Part shown: piece by piece, positions 1 to 64,000 of the stretch | Position numbering within the stretch: position 1 is the stretch's first letter | How the letters are laid out: every line of letters begins with the position of its first letter | Assembly: GCA_021234155.1 (NCBI GenBank) | Contig: JAJEKV010000071.1 | Span: forward strand, 124,001 to 188,000 | DNA length: 64,000 bases | From: Isoetes taiwanensis | Lineage: Eukaryota > Streptophyta > Lycopodiopsida > Isoetales > Isoetaceae | Direction: 5' to 3' | Position numbers and translations under genes: made by a program | Notes under the pieces: generated by a model | Databases searched by the model: none | The model's input: only the letters and a program-made list of their open reading frames with translations | What the model was told of the DNA's origin: nothing

Positions 1-947
1 ATGGGCAAAGGGCCCTATTTACAAAACCTAAAGAGAAAAACCTCTACCGGGGTTTGGAGCGGAGGTGATGCCAGGATGTGGTAGTAGTTCCGCCTCGGAT
101 CCCAGTAAGGTGAATCACCACCTACATCCCGCTAATTGGTGTGGGGATCGGATGCTTTCAGCCATCCCCGACACCACCCATCCATGGGAATGCTACGGTT
201 GTGGCACCTCCACAGTCCCAAGATCCATCTTGCATGTTATCCACTCAAAGGCGATTCAAGGTATGGTGCACTTGTTGTGAAGTCCGCCGGCCAGACATAC
301 CGGAGCGCCATCGGGTGCCCTCGGCTTCATCCATCGTATGGTTCTTATATAGCCAATCGCGGACCTCCCCATTGGCGTGGACCAATAAGAAATTTAACAA
401 CGTGGTTGCAATGCAAATTTGTTTTTAAATGGGGAAATCTTTTTCTCCGCCGCATATCTAGCCATGGTACTTTAGCCGACACCTTCGTTTAATGATATCC
501 CGCCGAAGTTGCCGGCATTAAATGACATTCCCTTCTTTTTCGAACGAACATTAATGTGTACATCAGATCATTCTCTTAAGTCTCGTCACCACCGTTCACT
601 TGCTTTTCCCTTTACCGTTTGGGGACTTAGCCAAATTTTGCCTCTCAATCGCCTCGCCGATTCATGCCGCCACGGCATCATCAGCGGTTGCCGGGTTCCT
701 CATGCCCTTCGCCAAACGCTTGCGCCCTAGAGCCTTTTGCCTATCTCATTTTTAGTCTTACGCTCTCGGCTCGCCTCAGCATCACAATTCTTCTGTTCCT
801 TTCCGGCTCTTAGCCATGGCTGCACCCAAATTTTCTACACTTCGAAGCTTCTACTCCAAGGGATCCAATGGCTCTTTTAAGTTGCGTGTCTTTCTTGGCG
901 CCCCACCTTTCGGGGAAGCCCTCGTTGCCGAGGCGTGAAGTCGCGGA
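1..947. other. Left edge: non-coding part of a decayed retroelement
   Basis: No convincing gene. Short overlapping ORFs exist in several frames but match nothing I recognise and have no repeated motifs. The stretch precedes the gag-like ORF at 948 and probably belongs to the leader or internal region of the same LTR element, whose 3' LTR lies at 3755. No matching 5' LTR is visible, so that LTR would lie beyond the left edge of the window or has been lost. Confidence 0.4.
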
Positions 948-2120
948 ATGCGAAGCTTTATGAATTCTCCGCGGATGGATCTTCCTGTGCCCAATCCAGA
1001 GCAATTAAAGCAGTTCATCGCTCACATCGTCAACAGCCCGGAAGGATATACTACTGTAATCGATGGCACCACCATCTTGCTTACTCAGCCCCTGATTTCA
1101 GAGGTATTTCGTATTCCTTTGCAAACACCTTCTTTATCTTGGGCTGCCTTACAGGACATAGATGTCACTCAGTTCGGCGCTCCTTCTGATCAAGCAAACA
1201 TGCATCGCTTCACCAATATTGCAAAGTCCCACGACACTTTTGTAAAGTTTTTGTGGCGCAAATTGCTTGGGTATTTTATCAAGAACATCCATATCAATAA
1301 GCCGTTCTATAATATGGTGATCACCGCTATCCGCTCCAATCACCATATTGATTGGCCACAGCTTTTGTTCTACCGCCTCCTTCATGAAGTCGACCGCATT
1401 CGGGCTGCACCCTCCTCTGTCTTTGAAGCCTCAATGGGTGGCCATCTTCAAGCCCTCATCCGTCATTATCTTCCTGTTCCTGTGTCCCCTTCCATTTCTC
1501 ATGCCTCCACTCAGCAATCTCTGCCTTCACATCCTCAAAACCAACAGGCTGCACCTTCACGCCATCCTTCTCCTGGTCAAGTTCAACATCAAGCCACACA
1601 TGTCACTGTTTCTTCTTCCTCCATAGAAACCACGCCCTCCACTTCTCGTCATGTCTCTCAGACGTCACAAACGCGGCCACAACAGGGCCCTGCACCTCCA
1701 CATCCTCGACAGCTTCTGTATCAATATCAGCAGAATGTTCAAGCTGCTGCTCTCAAGTTGCAAGAATTCCAAGATGTTCTTATGCAGGGGGTTCAAGCAT
1801 CCTTGGAAGCCTCGGATGCAGTTCAAAGAGACCTTCAAGCTGCCAACACACAAGTTCAAACTCTGGAGGACAAACTTCAAGAAAAGCACGAGGCTCTTTT
1901 ACAGGCCCGTGAGGATCTCAAGACCGCACACGATCAAAACAGCCTGCATGCGGACCAACAGGCTCAGTTACAAACTACCATTCAGGACTTGTTGGAGCAG
2001 GTCAAGGCAAGGGACACTCTCTTGGTTGACAAGGATAAAGACATTGCTAAGCTTACCATGTTGTACACAGAGCTTTCTCAGAATTACACCACTCAAGCCC
2101 ATGCCCTTACAGTAGCGTGA
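948..2120 (+). CDS. Gag-like or transposon-associated ORF with C-terminal coiled coil
   Basis: An open frame of 390 codons, the longest in the first 10 kb. Residues 1-180 look like a folded helical domain (hydrophobic stretches such as IDGTTILLTQPLISEVF and KFLWRKLLGYFI). Residues 185-260 are rich in Pro, Ser, His and Gln and look disordered. Residues about 265-375 are strongly heptad-like (Gln, Leu, Ala, Glu, Asp) and should form a coiled coil. This layout resembles the gag-like or extra ORFs of plant LTR elements, but I see no zinc knuckle and cannot name a family. The downstream 3' LTR with its polypurine tract at 3741-3754 supports membership of a retroelement. It could instead be a fragment of a host gene. 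The start at 948 is simply the first Met; a second Met lies six codons on. Confidence 0.45.
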   Translation: MRSFMNSPRMDLPVPNPEQLKQFIAHIVNSPEGYTTVIDGTTILLTQPLISEVFRIPLQTPSLSWAALQDIDVTQFGAPSDQANMHRFTNIAKSHDTFVKFLWRKLLGYFIKNIHINKPFYNMVITAIRSNHHIDWPQLLFYRLLHEVDRIRAAPSSVFEASMGGHLQALIRHYLPVPVSPSISHASTQQSLPSHPQNQQAAPSRHPSPGQVQHQATHVTVSSSSIETTPSTSRHVSQTSQTRPQQGPAPPHPRQLLYQYQQNVQAAALKLQEFQDVLMQGVQASLEASDAVQRDLQAANTQVQTLEDKLQEKHEALLQAREDLKTAHDQNSLHADQQAQLQTTIQDLLEQVKARDTLLVDKDKDIAKLTMLYTELSQNYTTQAHALTVA

Positions 2121-3740
2121 TGCTCAAATCGCCTCTTTGGAAGCCCGGCTTTTCCGCGTGACCCGTCGCCACGCCTCTCGAGGATCAACTCACGAGGCCC
2201 CGGCAAAAGATACTTGATGATGCCGAGATTGCCTGCGCCCGACTCCATACTCTGGGCAATCCTCTTCACATGCCACGCTTCACCGAACGGGTCCGTGATC
2301 GATCCATCTTACGTTAGAAAAGGAAAACGGATCAGCGGTCTTGAACATCAGCTCAGAACAAAGTCCAATCCAGAAGAGGCCCAAACTAAACAAGAGGGCT
2401 ACATTAATATAGCTCTCCACCGATTACGTGGATTTTAGCTATTCCTTCCGGTTACCTCGATTATGTGGTTGCCCGGCGCCACCTCTTTCTTTTCAAGTGG
2501 TATCGACAAATGGGTCGGGTTGATGCCCACATGCGCTTGCGAGGATTTTCTCGGTTTGGCGGAACCTCTCAATTGAAGACAAAGGCTTACTCTGTGCCCT
2601 CTTAGTCTTGACCTCATTCATTTGTGAAGACCTGATTTAATCACCGCCGAGTTGTTGTGGATGGCATACATCTTTCATGACTTCTATAACGGGTGACACG
2701 CGAGGACAAATTTAAGTGATGGGCCACATCGGAACTTTCGGGGTGATTCACAAGCTCGGGTTGCTCTTGTATCGGACTCCGGCTCTTCGCCGAGTACATG
2801 CCGAGCTTGCTCATCATTTACCGCTATGGCAAGCCGAAGCGCCGGAGCAGTCGCGGAAGAATCTTGGGCATCCGGAGGATCTTCCGTTTGCCCAAGTTTA
2901 TATGCGGCATTTGGCGGGGCGGCTACAATCAATTGCGTGCCCATACGGATAGCAAAGAAAATACCCACGGGATGGGATATCCTCCTGTCTATACTCGACT
3001 CTCTACCGAAAGTGGGATCAGTGGTGCAAAGCTCGATCCGACCTTGTGCGTGGTCGGGGGCGGGCTCGGCCGGTGACCCGCCCATACGGGCATGGCTCCC
3101 TCTCCATATGCTTCTTGCGTTGTCCCTCCACGCCCGATTTCTCACCTCCGGGCGTCTTTCCTTTTGGACGAAGGTCATGGATGGCCTGGCGGGTGGACTC
3201 CGCCTCGGATCTCGCCGGATCTCGGTGAGATCCCGTTTTGTCGGCAGCTCAATTGGGAGGATGGTGCCACCCTGGATGACACTTCAAATTGGATCTATAT
3301 TGCAAATGGCGTGGTTGGCAAATGCCGGGCGATCTTTGGTCATGGCCTTGATACCTTCTTGCGGGGAATGCAGCCCTCTCGGACCCTTGATTACCCGTCA
3401 AAGGCGGAAGCCCGTCGCTCTCAAGTGCATTACGGTAGCTCCTTGAATCGGCGTCCCCATCTTTTCACGCAGCGAATGCCCGTCGGTGCCTCTCGGACAC
3501 GCCTTCTAATGGGTGCGGTTCGTTCCGAGCGCGCATTACGCCACCGGAAGACATGGTGCGGCTCTCATTTCCTCATTGATCGCAGATCTGCCCTTGGGCT
3601 CAACCTCTATTTGCTCTTCAAATATGTTAGGATCTCATTGGCACTTACCATAATGGCCCACCCTCATTCCCATGAGGATCACTTTCAAAGCTGTTGGATT
3701 CCGCCGGAATCACTTCCTCCTTTTCTTCATTAAAGTGTCG
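2121..3740 (+). other. Degenerate internal region of the same LTR element
   Basis: GC-rich sequence with several medium ORFs in conflicting frames (for example 2826-3446 and 3092-3733). None shows protease, reverse transcriptase, RNase H or integrase motifs that I recognise. It lies between the gag-like ORF and the polypurine tract, so I infer a decayed or replaced pol region. Confidence 0.35.
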
Positions 3741-3754
3741 TTTGGGTGGGGGAG
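3741..3754 (+). other. Polypurine tract before 3' LTR
   Basis: TTTGGGTGGGGGAG lies directly before a TGTTAG... LTR start. This is the usual place and composition of the second-strand primer of an LTR retrotransposon. Confidence 0.6.
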
Positions 3755-4252
3755 TGTTAGTCCTGTGCCTCACAGTGGGACTATTCATCATCTGACGGAC
3801 CAAGTCAAGTCAAGGATCCTGACCGAGCGCAGATTGATTCGTCAAAGGCCCGACAAAGACCAAGCGGCGGACCAGCGGTCAAAGCCATGCGCTACCAAAA
3901 GCGGCTTTCGGACAAGTGGCGGCCCGTCCGCGCGCCGTCGGTATCGAGCGTGATTCGGGCACTTCAGAGAGGCAGCCCGGTAAATTCGCAAATCAGGCCT
4001 CCTTCCGGGTCGACGCGAGATGGGTCCGGTGTGTATATTGGGCCAAAGGCCATTGTACTATATATATGAGTAGAGCTAGCACATGAGTTTTAGATGAGTT
4101 TTGAGTCTTGTCTCACATCGGTTTCTCACCGATTGTGAGGCTCATGTATCTTCATTGACATCAAAGGAAGTTGTTCTCATTATTGTGATCTCATTGTTCT
4201 CTTTTTGTTACGTTCTCTTCTTCTTGTTTCTTTTCTTGCAAATCCCGTGACA
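3755..4252 (+). repeat. 3' LTR of decayed retroelement
   Basis: Begins TGTTAGTCCTGTG and plausibly ends CCCGTGACA (TG...CA), about 498 bp. It contains a TATA-like run (CTATATATATGAG near 4058-4070), followed by a T-rich R/U5-like stretch. It is preceded by a polypurine tract. The partner 5' LTR is not in the window, so the right boundary is a guess from the TG/CA rule. The sequence after it (4253-4334) leads into the site where the next element inserted. Confidence 0.5.
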
Positions 4253-4334
4253 TAGCTCGGATTCTCTGTTAGATCAAGGGTCCTCCGAGGAGGGCTGTCT
4301 TGCGAGGAGTTCAGAACCGGACCCCAAACCACGG

Positions 4335-4688
4335 TGTTAACCACCTAGTGGTTAACATTGTGCATCACATGTTAGGTGCATGCACATGTTAGGTGTCGAT
4401 GGTGGCGGTGACACGCAGTATGATTAGGTTAACATAAGTGTAGGGATTAGATTTAGTTAGATGTCGGCTCAGATTTTGCGGTCTACACTATATTAGGCCA
4501 GAACCTCTTCATTTGTACTTCGGTTTATCTCAAATTTGGAAGCCGCTTGTAGCCCGTTCCCTTCATTCTTTGTACATATTTGTTTTTGTCTTGTTCTTGT
4601 TTTTGTGATCATGAGCATGGCAGCTTTTCCAGCAGCGATCATGGTACGGCTTTCTTTGAAGGTGTATGCCAAGAACTCACAACTAACA
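4335..4688 (+). repeat. 5' LTR of the 2.7 kb element
   Basis: Aligned by eye with 6675-7032 almost end to end, with scattered substitutions and short indels. The start contains a palindrome (TTAACCACCTAGTGGTTAA). Shared landmarks include GGTTAACATAAGTGTAGGG, TTTGCGGTCTACACTATATT and TGTATGCCAAGAACTCACAA. Confidence 0.85.
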
Positions 4689-4689
4689 C

Positions 4690-4707
4690 TGGCGCCGTTA
4701 TGCCGGG
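4690..4707 (+). other. tRNA primer binding site
   Basis: TGGCGCCGTTATGCCGGG lies one base after the 5' LTR. It resembles the TGGCGCCGTTGCCGGGG type used by plant Athila-like Ty3 elements (reported to match tRNA-Asp). Confidence 0.7.
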
Positions 4708-5939
4708 TTCGCTCGTGATCACCTTCTTAAGCCTTGCTGTTTTGCTGTTGTCGTTGCTGCCCTTATTCTAATCAGTTCTAGAATACTTCTTGTACACTAT
4801 TCTCACCCTTCAATCCCTTTATTTGGCCCAACCAGTTGTTGAAATGGTCCGGCTGGAGGCCCCTTTGTCAATCAATTCCTTAGCACTTACTTTAGTTATG
4901 AAAATCGTTTTCAAAAACTCTGTTTTTCATGCTGCAGCAAGCACAGTTTTACAGCAGGGGATTTCTGGAGTGGTGACAGCACTCCTCTCTGCAACAAACT
5001 CAAGAAAAAATCAAGTGTTTTTATCTTTTCTCTGCTGAAAAAGCTATCAGAAAAAATCATGTCTTTGATCATTTTTATCATCTTCTGTTTATCTTGGCTT
5101 ATCAGAAATTTCGTGCTTCTGCACACCCAAAAATATTCACACGATGCTACAAAGGATCTTTACCTCATCTGCCTCTTCAAGTCTCAGGTTTTTACGAAAA
5201 TTTCTTTTTCAGATTATTTGGCAGAGGGCCAGCACTTGGCTAGCCCCCAACTTTCGTGGTTCTGAAGCAAGAATTCTCAAGGTACCTGCATATCTTCAGT
5301 ACAGTATCAAGATGCACTTTTTATTGAAGTTTTAAGAGGGCCAGCATCCCTGCTAGCCCCCATTCATTTGCCTCATGCAGCTACCGGTTATAGAGAACTA
5401 TTCAAGCACAAATTGGATTGAAGAAACTATTCATCTTTGAAGCCTCAAACTCGAATTTCTCACGACTCTCTGGTCTTCATCTGCACAGAAGCATTCTTAG
5501 CACATCAAAGTTTCGGCCGTGATTGGAGCACAAATATATTTTCAACTTTACCTGTGATCACTTGGCTTCTTCCTCATCCATATGTCACCCATGGCTTTGC
5601 GCCTCTGTGGGCACCGATTCTAGGACTGAATCCATCGAGTTTTTACATGTTTCTGATCACCATGTCAGAAGATTTGAGCATTTCTGTCTGCAGCGCACCT
5701 ATTGTGGCAACCTTGACCAGTTCTATCTATAGAAGCTTCATTTCTGGCATTCCATCAGGGTTCGGTGTCCAAAATTAGCACCTTCTAATTGCAGCAGATC
5801 CATTTTGGCATTCTATCCGGATCCGGCCTGCATCACTACCTAGCTGCTATGTTCGTGCGAATTTTAGGGCATTTTTAGGTTTTTTTTTTAGCTCAACGGC
5901 TCAGATTTAGCCGCCCAGGATCCATGGCTGAGATCTGTC

Positions 5940-6320
5940 CAAGCTTTTCCAGTACCTTTTAGGGCCACGGCCACGCCACGCTGACGGGCTAGGACCACGG
6001 CCACGGCCACGCTTCCTGAGTCTGACTCTTGACAACGCCCACGGCCACGCTTCCTGACTTTTGCCCTCGGGTCACGCTCATAACTCCACGCTTTGCAACA
6101 TTTTGCCCACGCCAAGTCCACGCTCCAGCCACGCTCTATTTTTTAAGACCCACGCTTTGCCACGCTCTTCATGCTTTTATTTCCCATGCTCCGCTGGCTG
6201 GCGACCCACCGGGCTATCGCCCACGCCATGCGCTCACACTTTGCTTGCTTATGGCCACGCTTTTTGCTCAATATCCACGCTCTGCACAAATATTGTGACG
6301 CATAGCCACGCTCTCCTATG
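5940..6320. repeat. CCACGCT/CCACGGC-rich degenerate tandem tract
   Basis: Within the internal region of the 2.7 kb element, GGCCACGGCCACGC and CCACGCT recur at short irregular spacing over almost 400 bp. It looks like a decayed minisatellite. The ORFs over it change frame at each repeat and are not gene-like. Confidence 0.6.
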
Positions 6321-6660
6321 GTCGATCACGGGGGATGCCTTTAAGGTGCTTACATTTTGAAGGCTCCCTATCATCATTGTTTTTAAGCTTTTTTCGTGAA
6401 CTTTTGGGCAATATTTGTTCCAATGGACTTACCCATAATATAAGGGGATGGTCCTTATGTTTTTGGCCCAAGTTCCTATGATCCTTGTTCTCCATCGACA
6501 TTCCTTCGGATCTTATTCGTCCTCAACGTATTCATGACGATCTTTTGCGGCGACATAACCCAACCATTACCATTATTTTTACCCCAAATTTTTGGCACCA
6601 TGTTGTAATTGTCAGACTTGTCTTATAAAAGTCTGTACATGTTTTCGTGCTAAAAAACTT

Positions 6661-6674
6661 TTAGGGGGAGGCAG
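6661..6674 (+). other. Polypurine tract of the 2.7 kb element
   Basis: TTAGGGGGAGGCAG lies directly upstream of the 3' LTR start at 6675. Confidence 0.7.
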
Positions 6675-7032
6675 TGTTAACCACCTAGTGGTTAACATTG
6701 TGCATGCACATGTTAGGTGCATGCACATGTTAGGTGTCAGTGGTGGCAGACTGACACTTGGCATGATTAGGTTAACATAAGTGTAGGGATTAGATTTAGT
6801 TAGATGTACGGCCAGATTTGCGGTCTACACTATATTAGGCCGAGCCTCTTCATTTTGTACTTTCGTGTTTATCTCAAATTTGAGAGCCTCGCTGGCCCGC
6901 GTTCCCTTCATTCTTTGTACATATTTGTTTTGTCTTGTTCTTGTTTTGTGATCATGAGCATGGCGGCTTTGTAGCATCCGTGATCATGGATTTGCTTTCG
7001 CAGTGGTGTATGCCAAGAACTCACAACTAACA
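6675..7032 (+). repeat. 3' LTR of the 2.7 kb element
   Basis: Second copy of the LTR at 4335-4688; see that entry. It is followed by ACGG, which also precedes the 5' LTR. Confidence 0.85.
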
Positions 7033-9948
7033 ACGGCGATGTCCTCGCATTTCTACGATCGCAGACGCAACCCCGCCACGGGGATCGGATGACAGCCGTG
7101 TCACTTTCGCTTTGGCGACGATTTTGCTCTCGCTATGTGGTATTTTGACTTGATAATTTGTAATGGCACGTCGCGGTGGGCTTCCGCAAGTGCACTGCGA
7201 GCCAGGGACAATCGGGGAGGGTCTAGTGTGGTGGACTATGTGCTCGTAGTTGCGCCAAGATATGCATCTCATCGGTCGTTTAGGGTGGGCACAAACGGCG
7301 GTCGGGATGAGGAGGTCGACTTCGAGATCACCTCCCACTTTATTTGGACATGGTTTGGCAAGCGCCGGAACCCCCACTATGCCAACCCCCGCCATCTTCA
7401 GTTCGCGACTAGATTATGAGCGCGGAGGACTACGCCCGGGATGCTCATGGGCCAGCCTGTCGGCAATTACGACCCCCACACTAGAAGCGTGACGCCGGAC
7501 CAGTTGACTTGGCTATTATGGGATGCGGCCGGACAAGTGCTGGCAGACCCGATTTCGCTCGGGGACAACAACATTTTCGCATAATAGGGTGGTTTGATGC
7601 GGAGTGTAAAGCATAGCGCCCATTTCCGTCATCATCGGATCCGTTACCGGAGCCACCACCGCGATGCAGCGCCCACGGGGGAAGGAGACAAAGCGATGCG
7701 GTACCTTGCCATGCATCGGGGAGATGTTAGGCTCTTGGACACTCATCCTCGAACCTTTTGGCGCAGAGTGGCAGGAATGACCCCCCACGAGGGGACATCA
7801 CCGGCTGATGGAAGCGGTATTTGCGGCGGCTTTATGACCCACCGGGGGACGTATGCCCATACCCCACAGGATGGCCCCCATTGGTTTTGTGAGGAGGAGG
7901 ATGTTGTGGAGGGCTGCAGCGGTGACTAATGGGAAGGCGGTGACCTCGATGGTATGCAGGCCTAGTTACTCAAATGGGTGGGGCTGACCCCTTTCTGTTC
8001 AACGAGCATTGCGGGAAGGTTTCCCAGACAATGGACCACAAGCGGGGTTTGTCCCCATTCACAAAGGCGGGCGACCCACCCGCTGTCCGACCAATTACCG
8101 GACGATCATGGTCGATTCGGTGTTTGCAAACCGCTGTTCGGGCATTCTCGAAAGCAGCAGTTGACCTCCACGGGCGGAGGCCCGGATGTGGAAAGCCCTC
8201 ACACAAGCAGGCTTTAGACCCCGCCACTCAACGATTGACCATATCTTTACCGGGCGCGGGCCATCGATTGAAGATAGCCGGAACCATCGGCGGGGACTTG
8301 TATTGTTGCTTTTGTGGACTTCGCTGAAGGCTTTTGATACGGTCCCCGGGAAAAGCTATGGGCTAGGCTGTGTCAACTAGGGGCTGCGGCTGCCGTGCGT
8401 AATGCCATATACGGTACGTATGAGAGTTGTTTTGGCAGGATGCAGCCGAGGGCCAAGCATTCACCGATGAGTATCGAAGTTCCGTGCGGCTGCCCCTCTC
8501 ATTAACACTTTTGGCCTCTACATTGATCGGGTTAGAGCCCCGGCTTCCGAGCATGGGGGATGGCATACAACTTTTGCACTGCATCATCCGCCAGCTCATC
8601 TAAGCGGATGATGTTGACCTTCCTCGCCCACACCCGAAGCTATGCGGTCTCATCACGGATGCCCTAGACACATTCTCATGAACTCTGGGACATCTTGGCG
8701 TGAATCGGCCAAGACACGGGTGGTTCTCATATCCTCTTCCGCCACCCCGCCTCCGCACTCACGCCGGGGGGGGCCTTGTGGAGGTCACGCCCACCTACAA
8801 AGTACCTAGGGTGGAGTTCCCCTCCTCGCTCTGTTGGGGCGTCCATCCGGCTTGGGTGAAAGACCGGAAGCGCTTTATGTCATCTTAAGAACAAGTCCAC
8901 GTGAGGAGCTCTATGATTGGGGCCATCGGTCCACATCTTTTTGGGCACTAATCGAGTCCACAATCCTTCATCGGGGTCGAGAGTTTGGGACCCCGTGCGT
9001 CTCTTTGGCGACACGGAATGACAAACAAGTCACGGAAGGCATTTTTAGCACGGGAACGCAGGGTGAAACCTTCAGTCCCCCGGATTCTCGCTGCGCAGAA
9101 AGCGATTCTTGCCGCTCGGTAGGCCCCTTGATAGACACATCGTCTATTTTCGGAGAAAGTGGTTAATATGGGTGATGCTCGGCTCCCGCTTTTGGCTTAC
9201 GCGGTGGCAATGGGCCCGCGCTCAGGCTTTGTTGGAGGGTAAGAGAGATCGATGGTTCGTTAGATGGAGCGTGCGCAGAACCGCAGTGCGTCGCGGTGGA
9301 TCGTGACGACTGCGGGGAGTACCGGACGCTTGCTTCCTTGGCAAGCTCGGGACCCGGCTCTCGGCGAGTCAAAACAGCCCATTACAAAGGAGCACATCAA
9401 CCCCGTGTTAGCCTGGGGCAGCAGCTCTACACGGGTTCCTACCGCCTCAAAAAGCGAGACTCATTGCCTCCATTCACAAGTGCCCACCATCTTCGCATCA
9501 AGGCTGGCGGTGGATTGGAGAACCCCGCCAGACGAACTCTGTCGGGCTTTGTCAAGCGGGTGCCATTGAGGATGAGTCTCACACTTTCGAGTTGCCCAAA
9601 GATTCAATCAGATCACGGGCGGATATGCTCCCTTTAATACGGCGGACTTGCCCCTACATTTGCCGATGAACACGGCCACGATGCGTGCTCGGGGTCGACA
9701 TTCAGGAGGTATTGGATCTGCGAGCTCACCTTTGCCCCCCCTTTGCGCTGCCCGATCGGGCACTACGGGTGCGGTGCATGAGTGTATATATTTGTGTGTT
9801 TTGCATTACGTATATTGGAACGGTTTGTATTACAGGTGATTGCTGCCCACGATTTTTCCCTCTAAACCCTTCCGGTGGGGTTTTAAACCGGTAGTAATCC
9901 GCTTGGTGGGTCCCATAGACCGATTGGTCTCCGTGGACGATAAAAATA
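7033..9948 (+). pseudogene. Decayed non-LTR retrotransposon (endonuclease and reverse transcriptase relics)
   Basis: Two recognisable pieces of a LINE polyprotein remain, in order. At about 7137-7420 the frame reads SSVVDYVLV followed by FRV...EEVDFEITSHF, matching the end of an apurinic-type endonuclease (xSSxVDYVL ... SDH). At about 7974-8385 the pieces AGFRPRHSTIDHIFT, GGDLYCCF and KAFDTVPGK match the reverse transcriptase core (GFRxxxSTxDHIF ... LYCCFVDFxKAFDTV), split over two frames. The rest, to about 9660, is stop-ridden. After it comes an apparent 3' UTR with GGTCTCCGTGGACGATAAAA and a CCTT microsatellite tail. The exact 5' end is unknown because the 2.7 kb LTR element ends here. It is certainly dead; the clade (RTE- or L2-like) is uncertain. 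Confidence 0.7.
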
Positions 9949-9976
9949 CCTTCCTTCCTTCCTTCCTTCCTTCCTT
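9949..9976 (+). repeat. CCTT microsatellite, likely LINE 3' tail
   Basis: About seven CCTT units directly after the AT-rich end of the LINE 3' UTR. The same 3' signal followed by other microsatellites occurs at 27.4, 27.8 and 32.8 kb in this window. Confidence 0.75.
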
Positions 9977-9982
9977 ATACAA

Positions 9983-10125
9983 TTTTGCAAGCTTAAAATC
10001 TCCAACGTAAGCTTTAAAGCTTTGTCCAATAGAATATCAGCAGGCTTAAAGTCACAATGGATGACTTGGTACCTGGATTCTTCATGCACATCCATGGATA
10101 TCTCTACCCATGGGAAAATGGACAT
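9983..10125 (-). pseudogene. Receptor-like protein kinase fragment
   Basis: On the - strand the frame gives YQVIHCDFKPADILLDKALK. This is the catalytic loop of a plant receptor-like kinase, where the usual form is VIHCDLKPSNILLD. A frame change just downstream gives YVGDFKLAKLY, the position of the DFG motif. The rest of the kinase domain is missing and the DFG glycine is replaced by lysine, so this is a dead fragment about 45 codons long. It ends next to the LINE tail and may have been truncated by that insertion. Confidence 0.6.
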
Positions 10126-10829
10126 GCTATTGAAAAGGACAAAGCTATTGCTTATAATAAATGCACAAGTAGGAAAGCGTCATCATGAAGGGCAGACTAC
10201 ATAGCAGCCACTTGTGTTCCATCTCTTTGAGCAATGTTAGAGTTTGATAGTAGAATATAGATACAAAGGCTCAAAGCTGCGGCAATGAACAAAGCCATCC
10301 CAGAAGTTCAATGATACCCAGACATCTAGACTAAGATAAATGCTCCTACTTGATCTAGAAAAAGTGCCCAATGTAAGAAAAAGACTTAGGATATCATATC
10401 TCAAAAGGCCTGAGATGATTAAATGTATTGCTGCACCTTGTCTTACATGTGTAGAATATTATCACAAGCCCATTACAAGCTGTGCTGCTTTAATGGACTC
10501 TTAGGCGGAATTGCATGTCCCCTCTGTTCTCAGTTGTAATCCTAATAAATCTCACTTCTACCTAGCCTGCGGTGCTTGGAGGAATGGATAAGCTTCCAAC
10601 CTGCTTAAATCTTAATTGTTTAACTAAGATTTATGAAAATTCTCTGAATTCTTGTCTGTTATGAAACTGTGCCCCTGCATGTCCATATCCTCAGTCCATG
10701 TCATCGATCCGCTGATGTGGCCTAGAGTTGTGTCGATTAGCCTGTGCCTCTTGGAGGCTTATATCTGTGTTCCACGACTGGGGTTTTTTAGGCAGATCAA
10801 TTCATTTTCTCCACTTTCTTATTTTATCA

Positions 10830-10843
10830 TGGTATCAGAGCCA
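10830..10843 (+). other. Copia-type primer binding site after an LTR end
   Basis: TGGTATCAGAGCCA is the classic plant Ty1/copia primer site (complement of initiator Met tRNA). The sequence before it ends TTTTATCA, a plausible LTR end. The matching pol region is absent; TE-A begins 255 bp downstream, so this appears to be a truncated copia remnant. The LTR start upstream cannot be placed. Confidence 0.6.
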
Positions 10844-11098
10844 GCAATGGTTGGAACCCGTATTTAGAGTCCGGGATCCAGTCTTTCTGGACAAATCTCG
10901 CTCGGTCTTTCCGGACTCCCGTAATCAGCCACGCCATGGCCATCCGAATGCGATGGGAGGCATCAACCGGGGCATGCCATTCGTGCATGCATCTGAACCG
11001 CGCGGTTCAACCGCGCATGAGCATACCAGGGTCTGCTGCCCTGGTACTTCATTCTCACAAGCCCGGCAGGTCCGTGGTACCTGCAGGCAGGTGCATTC

Positions 11099-11122
11099 AA
11101 GAGGGGCCACTTTTGAACGGGC
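11099..11122 (+). repeat. TE-A left terminal inverted repeat
   Basis: 24 bp that match the reverse complement of 27495-27518 exactly, followed by weaker similarity (TAAGGTG versus TGAGGTG, then GGGCG). Confidence 0.8.
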
Positions 11123-11247
11123 GTAAGGTGGTATTTCCGGGCGAGGGAAAACAAAATTGGCAATGGTTGGATTTGTGGCCATTTTGCTCTGAATTTTTGC
11201 TGCTCCTTTCATTCCGACCCACTGAAGTGCCAGCAATCCGAGCAGGC

Positions 11248-13951
11248 ATGGAGGCAGAGGAGGACGACTCTGAGTTGGACCAGGTAAGTTCTTCTGATAG
11301 AGCAGCATTTCTGATAGAGCAGCGTCCCATTGTGGCAGCATTTTTCAGTGGCTTTAGGTTTCTTTTTGCATTTGATTTCCAAAAGCTTTTGCTACTCCTA
11401 GTTCAAGATCCCGTCCACGGTCCGTTTTCTAGTTTGCAATTGCAATGGGAGATCGAGCATCATTCCTGTGTAGCCAAATCCACAACTCCACACCAATCTG
11501 TTCCTGTTCATATATGCCATATCCCCACAAACAGGGTTCAAGATTTTGTGGAAGGGGAGCAGAATTTGCCAGGATGCAATACCACATTCCAGAAGCGTGG
11601 ATCTCGGGGGAGAGAAGAGGGATCAGCCAAGAAGAAAGTTGACCAACACGCACACTTGAAATTAACCACGTAAGCCATTTCTTGTCTGACTGCCTGATTT
11701 GGTTTGATTGTTGGAGATACACAAGTTTGTTAGTAAGAAAATCAGTTTCAAATAGTTTGGCCCTACTTTTTCTTGCTTAGGTTAATAAGTAAAGTAGTCT
11801 TCTTCTTTGTAGCTACTGGTGCAGCTATGGCCCTGAGGATTATCGTGAGCGCACTCGTGAGATCAAAAATAAAAAAATCCCGAGCTGCAATTGCTGAAAC
11901 TAAGAGGAAGGATCCTTCCTACTCAAAGAGGTTTAGAGGAATGAGTATTAGGCGAGGTTGCAGGTGCCATTTTCAGGTCAAACAATTGTATGTGAAGCCC
12001 AAGATATGTAAGATTACATTCTATGAGATGAGACATATTGATAATAAAGGCATTGTCTGCCATGAAATGGAGGATCCCCAATGCTTTAGAACAAGGTATG
12101 ATGTAGCTCCATGGTTATCAAAGGGTAAGAAGACTTGGGCATACCAACAGTTGCTCCAGAACCACACTCCCCAGGAAGTTTATCGTCAATACCAGGAGCA
12201 ATGGTCCTTAAAGCATAGGATGCATTCCAATGCTCCCAAGAATAGAGATGAATTCCTGGCTATGGATGATCTGTATAACTTGTCCCGCAAGGTGGCTGCT
12301 GACAGATGGATGCTACACAAGGATGTGGCCACAAGTGTGAGGATGTGGGTTGACTTACACCAGGAGGATGTGTTCTTGTATCAGGAGGGTGTTCCTTTTA
12401 TTTTGGGCATCATCACCCCCTTTCAAATGAAGATCTTGTTGGAACATGGAAGGGGGAATGCGGTAGCCATGGACTCAACCTTCAAGACCAATGATCATTG
12501 TTACAGCTTGTATACCCTGCTAGTATATGACACACATGGAAATGGTGTCCCTGTTGCTTGGGTTCTAACCTCTAGTGCCACCCAGGGGGACATCCACCCT
12601 TGGCTGATGGCAATGAAGAACAGTATACATAGAGAAGACCCATCCTGGGAACCTTCATGTTTCATTGTGGATGACGCACAGGCTGAGATCAATGCCCTGA
12701 AGGACGTATGGCCTAGAACCAATATTCAGTTGTGTATTTGGCATGTGAGAAGAAGCTGGATGAAGTTGCTCTTGAAGCGCGTCAAGAATAAGAAGGTGAG
12801 GGGACCTCGGGCGTATTATGTATGCCACTTGTGGGGAATGTAATCCAAGAAGGAAGACTGATTATGTGGAGGCTTGTCGTAAAGAGGCATTGAGAAAACT
12901 GGATGAATTCAAGGAAAAGTACAAGATGTGGAAAAGGGTTGTGAGGTATATGAATAAGGTGTGGACCAATAACATCTCACATTGGATAATTGCAACAAGG
13001 ATGTATCCTCATGCCAACCAAGAGACAAATGCTGGCATAGAGTCTTACCATGGCCACATGAAGAGAAGATTAGGGGTCTCTAAGCATGCTTTGAGAGGAA
13101 GGCGAATTGATTGGCTGATTTACATGCTGACAAGCATATTACAAACCCACATGTCATATAACAGGTTCATGAAGGATGAGGGTTTTAAAACCAACAAGAA
13201 ACATGAGCACATAGTTGAGGCAGCCATTATAAGTGCAAGAGACATTCCTGAATTTCAAGGAAGGCAGGGCCGAGGTGTGGAGTCAGAACATGGATACTTG
13301 GGATGATAACAGGGAGGCATTGCCTTATTTCGTAGATGTGGCACATGAGCATTGGTCCACTTGTGATTGTCCATGGGGTATGAAAGGGAATACGTGCAAG
13401 CACCAAGTTAAGGTGATCTGAATGATGGCCAAGTACAATGAGGGAGATATTTTAAGTTTTTGTGGGACATTACATGGATCTCAGGCTGGCGGCTTGTCCA
13501 ACTCAAGGCACTTTGCCGAAGCATATGATGACATCTTGCCTCCTTCAGAAGAAGGGCCATGCACTGGTCAAGGGCCATGCAATGGTCTTGCACTTGATGA
13601 AGAAATTATGGACCAAAGCATTGCTGGTTGTTTGAGTCAAAACCCAAAGGTTAAGGTACTAGCGAGCATAGATGAATGACACAATGCTTGCTATAAAGGA
13701 GACCATAGCTAGGAGGCCCCAAGTATGGACAGAAGCTAAGGTTCCTTTTGGCTGAACTTAGCAATAAGTTGGCAAGGCGAAGTGACAGCAAAACTGACAA
13801 CACCAACGGCCCTGGTCTAGCCATGGTTGAAGACTTTAGTGGAAAGACCATTGTTAGGCCAATACCTTTCGTGAAGAGCCATAAGAAGAGGAAGAAGGCT
13901 AGTGCACAGCATTTTCTCGAAGGAATGCGAAGACCATATTACAAAATGTGA
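11248..13951 (+). pseudogene. Mutator/FAR1-like transposase (MULE domain plus SWIM zinc finger), broken
   Basis: Encodes the transposase of TE-A. A short first exon (11248-11283, MEAEEDDSELDQ) ends at a GTAAGT donor; the main part opens near 11815. Order of parts: an N-terminal zinc-binding DNA-binding region (GCRCHFQVKQLYVKP, then H...H), and the MULE catalytic domain with first Asp in VAMDSTFKTND, second Asp in FIVDDAQAEINAL and the typical QLCIWHVRRSW. Next come a helical region with ETNAGIESYHGHMKRRL and a C-terminal SWIM finger (CDCPWGMKGNTCKH). The reading frame breaks near 12800-12840, near 13260-13300 and at a stop at 13419, so the gene is dead or would need unusual processing. It is convergent with the Ulp1 gene, with satellite between. 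Plant FAR1/FHY3 proteins are domesticated relatives, but the inverted ends and decay favour a transposon copy. Confidence 0.85.
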
Positions 13952-14191
13952 AGGTATTGCATTTATTCCAATACATACTTTTTGAAAGAATTCTTATTCT
14001 TATCTCTCGAAATTCATGTCATGCCATTCTAGGTACAATTGGAGGCAATGCAGAAGCACCAAATTAATGTGATCAATGTTTGGGACTCTTAGGTGATCAT
14101 GCCATGTTGCTTTTAGGTGAAAGGGTTACACTGATCTGTTGTCAATATATTTTTGAATGATATGGTATCCTATTTTGCATACATACTCTAA

Positions 14192-15480
14192 GCCATGGTA
14201 TTTTTGGCCAAATACCTGGTATTTCTGGATGCCTTTATAGTGGCTTATAGACCTCATAATCCTTTATTTGCCTTATAATAACAGTGGCTTCATTTTTCCT
14301 GACTTTTTTTGCCTCATGTTCATGTGTTATTTTGCTGGCTTTAGAGTAATATGGTAAGTTAATATGGTATTTCTGGCCAAATGCCATGGTATTTCTGGTC
14401 ATTGCTTGGTATTTCTGGCCAAATGCCATGGTATTTCTGGCCATGACAATGGTAATTCTGGCCAATACCATGGTATTTCTGGACATATACCATGGTATTT
14501 CTGGCCAATACCATGGTATTTCTGGACATATACCATGGTATTTCTGGCCATATACCATGGTATTTCTGGCCAATACCATGGTATTTCTGGACATATACCA
14601 TGGTATTTCTGGTCAATACCATGGTATTTCTGGCCAGTACCATGGTATTTCTGGACATATACCATGGTATTTCTGACCAGTACCATGGTATTTCTGGACA
14701 TATACCATGGTATTTCTGGCCAATACCATGGTATTTCTGACCAGTACCATGGTATTTCTGGACATATACCATGGTATATCTTGCCAATACCTTGATATTT
14801 CTGGACATATACCATGGTATTTCTGGCCATATATTATGGTATTTCTAGTCAGTGCCATGGTATTTCTGGCCAATACCATGGTATTTCTGGCCATATACCA
14901 TGGTATTTCTGACCAGTGCCTTTATAGTATCATAAAGTCCTCGTAATCCTTTATTTGCCTTATAACAACACTGGCTTTATTTTTCCTAAAAGAATTTTAC
15001 TTTGCCAGGACTATGGTATTTCTGGCCATATACCATGGTATTTCTGGCCAATACCATGGTATTTCTGGCCATATACCATGGTATTTCTGGCCAGTACCTT
15101 TATAGTATAATAAAGTCCTCGTAATCCTTTATTTGCCTTATAACAACACTGGCTTTATTTTTCCTAAGAGAATTTTACTTTGCCAGGACCATGGTATTTC
15201 TGGCCAATACCATGGTATTTTTGGCCATATACCATGGTATTTCTGGCCATATACCATGGTATTTTTGGCCAGTGCCTTTATAGTATCATAAAGTCCTCGT
15301 AATCCTTTATTTGCCTTATAACAACACTGGCTTTATTTTTCCTAAAAGAATTTTACTTTGCCAGAACCATGGTATTTCTGGCCAATACCATGGTATTTCT
15401 GGCCATATACCATAGTATTTCTGGCCATATACCATGGTATTTCTGGCCATTCCATTTAAAGCCCTGGTATTTCTGGTAAC
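14192..15480 (+). repeat. Palindromic 21-22 bp satellite, left array
   Basis: Tens of copies of a unit of the type ATACCATGGTATTTCTGGAC plus 1-2 bases, alternating TTTCTGGCCAAT, TTTCTGGCCAT and TTTCTGGACAT linkers. Each unit holds the perfect 12 bp palindrome ATACCATGGTAT. From about 14921 the array is organised into a higher-order unit of 178 bp (starts at 14921, 15099 and 15277), which adds a non-satellite spacer containing CCTCGTAATCCTTTATTTGC. Long ORFs across the array in both strands (for example YHGIGQ and PWYFW repeats) are products of a repeat length divisible by three and are not genes. Confidence 0.9.
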
Positions 15481-15620
15481 ACATCAATACATAAGCATGG
15501 TATTGCATTCAGAAGTAACAAAAAAAAAGGCAACTGCTGCTGCAAAATCTGCTGCAAACAGCAGCAATTGCTCAAGAGTTTAACAAGCTGTTCAAAAGCT
15601 AAACAAGTAGCAGATGTCAC

Positions 15621-18110
15621 TTAAATTTCAGAAGCTAATTTGAAGAAATTTCGGATTGTCTTTTGTGGTTTCTTTGCTTGTATCACAGCCTCATGTAGCC
15701 TGCCTAGTAGCATACTGAAAGTGCATCGGCAGTTTGCAACATCAACCTTTCCAAACCAATCCGGGGTCACCTGCATAGTTCAGCCTAGTTAGCATAAATA
15801 ATGAACATAAGAAAATCATACAATACATGTTTATACCTGAACAGGACGAATTTGCAGATCATTTAGAATGAAGTCCCTAATAAAACATCGTGCATATAAA
15901 AGAGTATACACTCCACAGTCTAAACCATTTTCTTGTTCAGGACAACGCATTTCCATCGGTTGGATGTCAACCCATTCTGGGGCAGGGGTATCCCAAATTT
16001 GATGGACCTCTTTGATCAACCTGCAGCCATGTAAAATTACAAAATTTCGGAATTATATAAGTACAGAATTAGATAGATAATGACAGAAATAGTAGCAAGA
16101 TGCCTACTCGCATATTTCACGTGATATCTCAGCAGCATACCACAATCTGAGGGAGTCAAAATGCAGCAAAATTGGATGTGGAGCTCCAAGTGTCTTGCAG
16201 ACTTCCCAATCAGCATAATAAACATATAGGCTACAATGATGGCTGCACTTAAGCAATTTGAATTAACTACTTATAAACACATCAAAAAATATGAATAAGC
16301 AAAGTCAATCGAAAGGATGTATTGATGCCAGAAGACTAACCTTCTACAAACAGGCAGCCAGTAGAAGAGGGGTGGCTCTTGGGGTTTGGCAGGAATCAGC
16401 TTCCTCCAAATGGACACAACCTTGTTCATGTACAAGTCCACAATGGCCGGGTGAAAGAAGACATGAGACCTTCTCCTTGGGACCGGTACCATATGAGAAA
16501 CAACCCTGTATTATGAATTCACAATCAGTGCAGAATTGAAATAAATGAGAAAGAGGGGCACTTACATGAGATAAGCTCCCACATATTGCTCATTCAACCA
16601 AAATTGTCCCATCTTTTCAGGAATATCCGTACCAGGATGCTCGAAGGAGAGGGCCTCCACATCATCTATCACAAATTCACCTTTTACATCCGAGACCGTA
16701 GGCCAAAGTGCGCTCCCCAGATGGACAGGCCATTGTGCATTGTAGGCAAGAATTGGATTAGATTTGATGCTCTTCCCTTTTTTTTTTTGTTAGCCCATTC
16801 CAGAGTGGTAAGGTCCTCCAGATGCATAAAAAAATCAAAATTCAGAATGAAGTCATCTGTCATGGTCACCATTGTTCTCCTGATTACCTCGGGATCATCC
16901 TCTCCGTCATCTGCCACATCGAAGTATGTGGATATCTGGTGCACAGATGATGAAGCAGCACCCAATTGTTCAGATGAGAGTAATTCTGAACCGATCCTCA
17001 ACTTTGGTTTTTGAGGTGCTTTGAAGGACATCCCTGTAGCTGTAGACTTGGTTAGCTTGGTAACCGATATGGAAGGGGATCTCGGCCCACTGCTGCTCCC
17101 CTCAAACCTGCCACAATAAAGTAATTTGGTCTGCAAACCCTCCTTGCATGTCTCTAGGTTACCCAAAGCTTCTCGGTCTACCCACTCTTTTCTGTCCACA
17201 GTATCCAGCCCATAATTTTGTGCAATGTACTTCTCATACTGTGCAATCTTTTTATCCTTCATTCTCTCCCACTCTAACCTCCTCCGAGCAACATAATCTT
17301 CAGCATGTTGCACCAAAGTTTTCTCTTTGTCCTCACCCTCTGGAATATTCTCAAGCATAGCCCGACCACAACCCAAAGCAAGCTCTCGGCATCTCTTCAA
17401 AAACCTGTACAGATTAACCTTGTACTCCGGATCAAAGGCATGCCTCAAGTTGTATTCCTGCATGTCCCGCCCTTCCCTTCTCTTTTGCTTTGTAACAGGC
17501 AGCCTTCTTCTGCCCTTTGGAGCCCCTGCTACAACATCATCCCATTCATGCTCCTTAAGGAGGTGATCCTGCAGCCTCTGCTTTTTTACAGAAGAAACAG
17601 ACAGATATGCTTTGCCTTCTTCCTACTATAGTAATACCTGCGTTCCCAAGCTGCCTCGTCGATCTCCGAGTCCTCCTCTAAGTAGGCTGCTACCACTTCA
17701 GAAGGCATGGGTTTCCCCCGGATTGGGCTGACCCTCTCTGCCCGCTTGATCTTCTTGATCACGCTCAATGAGCTCGGATGAAATGGAGTTATCTGTTTTT
17801 CCTCCTTTGCCTTTGCCTTAGCTTTCACAGCCTGGGTTGCTTGCATCATCTCCATCTGCTCTGGGAAAAAATCCTCTTCATTACCTTGATTCTCTTCTAC
17901 AACATAATCCGGATCGCGCTCTTCTTCCTCTGGATCGCCCTCTTCTTCCTCAGGATCCACTTCCATTCCCTTTGAAGATTCTGATGCATCCCCTTCTTCC
18001 GGGGATTCTTCCCCGGACGAATAGAAGTAGGATAAGCTCCCACTGTCATCCTCGCTCCCACTTTCAGAATCTCGCCCTTGGGCGCCTGCTCTGTCGCAGG
18101 AAGCTGCCAT
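15621..18110 (-). CDS. Ulp1-type (C48) cysteine protease of TE-A, five exons, one frameshift
   Basis: Likely a SUMO/ubiquitin-like protein protease carried by the transposon. Exons read on the - strand: 18110-16566, 16505-16341, 16242-16108, 16020-15837 and 15770-15621, all with GT-AG borders; the last ends NFFKLASEI. The N-terminal 170 residues are acidic (runs of Glu, Asp and Ser) and then basic. A helical middle (KVNLYRFLKRCRELALGCGRAM) follows. The protease domain runs from about WPTVSDVKGEFVIDD to the end. The visible triad is the His of SHHCSLYVYYADW, the Asp of LLHFDSL and the Cys of EQENGLDCGVYTL with its preceding Gln. The frame shifts once near 17590-17640 and may shift again before the protease domain near 16740, so this copy may be inactive, but splice sites and active-site residues are kept. 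Satellite flanks both sides. Related plant Mutator-like elements carry Ulp1 genes whose role in transposition is unknown. Confidence 0.8.
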
Positions 18111-18318
18111 AACTCAGCCTTGCTGTCCTGCGCTTTCAAATGTCACCGGAAGCCACCATAGCTCAGCCCCGGAGCTCTGTTTTTTCAAAAGTATGCTGCA
18201 CTAATATAATAGTTGGGTATTTTGGGCAGGACTACTACTGTCAGATCATTAGATATACCCCAATTTAAAAATGAGATGATGATAGTTCTGACAGGCCAGA
18301 AATTGACAGATACCGGCC

Positions 18319-18381
18319 CAAAAATACCATGGTATAAGGCCAGAAATACCATGGTATATGGCCAGAAATACCATGATGTAT
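18319..18381 (-). repeat. Satellite fragment left of TE-B, reversed polarity
   Basis: Three units of the palindromic satellite written as GGCCAGAAATACCATGG, that is, in the opposite polarity to the array at 14192-15480. The last unit is cut by the TE-B end at 18382 and the array resumes at 25800. Confidence 0.8.
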
Positions 18382-18676
18382 GGCCGGGTGTGTTTTTAAT
18401 TGATATAGGCCAAAAAGCATGTGGGCGACATTGGTGCTGTAAAACTGCTTTTCGAACTTCAACCCCGAGCGTCATGCCCTTCAGCGCCCGTCGTCGAAGT
18501 TCTGCCCTTCATCCAACCGTCATCCAATTTTCATGGGCGGGAGAGAGCTTCCATTCTTGGATCGACTGGGCGCCGGATCAAGTTGAATTTGAAATGGGTA
18601 ATGGTGGAGTAAGCTCGGGTTCTTGCAATTGTCTTAAATTATGGCCGAAATTCTTTGTTTCATTTTTTTCTCTCAA

Positions 18677-21600
18677 ATGGAATGGAACGCTTCCTTCCTC
18701 GGCTCTCTGGCCAAGAACAAGGTGGCGTTTGATCCTGCATCAATTCTTTCCGGCCTCCATGAATTCGAACAACAGTCCAAAAGATTTATGGAATCTTGTT
18801 CAAAATTCAGCACAATTATTGACAGAGGTCTTACTTCTGGTCGATAATTTGTTCTTGCATGACATAACTGTGAACAATGCTATTCTCTTTTAGGAAATGC
18901 TGGAATTGCTGCCCCCTCAGGTGGATCTTCAATTAAAGAAGTGAACCAAGAAGACAGAGGTGTAACCTCTGCTTGTTGATTTTTTTTTGCAATACTTTCT
19001 TAATTCTTAATTACTTCTACTCTATTTTTTTCAGGAAATGGTGGATTTGCTACCCCCTAGATGGACCAACTATTGAAGAAGCTTATCAAGAAGCTGGACA
19101 TGAAGGTTTAGCATTTGTATTTGTGTCTTTGCTTCAACAACCATTGAAATTTGTACTTATTAGCAAAGATATATATGTCTTTCTTGTTTTCAAGATTATG
19201 GACAACAAGTCATGGAAGATGAAAGCATAAACGGCTTTCACATTTCGAGGTATTTCAAATTGGTTTGCCAAATTGGTTTGCAATTTTGATTTCGGACTCA
19301 ATGTCAAGGTCTTGCACTTACTTTTATTGTACTTCCTCATTGCGTGTCTTGGTACATGTGTTGAAGAGGTACATGGTGAATTTGTTGTTAAGAAAAGATT
19401 GATTTTGAGTACTTGCAAGAGGAAACAATGGTGAGGCAACAGGTAACTTATTTACTTTCAAGTCTGCTTTGTCATTTTTTTTATCTTTGAATTGGTCTTT
19501 GAATTCATTTTAAAGCTTTTGTTCAACTGTAGGTGCGAGGATTATCCAATGAACAAGTAGATTTTGCATTTATACCAAAACATACAAGTCTTGATAACGG
19601 ATATTGAAAGTAAGAAATATTTATTTGTTTATGTTGATTAAATGACTCTTGCTTTGTGAAATTTAGCTATTGTTAGCATATGTAGCTGTCCTTTTAGGAA
19701 GAAGAGAGCTGAACAAAAGAAGGAAGGAGAGGCAAAAACAGAGAGAGAGAGAGGGAGCTGCGGATGAGCAAGCCAAAGTCAATGGTGAATTCAGCACAAA
19801 AAGAAGAAGAAAAAGGCTGTCAAAAAACATTGGCAAACTTGTATGGCGAAATTTGTGAAAACGCAAGTGAAAAGGACAAGGAAGATATCTTAAGGGGGGC
19901 AGCCAAATGGTTGCCTCAACTTGGTGTTGAATCCACCAAAGAAGTAAAGACTATGAAAGCTATAGTGGATAACTTGAAGAAATCATTTGCAGCGACTCAC
20001 AAGTATGCTAAGGATACGGATATTTGGAGAGCAAGAAGTACTTTATGCTATGGCTTTCTCGTAAATTCGATACCAATAGAAGAGCTTTTGCAAAGCAATT
20101 GAACTTGAATAGGAGAATTGTATCGATTCTTTGTGAATAGAAGGTTGGCGGTGAACATGGGAAAGGTCCATGGTCAATGTTTAAGAAGAGCACTTTCGAT
20201 GTGACAAGCTTTCTTATGATCAAAGAAAATTTGTGGTTGACTTCTCGGAGAAACAACACTAGAGTGTCACCTTGCAAAAACATGTCATGAAGATCGGACT
20301 AGCTAAAGGAGTGAAAGTAATGCATCCCTTGCATTTCTTGGAAGAAACTCAGGTCAGTTTTTTTTCTAAAGTAGTTGTGATTCTTATTTCAATTCAATTA
20401 CTTACTTTTGTTGTTTCTTCAATTTGATGTTCTCCTAGGTGTGTTTCTACAAGAGGTTTACAGCAGAATACCCAAAATTTGAGGTATCTTTCTCAATGTT
20501 TCATGCTTTGAAGCCACCATATGTGAGGAAAGTTAGGGATAGAGAAACTTGCTGCTGTGTCTACCACATGAAAGCAGACTTTATAAGACAAGCAATAAAT
20601 AAGGTTAGGCATGATGAGAAGATTCATGGTAGTAGCTGCAATTGCACATGTTTAGTTTGTGGTCCAGGACCTATTTGCATGGCCAAAACATGCACATATG
20701 CAGCTACTAGTGAGTTGTGGAGGTCATTAGTCTGTCAAAAGGATGAAGAAACAGAAGAGTGGCATAGACATGAGTGTTTAACTCTAAAATGCAAGAAATG
20801 TGGACCTGCCAATTTACCTACATGTCCAAAGGAGCTAGAACACAAATCAGATCACAAAATCGAGTGGAAAACCTATGACAAGGTAAGAGTTCAACCTAAT
20901 AGTATCATGATTTCTATTTGTGATGTCTAATGTCAATGATTTGTCATTACTGTTGCAGGTACTTGAGCCTACAGGAGAGCCAGAGCCTGATGGGAAAGGA
21001 GGGTTCAAAGTTGGTAGTAAACCAATTACCAAACTAGTTTACAAATGCACAACTGCTGCTTGCATTTTCCAGGAAGCAAAAACAGTTCTAAAAGAATTTA
21101 TTCCACATAACTATGAAGGGAGATGGCAAGCCAAGCAATTCAGAGAATGCCTGGCAACATTCCCAAAAGACACAATTGTGTCAGTCATAGATTTTGCTGA
21201 AAACTATAGTTTTAAGATTCACAAGAGATACAAAAGTCGCATTGGAGGAATGACCAATGCACAATCTTGGTGCATATTACTTATAGACACGCTACCAAGT
21301 TAGATGACATTAATCTTGACGAGAAAGAGAAGGGTTGTGAAGGAAACTCACTTCTACATATCGGATAGCGGGGACCATGATACATTGATTGTGCAGCATT
21401 GCTTGAATAAGCATGCTGCATTCTTGAGCAGCAAAGGTGTGAAATACAACAAGCACATCATGTGGTCTGATGGATGTCCTCATCAGTTCAAAGGATCAAG
21501 AACCTTCTATTTCCTTGGCAGGAACTACCACAACACTGGCATTCCAATAAATTGGAACTACTTTGCCTCATATCATGGAAAGGGTAAGTACTTTTATGGT

Positions 21601-22557
21601 TTTTCTTTGTGTTTGTAATGTATTCTTGTTATCTCATGGAAATTGTATACCAGGTGAGCATGATGGTGCTGGAGCTGTCATCAAACGAGCTTTAACTCAT
21701 GAGATGCTGAAGAGGAGCTCAGTACCCTTAAGAAATGCACATGATGCAGTGGTATTTCTAATTAAACATTTCAGTGACAACTCCCAACTCGAGGGAAAGG
21801 ACAGATACAGGTATGCTGAAATAGTGCTGTTTTTTTCTTACAATATGAGAAATAATCCTCTTTTTACAGGTTCTTTTGGGAAATTGGAGTGGATGAAGTC
21901 GACAGGTCACAGAGGTTTGATTGTGCTACACTAGTAGGTTCAAGCAAATTTCATTCTATCAGGCCAATTCAAACAACAGATCCAACACAGGTAGCTCATA
22001 TGGATTATAGTTGTTTCTGCCATAACTGCTGGTTAGGCAAACATGCCAAGTGTCCTAACAAAGCCAGAATAGGTACATGGCAGTACTCAGAACTTAGACC
22101 ATGTGCTGATTATGTGGAAGATATTGTGGATGGTCCTGTGTTTGAAGGTGATCCACAATGGATGTCTGATATTCTTGCAGTTGGGGATAATTTTGCTGTA
22201 GTTTCAGAGCCTGACAATAAAGAGAAGGTGGACTTTTATGTTCTTAAATGCACCAAAGTCAAACATGTTGTTGAGAAGGCATTCAAAGATCCATGGGGTC
22301 AGAAGTTTGGCAGAAATGAAGTTGTTGTTACTGGGTTATTCTACAAGTATTTAGGGTGCAATAGATATGAGCTACTTGTGAATGAACCAGAGTGTAATGT
22401 TTACAGTCATTTGGTAACTTCAGTTTGTTTTGAAATGAGCAATAGTGATGGAATTGGAAATTGCTTCAATTTGCCAGAAGACATACAAAACCAAATACTG
22501 GACAGCTTGCCACAAAACAGTGCTTTGTTTGCTCAGGAATCAGATCAGCCTACATGA
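18677..22557 (+). pseudogene. TE-B protein with RNase-H/DDE-like motifs, multi-exon, with frameshifts
   Basis: A probable transposase. The best start is ATG at 18677 (MEWNASFLGSLAK); small exons follow, then a basic region near 19700 and a helical block ending near 20100 (KKSFAATHKYAKDTDIWRAR). The last exons are clear: about 20440-20880, 20959-21600 (frame change near 21300), 21654-21811 and 21870-22557, with GT-AG borders. A Cys/His-rich segment (CNCTCLVCGPGPICMAKTC, CKKCGPANLPTC) probably binds zinc. Next come SVIDFAENYSFK, then IMWSDGCPHQFKG, then HGKGEHDGAGAVIKR across an intron. Their spacing fits the three acidic positions of an RNase-H-like transposase fold. The last 200 residues contain a possible BAH-like region (VGDNFAVVSEPDNKEKVDFYV). 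Proteins with DFxENY and WxDGxxxQFK are common uncharacterised proteins in animals and some plants. Frameshifts near 20095 and 21300 make this copy defective. Confidence 0.65.
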
Positions 22558-23079
22558 AGTGTTCATAATGAATCAAAGTGTAAAAAAAATTCCAAGTCTG
22601 TATCAAATTGTCTGCATCCAAGTCTTTAATTGTAACATTGATTGTAACATGGATTCTTTCATTGATTCATGAAAGTTTTAGTTTCATTGTTTATAACATT
22701 AAGTTTCTAGTTTCATTGTTTAGTTGTTGTTTTGTTGTTTAGTTTCATTGTTTTAGTTTCATTGTTTTTAACATTAAGTTTTTACTTTCATTGTTTAGTT
22801 TCAAAACTTCGAGTTGCCAATCTTCAAAACTTGGAGTTAATGTTTTTAATACTTTGCTTGCAAAACAAGGGATTGATAACTAAAAACATTAGCACTTCTA
22901 TGACTGCAAACAACTTCATATTCCAAAACAAGTATCCTCAAAAGATAATAGAGATATGTATTCATGTAAAAGTTTACAAAACTGGCACCTAAAAGGGAAA
23001 ATTGGTGCTCACTGTTTTACATGAAAATATAACTTAGAAGTTAAAATAACTGAAAGTTTTTCTGACAACAAAACAAGTA

Positions 23080-25443
23080 TCACTTGAAGATATTTTTCAC
23101 AACTCCCTTCATCTGCTCCTTCTTCTTCAACCACCCTTCCATGGTAAGCTCCTCCTCCATTGGGCTGTCTGGGCTTTCTGGAGTTTGGAGTACTTTCCGC
23201 TGTGATGGAGTTAGCACCACACCCACTGGTGATATTACTACAATGCTCAGTTCTCGACCTGCATGAGCAAGAAACTAACTAATTAAACTATGTAAAGAAC
23301 ACCCTATGTAAAGAACCTCAGGAAATTTTAACTCACAGGTGTTCAGGGGAGTTGGAATCTTGCTGGTGTCAGGACCATCTCCTTCAGTGACTTCATTATC
23401 TGCATAATGTTAATTAGGACTAGTTAGAAGAAAACTGCTGAAAAACTGCTTACCAGTTTTAACTGGAGTCTTCGTAGGAGAGAGGGAGTGATTTTCTTCA
23501 GTCTCATTTTCTGTTAAGAATAGACATTCATGTCAGAGATTTGTAGGGTTTGAATTAATGTGCAAAACTCACTTACCATTGTTCAATGGTACTTGTTTAG
23601 CTGGTGAACTCTTTTCTGTTGAACTCTTAACAGCTTTTGAACTACCTTCAGCTACATAAACAGACAATTCTAAGATAGTTAAGACTTAATTGAATGAGAT
23701 GTTGGAATACTATTACCTTGCATGTTAAGGGACTGATGTTCTTTTGCAAAGAAATTCTCCAGAATATCATCCACAGCCTTTTCAGTTTCTTTCTCTGGAA
23801 TTTCCTTTCTTCCAGTAGGTTTTTGCACTTTCTTTTTCTTAGAACCAGTCCCTTGTAAGTTAATACATGCTGACTTAGATCTGGGCTGAAAACCCTCTTC
23901 ACGAGTCAAGTGTGAAAACTTTACAGGACTAACTTTGTCCACATCGATTGGATCTATAATGAATACATATGAACACAATTAAGTTAACAGACCTAAACAA
24001 TTTAGTAATCAGCAAATTTCATACCTGTTTCAACTGGCTTTGATGCATTACCCTTTGTAGAACTCCTTGTCAATCTTTTCTTTGCTTGTCTGACTGGCTG
24101 AAAGTCTTTACTTGCTGGTTCATTGAATAAGGAGGTACTAGAGCTTGAATCATCTCTGAATCTTTTCTTAGGAGTTACCTCCTTCTTTGTGCTTTTGGAC
24201 TTGAAATCTTCTTTGCTGATTTTTTCCACTTCTTCTGCAGATTCATCACTATCTTCTTCATCATCAGACACTGGTGGCTTCAGTTCCTTGAAGCCAAGCT
24301 CGTCCAAAATGGTGGCAGGCACCTCAGCTTCACAACCTGATGCAATACATTGCATACTTTCCAGCACAACACTGAAGCAAATTACATGGTAAATGTGTCC
24401 ACATTCTTTGAGTTTGACATGCAACTCATATTCCTCTGAAAACAGAAGGCCACAGCCCTCACAAGTACTTCCCCCATCAGCAGACATTGGGAAAAAATAA
24501 TTTCCCATTCCTATCTTTGGCAGATTCTTCTTTGACTTATGATTCTGTTGCAAATGTGCCACATGTTTGCACTTTGCATGCCAATATTTCAAGTTAACTT
24601 CATATTCTTCAATTTCAGACTCAAGGATAGAAATACTTGACTTTAGTGCTTGCAGACTTGAGGAGTTGGTCTTCGACTTCTGCTTGTCTAAAAATGATTG
24701 CAAAGCTTGCTCTTCCTTTTGTATTAACTCTATTGCATCCTCTTCTTCAGGGTTGAGGAGCTTCAAGGCCATCCAGTTCTGCCTTTTCTCATTAATTTCA
24801 TCTTCAAGATCCTTAAAGCATGCCATCGAGCTATTAGCAGAACCCTCCATCCTCAACAGATCAGCCTGCTTCTCCACCAATTCCTGTTTACTGTCTTCTA
24901 ACATTGTAGAAAGAGACCTCATGTGGTTCAGCAGGGATTTGGTGTTCTTTTCAAAAGCATTCCCATGCTCTTTGTTCAACTGTACTTGCCCAATTCTGTA
25001 AGCCTCTGCTGCTAAACTCGCCCAATTGACCTTGTACTCATCAGGATTCTGCAAGGCTTTAGCACTATGAGACCAGGCGAATGCTCTGGCAAACAATGTT
25101 CGAAGTTCATTGTTTGGAAGGGGTTTCTGGTAAACCCTCTCGATCAAGTCTGTCAGAGATGTCTTGAACTCGGGCGATCGACGCTTTTACATGAATCTTG
25201 CCCGTCTTGGGCATGGGCTTCTGCCAAACTTGCAAAAATTCTGCATCTGAAACATCTCCCTTTTTGATGCTTCTTGGATTTTTGCCCTCCATAGAAAGCT
25301 TGCGATACTTAGCAAATTCAAGAGGAGTTCTTGCGAAAAGCATTTCCTGGAAACCCGATTGAACATTCTACATTAAGAAAAAAAACAAACTCGGACTAAA
25401 AAAAAATGCTTCTTACCTCGCCGGAATTGGTTTTGGTCGCCAT
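23080..25443 (-). CDS. TE-B accessory protein: coiled coil, RING-like zinc site, nuclear-type basic tail; seven exons
   Basis: Exons on the - strand: 25443-25417, 25346-24025, 23953-23717, 23651-23577, 23510-23454, 23399-23337 and 23258-23080, all GT-AG, ending KKKEQMKGVVKNIFK. The protein begins MATKTNSGE then EMLFARTPLEFAKYRKLS. A coiled coil covers roughly residues 130-260 (SLSTMLEDSKQELVEKQADL and beyond). A cross-brace-like zinc site follows: CEGCGLLF, then CGHIYHVICF, then CIASGC. Acidic (DDEEDSDESAEE) and Lys/Arg-rich tails follow. The frame shifts once, near 25190, between KASI and SPEFKTSLTDL. The gene is convergent with the DDE-like gene, 0.5 kb apart. A RING-like site suggests ubiquitin or SUMO ligase activity, but the cysteine spacing is not a textbook RING, so this is inference. 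Confidence 0.65.
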
Positions 25444-25802
25444 GTTTTCTTCTTCGAGTGTTGAATTCAAAAAACAGAAGAATTTGAAGCAGGATGAAGC
25501 ATTATCATTCGCATTAAGGCAAAGGACAGATCAATCCGGTCGGACAGTCCAAGAAATTAAGGATTTTGAAGAGCCCGAGGAAGAATTATGCATAAAATCA
25601 TTCTTCCAAATGATTCGCGCCAGAAAAAGAATTGATGACTGGTGGCCTTCTCTGACCGTCAGTGCCTGTCAGCGGCCTTCATATGTATGCCCCGACGGGC
25701 CATCCGACCGGCAGTCGATCCGCCGAATTAAATCTAAAAAAGTGCTAAAAAAGTGCTTGACGGGCGGAAAATGGCATATATCAAGCATAAATAGACCCGG
25801 CC

Positions 25803-26335
25803 AGAAATAGCAATGGTGTGTGCCGAGAAATATCATATTAAATTGCAATACAATTTACCATAAATTACCTTATAACTAAATTACCATACAATTTATGTTG
25901 TCACAGCCTTAGTGATCATGGCCTTAGAAATGGTATAGCCTTGTGACAACCTTAGAAAGATCATGGTATGCTTCTGGACAGGACCATGGTTTATGTCCAG
26001 AAATACCAGAATATGGCCAGAAATACTATTGGCTTGTCTAGAAATACCATGGTCTTGGCCAGAAATACCATGGACTTGGCCAGAAACACCATGGTATTGA
26101 CCAGAAATACCATGGTAATGGCCAGTAATACCATGGTATTGGCTAGAAATACCATGACACTGGCCAGAAATACCCTGGTATATGTCCAGAAATACCATAG
26201 CCTTGTCCAGAAATACCATGGTCTAGGCCAGAAATACCCTGGTCATGGCCAGAAAAACCATGGTATTGGCTAGAAATACCATGACACTGGCCAATATGGC
26301 CAGAATGGCCAGAAATACCATAGCTTTGTCCAGAA
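25803..26335 (-). repeat. Satellite, right array part 1
   Basis: Resumes directly after the TE-B end. Units read CCAGAAATACCATGG with short variable linkers (TATTGG, ACTTGG, TATGT). Polarity is opposite to the left array. Units are more diverged than at 14.2-15.4 kb, and a degraded lead-in at 25840-25965 is almost unit-free. Confidence 0.8.
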
Positions 26336-26995
26336 ACATGGAATAAAATAACGGCTAAGGTTAGCCAAATGGCTATTTTGTAGCATTTTTGCCAAGAAAA
26401 ACGGCTAAAGTAAATAGAAAAAATGCCCAAAAAAAAGAAAATTTTAGCCCAATTTTTTTGCCGCCCAAGTGAGTTTCTAGGTTGAATAGCCAAACCTTTA
26501 TCTCCAGACATATCCATCAGGACATCGATTAGCTAAACCTAAGATAGAGTGGGCTTGGAAAAATAGATAGATTAGCACGAAGTTCAACACTAATGTATGT
26601 ACTATATAACTTTAAGAAATTTCAAATAGGGTTTATATTTTGTTTCTTTTTTTCTTTTTTTCACTTTCTTTTTTGTTCCAAGTACAAAGTTGAAGCATTT
26701 AGAGGAAAAGGAACAATACAGTCCCCTTTTTTTTAACGTTTTTGAACATGTTCATGTATGTTTGTGTCTTGATTTATGTATTTATAATAAATTCAATGTC
26801 TTTGCCAAAATACTTGGATTTTTTAAATTACTATAGCGTGATGGCTAATATTTGCCTTTCCATTTTGTGAAAGTTTAGCCAAAAGCAAGAAACTGTGATG
26901 GAGAAAAACCATTTAGTTTAGCCAAGTGTTAGAAACTTCTAGCCCCAATTTGAAGGTAGTTTAGCTAAACCTATTTTGGCTACACTAAAATATAG
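26336..26995. other. AT-rich block interrupting the satellite
   Basis: About 660 bp with no satellite units and no ORF of note. The ends carry short related inverted pieces (GGTTAGCCAAATGGCTA on the left, TTAGCTAAACC and TTTTGGCTA on the right), so it may be a small non-autonomous DNA element inserted into the array. The target duplication is not clear. Confidence 0.4.
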
Positions 26996-27480
26996 GAGTA
27001 GTAATTTATTCTATGTCCAGAAATACCATGACACTGGCCAGAAATACCATGATAATGGCCAGAAATACCATGGTTCATGTTTAGAAATACCAGAATATGG
27101 CCAAAAATAACATAGCCTTGTCCAGAAATACCATGATACTGGCCAGAAATACCATAGTTTATGTCCAGAAATACCATGTTAACTAGCTACATTAATCTAA
27201 AAGCTAGTCAAAGTTTAATAGTTGTATTGATCTAAAACAATTTATGTTGTCACAGCCTTAGTGATAATGGCCTTAGAAATTGTATAGTCTTGTCCAGAAA
27301 TACCTCTGTCTTGGCCAGAAATACCATGTTTTTCCTAGCCAGAAATACCACGTCATTCATGGACAGAATAGAATAGAATATGATTTTATCATCCACGGAG
27401 ACCAACAAATACCATGTCACTCCTAACCAGAAATACCATGTCACCCATGGCCAGAAAAACCATGGCCAGTTCCGTTCCCG
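26996..27480 (-). repeat. Satellite, right array part 2
   Basis: More CCAGAAATACCATG units, interrupted near 27180-27290 by a non-satellite stretch that repeats sequence from 25880-25930 (TTATGTTGTCACAGCCTTAG). This points to a second large duplication unit. It leads into the TE-A right end at 27495. Confidence 0.7.
27361..27400 (-). repeat. Retroposon 3' end with TATTC-type tail
   Basis: On the - strand: GGTCTCCGTGGATGATAAAA, then a short A/T stretch and TATTCTATTCTATTC. This is the same 3' signal as the LINE at 9926-9948 with a different microsatellite. Confidence 0.6.
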
Positions 27481-27494
27481 CCCGCACACCTCAG

Positions 27495-27518
27495 GCCCGT
27501 TCAAAAGTGGCCCCTCTT
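27495..27518 (-). repeat. TE-A right terminal inverted repeat
   Basis: Exact inverted match of 11099-11122. Confidence 0.8.
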
Positions 27519-29896
27519 ATAAGATGGAAAAATCTACTTAGATTGGAGCATATAAGAACTCATAGATCATATACAGAGTAGAGAAGCAACTTTAGAATTC
27601 AAATGCTACTGTTATGTATTTCCTGTCATTGCTGCTTCTCCCTGGAAATCCTGGTTCTTATGAATCAGAAGAAGCTCTGGAAGATTGGGCTTGTTAGCCA
27701 AGAAAATAAGCCTGGAGCAAACACAATGCAGTTCTGAAAGAATTGCAGATAAAGGGGAAGCATCCGGATAAGATAAGATAAGATAAGATAAGGTTAGATA
27801 TTTTTAACATCCACGGGAAGTTCTACGAGCTTATGGAACCAAGTACATGCAAAGGACGAGAACCCAAACTAAAACTCGGGGACTAAGCCCCATCACAAGA
27901 GTAAAAAGACAAAAATTACAAACAAATATGAAGAGTGGGGCTATATACCAAATGTCCATGGATCAAAAGGCCACTGATTCCAAATGATAACCCCTCCTCC
28001 TCTGTACACTGCCCACTTCTGTTGCAGACAAGCTTCGAATACTCGGCATCGTTCCTCTTTCTGTCTGCAGAGCTAGCTAGGGTGAGATCCTCTTGAACAA
28101 AAAAGGTGATCCCTTTCAGGTCAGGATATGCAGGCGGGAAATATCATCACTAAAATGAACTAGGAGGTGATGAGGGCGGTCCATCCCGACTGGCCAAGAT
28201 AACGCCATCTACCTGAATCTACATTACCTGAGTGAAAAAACATACTGCCTCTTCTGTAGCAAGACAATCAGTAGCCTCTGTAATACTAATGACTCGAATG
28301 TTCAGACTAGGTAGGTGCTTTTTGTCCTCCAATAAATTACCCCTGTCAGAAGGCCAAGTGGGTGCTGCTTGTTCTCTTGTGTGCAACAAGTCCTTTGACG
28401 ACATCTATGTGGACATGTCTACCCTGTCCACCTGGTGCGACATTATGGCAGGTCTCGCCTCAATGCAGTGCACCAGGCCAGTGTGACGTTATGGCAGGTC
28501 TTGCCTCAATGCAGTGTACCAAGCCATTTCTTCCCTCAGAAGTATACGCTTGCCAATAGAAACAAACTCTAACCTAAAGACTCTCGAGCCTTGCATGTGA
28601 AGTAAGGAAGTATAAAAGTAATTGTCAATCATGGGATAATATTGCATATTTGAATTTAAGATATACGGAGAATTCATAGTTGTAAGCATTGGGAAGTGCC
28701 TTGAAAATCAATTTGAGCGTATGAGCACTCTAGATATATGCATTAGTATGTTTCACGAAATACGACCATTGAATCAGATAAAAAACATAGATAGAAGTGT
28801 AAAAAAATACAAAGGAAACCCTCCTATTATTGTGCTACATATTTCGGTATTCATGTACGTAAAAAAATCTATTCTATTCTATTCCTTGGAAACCACCTCC
28901 TCCTCTTCTATCAGCTTAAGATCGTCCTATATCTTGTTATAAGCCTAATAACTCTTTCTTGCATGCCTGGAAATTTTGCACCTCTAGTGTACCCTCTTAT
29001 GCTAAGTTGGCATGGCCGATCTAAGATACTACTCGAAACCAATATTAGAAGACTGAAAACTACACCTATGGCCTCGAAGTACTAATTTTCATGTCTCAGT
29101 TTGAAGACAAAACATCATCGTGACAATTTTAAGTTTTTTTTTTTTAAGGTCTTAACAATATTCCAAGACCATAATTAGATATTGTTATTTTTTAACTAAG
29201 TTACCTAAGCTTGCACTAGCTTGAAACATTTCTGAAGTTCGTTTGATGTTCTAACATAAGTCTTCCATTTTCCCCTTTCTTTAAACATTCACTTTTGTAA
29301 CGTGTGGTGTAATATGCCATGTTTGGAATAGAAAAAAAAAATCCCTAAAAATTCATCTTCTCTTAGCTTGATTACAACAAACACTCAAAAACGTACTCAT
29401 TAAACAAATGCATTTAAAAGATTGACAAGAAAACCAGGGATGTGACAGTCTTTGAATACATAATTAAATGGCATGCTGAGCCCCAATCTAAGTAAAAACA
29501 ACTAGCAAACCACATATATACAACTTGCAATTAAAAGGGCGAAAAATTGTTGGCAAAGGTTTGCTTTATAATTAATGCCAGTATGGTTATGCAGTTACAT
29601 GATTATTCCATGTCTTAAAATAGCTTGCAAGTGCTGGCTATGGCACTTTTCTAGCATTTGACTTTTATCCTTTGGTTTGAGGCCTTGTCTTATTAGGGAA
29701 TAAATAATGGGCATTTAAAGGAAACATAGAAAATTGTGCATAGTACACAAAACATGTAACTATATCAATTGTTAGTGGCCTGCACGTTGAGGGCAGATCT
29801 GCTAACTTAGAAAGGCTATACTTGCTTTTTCTTAGCAAGTACACCCTTGAATTTTCAAAAGCATCCTTCCAAAAATTATAGCTGAGTTTCTTCCAC
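27519..29896. other. Intergenic stretch without a recognisable gene
   Basis: Short ORFs only. It contains a TAAGA-type microsatellite at 27770-27793 next to a weak copy of the retroposon 3' signal (AACATCCACGGG, - strand), and a 46 bp tandem duplication at 28437-28528. A dispersed repeat at about 28716-28845 reappears at 60.86 kb. The part from 28900 to 29896 is AT-rich and holds nothing I can name; its end probably includes the 3' UTR of the next gene. Confidence 0.6.
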
Positions 29897-31573
29897 CTAT
29901 ATCAGACTTCCATCAACATGAATGTTGCTCGATTCTTGAGTTCGCGCGAAAGAATATAGTTTATCAATCATGCTCTCATAGCGCCTTCTAAAATCAGGGT
30001 ATTTAACTATATTGGTTACAATGCCTCCAATCATCCTGGCAAAGGATTGCAGCTTACCTTTTCTTAATGCGTCATCTGGCTCTGCAATGTCATTGTGCCA
30101 ATTTTTCAAGGCTGATAGATCTCCACAAGATAGTACCAACTTCTCTAAATACTTTATCTCCCCAGGCTGGAGTTGGCAAACCTTCATCTGCTGCATAATC
30201 CAAGTTAAAGGCTCGAAGAAAAGAGTAACAGATTCATGTTTTGGATCAGCATTGAGCTCGCTGATCTTTAAACCATTTTCAAGAACAAACTCTTCCTTGT
30301 CAGAGTTTATTGAAGAGATTAAAGTATGCAATATGGTGTGAGCAGGTATACCTAATGTCACTATTCTTAAACTCTGCCTCCTGATCCTGTTTGCATGAAG
30401 CCATTCTTCAAGGTCTGATGCCTTTAGAGCTCCCTCTCGAATAAGCATCTCACAATGTTTCTCAGAAATTGTAAATTTGCTTTCAAAGACCTCTTGCAAA
30501 TCAACTTTCTCCAATTTCTCGACTTCAGTATTTGCAGCTGCATTTAAATCTTCCATAGATTCTGATTTACCTAATGAATTGCCATTACTTTTTTGTTCTC
30601 CGTATACTTTGGTCATATCAAGCAAATTATCTGCCAGATTTGAGTGACCTCGGTAAGGAAACCTTGGCAAACAAGTTCCAGGTTGCAAATGAAGCAGATC
30701 ATTTGTATACTCATCAAATTCGGCAACTACAGAAATAACATAGGCTAATCCAAACTTAATTGAACCTTCTTGGTATGCAATTACTGCCCCAAAAAGTCCA
30801 TAAAAGATACTAGAAATAACAGCACCACAGACAGATGCTAGAACCACAAGGGGCCAGATTATAAGGGCGCAGATGCTAGTAGGAACACATACCAATTTTG
30901 TGCAACTGCCATCTTTAGACAATACGTAAAAATCTGATACCAACCTCCACCATCCTTTCAGGAGCATGCAGGGGCATTTCCATAAAGCAATTCCTGTAAA
31001 ACAAGGAAAATCCACTACTACTCCGATAACTCCAATGCAGATCGAACATGGAATCCTCGCAATGTAGAATTTAAACTTGGGCACATTGTCCAGTGCTTCC
31101 CATTCATCCAGATTTTTTAGAAGATCAGGAAAGGATGAAAAACACATAGTATGGAACCCTAAAATCACTTTCCAGCTCCGTTTTAAAGCTCCAAAAATGC
31201 CTCCAGAGATGCAGTACCATACCTTATCTCGCCGGAGGTCTCCCACAGCCTCGAACGTTGAAATTAGAGGCAAAAAGATGCCATAGCCGGCGCCAACAAA
31301 AAATGATGCAATAATTGTTACAATAACTGTTAGGAGGGAGCCAAAAAGAATGAGAAAGACAAGCGGCAAGAATGAGATGATTTTGGTGAAGAGCCTGAGC
31401 TTGGAAGAACTAAAAAGGGCTCTGCAGATCCAGAAGAAAAAAAAAGGAATTGAAGAAAAAGCTATGGAAGAACATCCAACAGTGGTGAGAATTATAGCTG
31501 CCAAACCTCCGATAATTGATTTGACGAAGCCCAGAACCACAACGAGGCCGATCTTAGAGCAGGAGCAATCCAT
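29897..31573 (-). CDS. Multi-pass membrane protein of the At3g27390 family
   Basis: 558 residues in one uninterrupted frame, close to the usual length of this plant family (just under 600). The N-terminal half is strongly hydrophobic: helices near residues 8-33, 36-55, 62-100, a loop with TFEAVGDLRRDKVWYCISGG, then helices near 170-195 and 225-265. Signature stretches seen are FVGAGYGIFLPL, LGFHTMCFSSFPDLL and GLFGAVIAYQEGSIKFGLAYV. The C-terminal 260 residues are soluble and Glu/Lys-rich. The family is conserved across land plants and its biochemical role is not established; the name comes from the Arabidopsis gene. The start Met is followed at once by CSCSKIGLVVVLGFVKS, as expected. No intron interrupts the frame, which may mean a retrocopy or an intronless paralogue. 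The frame is intact, so I treat it as a working gene. Confidence 0.85.
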   Translation of the reverse strand: MDCSCSKIGLVVVLGFVKSIIGGLAAIILTTVGCSSIAFSSIPFFFFWICRALFSSSKLRLFTKIISFLPLVFLILFGSLLTVIVTIIASFFVGAGYGIFLPLISTFEAVGDLRRDKVWYCISGGIFGALKRSWKVILGFHTMCFSSFPDLLKNLDEWEALDNVPKFKFYIARIPCSICIGVIGVVVDFPCFTGIALWKCPCMLLKGWWRLVSDFYVLSKDGSCTKLVCVPTSICALIIWPLVVLASVCGAVISSIFYGLFGAVIAYQEGSIKFGLAYVISVVAEFDEYTNDLLHLQPGTCLPRFPYRGHSNLADNLLDMTKVYGEQKSNGNSLGKSESMEDLNAAANTEVEKLEKVDLQEVFESKFTISEKHCEMLIREGALKASDLEEWLHANRIRRQSLRIVTLGIPAHTILHTLISSINSDKEEFVLENGLKISELNADPKHESVTLFFEPLTWIMQQMKVCQLQPGEIKYLEKLVLSCGDLSALKNWHNDIAEPDDALRKGKLQSFARMIGGIVTNIVKYPDFRRRYESMIDKLYSFARTQESSNIHVDGSLI

Positions 31574-32224
31574 TTCATTGGCCTAGGCTGATCAAGTGAT
31601 CGGCTTTAACTCTGTTCGTCTGATTTAAAGGCTTTAGAAGTTAGGGCCTCTATTTTAATGAACATTCTCGCGCAAGAAACTTCAAAAGGTAGAAGGCAAT
31701 AAAAGGCTCCGGTAACTTAAAAAGGTAAAAAACCTATTAATAAAGGCACATGGTTTATGATTGAACATTTTTTGGCAAAATTTAAAAACCATAGCCATTG
31801 AATTAAAAAATGGCACCTAATGATTCAATACATAAGGGTCTTGTCATCGTACACGTGGCAAAGACCCATGTTCACTCCAGCACACGTCAAGGTAAGTTGG
31901 TGTTGATTCTTGTTTTTTGGCCAATGATATCTTGCCACGTTGCAACCATTCTAATCAAGAATGGAAAATCGATGTAGCATTCTTGGCTAACCTTTTATTT
32001 ACAACCCGGTGACCTCTGCTTTTTACCTCTCTGGTCGAGGAAGGCGCGAAACGAAGGAGACTCCAAGCCATAGCCATAGCCGGAGCTCGAGCGATTTTGA
32101 AGCCATACCTTTTGCTTTCTTGTTTTGAAGTCACATTACCTCTGCGTTGCCTGCGATGCGGTCGAGGCGGAAAGCGGCCCGAGCTCTCCGGGATGTCGGC
32201 GGTCGACCATAGCGGATCTCCGTG
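31574..32224 (-). promoter_or_regulatory. Upstream region of the At3g27390-like gene
   Basis: AT-rich 5' flank with no other gene that I recognise. A short ORF (32257-31955, - strand) has no known match. No TATA box can be assigned with confidence. Confidence 0.3.
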
Positions 32225-32290
32225 AACTCCAAGCCATAAACTCGCCATAAACTCCAAGCCATAAACTCGCCATAGCCTAAACTCGCCATA
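32225..32290 (+). repeat. 24 bp tandem repeat
   Basis: ACTCCAAGCCATAAACTCGC is part of a 24 bp unit that occurs twice in tandem, followed by partial copies (ACTCGCCATAGCC). Confidence 0.75.
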
Positions 32291-32794
32291 GCCAAAAACT
32301 GAAGAATCAAAATTTTTTTCTTACCTTAACGTTGTGGAATGGTGAGTCGTGGATTCCGATTTAGCGAGGCGGTGGCTCTTGCCCGTAAACGGTCGGCGCC
32401 TAAGCGGCGCTCCCGGTATTTGGCGACCGCTACACCTAATCCACCCATCCCATTCCACATAACATCGCATGCCAAGATGCACTTGCTAATAAGATTTACG
32501 ACCCAAAAAAAGAAGGGACGTTTTGACATTTTGTCGGAAAAAAAGCGTCCAATAAAATTTCAAAATCTCATGGCTCAACCTTTTGTGCACACACAAAAAA
32601 CCAAGGTGATGCATATGAGGGATTGCCCTCTAGTGGTCCGAGAGTGTGTTTTTATGTTTTTTGTTTGGTCGTTTGTATTGGATCTTTTATGTTTAATCTC
32701 GGGCCGTCTAAATGGTATGAACACAGGGTTTGGTTTTCTTAGCCCCAAAGTTTTGAGATTTATTTAAGATGTTGTGGAGGTCAATTCATACAAC

Positions 32795-33276
32795 TGAGGA
32801 AGAAAGAATAGGATTTTTATCGTCCACGGAGAAAGTATTGGTACCATTGGCTGTTTTTAAGACATCGTGGACGTCTTCAAGTGAATGCTATGTATGCCCG
32901 TATGTGGTCTCTCTAGTAGTAGTGTCCGATGTTGTAGAATGTGGGCATGGCGTGGAGAATGTGGGGGCCTTGACTTGTTGGGTGAGGTTGGGTATGGCGG
33001 CATCACGATGATATTGTTTCATCGCAGGATGTCTATGTTGAAATCTCCCATGAGGATGGTCCTGGTGGTTGCCGCTATGTTGTTGGCGGGGGTTTTGGTG
33101 GACGTTGTTGTGTTGTTGGCAATGGCTTCGATGTTGGTGAGGAATTGCTGCATGTTTCCCCATGGTATATGTATATGTTGGCCGTCTAGACGATAGTTCC
33201 CATGTTGCAGTCTTGAAACGTGATGAGGATGGTGTGACTGAGGGCTCTGTGACTTGTTGGTGATGGACTCGAGCAT
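32795..33276 (-). pseudogene. LINE endonuclease fragment with shared 3' tail
   Basis: On the - strand the frame reads TILMGDFNIDILR, the GDFN motif of the endonuclease/exonuclease/phosphatase fold used by non-LTR elements. LTQQVKAPTFSTP follows in another frame, a further part of that domain. The fragment ends at 32795-32830 with the signal TCTCCGTGGACGATAAAAAT and a short CTATTCTTTCTT tail. So a LINE copy lacking the reverse transcriptase keeps its 3' terminus: an internally deleted or SINE-like derivative. Confidence 0.6.
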
Positions 33277-33289
33277 GTTGTCATCTTAG

Positions 33290-34830
33290 AGTGTTGTTGT
33301 TCTGCATGCATTGCTGTAGAACATGCACCTGCACTTAGTTGTCAATGAAGTTGAGTCTATAGTTTCATTGTGATTCTAAGGCCTAATGTTTTCTAATCAA
33401 ACTCTAGGATCTCCACCTAGAAATGATTGTTGGATGACTATGGATAACTCAAACAGAGAAAGAATGTAAATTTTCTTTGACGTGAAGCACATCTTTAAAT
33501 GTATTCTACGTTCTTTAACACCATAAAGTAAGAGGACACGATGCTTTAAGTGTGTATAGTAAGTTAAGTTTTTTATCTTATAAATGAATGGTCTAAACCC
33601 ATGTGTCGTAAAAGTAAAATATTTTTTCGAAGATGGATTTTTATGTCCAATAGAGGACATAGTTAAAGGGCCAATGTTATTAGACTGATCCAAAGTGGGA
33701 AATTAGATCTAGACCATCCAATTGCCCCCATAATAATAGTCACTACAACAATGGTTTCCACCTCTAATAAAAGTTCAAATCTAAATGAAGAACCACCACT
33801 ATAGCCAAGAATATCCCAAGACATAGAGTGTTGTTTAGAGCTACTGCACCATAAGTCTATAAACGTCAAGCTTAGAATAAACCTAACCAAATAGAAATGG
33901 ACATAAGCAAGATACCTATGAATATGTTATGGATGTGTTCTTCCTCTTTTTCCAAGCTGCAAACATTAGTGAGGAAATTGCCTCGCTTGAGTTGGTTGCC
34001 ATTGGAGTTGCTATAAATGATATAAAAAAACTTGGTAAAGTTGAGAAGTTAGTAATGGAATCCACAAAGTGTCTCAGAATACTCTAGCCACCACAGCTCT
34101 ACATAGAATGTGATGGCTTTGTTATTACTGCCCTCTTGGTTGATGGCTCTTTTGGTTTCGTTTTTTTCATCCTCTTCATATTCTTCTTTGCTCCCATCTT
34201 CTATCAGAATATTAAAATTCTGCTCTACTTCCTGCCCGCCAGGTTAACCGTGTTTAGATTCTTCCTACATATTTAGAAACATGTTTCCTTGCAGATTACT
34301 AAGCTTTGATTTCCTCTACCAAAATCTGGCTTGTATACAAAAGTAAAAGATACATATGAGAATGCTAGACTTGACAACAACATTGGATCAACTTTTCTTA
34401 TTCTAAAAAGAAGCATTTACGTTGCAAAAAGTGTTGTATTAGGAGTTCTTCTAAACTTCTAAAAGCAGACTACCAATTTTTTCCAGAAACTTTATACATA
34501 ATGTGAATAAAGTTTGGAATTTTATGTCTATACTCGTGGTAGATTGGTAATTACGATTGTAATGTAATAGGCCTGAACGTGTATACTAGATGTGAGTGCC
34601 TCTTGGTAGATTAGCCGCAATAGGCTTGAACAAGAGTGCATAATGTAACCTTTTGAAGAGTGGTAATTGTGATTGCAACACAATAGGCCTGACAAGAGTT
34701 TGCATCTATAATATGGAGTACAAATGTTTTGCAGTGATATAATCAAAATAGGAATGCGGAGGGCCAAGGGATGTATGGTACTATGAGAGTACAATAATAT
34801 CCAAAATTATTTCTTGAGTTTGCAGGTTAT
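33290..34830. other. Intergenic, no gene seen
   Basis: AT-rich, short ORFs only. A weak direct repeat (GGTAATTACGATTGTAATGT versus GGTAATTGTGATTGCAACAC, both followed by AATAGGCCTGA) lies at about 34548-34690. Confidence 0.6.
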
Positions 34831-35089
34831 GAAACTTCTAGGTTCTTGATGGTCGTGGATGATCCACTTTGAGAAGGGATGGACTGCTTTGGAACGTAGC
34901 TTGGACGATTGCAGACGATCTTCCTTGAGAAGGGATGGATTGATACGGAGCAAGCACGGGGGAATGGTTATGGAAACATGGCCAATATTATATAAATATT
35001 ATTCCTAAGGCCATATAGTAATATAAAGGTGCCGAGGTATAATATCGAAATTAAGGGACACTTCTAACAAAGTTATAATCATGCAAGAA

Positions 35090-36372
35090 GGTAGTTCATG
35101 TTTTGAAGGGGTCGAGGCACTATCATCGATAATATCCCATATGATAAGTCATGTAATCTAATTAAAGTCAATGAGCTATTTTGTTATAAAAGGCAAGTCT
35201 TAGCTAAAAAGGGCTAAAGTTATTGAGAGATCTATAAATAGATGCTAAACTTCAGTTAGTTATATCTCTGCAACCAGAGCTCCAATTGAGGCAATCTTTT
35301 TGGAACTGGCTCGGAGTCTAGTTTCCAAATTGGAATGGCACATCTCGTAGTTCGTCCGTATGAGGGAATAATGACCGAAAATGTAACAAGGGGTCACAAA
35401 TTACTGTTACATCGGCATTACAACTTTGCAATTGCTCTCTGATGTATGGCTACTTGGAGTAGCGAGATTACCTTGGAAGGCCAGTCAGCCAGAAGCCAGA
35501 GCTTTGTATTTGCCATAACCCAGTGGATCCGGATGGGTGCTTAATTATGCTCTTATATTCTTGTATTCAAGACTCTCTCTTTCTTGATCTTGTTCAACAG
35601 TGGTGATGATGTTGTGATGTTATGACTTCAAGTTGATCTTGTTTATCTACTAAAATATTACTTCAAGACTATATAAGTATCATAAATACTATGAGTCATA
35701 TCAAATGGTATACGACTCATAGTATTTGGGATACTTATATAGTCCTGAAGTAATATTTTTGTAGATAACAAGATCAACTTGAATTCATAACATCACAACA
35801 TCATCACCACTCTTGAACAAGATCAAGAAAGAGAGAGTCCTTCGGATACAAGAATATAAGAGCACAATTCACCCAACCGAATCCACGGGGTTATGGCAAA
35901 ATACAAGCACTATAGCAAATACAAAGCTCTGGCATCTGGCTTACTGGTCCTCCAGGCTAATCTCGCTACTCCAAGTAGCCACAGATCAGAAAGCAATTGC
36001 AAGTCTGTAATGTCGCTGTAGCAGTAATCTGTGACCCCTTGTCACGTTTTCGGCCATTACTCTCTCATACGGATGGATTACGAGATGTGCCATCCCAATT
36101 CGGAAACTAGACCCCGAGCCGGTTCCAAAGAAGTAAAAATCACCTCAATGAGAGCTCTGGTTGCGGAGATATGTCTAACTAAAATTTAACTTCTATTTAT
36201 AGATTCCACGATTTTAGCTCTTTTTAGCAAACACTTGCCTTTTATATCAAAATATCTCCTTGCACTCAATTGGAATACATGACTTATCATATGGGATATT
36301 ATCTATGGCTTTTTCTCGAGCTCAATCCAAACTAATAATCATCCCAATGATAATGCCTCGACCCCTTCCATA
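35090..36372. repeat. Long foldback inverted repeat, about 0.6 kb arms
   Basis: Left arm about 35090-35699, right arm about 35714-36372, loop about 14 bp. Matched landmarks, from the centre outwards: TACTATGAGTC, ATAAGTAT, TTGATCTTGTT, CCAGAGCT, TAGATGCTAAAC against its complement, CATATGATAAGTCATG and GGGGTCGAGGC. Each arm contains TATAAATAGA and a TCTCTCTTTCTTGATCTTG stretch, features of an LTR (promoter plus R/U5). The structure may therefore be two LTRs in head-to-head orientation, or a foldback transposon. ORFs in it are incidental. Confidence 0.75.
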
Positions 36373-36598
36373 AATATCAATATTATATTATCCTATGCCC
36401 CTTCTTTATATACACTTGGGGAAACATTAGGATTATAATATTCACATACTATTTGCCATACTTTTGTCATAACTTCTATTTATAGATCTCTCTACAACTT
36501 TAGCCCTTTTTAGCAAAAACTTGCCTTTTATATCAAAATATCTCCTTGCATTTAATTGGAATACATGACTTATCATATGGGATATTATCTATGGTCTT
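36188..36598. repeat. Tandem duplication of the foldback outer arm (285 bp period)
   Basis: The sequence from CTTCTATTTATAGAT at 36188 to about 36472 recurs from 36473. The second copy is cut by the L1 insertion at about 36598 and continues at 49338-49497, down to CACATACTA. Confidence 0.75.
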
Positions 36599-38956
36599 TT
36601 TTTTTTTTTTTGAAGAACTGTGTCATCAATATATTAAAAGAATGGTAATGTTACAAAGCACGTGAGGAGGAAGGAGAACTGCCCCAAAGAGACAGCGATA
36701 CCTCGACACTCCACAACAAACTCACAGAAAAACTGCAACTCTACTGCTGTACAAACCGACCATCATCATCTACAACACCCAAGAAGTCCTGCCAAATGGC
36801 AAACTTCTGCTCTACTAATCCCGGAAACACCAGAAAGCTTTGAAATAGCTTGTACGAGTCGAGGAATCGAGAGGCGGCAAATTTCTTTGAAAAACCGAAG
36901 ATCCACAATCGCGGCCGGCTTCCAAATCAGCCCACACCAACCAAGCCACGATAGATACAAGGCTTGTCGCCGCAAGAGCCGCCAAGCACCAGGATACACA
37001 TGAAGCAAAGAATCGTTGGCTAGTCAATCTCACTGAAACGAGCCCTAACCCAATCCAAAAGTACCGCAAGTGAGGGCATAAAACCGCACAATGCTCCACT
37101 CTCTCCACGATGAAGGCCACAACAAGGGCGAGAGGGCTCACACCCGCCTAAACCTGACTCACAAGAGCATTCACCCGATACTGGCCCGGTGCACCACCGC
37201 CACGTAAGCCCCTAACCTTTGGTGGGGAAGTGAGCTCCATGTCCATCGCCCAAACCGAAGGCCATCGAGAACCCGAAGCCGCAGAGACCACTTGCTCAAG
37301 GGGGGTGTGTGTCATGAATAGCCGACACACGGTAACAAGACCGCGCACAAAACAAGAAGACACAACATCCAGGAAGGACCTTCCAAACATGCACCACCAC
37401 ATCATCCCGAGGGACTATAGGTATGTGTAGCGGAATACTCGCCACTTGTTCCCGAGATAGCCCTGGCCACGCCTCAGGAAAAGCGAGCTCGAAGAACTCC
37501 CACGGCTAGCTGACCACCCCAATACCAATCCTCCAAGGTGAGCACAGCGAGATCGCCTCAACGGGCCTGCGGCCCAGAGCATGCACGGTGGCACCAAGGG
37601 CAAGTGCAGGGGTAGAGGAACCCACAAGAAAGGAGAAGAGTGGTGATAAACTGCGGCATAATCTAGCTGGAAGAGCACACGCACATGATCCCAAGCCCCA
37701 ACACCCAGTGAGAAAAGGGGATGCATGTGGGAAAGGCCGGAGACCATACAACAGTGCCCAAGGCAACTCCACATGCACAGACGGCTTCCCAAATGCCACA
37801 GAATGGCGAAGAGACTGCAACAACAGCACCACACCAGGAGAAGATGCTCCATCCTGCAAAATGCTCCAAACAAACTTGGAGACCAACACCTTACTATGCA
37901 AGTGCCAAATCCAAAATGGCCGAGCCCCCATCCTCGGGGCAGAGACACTTCCACCAAGCCACTTTAACAACCGCCCCTTCATCATCCCCGCCCCACACAA
38001 AATTTTGAACAATCTTATCAAAAGCATGTATCTTACCCTCAGGAGCTAACATCGCAGATGCTGTATACACATGAGTGCTACAAAGTACTGACTTAGCAAT
38101 AGTGATCCTACCTGCCATGGACAACTTGCTACCCTTCCACCAATTGAGGGTGTTTCGCGCAACCCCCGCAAAATCTCATCCCACACCCTTCCCATGGAAA
38201 CATCCCTCCAAAGGGAATACCCCAGCGACTTAGTACACACATTACCCGAAGCACCTTCCAAGGGAATAGATCCAAACAAGGGTGAGGCGGAGTTTTGGGC
38301 CTATAATGCGGAGCACTTACCCCAATTAGGAAGAATGCCCGAGGCCAAGGAGAAAATATCCAGCAAACCCCTTCACATTCATAAAAATTCCTCTCTTACG
38401 CCACCAAGAAGAGGAAAGTGTCATCAAGAAACTGGTTAATAATCTGGCTGGCTACCATCCTGCATCCGAAGCCCATCCACCATCCCCTCCTCCACTGCAG
38501 CCTAAAAACAATCGAGGACAATTGCCTCCGCCACAATCGTAAAAAGGCGCCAAAGGGCACCTCGACGCACCCCCGCCCTAAGGAGAAAAAAAGGCGGAGG
38601 ATTCACCCCGGACACACCACCGTAGCCCATGCCGACTGCGACTTCATGATGCTGTCTCTGTAAAGCATGGACCACAGCCCAACGCTAACATCATGGCAGA
38701 CAAGAAAAACGGACACTATCGTAAGCTTTGGCAAAGTCAAGCTTAAGATAGGCAATGCCTTGACCTGTTCTCCTGGCCCAATAAAGGCCCTCATAAGCTG
38801 CGGCAACATTAGTCAAAATGTTCCTCCCAGGGACAAACCCAGACTGCACCTTACTAATGGAAGAAGTCAACACCGGCTTCAACTTCTCTGCCAGGGCTTT
38901 CGCAATAATCTTATACACAAAGGACAACAAGGAGATAGGCCCGTTGAAAATGGTAA
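36598..38956 (-). mobile_element. L1 LINE, 3' half (reverse transcriptase and C-terminal region)
   Basis: The poly(A) end is the T run at 36598-36613 on the + strand. Reading - strand from 38956: FNGPISLLSFVYKIIAKALAEKL, SKVQSGFVPGRNILTN and AYLKLDFAKAYDSV, the first palm motifs of an L1 reverse transcriptase. Further on, INQFLDDTLLFL is a degenerate YADD box. SMAGRITIAKSVL and FDKIVQNFVWGG follow, typical of the region after the polymerase. Stops and frame changes are frequent, so it is inactive. The element continues at 45898 on the other side of the copia insertion. Together the parts make about 5.8 kb, a normal full L1 length. Confidence 0.85.
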
Positions 38957-39507
38957 TGTTAGATATAATGCAGATGTGTGAAGGGATACACTAATTGTGA
39001 AGAGGAATCCAATGATCAAAGTGGAGACTAGGTGAGTTAAATATTTGATGAAGGCAACTATTTGTGAAGTCATATTGAATGCATAAGAAGAATACTAAGT
39101 TCAATGGTTCGAAGTTAAATAATGGTCTAGGTTCAAACCTTATGGTCGGGGATATCATAGAAATACATATTCAGTTATTTATAGTTATATAAAGTGGTCG
39201 AATGGAATCAATCGAACTCCTACAAGAGAGGCGACCGAGTTAGATTGATCAGAAACCGCCTGCAAGCGGCTAGGATCGGATCCATATATTGAAATCTAAG
39301 ATGTGTTCGAGGAGTGAGCAGAAATGCGATGTCGTCTGCAGAGGAATGAGTTATATTCATTGTTTTATTGACTCATTGAAATTGCAGTAGTTTGGGATTT
39401 GAATTTATTGTTAAGGCTTTGTATAGCTTAACTAATAGGATTGAAGTTAGTTGCCAATATTTAGCTTAGAATTGTTGCTTCTAAGTTGATACTCACGTTG
39501 TTTAACA
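38957..39507 (+). repeat. Copia 5' LTR
   Basis: Matches 45348-45897 along its length; TG start and CA end. Confidence 0.9.
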
Positions 39508-39508
39508 T

Positions 39509-39520
39509 TGGTATCAGAGC
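39509..39520 (+). other. Copia primer binding site
   Basis: TGGTATCAGAGC, complementary to the 3' end of initiator Met tRNA, one base after the LTR. Confidence 0.9.
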
Positions 39521-39523
39521 CAA

Positions 39524-42500
39524 ATGGCAACTAGACTTGGTTCTTCTCTGCTCAATGGAGTTGAGATATTTCAAGGAGAAGCAGGATTCCAGGCATGGAA
39601 GGAAAGAATGAAGGATGTGTTGCTAGCTGAAGATCTTTGGAATCTGGTGATTGGAGAAAGTACTGAAGAAGGTGAGAGCAGCACAGCAAATTCACGTGAC
39701 AGTGGTGCAAGTGAGGCATCTATAAATGATGTTTCGAGTGGGAGCAACACTAAGAAAACACATCAGGCAAGATGTATTGTTGCTAGCAAGCTTAGTTCAA
39801 ATATTATGTTCAAAATAAAAAATAAAACACCCAAGGAGATGTGGGATTTTTTGATAAAGAACTATGAGGTGAAAAATTCATCTCAAATTGAATTGCTTGA
39901 CAGGGAGTTGAGGAGATTAAAATTCAAGGAAGAAGATAATCTAATTGTGTTTTTTCAAAGGTATGATAACATTGTTACAGACCTTGAGGCAGTTGGAGTT
40001 CCAATAACAAAAGATTTCCATGTGCTTTCTCTTTCAAGGGCATTTTCTGAGTTTGAGCAACTGTCTACCTTAGTGAGAACAGTAGCTAGAAATAGAGAAA
40101 AAGCTGAACTTATGATAAGAACTGAAATTGAGCAGCAGAAAATATTAAAAGGGGAAGAAGAGAACTCTGAGGTGCTGTTTGCAGGAAGGAAGAAAGGACA
40201 AATGGGAAATCAAAAAAAAGAAATTAGGACCATGTTATGGTTGTAACTCATATGAGCATTTAAAAAACAATTGTCCAAAGCTGAAAGAAAACATGTGCTT
40301 TAATTGTGAGGGCCTTGGGCATTTAGCTGCTGCTTGCCCCAGCCCAAAAGGGATTGGAAATAAGAATAAGGGCAAGAGAGACTCTAGTTTTGGTAAAAGG
40401 ACAAATAACATGAGAAGAAATGAAGGCACCAACAGTGTAAATCTAGCACAAGATGGCGGTGCTGAGGAAGAAGATCCTGAAGCTGAGGTAAGTAAATTTG
40501 CTACATGCTCAATTTCAAACGAGAAAGCTAACAAAACCAGTGACATGCTTGTGATAGATAGTGGAGCTGAGAGATCAATAGTTAATCTACTGATACTCTC
40601 AGAGACAGGAAGAAAAGAGTCTCTACATTTGTGCAAATGGGTGATGGTGAGCTGCAAGAAGTTAAAGAATCTGGAATGCTTGAGTTATACGATCTTGAAG
40701 GCAATGTTGTTAATCTGCATAATGTTTTGTCAGTTCCAAATATTGTGAGGAACTTGATTTCAGTCAGCCAGCTGGTTGATATGGGCTTCAAGCTTTTCTT
40801 TGACAAATACTGTTGTAAAGTATTTGAGAATAATAAAATTAAGTTTCTTGCAAAGCGTATTGTCAATCTATTTGGTTTTCATAACAGAATGTTAGCTGGA
40901 AGTTTAAACTCTGTGGAGATCCCAACACTTAAGCTTTGGCATGAGAGATTGGGACATGCCAAGCATGGTAGGAAAAAGTACAAGGTTACCCTTCCAAAAA
41001 AGGCATGAGAAAGCTGAAGATCTACTAGAACTGGTACACTCTGACCTTTGTGGACCAATCAATGTAAAAAATATGCAAGGGAGAAGATATTTCATTACTT
41101 TCATTGACGACCACTCTAGGTTTACTAAGTGTTTTTTTCTTAGTAAAAAAAGCCAAGCCTACAAGGCCTACAGGATTTATGAAGCTGAAGCTGAAAGGAT
41201 GACAGGGAAAGTGGTCAAATGTTTGAGAACAGACCGTGGAGGTGAATTTGTCAATGACACTTTCAGAAATTATTGCAGAGAGAAGGGTATTAAAAGGCAA
41301 ATCACTTGCAGCCACACTCCTCAGCAAAATGGAGTGACTGAAATAGGTATATTCTGGACTGTGTAAGATCCATGTTGAAGCAATCAGGGTTACCCAACTG
41401 TCTACATTCAAAATAAATTACCTTCTTCTAGTCTAAATGGGCTGATTGCTGAAAACTTATGGAGTAAGATAAATGCAAAGTATGAATACTTGAAGGCATT
41501 TGGATGTATGGCATTTTCCCATGTGCCAAAGGAGGTAAGAAAAAAGCTTGACAATCGAGCAGTAAAAGGGTTCATGGTTGGTTATGATGAAATGTCCAAG
41601 GGGTATAGAATTTATTCTCCAGAGGAGAGGAAAATCATTATTAGCAGAGATGTTAAGTTTAATGAGAATATACTCTACAAAAATAGGAAGGAAATTGACA
41701 ATAGACAAGATCTATTTGGGCATGTTGATCATAATTATGCAGATGAACAGAATGCACAGGCATATGATCAAGAAGATGATGATACAGTCGAAAATTTCAG
41801 AGATCACAATAGAGAAGAAGGAAACATAGAGACTGCTGACTATATTGAAGATAATGTTGAGGAGACTGATAAGCATATAGAAAATAATGCTGAGGAAATG
41901 ACCATACGAAAGAAAAGCACAGAGGTTGAAAGACTAAGAGAAGGAATTAAGGACATAGATTATGAAAAGCATGGGAGAACCCCTGCTGGTACATCTAAAC
42001 GATTTCAAACTCTTCACATTGAAATCAATGATATTATGGCAATATTAGAGCCTAATGTGCCTAGAAATTATGAGGAAGCACTGAATTCAGAGAATTCAGA
42101 TCAATGGAAGATTGCAATGGAGGAAGAAATGGGGTCATTTGCTAGAACACAAACCTATGAACTAGTAGAGAAGCCCAAAGATAAAAATATTGTAAGAAAT
42201 AAATGGATATACAAGGTGAAAACAGGTCATGATGGAGAACAAAAATTCAAGACACGGTTAGTTGCACAAGGATTCACTCAAAGAAAAGGTATTGACTAGG
42301 ACGAGACTTTTTCACCTATTGTTAAACTAACTAGTTTGAGAGTTCTACTTGCCTTTGCTAATGCACTGGATCTTGAACTTCATCATATGGATGTTAATAC
42401 AGCCTTTTTTAAATGCTGATCGACATAAAGAGATCTATATGCAGCAAGCTCAAGGATTTGAACAGGGGAAGAATAAGGTGTGGAAGTTGAATAAAGCTGT

Positions 42501-43602
42501 TTATGGTCTCAAACAGTCTCCGAGGCAATGTTACCTATGCATGGATGGTTTTCTGAGAGAACAAGGGTTCAACAAACTTGAAAATGATGGTAATCTATAT
42601 GTATTTAGGGAGAAAATTCATTTTTGCATCATTGCATTGTATGTAGATGATAATATTATGGTGAGTGACAATCTACAATGCTTAAATCAATGCAAACAAT
42701 TGCTAAGCAACAGGTTCAAAATGACAGATTTGGGACCACTTAAAAGATTCCTTGGGATTGAAGTATGCAGGGATCGAGTGCACAAAAGAATTACTTTGAC
42801 TCAAAACAGCAATATTCAAGGAATGCTACAGAAATTTGGAATGATGGAATGCAATAGTGTTAGGTCTCCTATGGTGACAGGTCAGAAATTAACTCGACTT
42901 ATGTCCTACAACTGAAAAGGAAATGCTGGAGATGGAAAATTATCCATATAGGAATTGGTGGGATGTCTTCTCTATGTGGCAAACTGCTGCAGACCAGATA
43001 TAGCCTATTGTGTCAACATGTTGAGTAGATTTGGGAATAAACCAGGAATGCAACACTGGCGTGCTGCAAAGCATGTTCTCAGGTTCCTGAAGGGAACTTG
43101 CAACAAAGGGTTAACATTCTCAAATAATAATCTTGAACTAACTGCATACTCTGATGCAGATTGGGGAGGAGATATGGACACTAGAGCATCAACATCAGGC
43201 TACATTCTGCAAGTTGGAGGGAGCACTGTTTCATGGAGAAGTAAAAAGCAGGGTTGTATTGCAATGTCAACAGCAGAGGCTGAATACAATGCAGCCTCAT
43301 TAGCAGTCAGAGAAGTAGTATGGATAAGGAGACTATTAGCAGAATTAGGGTCTGAACAACAAAAGTCTACAACACTGTTTATTGACAGTTTGAGCTGCAT
43401 AGCAATAACTAAAAATCCAGTTCTCCATGAGAGAACTAAGCACATTGAGCTTCATGTGCATTCTGTACGAGATATGGTTGCAAAGGGAATAATTGCAGTT
43501 GAGTATATAAATTCTAATGAACAAATTGCAGACATATTGACTAAAGTTATACCAGTGCACAGATTCATAAAATTACATAAGGATATTGGCGTCAATCGCT
43601 AA
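39524..43602 (+). pseudogene. Copia gag-pol polyprotein, broken by frameshifts and stops
   Basis: Gag starts MATRLGSSLLNG at 39524 and holds a helical capsid region. After a frame change near 40240 come two zinc knuckles (CYGCNSYEHLKNNC and CFNCEGLGHLAAAC). The protease motif is VIDSGAERSIV (normally DSGA(S/T)). GAG-pre-integrase is LKLWHERLGHAKHG. Integrase has HSDLCGP, RTDRGGEF and TPQQNGVTE (D, D and E present). Reverse transcriptase has KARLVAQG-type KTRLVAQGFTQ, an in-frame TAG at 42297 just before DETFSPIVK, then KAVYGLKQSPRQC and YVDDN. RNase H has YSDADWGGD and STAEAEYNA and ends HKDIGVNR. At least five frame breaks (near 40240, 40600, 41000, 41340 and 42400-42950) show it is dead. 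The domain order is the standard copia order with integrase before reverse transcriptase. Confidence 0.92.
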
Positions 43603-44846
43603 CTATAGATCCAGGGGAAGATCACTGTAATACAGAAAATACAGAAAAAGAAATAAGTCAAGCTCTTACTGTCGATGCAAGGGAAGAGCTCAGTTATACA
43701 GGAAATACAGAAAGTCAAGCTAGGGGAAAAGCTCAGTTCAGTTATACAGGAAATACAGTAAAAAGGATAAGGTGCAGAAAGGTTAAGTTCAACACAGGTG
43801 ATCAAGTATGGAATGTTGAATATGTAGCATAATAACAGGGGGTTTTCTTTGTGTTTTTGTACGCTTTTCACTAAGGTTTTCCTATGATTTCGTGATGTAT
43901 TCAAATGGATGTACTAATGCGTACATCTAGAGTGCACCATTTCTGAGCCATTGATTTTAGTTTTTTTTTTTCAATGGTCAACAACCAATGGCTCACAACA
44001 AAACCCCTTTTTCGGCATAATGGGCACATGAAGGGCCATTGATTTTGGCCTTTTTTCCAATGGCTCACAACAAAAGCCCTCTTTTTATATGTGTGGTGCA
44101 TAATGGGCACATGAAGGGCTTGAAGGGCGCATGTAGTGCAGTTTCCCCGCCGGCAACACATTTCTTATCATAACTTTTGATCCAGAGTTCTGTTTGAGAT
44201 GATTTTTATCGCGTTGGAAAGCTCTCTCCGAGATCTTTTTGATAGTGTATGATATGGATATGTTTGGTTAAGTTATCTATGCTAAAACAGCAATTTTTCG
44301 GCCGGGTTTGGTAGGCTTTCATATCCTACCGGTGATTAATCTGAGGATTGCGCTATTGGATATTGTTTTATGGCTCATTCGAATGAAACTTGTAAAAATT
44401 ACCATGCATTTTAGATTTTGAGGCGAGTTATTAAGCAAATTCCAAGGCTTCTAGATCCTTGTGCTAACAAGCAGAAAAGTTTCCCACTTTGGTTTCTCAC
44501 CACAAGAATCCATAGAGGCCAAAGGCTGCTGTTAAATTCCAGTTGAAAAATGTTTGTGTATGGGTGTTTCAAACTTTATGACTTTCAGAATAATGGGATC
44601 AATCTGCTCTATCTTTATGGTAACTTTTACTTATGTTCTATTTGTTTTATTGTGATCAAATTCAAAAGCTACAGGTGATGAAAGCCTCAAATGAATTCTA
44701 GTTTTTTTTGGTTTGAATTCTAAAATTTTTTGTCACCCAGGGGAGGGGGTGATCCCTAAGGCCCACTGAATTTTTTTTTTTTTTGCAACACAAACCATTA
44801 ACATCCAACATATAAAAATTAAATCCCCCAACACATAACAACCAAC
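43603..44846 (+). other. Extended 3' region of the copia element with tandem repeats
   Basis: Starts with a purine tract (CCAGGGGAAG at 43612). It then has three related copies of an AGGGGAAGAGCTCAGTTATA-type unit with CAGGAAATACAG (about 43612-43765). At 43950-44115 an 80 bp segment is doubled (AATGGCTCACAACAAAA, TAATGGGCACATGAAGGG). No ORF of note. The repeated purine tracts may mean that the original 3' LTR start was displaced. The portion 44160-44700 is unidentified. Confidence 0.6.
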
Positions 44847-45347
44847 ACATAATAACCATTGACATTAACAACCAACACATAACTACCATTGACATTAATT
44901 AACACAACCATTGAGTCTAACACATTTAAATTAAAATCCCCCTTAAACCCCCTTTGGTTTAGGTGCATATTCACACGGGGGGTGACGTAGGGCAGCGAGA
45001 GCCCTCATAATTGTATTTTGCACGTACGAAATCAACATCATATAGTATTCCGCTTGAAATCTTATAGTATTTTGCGAATCTTGTTATACAGTATAGCAAA
45101 TTTTGTACTTGCATACCCCACAAATGAGGAATTTTACGTATGGTGTAGATTAAGGAATAAGGGGTGAATATGCCTATCCAACAGCTCTCGTTGCCCGGAG
45201 TCACCCCCCGTGTGAATATGCACCCAAACCAAAGGGGGTTGAAGGGGGATTTAATTTAAATGTGTTGGACCCAATGGTTGTGTTAATTAATGTCAATGGT
45301 AGTTATGTGTTGGTTGTTAATGTCAATGGTTATTATGTCAATGGTAA
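44847..45347. mobile_element. MITE-like element with about 150 bp inverted ends
   Basis: The left arm (about 44847-44990) and the right arm (about 45195-45347) are near-perfect inverted copies. Shared blocks are ACCATTGACATTAACAACCA, TAACACAACCATTG, CCCCCTTTGGTTT and GGTGCATATTCACACGGGGG. The centre is about 200 bp and AT-rich, with GCACGTACGAAATCAACA and a TATAGTATTTTGC stretch. The same core recurs at 58219-58628, so it is a family. There is no coding capacity. It abuts the copia 3' LTR exactly. Confidence 0.8.
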
Positions 45348-45897
45348 TGTTAGATATAGTGCAGATGTGTGAAGGGATACACTAGTTGTGAAGAGGAATC
45401 CAATGATCAAAGTGGAGACTAGGTGAGTTAAATGTTTGATGAAGGCAACTATTTGTGAAGTCATATTGAATGCATAAGAAGAATACTAAGTTCAATGGTT
45501 CGAAGTTAAATAATGGCCTAGGTTCAAACCTTATGGTCGGGGATATCATAGAAATACATATTCAGTTATTTATAGTTATATGAAGTGGTCGAATGGAATC
45601 AATCGAACTCCTACAGGAGAGGCGACCGAGTTGGATTGATCCGAAACCGCCTGCAAGCGGCTAGGATCGGATCCATATATTGAAATCTAAGAGTATTCGA
45701 GGAGTGAGCAGAAGTGCGATGTCGTCTGCAGAGGAATGAGTTATATTCCTTGTTTTATTGACTCATTGAAATTGCAGTAGTTTGGGATTTGAATCTATTG
45801 TTAAGGCTTTGTATAGCTTAACTAATAGGATTGAAGTTAGTTGCCAATATTTAGCTTAGAATTGTTGCTTCTAAGTTGATACTCACGTTGTTTAACA
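45348..45897 (+). repeat. Copia 3' LTR
   Basis: Second LTR copy; differs from the first mainly by A/G and T/C changes plus one small indel (GATGTGTTC versus GAGTATTC). Confidence 0.9.
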
Positions 45898-48800
45898 AGG
45901 TCTCCAATCATTAATGGTAGAAGGCTACTTAACCTTAGGAATCAAGGAAATGCATGCGGCATTCAAGATCCTATCCATTTGAGAAGATTGCAAAGAACTC
46001 AAGATACATTACCAGGACGAGACTCACCACCCACTCGAATAAATCGAAAGAACTCCATTGGGGATGCCATCCAGCCAGTGACATTTATCCTTGGCCATGC
46101 ACATACATGCCTCAGCTAAATCCTCTCGGAGCCTCTTGCTCCAAGCTCTCCGCTGGTGAGAATAGATGGCTTAACCCCCCAAAACAAGCCGTATCTCTCA
46201 CGCTCATAGGGAAGAGTGCGTTGTGCGAAAACCGAGAAATGAGCATGCACATACCCCACAAATCAGTGGGATCCTCAAAGTCACGCCATCCGGGCAAAGC
46301 AAGGGGCGCCATAGATCTTTATATCACGGTACTAAAGGCGCTCACGGCGAGAAGAACAAGCCGAACTTGGTCCCCTCCTTCAACCAGGTGGGCCGCCTTC
46401 CGCAGCGCCTCTGCACTTTAACCTGCTCGAGGAGCAACAATACGCTGCATTCTCCCTAATGCCATGGGAAGGCTCAGCCGAATCTTCTCCAACTCGATAG
46501 AGACCATGCAACTCACATCGCTCCTGCTACACCACGCTACCTACCAAAGACCTTGGCAAAAGCGCTTCACCACGCCAATGCGGTCACCATACGGACATAC
46601 CCTTGAGGAGATGAAAAGGTATCAAGCCATAACTCCCGCATCGGGGCCGAAATCCCGATCGTAAAGGCGGGTGTTCAAAGCGGAACAGATCCTAGAGGGC
46701 CGAGAGGCAATCGCACCCGCCTTCGACAAAAGCCGAGGGTAAAGATCAGAAATGGAGGTAGATGCGAGAATGTTATTCCGGCGCAAAGAGGGCACACCAT
46801 CCAATGCGCATGGGGAAGCATAGCACCGGTCATGCCTAGTATACGCCCACGACCAATCTGCCTATTACAATAGGTGAAAGACAAGTCCCTGGGGACCTCA
46901 ACCAAGGCCAAATCCTGCAACAAACGAGACCACACTGGTCCCTCTCAAACCCATGCACAACCCACGGGTTCGCAAACAGGCGATCCTCTACTCGCTCTAC
47001 CATATTGAAGTCCCCTAACGGCGACCTGCCGACACAGAACCCATCAAGGGCTGCGAACTTATTCCAGACTCAGGCCCATAAAGCACCCTGGCGAGAAGGC
47101 TGATTAGGGGCATAAATATTAACAATCCCCACTCTTGCCCTCCCTCCAACCAAACACATCTGCAGAGCACATGCATTGACTGCACATCCATCCTCCAAGC
47201 AATAAGAGTACCCCCACTAGTCCGCCCAAAAGAAGAAGCAATAGAGGCAAGCGCCTACCGGCCATATTCATGAGCCGGACATATCACCCATGTGACACTT
47301 ATGCTCTGAATGCAAACAATATCAGGGACCAAATCTAGAAGTGCCAAAGAAACCGGGCCCTCTTTACTACTAGAGGACGCACCCCTCGCACATTCCAACT
47401 AAGGATCGACCCATTCATCCAGGAGGAGAAGTGTCCGACCCCACATGCCTACCCACCGGACCATCAGGCCTCCACGAGTCATAATCTAGAGCAGGAGGAT
47501 TAATCAAAGAATGTGACCCACAGCGGCTCACGTGACATTCCACTTCCAACACGTGTTGGAAGTCCCCGTGCACCTCCATAGAGTCATGGGCCCACACTAG
47601 TCTCTACCTCCGGCTGGGGCTGCTCCCACCTCATGCTTAGCACATACCGCTCTGGGGACATCCCCAGCGGGATCCACCGGCCCTCCCCCGGCCACGTCCT
47701 CAGACCTAGCCACAACCAAATCATCACGAGGCCCTCCCACGAGGCCACCACTTCCCCCTAGCCCCGCCATCCAATGGGCGGCCCGGTGCTTTGCCCGGCC
47801 TCGTCCCACACCACCTCTCCCAACCACACCACCTCGTCCAACTCCACTCCAGCGCACCGCGAGTCCCTCGCCTATTGCCTCGGGGAATGAGGAATCCAGG
47901 CCCCCCGCATAAGCACCCTTAGCCCCTACCACATCACAAGCACCAACGGGATCATCAACGGGTCGGATGGTAGCACAATAGATGGAAACATCCGCCCCGG
48001 ATCTTTGAGCCATTCAAAAGCTTCAATCGGAAGAGAAAATGCCGGGGACCACTACGCCCGAAAAGAGAATGGGCACGGGCTGCAAAGCAAGCGAGCAGCA
48101 ACACAGATCTTGGGGACACGCATAACAGAATGAGCCAAATATACACCCGAGGCCATTAGCCATAGAAACCAAGAAATCGGGCACCATCGGATCGGGAGGA
48201 AGATCCCGAATCTGAACCAACACAGATTTTACTTCCGTCAAAGAATCAAGGACATTGCCGAGTATAATGCGATACAACACATAAGATTCACCCAAAGTAT
48301 CCACCTCCCGACTAACCAATTGCCGCACGGAAGAGACCTTAGCCTCAAACATGATTATGAAGAAATTATTTGGTAGGAATTTCGAGACCGATACCTGGCA
48401 AAACCAATCCGCCTCGATGGATGGTAACCAAGCCAAGAGCTAAACCTCCTCGTGTCCAATATGTAACCCGTGAAGTAGCCCAATACCGCAAATGAAACTA
48501 GATTCTCAATGGTCTGAACATGCCTGGTATGATCAATATCTATCCATGGAGTCTTTGGAAGAGCTGCCTGTAGGTCAACAGAGTGATGATCCTCCACAAA
48601 TTTCAGAGCCTCTTGAACACAGGCAGTCCTACACTCCGGAGCCTTGCGCTTGATCCAATCTGAAAACTCCGGCCGAGTGATGCGAGCAACAATGTCATTG
48701 TTCGCGGCCAGGCAAGCCCACGAGTTGGGGCTGCCTGGCACCGAGAGGTATCCGGGGCACCCGAGGAGGCACATCAGCTACATGCACCCTAAAAGTGGGC

Positions 48801-49337
48801 GCATCACCAGCAAGTGATCCCTTCCCAAGCACAGGGGAAGAGGGCATCACAGATTCAGTTTCCAAAGGGGGCATACTTGATGGAATCAAGACCGGAGTCT
48901 CCAAAACACAATCTACTGGGGTTTCAGAATTATATTGAGAGGAAGAGCAATCCACATACCTCTCAATCGAAGGGGATTCCAAGAGCTCCCTCATCTCTGC
49001 CACCAATTGCATGCCACTTCCTACAGCCCGTGCCTCTTCATGCATGCCGAGACCCGTGCCCTTCCCCTTTACTGGAGGATTCTTCCTCCTCACCATCTCC
49101 CTTGGCTTCAGCCCCAACTATGAGGCTCAATCGATCCCCCATCAGCCTGTCTGGCAGGAGCCATGACATTCAAACCAGTCCGGAAATCAGTTGTTTGTGG
49201 CAACAAGCCACATGCAAAACAGCTGATGCTATATATCTTCGGAAAGAGCTCGGAGCAAGCTTTCCAACGAGCCCAAGCACGGCAAAATCTGACACCAGAT
49301 AAGAGAGATATCGCCGATCAAAGTTTCGCAAAATAGA
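45898..49337 (-). mobile_element. L1 LINE, 5' half (ORF1 and endonuclease)
   Basis: Reading - strand from 49337. ORF1 pieces (49117-47597 in three frames) include a DUF4283-like gag domain: VSVSKFLPNNFFIIMFEAK, then VLVQIRDLPPDPMVPDFL and MANGLGCIFG. A Pro/Gly-rich tail follows. The endonuclease lies near 47160-46700: VGIVNIYAPNQPSRQG and PLGDFNMVE. The linker reaches ISLIPKV and STINDWRP at about 45910, directly before the reverse transcriptase piece on the other side of the copia element. Many stops; inactive. The 5' end is near 49337, where the interrupted foldback repeat resumes. Confidence 0.8.
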
Positions 49338-51263
49338 ATATCTTATCTATAGCCTTTTTCTCGAGCTCAATCCAAACTAATAATCATCCCAATGATAATG
49401 CCTCGACCCCTTCCATAAATATCAAAAGTATATTATCTTATGCCCCTTCTTTATATATACTTGGGGAAACATTAGGATTAATATTCACATACTACCATGG
49501 CACTTCCATGCATCCAGCACCACCCTGCTCCGGGAGGCTAGCAACTACTACTCTAGCAATCTGTCCTAGGATTATAAATCTCAGCCCAAACCACTAGAGT
49601 TCTCCAACCAGGCAAAACGGCAAATTCTCTAAGAACATGCATACAATCTCTTTTCTTCCATATTTCTTCTGAAGGCAAATACAAAATACTGACCTATATG
49701 CAACTCTAGAGTGGGTACCTTCTATGATGTAGATTGCAGAAGTCATAAAATTGGGGTTACAAATTCCAATGTACAGACTATAGTTGACAACACAAGTGTT
49801 AGAAATACTTGAATACTTATATACTAACTACGAGTTGCATGGTGTATATCTTTAGTTGCAAGCAATTTATAAATATGCTTTGAAGCTACGGCTACGATGT
49901 TGTGCTTCGAACAAATAATAAATCAAGAGCTAATCTAAAAGTGATCTAAAGCTCTTTTACCTGGGAGTGCGATAATGCATGCAATTCTTATGTAGGAGAC
50001 CATCTAACAGTAGATACCATCATTAGGCATATATACAACTGGAATTGGCCAGCTCTCTCATAAATTGTTGTTAAGTCCATATATGTATAACCAGGATGCC
50101 CCTGAGAAAGCAAGGTATTGGCCAGCCCTCTCAAAGTTCTTTTCCTCATTCTATATACGTTTAACACTTCATGTTTCATGCCTTGGAAGAGCATTCAGTG
50201 CATATGATGCAATCATGGAATGCAATAAAACACCAGACTACAATACCTGTAAAGATCTCAACTCCCATTTTTTCTAGCTAAGAGCTTGAAAACAATCGAA
50301 GGCACAGGTCTCCATCTCAAAATCACACCAAAAATCTTCTTGCCAGAAGTCGGCACAACCAAACACTACATAGAACAATAACAAGAAGAACAAGAAGGGC
50401 CCTCATAAGTCAGCATCTTGATGGAGATGTGGATTTTGTCTTGATGGGTTCAGTACACGAAAGAAAACAAAACTGAAGTCCCGTCACCAGAGCCAAAAAA
50501 TGATAAGATGCTCCAAAGTAAAGGCGAATCTGAAATATATCAGCAACAAAAAAAATCCAGCACCCAAATCCCAAGGAAAAAGAGGAAACATGGGCCTCCG
50601 CATCGCGAGGATCTCCGGAAGACCATGCGAAGTGGAATTTTCTGTACTTTCTAATTTTCCTACCTGTAGATGCGGAATTAGAAAGATCTAACAGCATAGA
50701 ATCATTTTGGCCTATGTGGCATGATACGTGGCATAGCTAGAATCACAGCAAATCGGTCACCTCGAGTTAGGCAACCCTCCAAAAAAAAAATATGTGAAAA
50801 ACATTGCAAAGGTTACGGGCCACGAAGTTGCATGCTCTGTTCTAAAACAAGTTGCACTTTCAATAGTTGCGCTGTCTAATAAAGGCCATGTTGAAATGCG
50901 GCTCCGGATTTAGTGTATTATTACCAGCCATACAAATTTGCGTCCTACAATAGATCTTGGATACGGGCTTACTCTTCCTCAGAAGTTTCAAAGGCCTAAC
51001 TTCAATACCAAGTAAGCTGCTTCAGTAAGAGATATATATTACTTAGGGTTCTGCTTTCAACCTACAAAATCCGACATTTTATGCGATCCTTTTTTCATTT
51101 CAAGCATACCAATCTGCCCGGAGTAAAAGAATGTACAGATGGCTGAGCTCTAGGAGCAAAATCGTGTGTGATAATTGCTGGTGTGCATATCTTCCTCCTC
51201 ATTAGTTTTTTTTTTTATTGATTTCAAAAGCAGAAGGGGATTTGTTCTTTTACACCGGAAAGC
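49338..51263. other. Intergenic; continuation of the foldback repeat, then no gene
   Basis: 49338-49497 completes the 285 bp repeat that the L1 interrupted. From 49498 to 51263 there are only short ORFs. A local direct repeat (ATTGGCCAGCTCTCTCA and ATTGGCCAGCCCTCTCA, 50044 and 50117) is visible. The last few hundred bases are the probable promoter and 5' UTR of the ATL gene; TATATATTACTTAGG near 51030-51045 is a weak TATA candidate. Confidence 0.5.
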
Positions 51264-52199
51264 ATGAGCACAGATGCCAGTCCGGTTCCTGTAGGCACTA
51301 TAGATGATACAGATTTCAGCTCGTTAGGCTGTTCTTTCAAACCAACTATGGCAATAGTTCTAGTAGTAATGGTGGTACTGTTTCTTTTTCTGGGTATGGT
51401 TCTCGTGTATATAAGGAAAATCAATGCTGGGGTTGCTAATGGTAATCCTGTGAATTGGCAGCAGGATAATGGGTGTCATGGCATGGACCCTGATATGGTG
51501 AAGAAATTTCCAATCAGAAGGTATGCATCTGTAAAAAGGCTGGGATTAGGCAAGGAAGAATATGAATGTGTGGTATGTTTGACAGAATTTAAAGAGGATG
51601 ACAAGCTAAGGTTGCTTTCTGAATGTGGCCACTCTTTCCATCCAGATTGCATAGATAAGTGGCTTCGTTGCCATACCACATGTCCTCTTTGCAGGCACAG
51701 TTTAGGCCCTGTTGTAGCTACCAGTTGTGATCCTTCCTCAGCTTCCAACCCGAATTCTTATCCTGTTCAAGAATTATCATCTGCGCAGCAGCGAACATTA
51801 TCTAATCAACACAGGGTAGCTGATGATCAAAACATGCCTGCTGTGCGCTCTCTCTCACATAATTCTGAGTCTTTGAGAATGGCTGCTCAGGATATTGAAA
51901 CAGACAAAAGTGCATCAGTATATTCATCGAGCACGCTTGCAGAGGGATCCTCTTCTAGTTCTAAAAACTTCACATCTGTAAATTCTTCCACAAGTAGGCC
52001 AAATGATTTTTCTGACATAAGGGATTCAAGTATATGTGTAAATATCATGGGTTCAGTGACCAATGAAAAGGGGCAGATTATGATAAGGCCTGCAACATCT
52101 TCAAGTCATAACATAGATCTGGAAAAGGGCAACTTCATGTCAGAAGAACATTCTTGTTTAGCATTGCAAACTTCTGCCTCTGATCTGAAGACCAGCTAG
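51264..52199 (+). CDS. ATL-type RING-H2 ubiquitin ligase
   Basis: 311 residues, one exon, as in most ATL genes. Residues 1-28 form a short extracytosolic tail. Residues 29-51 form one membrane helix (MAIVLVVMVVLFLFLGMVLV). A basic linker follows (KFPIRRYASVKRLGLGKEE, where most ATLs have a GLD motif). The RING-H2 domain covers about residues 107-150: CVVC, then CGHSFHPDC, then the conserved W of IDKWLRCHTTC, then CPLC. All eight zinc ligands (C3H2C3) are present. The C-terminal 150 residues are Ser/Asn-rich and disordered. Such proteins pass ubiquitin from an E2 to membrane-associated or soluble targets, often in defence or carbon/nitrogen responses; the target here is unknown. The Met at 51264 is the first in frame and gives the expected short N-tail. 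Confidence 0.9.
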   Translation: MSTDASPVPVGTIDDTDFSSLGCSFKPTMAIVLVVMVVLFLFLGMVLVYIRKINAGVANGNPVNWQQDNGCHGMDPDMVKKFPIRRYASVKRLGLGKEEYECVVCLTEFKEDDKLRLLSECGHSFHPDCIDKWLRCHTTCPLCRHSLGPVVATSCDPSSASNPNSYPVQELSSAQQRTLSNQHRVADDQNMPAVRSLSHNSESLRMAAQDIETDKSASVYSSSTLAEGSSSSSKNFTSVNSSTSRPNDFSDIRDSSICVNIMGSVTNEKGQIMIRPATSSSHNIDLEKGNFMSEEHSCLALQTSASDLKTS

Positions 52200-54659
52200 T
52201 CTCAAGGAGAGACATCTGCCCATCATAAACTCTGCTTCCCACAGTTTTATTGTTCATGCACATAAAGGACAGGCTTTCCCATTGTATTCGTTTGATTAAT
52301 TCATTGTTGGTATCTTTGTTCTTCTATCAAGGCAAGAAGTCTTTTTTCGCATTGTGCAAGAAAGAATTGTTTTTATGAGAACCCTCTGTCATTTATGTAG
52401 TTATTCTTGCTATACTTGTGGCACTTTGAATGCTGCTCAATTGGGCAAGCAGGTCAAAGCAGCAGGCGGTGTTTGATGTGGAATTGCATTGTTCAAGTAG
52501 ATTAGGTTTTGCTGGAATTAGAGGGAGGTAATAAGGGACATGCATAGTCTAGAAGCACAAGAAAAGATATGTAAAGTTTAGATTGTAAGAGCCATCAGGT
52601 ATTTTTATTATATTGTCCGATATAGCTAATACTTAGGCAACGACTTTCACATTTCATGTACTTGTGTTGTTTCATTTATGTATTATATAATCATTGCTTT
52701 CTTAATGGTTCATTTTGTTAAGCACTTCCCTTCGTTTGTTTATTTCTTCAGCATATTCAAATCAAGCACCTGGAACATGGCTGAGGACATCCCAAATGGT
52801 CGCACCTCTTCCCCCTTCTTTACCGCACCTTCATGAAGAAACCCATTCCAGGCTGACGTGCAAGAGCTAAGGCATGCATCAAGAGCGCCATAACCGGAGC
52901 TGAGAAATTGGCAGAAATCGCCATAGCTGAAGCGCCAAGGCAGAGTACTCCAAGTCGGCAATAACCATGCATCTAAAAAACCCAAAGCCGCTACATAGCA
53001 TCTGAAGAATATTATCCTTTCAACCACTCTTTTTGACTTATGTGTACAGTCAAATCAAATCATCAGGACTTAATTCAACAGTTCCATAACACTGATCTAA
53101 ACAAAAGCTACTCTTTAATTTTTCTTTAATTTTTCGAAAACAACAATAATCAATGTAAAGTATCCAAGCCATGTTGCATGGTTGCTAATGTCAAATGAAA
53201 GCCATCGTGGCGAACCAAAAGCACGCCAGCTGCTACAGGTCTGATTGGACTAAGAAATGGTTGGCCATATTGGCGATTGCTAGCCAATAGAGAACGATTC
53301 TGCAGAACTTAGAGCCGTTTTTTTCTCTGTTCTACCTCAGAACAACTTACTTTTCAACTATCTAATTCAGAATAGAGCAGCTTTATTTTCAATCACTCAG
53401 CTCAGACTATTTCTACTCACAGCCAAATGCTGCAGAGCTTAGAGCTTTTGCAGAACTTAGAACTTCACGGCAACATAGCAGAGCTTAGAGTCTTTGCTAT
53501 TTTAACGACCCAGCTTAGCAGAGCTTTGGAACCCTCTGGAAAAAAGAAACGCTTCCTTGTTTGAAACGTTTGAACTCCTACTTAGGCCCCTTTTCCATGG
53601 CACATATGTCTTAAATTTAGCTGATTATTATTGGGCCACATAAGCAAATGTGATAGTTTTCCCACGACAACTTTTCAGACATGTCCTAAATGCATGCCGT
53701 ACAACTCTAATGTCTTATTTTCTTCCGGGGGATTTTCCCGCCACAAAATAAGACAACGAATCATAACCAATCAGAGGTCAAGACAACGAATCATAACCAA
53801 TCAGAGGTCAAGTTCGCCGCAATTCAAGGTTGTCGCAGAAAAGAGGAAAGTAGAAGCATGCGAATCGAAAGATGATCGGTCGAAAGGTTTTTGAAGCAGA
53901 TTTTTGAAGCATCTGTGGTTGGATTTAGTTTTTTGAAACAACCTATTTGCAGATTCCATTGTAAAGATTCGATCTGTTTTTCAGATTTTTGAAGCACCTG
54001 TTCGATTCGGTTTTTTCGAAAGAGCCTGTTTTGCAAAGAAGCCATAGCTGCATCAAACAAATGGATTTACAGGCTTGAAAGCCCCGTTCCAGTTTAGATT
54101 TCTGCTCTGGGCTTGAAAGCCCTGTTCCGGTGATCCATGAAGCTTCTATTCTTGCTCTGGGATTGCCATAGTTGCATCAAACAGGTCGGATTGCGAACAG
54201 ATTGGTTTACAAAAGCTTTGATTCTCGCTCCTGGTAGATTGCTCCTGATAGGTTGCTTCGATTCTTTGCTTCTGGTGGATTGCTCCTGATGGATTTCTCC
54301 TAGTATCTCTAGATATCTCCAGATAGATTGCTGTAGCAACCTCTTTGCTCCAAGATTCGAAAAAATCTGGAAAATGGTGGTCTGTCGAAAAGCTAGATTA
54401 TAAGACAGGTCTTATTAGCACATGTCTTATATTTCAGTAATGGAGAATCCATTCTTTTAGGAGGTGTCTTATGTATGACGTGGAGCTGGCATGGAGCTCA
54501 AAAGAAGGCCTTAGCTTTTTTGAAACAATGTAATTTCATTCAATCAATGTGTGTTGTTCAGTTACTGTAGCACCATCGTTGGAAAAAAAAAATTACAGCA
54601 CTTTTCTGATAACAAATAGATTCGGTATAAACAAACGTCAATTGACGAATTGTTACCAA
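52200..54659. other. ATL 3' flank and repeat-rich intergenic DNA
   Basis: No gene recognised. 52555-52690 (GATATAGCTAATACTTA, CTTGTGTTGTTTCATTTATG) resembles 61495-61620. 53300-53530 has irregular copies of GCAGAGCTTAGAGC. 53751-53810 is a perfect 30 bp tandem duplication. 53880-54330 has scattered repeats (GATTTTTGAAGCA, GCTTGAAAGCCC, GATTGCTCCTGATAG) of unknown origin. Confidence 0.6.
53751..53810 (+). repeat. 30 bp tandem duplication
   Basis: Two adjacent identical copies beginning AGACAACGAATCATAACCAA. Confidence 0.95.
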
Positions 54660-55003
54660 TGATTGCTTGGCAGAACACAAGAACCAGAGTTTCAATTTCG
54701 CTCTAAGTATCTTAAAATGGGTGCAAATTACAGACTGATGGATATTCCTATTAGTAATTGCATCAATAGTGACATTACAAAAATTTATGTTCGTACACAG
54801 TTCAACTCTACATCTTTGAATAGTCATATTTGCAGAGCTTACTCTGGCAATATGGTTGGGTTCAGAGATGATAGTTTTGTGGAAGTTTTAGCAGCTGAAC
54901 ACACCCTAGAAAATCAATTTTGGCGTCGGGTTAGATGGCAATGTTCTTCCCTCAAATGGTTGGAGCTGTCAAATTGTGTGCATAAAGAGTCAAAAGATTG
55001 ATG
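54660..55003 (+). pseudogene. ADP-glucose pyrophosphorylase fragment
   Basis: The frame reads [19 protein letters not shown], then [18 protein letters not shown], then [15 protein letters not shown]. This matches the N-terminal nucleotidyltransferase part of plant AGPase subunits (GAxYRLIDIPxSNCINSxIxKIYVLTQFNS and FVEVLAA). AGPase makes ADP-glucose for starch in plastids. About 85 codons are recognisable. The N-terminal signature with the substrate loop and the other 80 percent of the enzyme are missing. Downstream residues ([17 protein letters not shown]) no longer match, so it is a fragment. No intron is seen across a stretch that I believe is split in genomic copies, which would fit capture from a transcript, but I cannot verify that here. 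Confidence 0.75.
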
Positions 55004-55060
55004 TTAACTTTGTGTTCAACCCAAAAATTACAAAAGTGTTAAGATTTGATCCAAGTTACT

Positions 55061-55154
55061 GTAGGCATGAGAAGTGCATCAGAAGTGCAGTCCCCATTCT
55101 TATGTTTGTAGGCATGAGAAGTGCATCAGAAGTGCAGTCCCCATTCTTATGTAT
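55061..55154 (+). repeat. 47 bp tandem duplication
   Basis: Two copies beginning GTAGGCATGAGAAGTGCATC at 55061 and 55108. Confidence 0.95.
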
Positions 55155-56364
55155 GAATCTGTTGAGAATGCTCTGTTTATTTGAACTACATGAGAGAAGA
55201 GCTTTTCTCATTTCATAGTTAGTCTTTGAAATCTAAGTAGCATTTAAATTTGCCTAATATTTTATTGAAAGTAGTTTACTCTAATACCCATGCAGTGCTA
55301 TAGTGATGCAGCGAACAGTGGATGCAAATTTGTCGCTTTTTAGGATCTAACTGTTAAGGAATTTTTTATTTTAAGGGCTGCAGAAAACTGTTGAAGTGAA
55401 ACAAAACTATTGGCGACACAAAAGGATTGTCGGACATGTTAAAGTATTGGACAAGTTAGATTTGGAACGAGGGCCCTAAAAAAAAGGGAGAAGAAAAATA
55501 CAACACAATTCAGGACGGCAGATTTGTGCTAAAGCCCAATCCGGCATCCGGTTCCAAGTTCTGGAAATTCCTGCATCTCCGTTCAAAATGAATTACCTCA
55601 ACAATTCGACTGCCACAGAATTACCTGACACATCTATGAAGAACAAAAACTCCAATTGGCTAATCAAGCCAGGACGATGCGACATCTTCTTGTGCCTCAG
55701 GGATTCTGATGCCTGATACTTGAAGGAAGCCTAATTGCTCTCTGAAAGCAATGTTACTTGCTCCTTAAGAAAAATCCAGTATGTACCTTTGAAAATCTAT
55801 CTCAGAACAGGGACGATCAACTTAGGGTTACGAAAACAAAAATTGGGGAGGCTTACATCAATCGACGGTCGCCACAGAAACAGGCCAGGTACCTGCTTGC
55901 GTGTTTAACAAATTCTAGAACGAACAAACAGACGCTCAACCATTCTAGTCCCTTTATATGCCCACAAAGATCAATCCATATGCTTCTAGAAGGATCGAGA
56001 TGCCACAAAATCGCAACAGTAGTTTCTAGAAAGACCGTCGCTCTTCTTAAATTGTTTGGTACCTACACGTGTACATTCCTAAACATAGAAATAAGCATAC
56101 ATGAACTTCATTCAAGCTGATCCCTTACATTCAAGCTGCTCCCTTATCGGCCATATTACAATTAGAGGTATAGTCATTGCTTTCTTAGTGGTTATGCTTC
56201 TTATTGTTATTTTTTTACCCTTGGATCATAGGAGATTCTATGGAATCTTCCACGTCAAGGGCCAGTGTATTTTATTACCTAAAACTCTTGCATGGATCTA
56301 TGGTGCAAGAACCATGGTGCTATTTTTGGAAAATTTGCCGGCAGGAACGACGCCAGCAACCATA
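55155..56364. other. Intergenic, no gene recognised
   Basis: Short ORFs only. 56101-56433 encodes one hydrophobic helix (IRGIVIAFLVVMLLIVIFL) in a 110-codon frame with no family I recognise; it could be chance. Confidence 0.5.
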
Positions 56365-56619
56365 CCTCCGACGCTCACTGCCCTTCAGACTGAACAGTCG
56401 AAGGAACAAGATTCAAATGCATACGCCATTTGATTCATAAAAAAACATGGACTAATTTGCCACCTGCAATGGCGTCGAAAGCCAATGCTTTGCCTCCAAC
56501 GTTCACTGCCCCTCAGACTGAACAGTCGAAGAAACAAGATTCAAATGCATACGCCATTTGATTCGTAAAAAAACATCGACTAATTTGCCACTGCAATGGC
56601 GTCAAAAGCCAATGCTTTG
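56365..56619 (+). repeat. 128 bp tandem duplication
   Basis: The copy at 56365 (CCTCCGACGCTCACTGCC) is repeated at 56493 (CCTCCAACGTTCACTGCC), with a few substitutions. Both contain CAGACTGAACAGTCGAAG and ATGCATACGCCATTTGATTC. Confidence 0.9.
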
Positions 56620-56912
56620 ACTTTCTGGTGACTGCCAAAAACTTTTTGACCTCAATAGGATACTTTGCCGCCCAACGTGATGAGGTTCCAATAAAACCAG
56701 TCAGACCTTGGCATAAACCCTCAAATCTGGAGATAAGTCGGGTCTGGGAAGGAAGAATCCAGCAAACAATAGGGATGCAGATAAAAGAAAGAATCTGCCA
56801 GAATTGGCATGCATCGAGGTTGTGCCTTCAGCCACATACCTTCTAATTATGTTCTGCAATTGTTGAAAGGCCAGGGTATTACATTCATCTACCTAAATAG
56901 TATTTTGATGAA

Positions 56913-57008
56913 GGGGATAAACACCGAGCCCATTACCTCGTGATAAATGGGCGAAGCCCCGAGGGCGAGCCCATTTATCCGAGGTAATGGGCCAGTGGGT
57001 GTTTATCC
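56913..57008. repeat. Strong hairpin (about 40 bp arms, 16 bp loop)
   Basis: Left arm GGGGATAAACACCGAGCCCA and onward to GATAAATGGGC; the right arm is its inverted copy GCCCATTTATCCGAGGTAAT and onward to GGGTGTTTATCCC. A few mismatches. The loop is GC-rich (GAAGCCCCGAGGGCGA). It is followed at 57055-57145 by four copies of GCTCGGTTATC-type repeats. Possibly the centre of a small foldback element. Confidence 0.85.
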
Positions 57009-57145
57009 CTTTAACCGCAGGCAAGCTGCCTCATCCATACCTAGGATCCGAGCTTCCATAGCTCGGTTATCACAGCCCGGAGGGCCAAAGATCGGTTATC
57101 GAGTCCGAGCTCGGTTATCAAGTCCTAGCACGGATTATCGGCGAT

Positions 57146-58218
57146 CCGGTTGAATCCGGGCAAAAATCCTCCTGCGTGAATCCGGGCAAAGTTGCAACGC
57201 CGCCGCTCTTCTTATTTGTTTCTACTTTACTGTTATGCCCTATCACGGGCAGCAATCAACGCCGGGGATGCTTGATGTTGAAAAGCCTGCCGGTTAAAAT
57301 GTCAGTAAATAGGTTTTGGGATTTTATGGTTTTGGTTTGTTTTTAGGGTTATTTATGGTAGGCTTTCGGCAAGGAAGGCGGCGTGGCTATCGAGGAGTTT
57401 CGCCAGGAGCCGTGGCTATGGTGAGGTCACCGACTGCCCTAGGGTTAGGAAGACATGGCAACCGGAAGCTCATGGCGATAGCGCCAGTTTGCACCATACC
57501 CAATCATTTCGCTATAACAGATTCTATGTTTCCTTTTTGACATACACAAAGCATACATGAAGATTTGTAGGAGCCCAGATTCTGGATGCAAATGCTCATG
57601 GAGATTTCTAGGAGCCCTAATTGTGGATGCAGATGCTCGTGGGCGCCCTTCCTTCATAGACACATCTCTGTTGTTTTTGCAGGGACGAAGTTTCTACTAG
57701 TTTCTTTCAGGGCTTATTTTGAGGGCATCCATTGTGCTTTTAGAAGAAGAGGGCGATTGTTGTATTTGTGGAAAATGGAAGGATTATGCCTCTGGTTTGG
57801 TTATCAGAGGCAAGTCTTTGTTACCATGCCCATTCTATGCAAGGCTGGTCCAGCAAGCTCTGTGCAAGCAAATATTATTGTTTCTGTTGTTTGTGTTGTC
57901 ATCTGTTGCAATCTGCCATGCAATTCCTTGCACAAGTGCAGGATGTTTGAGGAAGGCCAAATTTCTGTGCCTACGTTCTCTGCCAAAATTTTGTAATGAC
58001 GGATATGAAATGCAATTTTTCTTTGTAGTGTAACACTTTGTTATGAATAACTGTTTGTTGGGATTGAATGGCACAGTTCTATCAGATTTGTTCTTCTAGC
58101 TGTATTTCCCATATTCGTGCGAGATGGATGCTATGTTCCTCTTCATGTTATGTGATTGAATGTGTTGTTCAACTATTGCATGCAGCTCCAGTTCTTGAGA
58201 CTTCTTCATGTCAAACCA
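57146..58218. other. Intergenic, no gene recognised
   Basis: Overlapping ORFs of 100-136 codons at 57586-58033 on the + strand (one with EGDCCICGKWKDYASGLVIR) match nothing I know. They could be a decayed exon, but the three frames all stay open, so no frame is favoured. A short GAAGATTTSTAGGAGCCC duplication lies at 57556-57625. Confidence 0.5.
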
Positions 58219-58628
58219 TTAACCTATAACCTATAACACAAAGCATTATATTACACGCCTTAAAATTAAATTCCCCCTAAAACCCCCTTTTGTTTGGGTG
58301 CATATTCACACGGGGGGTGACTCCGGGCAACGAGAGCTGTTGGATAGGCATATTCACCCCTTATTCCTTAATCTACACCGTACACAAAGTTCCTCGTTTG
58401 TGGGATATAGATGTATAGAATTTGTTATACTATATAACAAGATTTGTAAAATACTATAAGATTTCAGGCAATATATTATATGGTGTTGATTTTGTACGTG
58501 CCAAACATAATTACAGGGGCTCTCGCTGCCCTACGTCACCCCCCGTGTGAATATGCACCCAAACAAAAGGGGGTTTTAGGGGAATTTATTTTAAGGCGTG
58601 TAATATAATGGTTTGTGTTATAGGTTAA
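58219..58628. mobile_element. MITE-like element, second copy of the family
   Basis: Ends TTAACCTATAAC...GTTATAGGTTAA are inverted. The arms, about 125 bp, share CATTATATTACACGCCTTAA, CCCCCTTTTGTTTGGGTGCA and TATTCACACGGGGGGTGAC. The centre holds TTAATCTACACC and GTATAGAATTTGTTATACTA. The CCCCCTTT...GGTGCATATTCACACGGGGGGTGAC block and the centre are shared with 44847-45347, while the outermost 60-80 bp are not, so the two are subfamilies. No coding capacity. A TTA or TAA target duplication would suit a PIF/Harbinger-type helper, but the ends are palindromic there, so I cannot decide. Confidence 0.8.
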
Positions 58629-59923
58629 AAATTTTTTTCGGAGCAAAAAAAACAAACATTACATCACACTTGGATGAGTTAATGAAAAATAGCAAATGAA
58701 ATAGATACTTCGAGATATTAGAAGCAGCAAGCCTGGTGGAAGCTACTCAGAGCCGCATATGTGCAAAACTATAGAAGCATACATTATCCATAAAGTCTTG
58801 ACATGCTGCCTTTCTGTCAAGGCTCTCATGGTTATTCTTGCCTCATTAATGAATTGATAAGCAAGACAACATCATATGTGTTTTGATTGCATTGCACGGC
58901 TCAAGAGAATCAAATACATACATAAAGGAACATGCATGTAAACATCATGGAGCAGATATCCTCAAGCAAATCATACAACATCAACATTTTTTGTTCGAGT
59001 ACCGCCCATATCCTCTAAAAGTAAAGCCAACAAACTTTGTCTATAGAACACTCTTTTATTAAAGCTACTATGTTCAACATTTACCTTGAAACCGTGTATA
59101 AAGATACAAAGACAACATGCAATGACACTTATAAACTTGGTCTCAGATTAAGGTTCCGACGCCAAAAATGGGCAAATGGCTTCTCCTTTGTGAAGATAGA
59201 AGGGCCAGCTATAGAAGGGCTTATAGGTGAAAATATATTCCCAAAAAGCCCTATTTAGAGAAGTCCTAGACTGGGAGCCTGCATCGTAAAAGCTTAGGTT
59301 ACAAGTGCCAGAGCTGCTGCTCCTACATTGAAATAAGGAAAAACTAGTTAATGATGCTGCAAAATAGCAAGCAGAAAAGCTCTAACTAAAAGTGCATGGG
59401 AGCACACAAGCATACATATTCAGCTCTCCATAGAAGAAAATGCAATTACCATCCCCTTTAGAACTTGTTGTTTCTTAGAACTTGTTCTTTTGCAAAAATT
59501 TAGAGGAAATAGCATTAGTAAATTGCATATGTTGCCAATAAATAAATGGAATTGTAGAGCTGTGAATCCCAATCCAACAACAATCAAATAACAATATGCT
59601 AGTACTAATCGCTGGCCAATTCTTTGAATAAAATTCCACGGATTCATTTTAGTACCTCGAGACCTGCCAAGCTAATGGAAGAACAATAATTTTGTTAATG
59701 GTTTATGGCTACCGATCGTAGTAATCTTGGCCAATTGTAACCATTGCCCTCTTGCTTTATACTATATCATACCCCATTGAATACTACAACAGAAATTTAG
59801 GGATTTTCGTGATTCATTCTACATAGCCATCCGTAAGAACAATCAGCAATGAATTTGTGGTTTAACCACCAACTAAATGCTTGGCTACGTGTAATGCATA
59901 TTTAAATAGTTGTAGATCCGTAC
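58629..59923. other. Intergenic, no gene recognised
   Basis: AT-rich, only short ORFs. It may contain a lost last exon of the glutaredoxin relic on the - strand, since that frame ends at a GTAAGT donor near 59935, but no acceptor and exon can be defended. Confidence 0.4.
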
Positions 59924-60605
59924 TTACGGGGAGCACATAGCCTTCTCTTGCCTCTTTCAGCTCTCCACTTTGATATGCTCGTAATGCAATATCACACCGC
60001 CATAAAACTCCCCATCGATGTCTGAGTTGTGGAAATGTTGGCCAGTTTGAGTACTCCTTCAAGCCTTGACGCAGCCCATCATCTTCGAGAATGTTTACAG
60101 TCTCATATGGCACATTTAAGCATTAAGTATCGATTTCGCAAGTGTTTGAGAAGCCACATTGAGGGAACACCTTAGTCCCCTTCATGAAGAGTACTATCTT
60201 GTGCTCCCTCACAAATTTATCAAGTGATTGTTTCAATTTGGTGTCAACCCTCCGAGCTACCCGCGACCGAAAGAAGCCCTAGGCATGGGCTGCCCTAACT
60301 CGGCCAAGATGAGAGGAGCTAATTTACAAGATGCAAATTTTGCCATTCGCTGAAAGGCAAGGCAATGGGCGAATAGAGGTTGGACAAACAACGAAGTTAG
60401 GGTGTGAGCAGAGAGGGATGGCTATGGCCACGCCGGTTTCCAGTTTATAAACTGGCACCGAATTGTCTCCATATATCCACCAGCTTTTGCAGCCATCTGT
60501 TGCCGGTTTTGCACCGTGAATGCTGCATATTGTTGCCCTGATGCCATGCACAAGGGAGAAACACTGTGGAAAAAAAAAAGCCTTTAAAGCTAACCTTTCT
60601 GGCAA
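59924..60605 (-). pseudogene. Plastid CGFS-type monothiol glutaredoxin, disrupted
   Basis: The - strand pieces read KQSLDKFVREHKIVLFMKGT, FPQCGFSNT, VPYETVNILEDDGLRQGLKE and YSNWPTFPQL, then (other frame) DIDGEFYGG, then (first frame) CDIALRAYQSGELKEA. This is the whole GRXS14-like fold, with the CGFS iron-sulfur-binding active site intact. In the family, such proteins hold and pass on 2Fe-2S clusters in chloroplasts. The upstream 100 codons (60605-60324, MPERLALKAFFFPQ) could be the rest of a transit peptide, out of frame. At least four small indels (two near 60125-60150, two near 59990-60020) shift the frame; the last two compensate each other. The GELKEAREGYVLP end runs into GTAAGT, a likely donor, so it may have been a spliced gene. 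I call it a pseudogene; sequencing errors are the alternative. Confidence 0.8.
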
Positions 60606-60782
60606 AATACTGAAGAATCAAAGGAGTAGTAAAAGTCGGATTCGCCTCCGAGCTTCTGCTGCTTCGAAATCAAAGGACAGACTTGTTCCTTCCTCTTTGA
60701 AGATTCAGAGAAGTAAAAGAAGTCGAAAACACAACCCTAAACCTAAAGTACAGGTTCTCGAGCCCTGCATGCCATTGGTTTT

Positions 60783-60812
60783 TTTTATTTATTTATTTAT
60801 TTATTTGTGGAG
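60783..60812 (+). repeat. TTTA microsatellite
   Basis: About six TTTA units (TTTATTTATTTATTTATTTA), followed by a GTGGAGGGGGTAAACC stretch. Confidence 0.9.
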
Positions 60813-60859
60813 GGGGTAAACCATTGGTGATATGGAATTTAGACAATAAAATGCGGAGT

Positions 60860-60985
60860 GCACTCTAGATATACTGATTAGTATGCCTCATGCAATACGC
60901 CCATGAAATCATATAAAAACCATGCCAAAAAGCGTATAAAATCACAAAAAAAAAACCCTGTTATAATGCTACATATTTGATGCGT
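60860..60985. repeat. Dispersed repeat shared with 28.7 and 43.9 kb
   Basis: GTGCACTCTAGATATACTGA with TTAGTATG matches GAGCACTCTAGATATATGCA with TTAGTATG at about 28723 and, inverted, GTGCACTCTAGATGTACGCA with TTAGTAC at 43910-43945. The copies at 28.7 and 60.9 kb stay similar for another 90 bp (ending TGCTACATATTT). Confidence 0.7.
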
Positions 60986-62559
60986 GGAATGTGTTTGGAG
61001 TTGTTCTCCAGTCCATTAGTCTGACAGTCTGTTATTGCTATAATGGCAGAGATGTTGATCTGTATACTCATTGTTGTTCATGTGTTGTCTGTGTAAATCA
61101 ACATATTCTTTCATGTAATGCATGTGTTCTAGTTGACTACATGTTTGACTGTTTAAAATATAGCAGAAACCATTGGATGACATGGAAAATCGAGTTTGAC
61201 CCTATCTTGTTTTTGGATGAATGGCCGAGGTTGTGAAATTTGGAATATTTTGTGGTGTATTCCATGGATCAAGGGTTGAGAAAAGTGACGAGTATTGAGC
61301 ATGCATCGAGGTTGTGTCTTCATCCACATACCTTCTAATTGCAGCCCGACTAAATCCCTTCCTCCAACCATAGAAGGAACAAGCACAAAAAGTGTTCAGG
61401 AAAAAATGTTGTTCAGATTTTGGCATCAAGCTGCACAAACCTTCGTTTGAATACCCTCCCGCAGTGCCAAGATGATTGTGCAAACTTTATTGAAGAAGGT
61501 TATCTAAAGTTTAGATTTCAATGAGAGACATGAGGTATTATATTCTCTGGTATAGCTAATATTTAAGGTGAAGACCACACTTAAACTCGCATTTCAATTG
61601 CTTGTGTTGTTTTATTTAATCGTACTTAGATGTATAAATTTTGGGCAAATATAATTGTAACATAATGACTATGCAACTAGATTGTCGAACTGTTATGCCT
61701 CTGGCCAGCTCCGAGGGAGCAGCTCAAATTCAACAAGGTTTTATTGGGAATATTTTATGGGGTATATAAAATGTGGATGAGTTAATTATAAGCTAAGGTT
61801 AAGAGAAATATGAAATATATCTTTAAGGTTAAGTGAGCTATGAAATATATCTTTAAAAACAATGAACTGGCTGATAACGGGGCCTTGCCTGCATCTGATA
61901 ATTGGTTCTCAACCAAGAACTTCCTATAATTGATCGACCAAGAACTTTCTGGAATTGATCAGAAGAGTCCAACATCAATCGAAAGTGCAAACTTATTTGT
62001 TTCTAAGGTCTGGTAACTCAGTACAACCATTTCACTATCTCAACGAAATCACACTCTTTCTCATGTTGTTGTTGCAGTTATTCTAAATAAACCAATAGCA
62101 AATTATCTGCAAATATCTCAAACTTTAGTTGTAGCTTCCACAAAATTTGATTATTAGCAGTTTAAAAACCATTTGGCTATCAAGTATGCAACTATAGAAT
62201 TAAACAATACAAGCCCAACTTCCATACTGCAGCAGCCTACGTCCGTCACCTTAATTCTGACAATGAACTGCCTTAACTATCTATTTCATTTACCTTCCAC
62301 TGTGATGTTAGCAAACTGGCTCATGAGAGGGTGCTCTTGCTGCTCCTAAGAGTCTGGTAATGCCAGCAGCGATTGAATTTGAGGGGCACGAGCGGCCTTA
62401 CAATGACAACACTCTATAACCAATGGTATTATTAAGGCTCGTATAGCAAGGCCTATTCGTCATGATCTACTTAAACAATTGTTGTTCAGAGTTGTTATTT
62501 CCTATCAAGCTGCGTTTTGAATGATCCAGAGTTAGCTCGCATGTTTCTAGAGACCCCTC
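60986..62559. other. Intergenic, duplicated fragments, no gene
   Basis: 61297-61345 (GCATGCATCGAGGTTGTGTC, CCACATACCTTCTAATT) repeats 56807-56853. 61495-61620 resembles the DNA downstream of the ATL gene at 52555-52690. The rest is AT-rich without long ORFs. Confidence 0.6.
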
Positions 62560-63830
62560 TCTTTGCAGAATATCGCAGGGCTCGGCAATAAGTTCTCCCA
62601 TCTATTTGTATTGCGCCCCATGCTCCTAGTTCAACTTCTATATCAATGGATGTCTCTCGCCCCTATTTTTTCATTTACTTCTATTCCAGATGCAGTTCCC
62701 ACACCTCAATTACTAGAAGAGCCGAATTTCCTTCTACTTACCTAGAATGGATGCTCAATTTGTGTACCTCCAAGAACACAAGTGTCACGAGGGAGATGTT
62801 TCAAAGCTCGCAGAAATGATTGGTCGATGCTTTAATGTTCTCATTGCAGTGGGGTTGCTTATAGCAGGGGTTGCTATAGCATGGCCTCCGTCCTTGTCAA
62901 TCATCTTCACTCAAACTGATTGTTTTGGTCATTGGACACTGATTGTGGGGCAAGAACATGAGGTTAAGTATGGTCTAATCAATATCTATGCTCATAACAA
63001 ACCCCTTTAGAGAGATTTATTATGGGTTTCTTTGCGGAGCAAGGTTCTTAGCTTAGGCCAAGACATTTTCTAGCTTCTTGTTGGGATGGTAGAAGTGAAG
63101 TCCAATCGGTTGGGGGCTACATCCACTGTGGTATCTGGATTTGAGTGCCAACTGTGGCTTCACTTGCTCCATGATTGCAATCTCATGGAACTTGGTAAAG
63201 GTGCCTTTACTTGGTGCATTCGTCAGACTAGTGAGGGTCTAATAAGCTCTAGAGGCTACTTGAATGCAGCTGCAGCCTGAGCACTTCTAGGTCTTTCTTA
63301 GTCCTGCCTTTGAGACAATTCAATTTCAGACCATCATCCACAACTCCTCTTAGATGTGCCTTTGTGCAACATTGTCCAGGTCGAACATGTTTTCATCTGA
63401 ATGTAAAGTTCTTGAAATTGCAGACTTCCAGGAAGCTTGCAAGGGCATTTGGGCAACTGCCTTTAGCTGACATAAACGGATGGATGTTATTGGATGCACT
63501 CGTAATAATAAAAGGTTTTGTTAGACAGTGGGGTCGAGAATCTGCAGCGGTAAGTTGTACTTTATTGGAAACTTTGTATCACGATCTTCTCCTTTACCCA
63601 CAGGGAATCCTCCTACGGGTTTATGATTCAGATATTCTAACACAGATTCAAGTTCTAAAAGAGGAGCAAATCCAACAGAAAAACACTAAGGCAGGTTTAC
63701 AGTGGTTTCATGATGGAGATTGTTATACGGCTTCTTCTTTCGTGTAGCTAAGCGACATCCCATGATGTTAGATATGTCTTTATTATGCCTATCAGATGGT
63801 CCAGTGCTTTTGGAGCCAACGGAACTCAAA
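62560..63830 (+). pseudogene. L1 LINE endonuclease and linker region, running towards the right edge
   Basis: The frames read MDAQFVYLQEHKCHEGDVSK (the QExH catalytic region), WTLIVGQEHEVKYGLINIYA and then, past a stop at 63008, RDLLWVSL. NLMELGKGAFTWCIRQTSEG followed by LISSR is the D-L...G..FTW...R.xSRLDR end of an L1 endonuclease. The linker follows at 63310-63747: HLNVKFLKL, VIIKGFVRQWGRES and LQWFHDGDCYTASSF (usually W...GDxNTxFFH), then RVAKRHPM. It is a different L1 lineage from the one at 36.6-49.3 kb, judging by these motifs. Several stops and frame changes show decay. The reverse transcriptase should lie beyond 64000. Confidence 0.75.
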
Positions 63831-64000
63831 TAGTATTTGCACATCTGCTTCTAGATATCTACCTTTCTAAGCAGAAATGCGGGAGGTAGTGTTGTCTAGA
63901 ATTTCTCCCATCGTTTTTGAGGAACCGCATCTATCAATAGATAATGTCATAACTGCTATTGATCTGTGCTCGTCAATCTTTCCACTGAAAAAGGGCATAT

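Follow-up and report, generated by a model that had tools for sequence, protein, structure and literature searches.

The stretch of Isoetes taiwanensis DNA analysed here (the window; 64,000 nucleotides of contig JAJEKV010000071.1) carries an insertion with two convergent genes, which raises the question of what kind of mobile element it is, where it stands among the described superfamilies of DNA transposons, and what its second gene contributes. In the parts of the literature available to us, few land plants are recorded as carrying transposons of the Sola type. With more than 200 matches to gene 1, exact borders and an apparently selected second protein, the need for a partner protein becomes testable in this genome.

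Borders and genome copies of the element

The insertion is a terminal inverted repeat (TIR) DNA transposon of 7,413 bp at window positions 18386-25798 (+ strand), whose borders are common to other genome copies and which lies between unstranded 4-bp target site duplications (TSDs) GGCC at 18382-18385 and 25799-25802. It opens with GGGT at 18386 and closes with CCC at 25798. An inverted-repeat pair (I2) of 37 nt and 78% identity occupies its ends; the true TIR is about 27 bp, with 21 of 27 bases alike, the left repeat (GGGTGTGTTTTT...) lying at 18386-18412 on the + strand and the right repeat (...AATAGACCC) at 25772-25798 on the - strand. A first-pass annotation of the sequence had described inverted ends starting GGCCGGGT. 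Inverted ends are indeed present, but the borders shared by genome copies identify GGCC as the TSD and GGGT as the true start, and we rejected GGCCGGGT as a terminal repeat. The satellite that had been seen to continue on both sides of the insertion is there: its 22-bp unit adjoins the transposon at either end, and the register is restored once GGCC is counted a single time, as at an empty site.

Genome matches to the left end started exactly at the position equivalent to 18386 in 28 of 40 cases (40 of 115 candidates scored), and those to the right end stopped exactly at the equivalent of 25798 in 31 of 45 (40 of 69 candidates scored). A perfect 4-bp TSD flanks 15 of the 19 copies checked (6/6 in a first set, 9/13 in a second), the TSD being imperfect in 4 of the 13 copies of the second set, in 2 of these by one mismatch; among the copies checked TSDs have no fixed motif (e.g., GGCC and TCCT). 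Because exact borders recur in the genome together with 4-bp TSDs and an empty-site register, the reading of this feature as a real DNA transposon is supported.

We also counted at least 215 gene-1 matches (150 of 8675 candidates scored) and at least 131 gene-2 matches (129 of 3020 candidates scored) in the genome: the element is a repeat rather than a chance arrangement. For 31 of the 131 gene-2 matches, a listed gene-1 match lies no more than 6 kb away, in convergent orientation in all 31 cases, compared with 0.14 expected. Searching the genome for further copies with the same ends and both genes, as had been suggested, thus returned recurrent exact borders and convergent pairs, though not GGCCGGGT as an end. 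We consider the window feature to be probably a decayed copy of a repeated family of cut-and-paste TIR transposons.

A probable transposase and its convergent partner

Gene 1 runs on the + strand and is broken in the window copy. Its N-terminal part is a decayed exon A region (19700-20352) with matches in three frames and stops, followed by exon B (20439-20882), a Cys/His-rich region; exon C (20960-21585), with the first Asp (D1) at 21190-21192, the second (D2) at 21469-21471 and frameshifts between the two motifs; exon D (21653-21811), with GEHDGAGAVIKR and the third Asp (D3) at 21662-21664; and exon E (21868-22557), with a second Cys/His cluster and a C-terminal domain. The motifs DFAENY, WSDGCPHQFKG and GKGEHDG, reported in the first-pass annotation, are all present, an intron splitting the last between GKG and EHDG. 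Presumably, uncharacterised animal and plant proteins share the DFxENY and WxDGxxxQFK motifs with gene 1.

The acidic motifs DFAENY, WSDG and GEHDG are nearly invariant among genome copies. The first and second Asp are each kept in 18 of the 19 rows of alignment A4 that cover them, and the third at all 14 loci with an in-frame match across the site (the 20 loci comprise 14 with GEHDGAG in frame, L090 with a shifted frame at this point and 5 without coverage); the nine A4 rows for exon D had been picked with a pattern containing GEHDGAG and were excluded as evidence for its conservation. An invariant Glu lies two residues before the third Asp, and either could be the third catalytic residue. 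Exon C gave dN/dS of 0.03-0.10 in 19 between-lineage pairs (45 pairs tried), a rough figure, as is that for gene 2 below, since most dS values used exceeded 0.9. Together, the shared borders, TSDs, near-invariant acids and low dN/dS bear out the earlier proposal that the gene 1 product is very probably the transposase of the element.

Structure prediction added little on the RNase-H-like fold conjectured in the first-pass annotation, as two AlphaFold2 models of gene 1 were poor (mean pLDDT 40.8 and 42.6). In the first, low-confidence model D1 sits within a strand, D2 follows a strand and D3 precedes a helix, an order that would suit RNase H and that we give no evidential weight, and the second has none of the first model's core strands. 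Foldseek with the poor first model returned no match at E<=0.001, its 18 insignificant rows including the RNase-H-like chains 3vn5, 3hot, 4u7b and 3kio, while VIA-align gave this model a best Z of 4.0 to an unrelated chain and a Z of 2.0 to RNase H2.

Gene 2 lies at 24002-25367 on the - strand, with possible further 3' exons below 24002, confirming the convergent arrangement first described; its window copy is frameshifted, the frame changing between 25174 and 25185. The protein had been called a coiled-coil protein with a RING-like zinc site, and it is indeed helical with eight Cys/His in RING order (CxxC...CxHxxHxxC...CxxxxC at 24332-24463 on the - strand, positioned by counting along the match), the coiled-coil likeness being read by eye. 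The ligand order is kept in 12 of 13 sequences. Between the window copy and five others, gene 2 gave dN/dS of 0.12-0.17, and this low ratio, together with the repeated convergent pairing with gene 1, supports gene 2 as a recurrent partner of gene 1 that is kept by selection.

It is possible, if somewhat doubtful, that gene 2 is instead dispensable for transposition, either as a passenger that was captured or as a factor for interaction with the host, such as a ubiquitin ligase acting against silencing. The kept RING-like order would suit such a role, as would the accessory gene on the opposite strand of an algal Sola1 element, described in the part of the source available (PMC12477816). Against this, the final two ligands are spaced C-x4-C and gene 2 stayed under the cut-offs of the Pfam RING models; several divergent families carry this partner, always convergently in the pairs within 6 kb; and its dN/dS is low, although a passenger under selection would still be compatible with all three points. 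The ligase-like role put forward in the first-pass annotation is, with Pfam RING scores at this level, at most tentative.

Placement among transposon superfamilies

Database searches returned no relative that we accept. For the element proteins, no Pfam family rose above cut-off (sub-cut-off matches only, e.g., Phasin, HTH_8 and DUF4419), and the PDB gave no match by sequence or by profile. No NCBIfam model reached its cut-off for the two proteins searched; a hit of P0001 to macrolide_MphB (E 3.3e-5, 23 bits vs. a cut-off of 615) was taken as spurious. A protein search of the viral collection gave no relative, and a viral profile search gave 23 pattern hits with none confirmed, motif hits at 11 loci and at 2 loci being judged chance from their translations. 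A prokaryote profile search gave 124 pattern hits, again with none confirmed, and none of 13 motif loci looks related. Four prokaryote genomes yielded no match in a search that had no positive control and so does not show absence, and in prokaryote genomes of one phylum 6 of 395 matched at E<=0.01; the best three of these six share one region and were taken as false positives, their ORFs looking, by a motif, like proteins of the serine beta-lactamase type. The phage collection gave no match and the plasmid collection a single one at E 1. Six motif strings of the element had no occurrence in the papers searched by text, and neither this element nor an Isoetes Sola transposon turned up in our literature search. 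To our knowledge, Pfam has no Sola model.

In the source passages available, Sola transposons have a 4-bp TSD, a D-D-D transposase, a length of 2-9 kb and short TIRs of at least 11 bp (PMC10741241), and they are recorded in the moss Physcomitrella (PMC9033089) and in ferns (PMC6786969, PMC6890710). The element resembles these in its 4-bp TSD, its length and its short imperfect TIRs; a D-D-D transposase is probable, with three near-invariant Asp, but an invariant Glu lies near the third and the fold models for gene 1 were poor. Since that description agrees with the 4-bp duplication of free sequence, the probable triad of Asp residues, the length of 7.4 kb and the short TIRs, the element is most likely a member of the Sola superfamily or a system that operates in the same way, set beside Sola by description only, and the first-pass claim that it fits no superfamily is probably wrong. 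Gene 2 recalls the opposite-strand gene of an algal Sola1, but the recurrent convergent RING-like partner sets this element apart from Sola. Its TSDs, unlike the AT-rich AWWT reported for some Sola2 in the passage available (PMC3627910), are not confined to AWWT.

We think it unlikely that the element stands for a superfamily outside Sola that has yet to be described, in which a distinct DDD/E transposase works with a second protein that it requires. The silence of Pfam, NCBIfam and the PDB and the absence of the six motif strings from the papers searched by text would be expected of one, but the Sola description, as far as it was available (PMC10741241), already covers the length of the TSD, the free target, the probable triad, the size and the TIRs. 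The Pfam result can moreover be explained by the absent Sola model. Quite unlikely, too, is a non-Sola superfamily whose transposition needs a DDD/E transposase plus a convergently encoded coiled-coil, RING-like subunit, the two proteins having stayed paired across several divergent families in this plant genome. A relative of Kolobok or piggyBac is highly improbable. Both leave a 4-bp TSD, as here, and Kolobok ends begin 5'-RR, which fits the initial GG; according to the text available, however, both duplicate TTAA, and Kolobok, hAT, P, MuDR and Dada share a C/DxxH between the second D and the last catalytic residue (PMC9587614). TTAA occurs in none of the 15 perfect TSDs, no C/DxxH is conserved between D2 and D3 in the rows of A4 (by eye), and no Pfam family matched above cut-off. 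A 4-bp TSD also differs from the TA of Tc1/mariner and the 7-12 bp of MULE/MuDR (PMC10741241, in part). PIF/Harbinger elements likewise have two genes, tail-to-tail in Ectocarpus (PMC12477816, in part), but leave a 3-bp TSD, and gene 1 has no Pfam family above cut-off.

For a Sola-like element, the N-terminal and zinc-rich parts of the gene 1 transposase would bind the GGGT... ends, and the D-D-D core would cut at the ends and insert them into target DNA at positions staggered by 4 bases, after which gap repair would produce the observed 4-bp duplication of free sequence. The helical, coiled-coil-like, RING-like gene 2 protein would most likely act as a helper of the transposase complex or in its nuclear handling. 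A transposase model could also be seeded from the gene 1 family, since none of the Pfam and NCBIfam models reached cut-off on the proteins tried.

Divergent lineages

Both ends were sought in L006, L008 and L012 and were not recovered together. Ends of the form GGGT...TTTT occur in three divergent copies that represent two families (L010 and L013; L011). This end search required a matching TSD, so these TSDs are outside the 15/19 count, and in L010 a low-complexity pair ranked ahead of the GGGT pair, which was chosen since identical ends recur at the separate site of L013. Loci L101 and L102 are the same as L027 and L028. A search for the right end of the L009 lineage found none; its start is sharp in 11 distinct copies, of which 9 have GGGTGCAAAATCGG and 2 differ from it by one base. 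L009 itself has a gene resembling gene 2 on the same strand, as a candidate neighbour whose membership in the element is not implied. As a rough comparison of abundance, a hAT control gave 1152 first-look candidates vs. 8675 for gene 1.

Borders and target site of the element

We searched the genome of the window itself (1.658 Gb, 1110 contigs) for further copies of the two-gene element, and because copy alignments stop at two common borders, we place it at 18386-25798, with GGGT as its first bases. A query of the 243 leftmost bases, with the best 40 of 115 candidates scored, gave at least 40 matches, and in 28 of 40 the border falls exactly at 18386; at the right end, where the best 40 of 69 candidates were scored, it falls exactly at 25798 in 31 of 45. 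Among eight fetched copies, the alignment reached both borders exactly in L001, L003, L005 and L007, the right border only in L002, and neither in L006 and L008; in L004 the right border is exact and the left alignment lies 14 bases beyond the border.

GGCC flanks the element on each side and is its 4-bp target site duplication (TSD). Perfect 4-bp TSDs were present in the window and five copies (GGCC, ACAT, TGGA, TTAT, ATTA, TAAT), as well as in 9 of 13 further copies in which left and right end matches were paired (of the four misses, two were off by one base and two had no match). The first-pass annotation had counted GGCC as part of inverted ends expected in other copies: the GGGT start and the borders do recur across the genome, but GGCC belongs to the duplication. 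Its proposed insertion into a satellite holds, since the 22-bp register is unbroken once the flanks are joined with GGCC counted once.

Two related families, one comprising L010 and L013 and the other L011, share 63-64% identity with the window in exon B and have ends of the form GGGT...TTTT (a matching TSD being a search condition). In the L009 lineage the start is sharp in 11 distinct copies, L009 itself and ten more: 9 read GGGTGCAAAATCGG, and L032 and L035 have one base changed; a search for its right end found none.

Two convergent genes

Gene 1 (exons A-E, plus strand, about 19700-22557) comprises an N-terminal part, a Cys/His-rich exon, a core and a C-terminal Cys/His cluster, and its core carries DFAENY, WSDGC and GEHDGAG motifs. 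In an alignment of 31 gene 1 rows, all from this genome, the first and second Asp are each conserved in 18 of 19 covering rows (exceptions: Gly in L098 and Asn in L012, respectively). The third Asp was scored on a separate 20-locus search in which the site was no search condition; all 14 loci with an in-frame match read GEHDGAG, so that Glu and Asp are equally constant there, and the other six were out of frame or not covering. For exon C, dS was obtained for 21 of 45 pairs, with dN/dS of 0.03-0.10 in 19 between-lineage pairs (rough values, as dS exceeds 1) and of 0.21 and 0.88 in the two near-identical pairs. The window's gene 1 is a pseudogene; exon A is spread over three frames with stops, and the stretch from the first Asp motif to the second carries frameshifts relative to copies L001 and L003.

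The main open frame of gene 2, on the minus strand, is 394 residues long. Judged by eye, its protein is helical and coiled-coil-like. It contains eight Cys/His residues arranged as CxxC, CxHxxHxxC, CxxxxC, all conserved in 12 of 13 aligned sequences (twelve being copies picked for absence of stops in their matches; the second His is Tyr in L111). These features agree with the coiled-coil, RING-like protein described earlier, but Pfam RING models match only below their cut-offs. Comparing the window copy with five copies (74-79% identity) gave dN/dS of 0.12-0.17 (dS 0.97-1.18), with higher values, up to 0.93, between close copies.

The convergent arrangement first seen in the window recurs: at least 31 of 131 gene 2 matches have one of 149 gene 1 matches within 6 kb (chance expectation 0.14), 31 of 31 convergent, and at least 38 have one within 10 kb, 37 of 38 convergent. 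These numbers count matches rather than elements (some copies contribute two or three), are lower bounds because only the best candidates were included, and do not measure the share of gene 1 copies without gene 2. In L009, a gene-2-like gene (7630-8647) lies on gene 1's strand, unlike the convergent order elsewhere.

Classification and relatives

That the element is a DNA transposon follows from its terminal inverted repeats (TIRs) and 4-bp TSD, from the borders that recur between copies and from the conserved core with three acidic residues; on the same evidence gene 1 very probably encodes its transposase. Uncharacterised animal proteins share DFxENY, SDGxxxQ(F/Y)K and HGKGxxDG motifs. Gene 1 reached the cut-off of no Pfam family and matched no PDB sequence, and its weak NCBIfam matches were taken as chance. 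Two predicted models made to check for an RNase-H fold were both poor, and structure searches with the first of them returned nothing significant.

The first-pass annotation recognised no superfamily, which is probably wrong: Sola, described as having a DDD transposase, 4-bp TSDs, a size of 2-9 kb and TIRs from 11 bp (PMC10741241), fits the element, at the level of its description, in TSD length, size and TIRs, and gene 1 has a probable Asp triad. Sola is recorded in Physcomitrella (PMC9033089) and ferns (PMC6786969; PMC6890710). Some Sola2 are reported to have AT-rich targets (PMC3627910); this element does not require them. None of the 15 perfect TSDs is TTAA, which disfavours both piggyBac and Kolobok, the latter also by its signature.

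Searches of prokaryote, viral, phage and plasmid sequences found no relative; of some profile matches, the best three were taken as false positives. Those three, bacterial proteins at L115, L116 and L117 (near 1501-1758), reached E-values of 1e-7 to 1e-4 against the transposase profile, calling for caution with its E-values; they look like serine beta-lactamase-type enzymes, and a short SISDD-like stretch perhaps accounts for the scores.

Surroundings in the window

The satellite unit of 21-22 bp, CCAGAAATACCATGGTATATGG, occurs in blocks at 14364-15450, 18318-18385, 25983-26338 and 27012-27464, also with longer periods (e.g., 43, 107, 127 and 178 bp). Two short arrays of a 17-bp unit, GTGCATGCACATGTTAG, at 4360-4395 and 6700-6736, lie about 2.3 kb apart and are perhaps the ends of another element. 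Adjoining the transposon, a 175-aa acidic-rich open frame (17586-18113, minus strand) may likewise be part of another mobile element.
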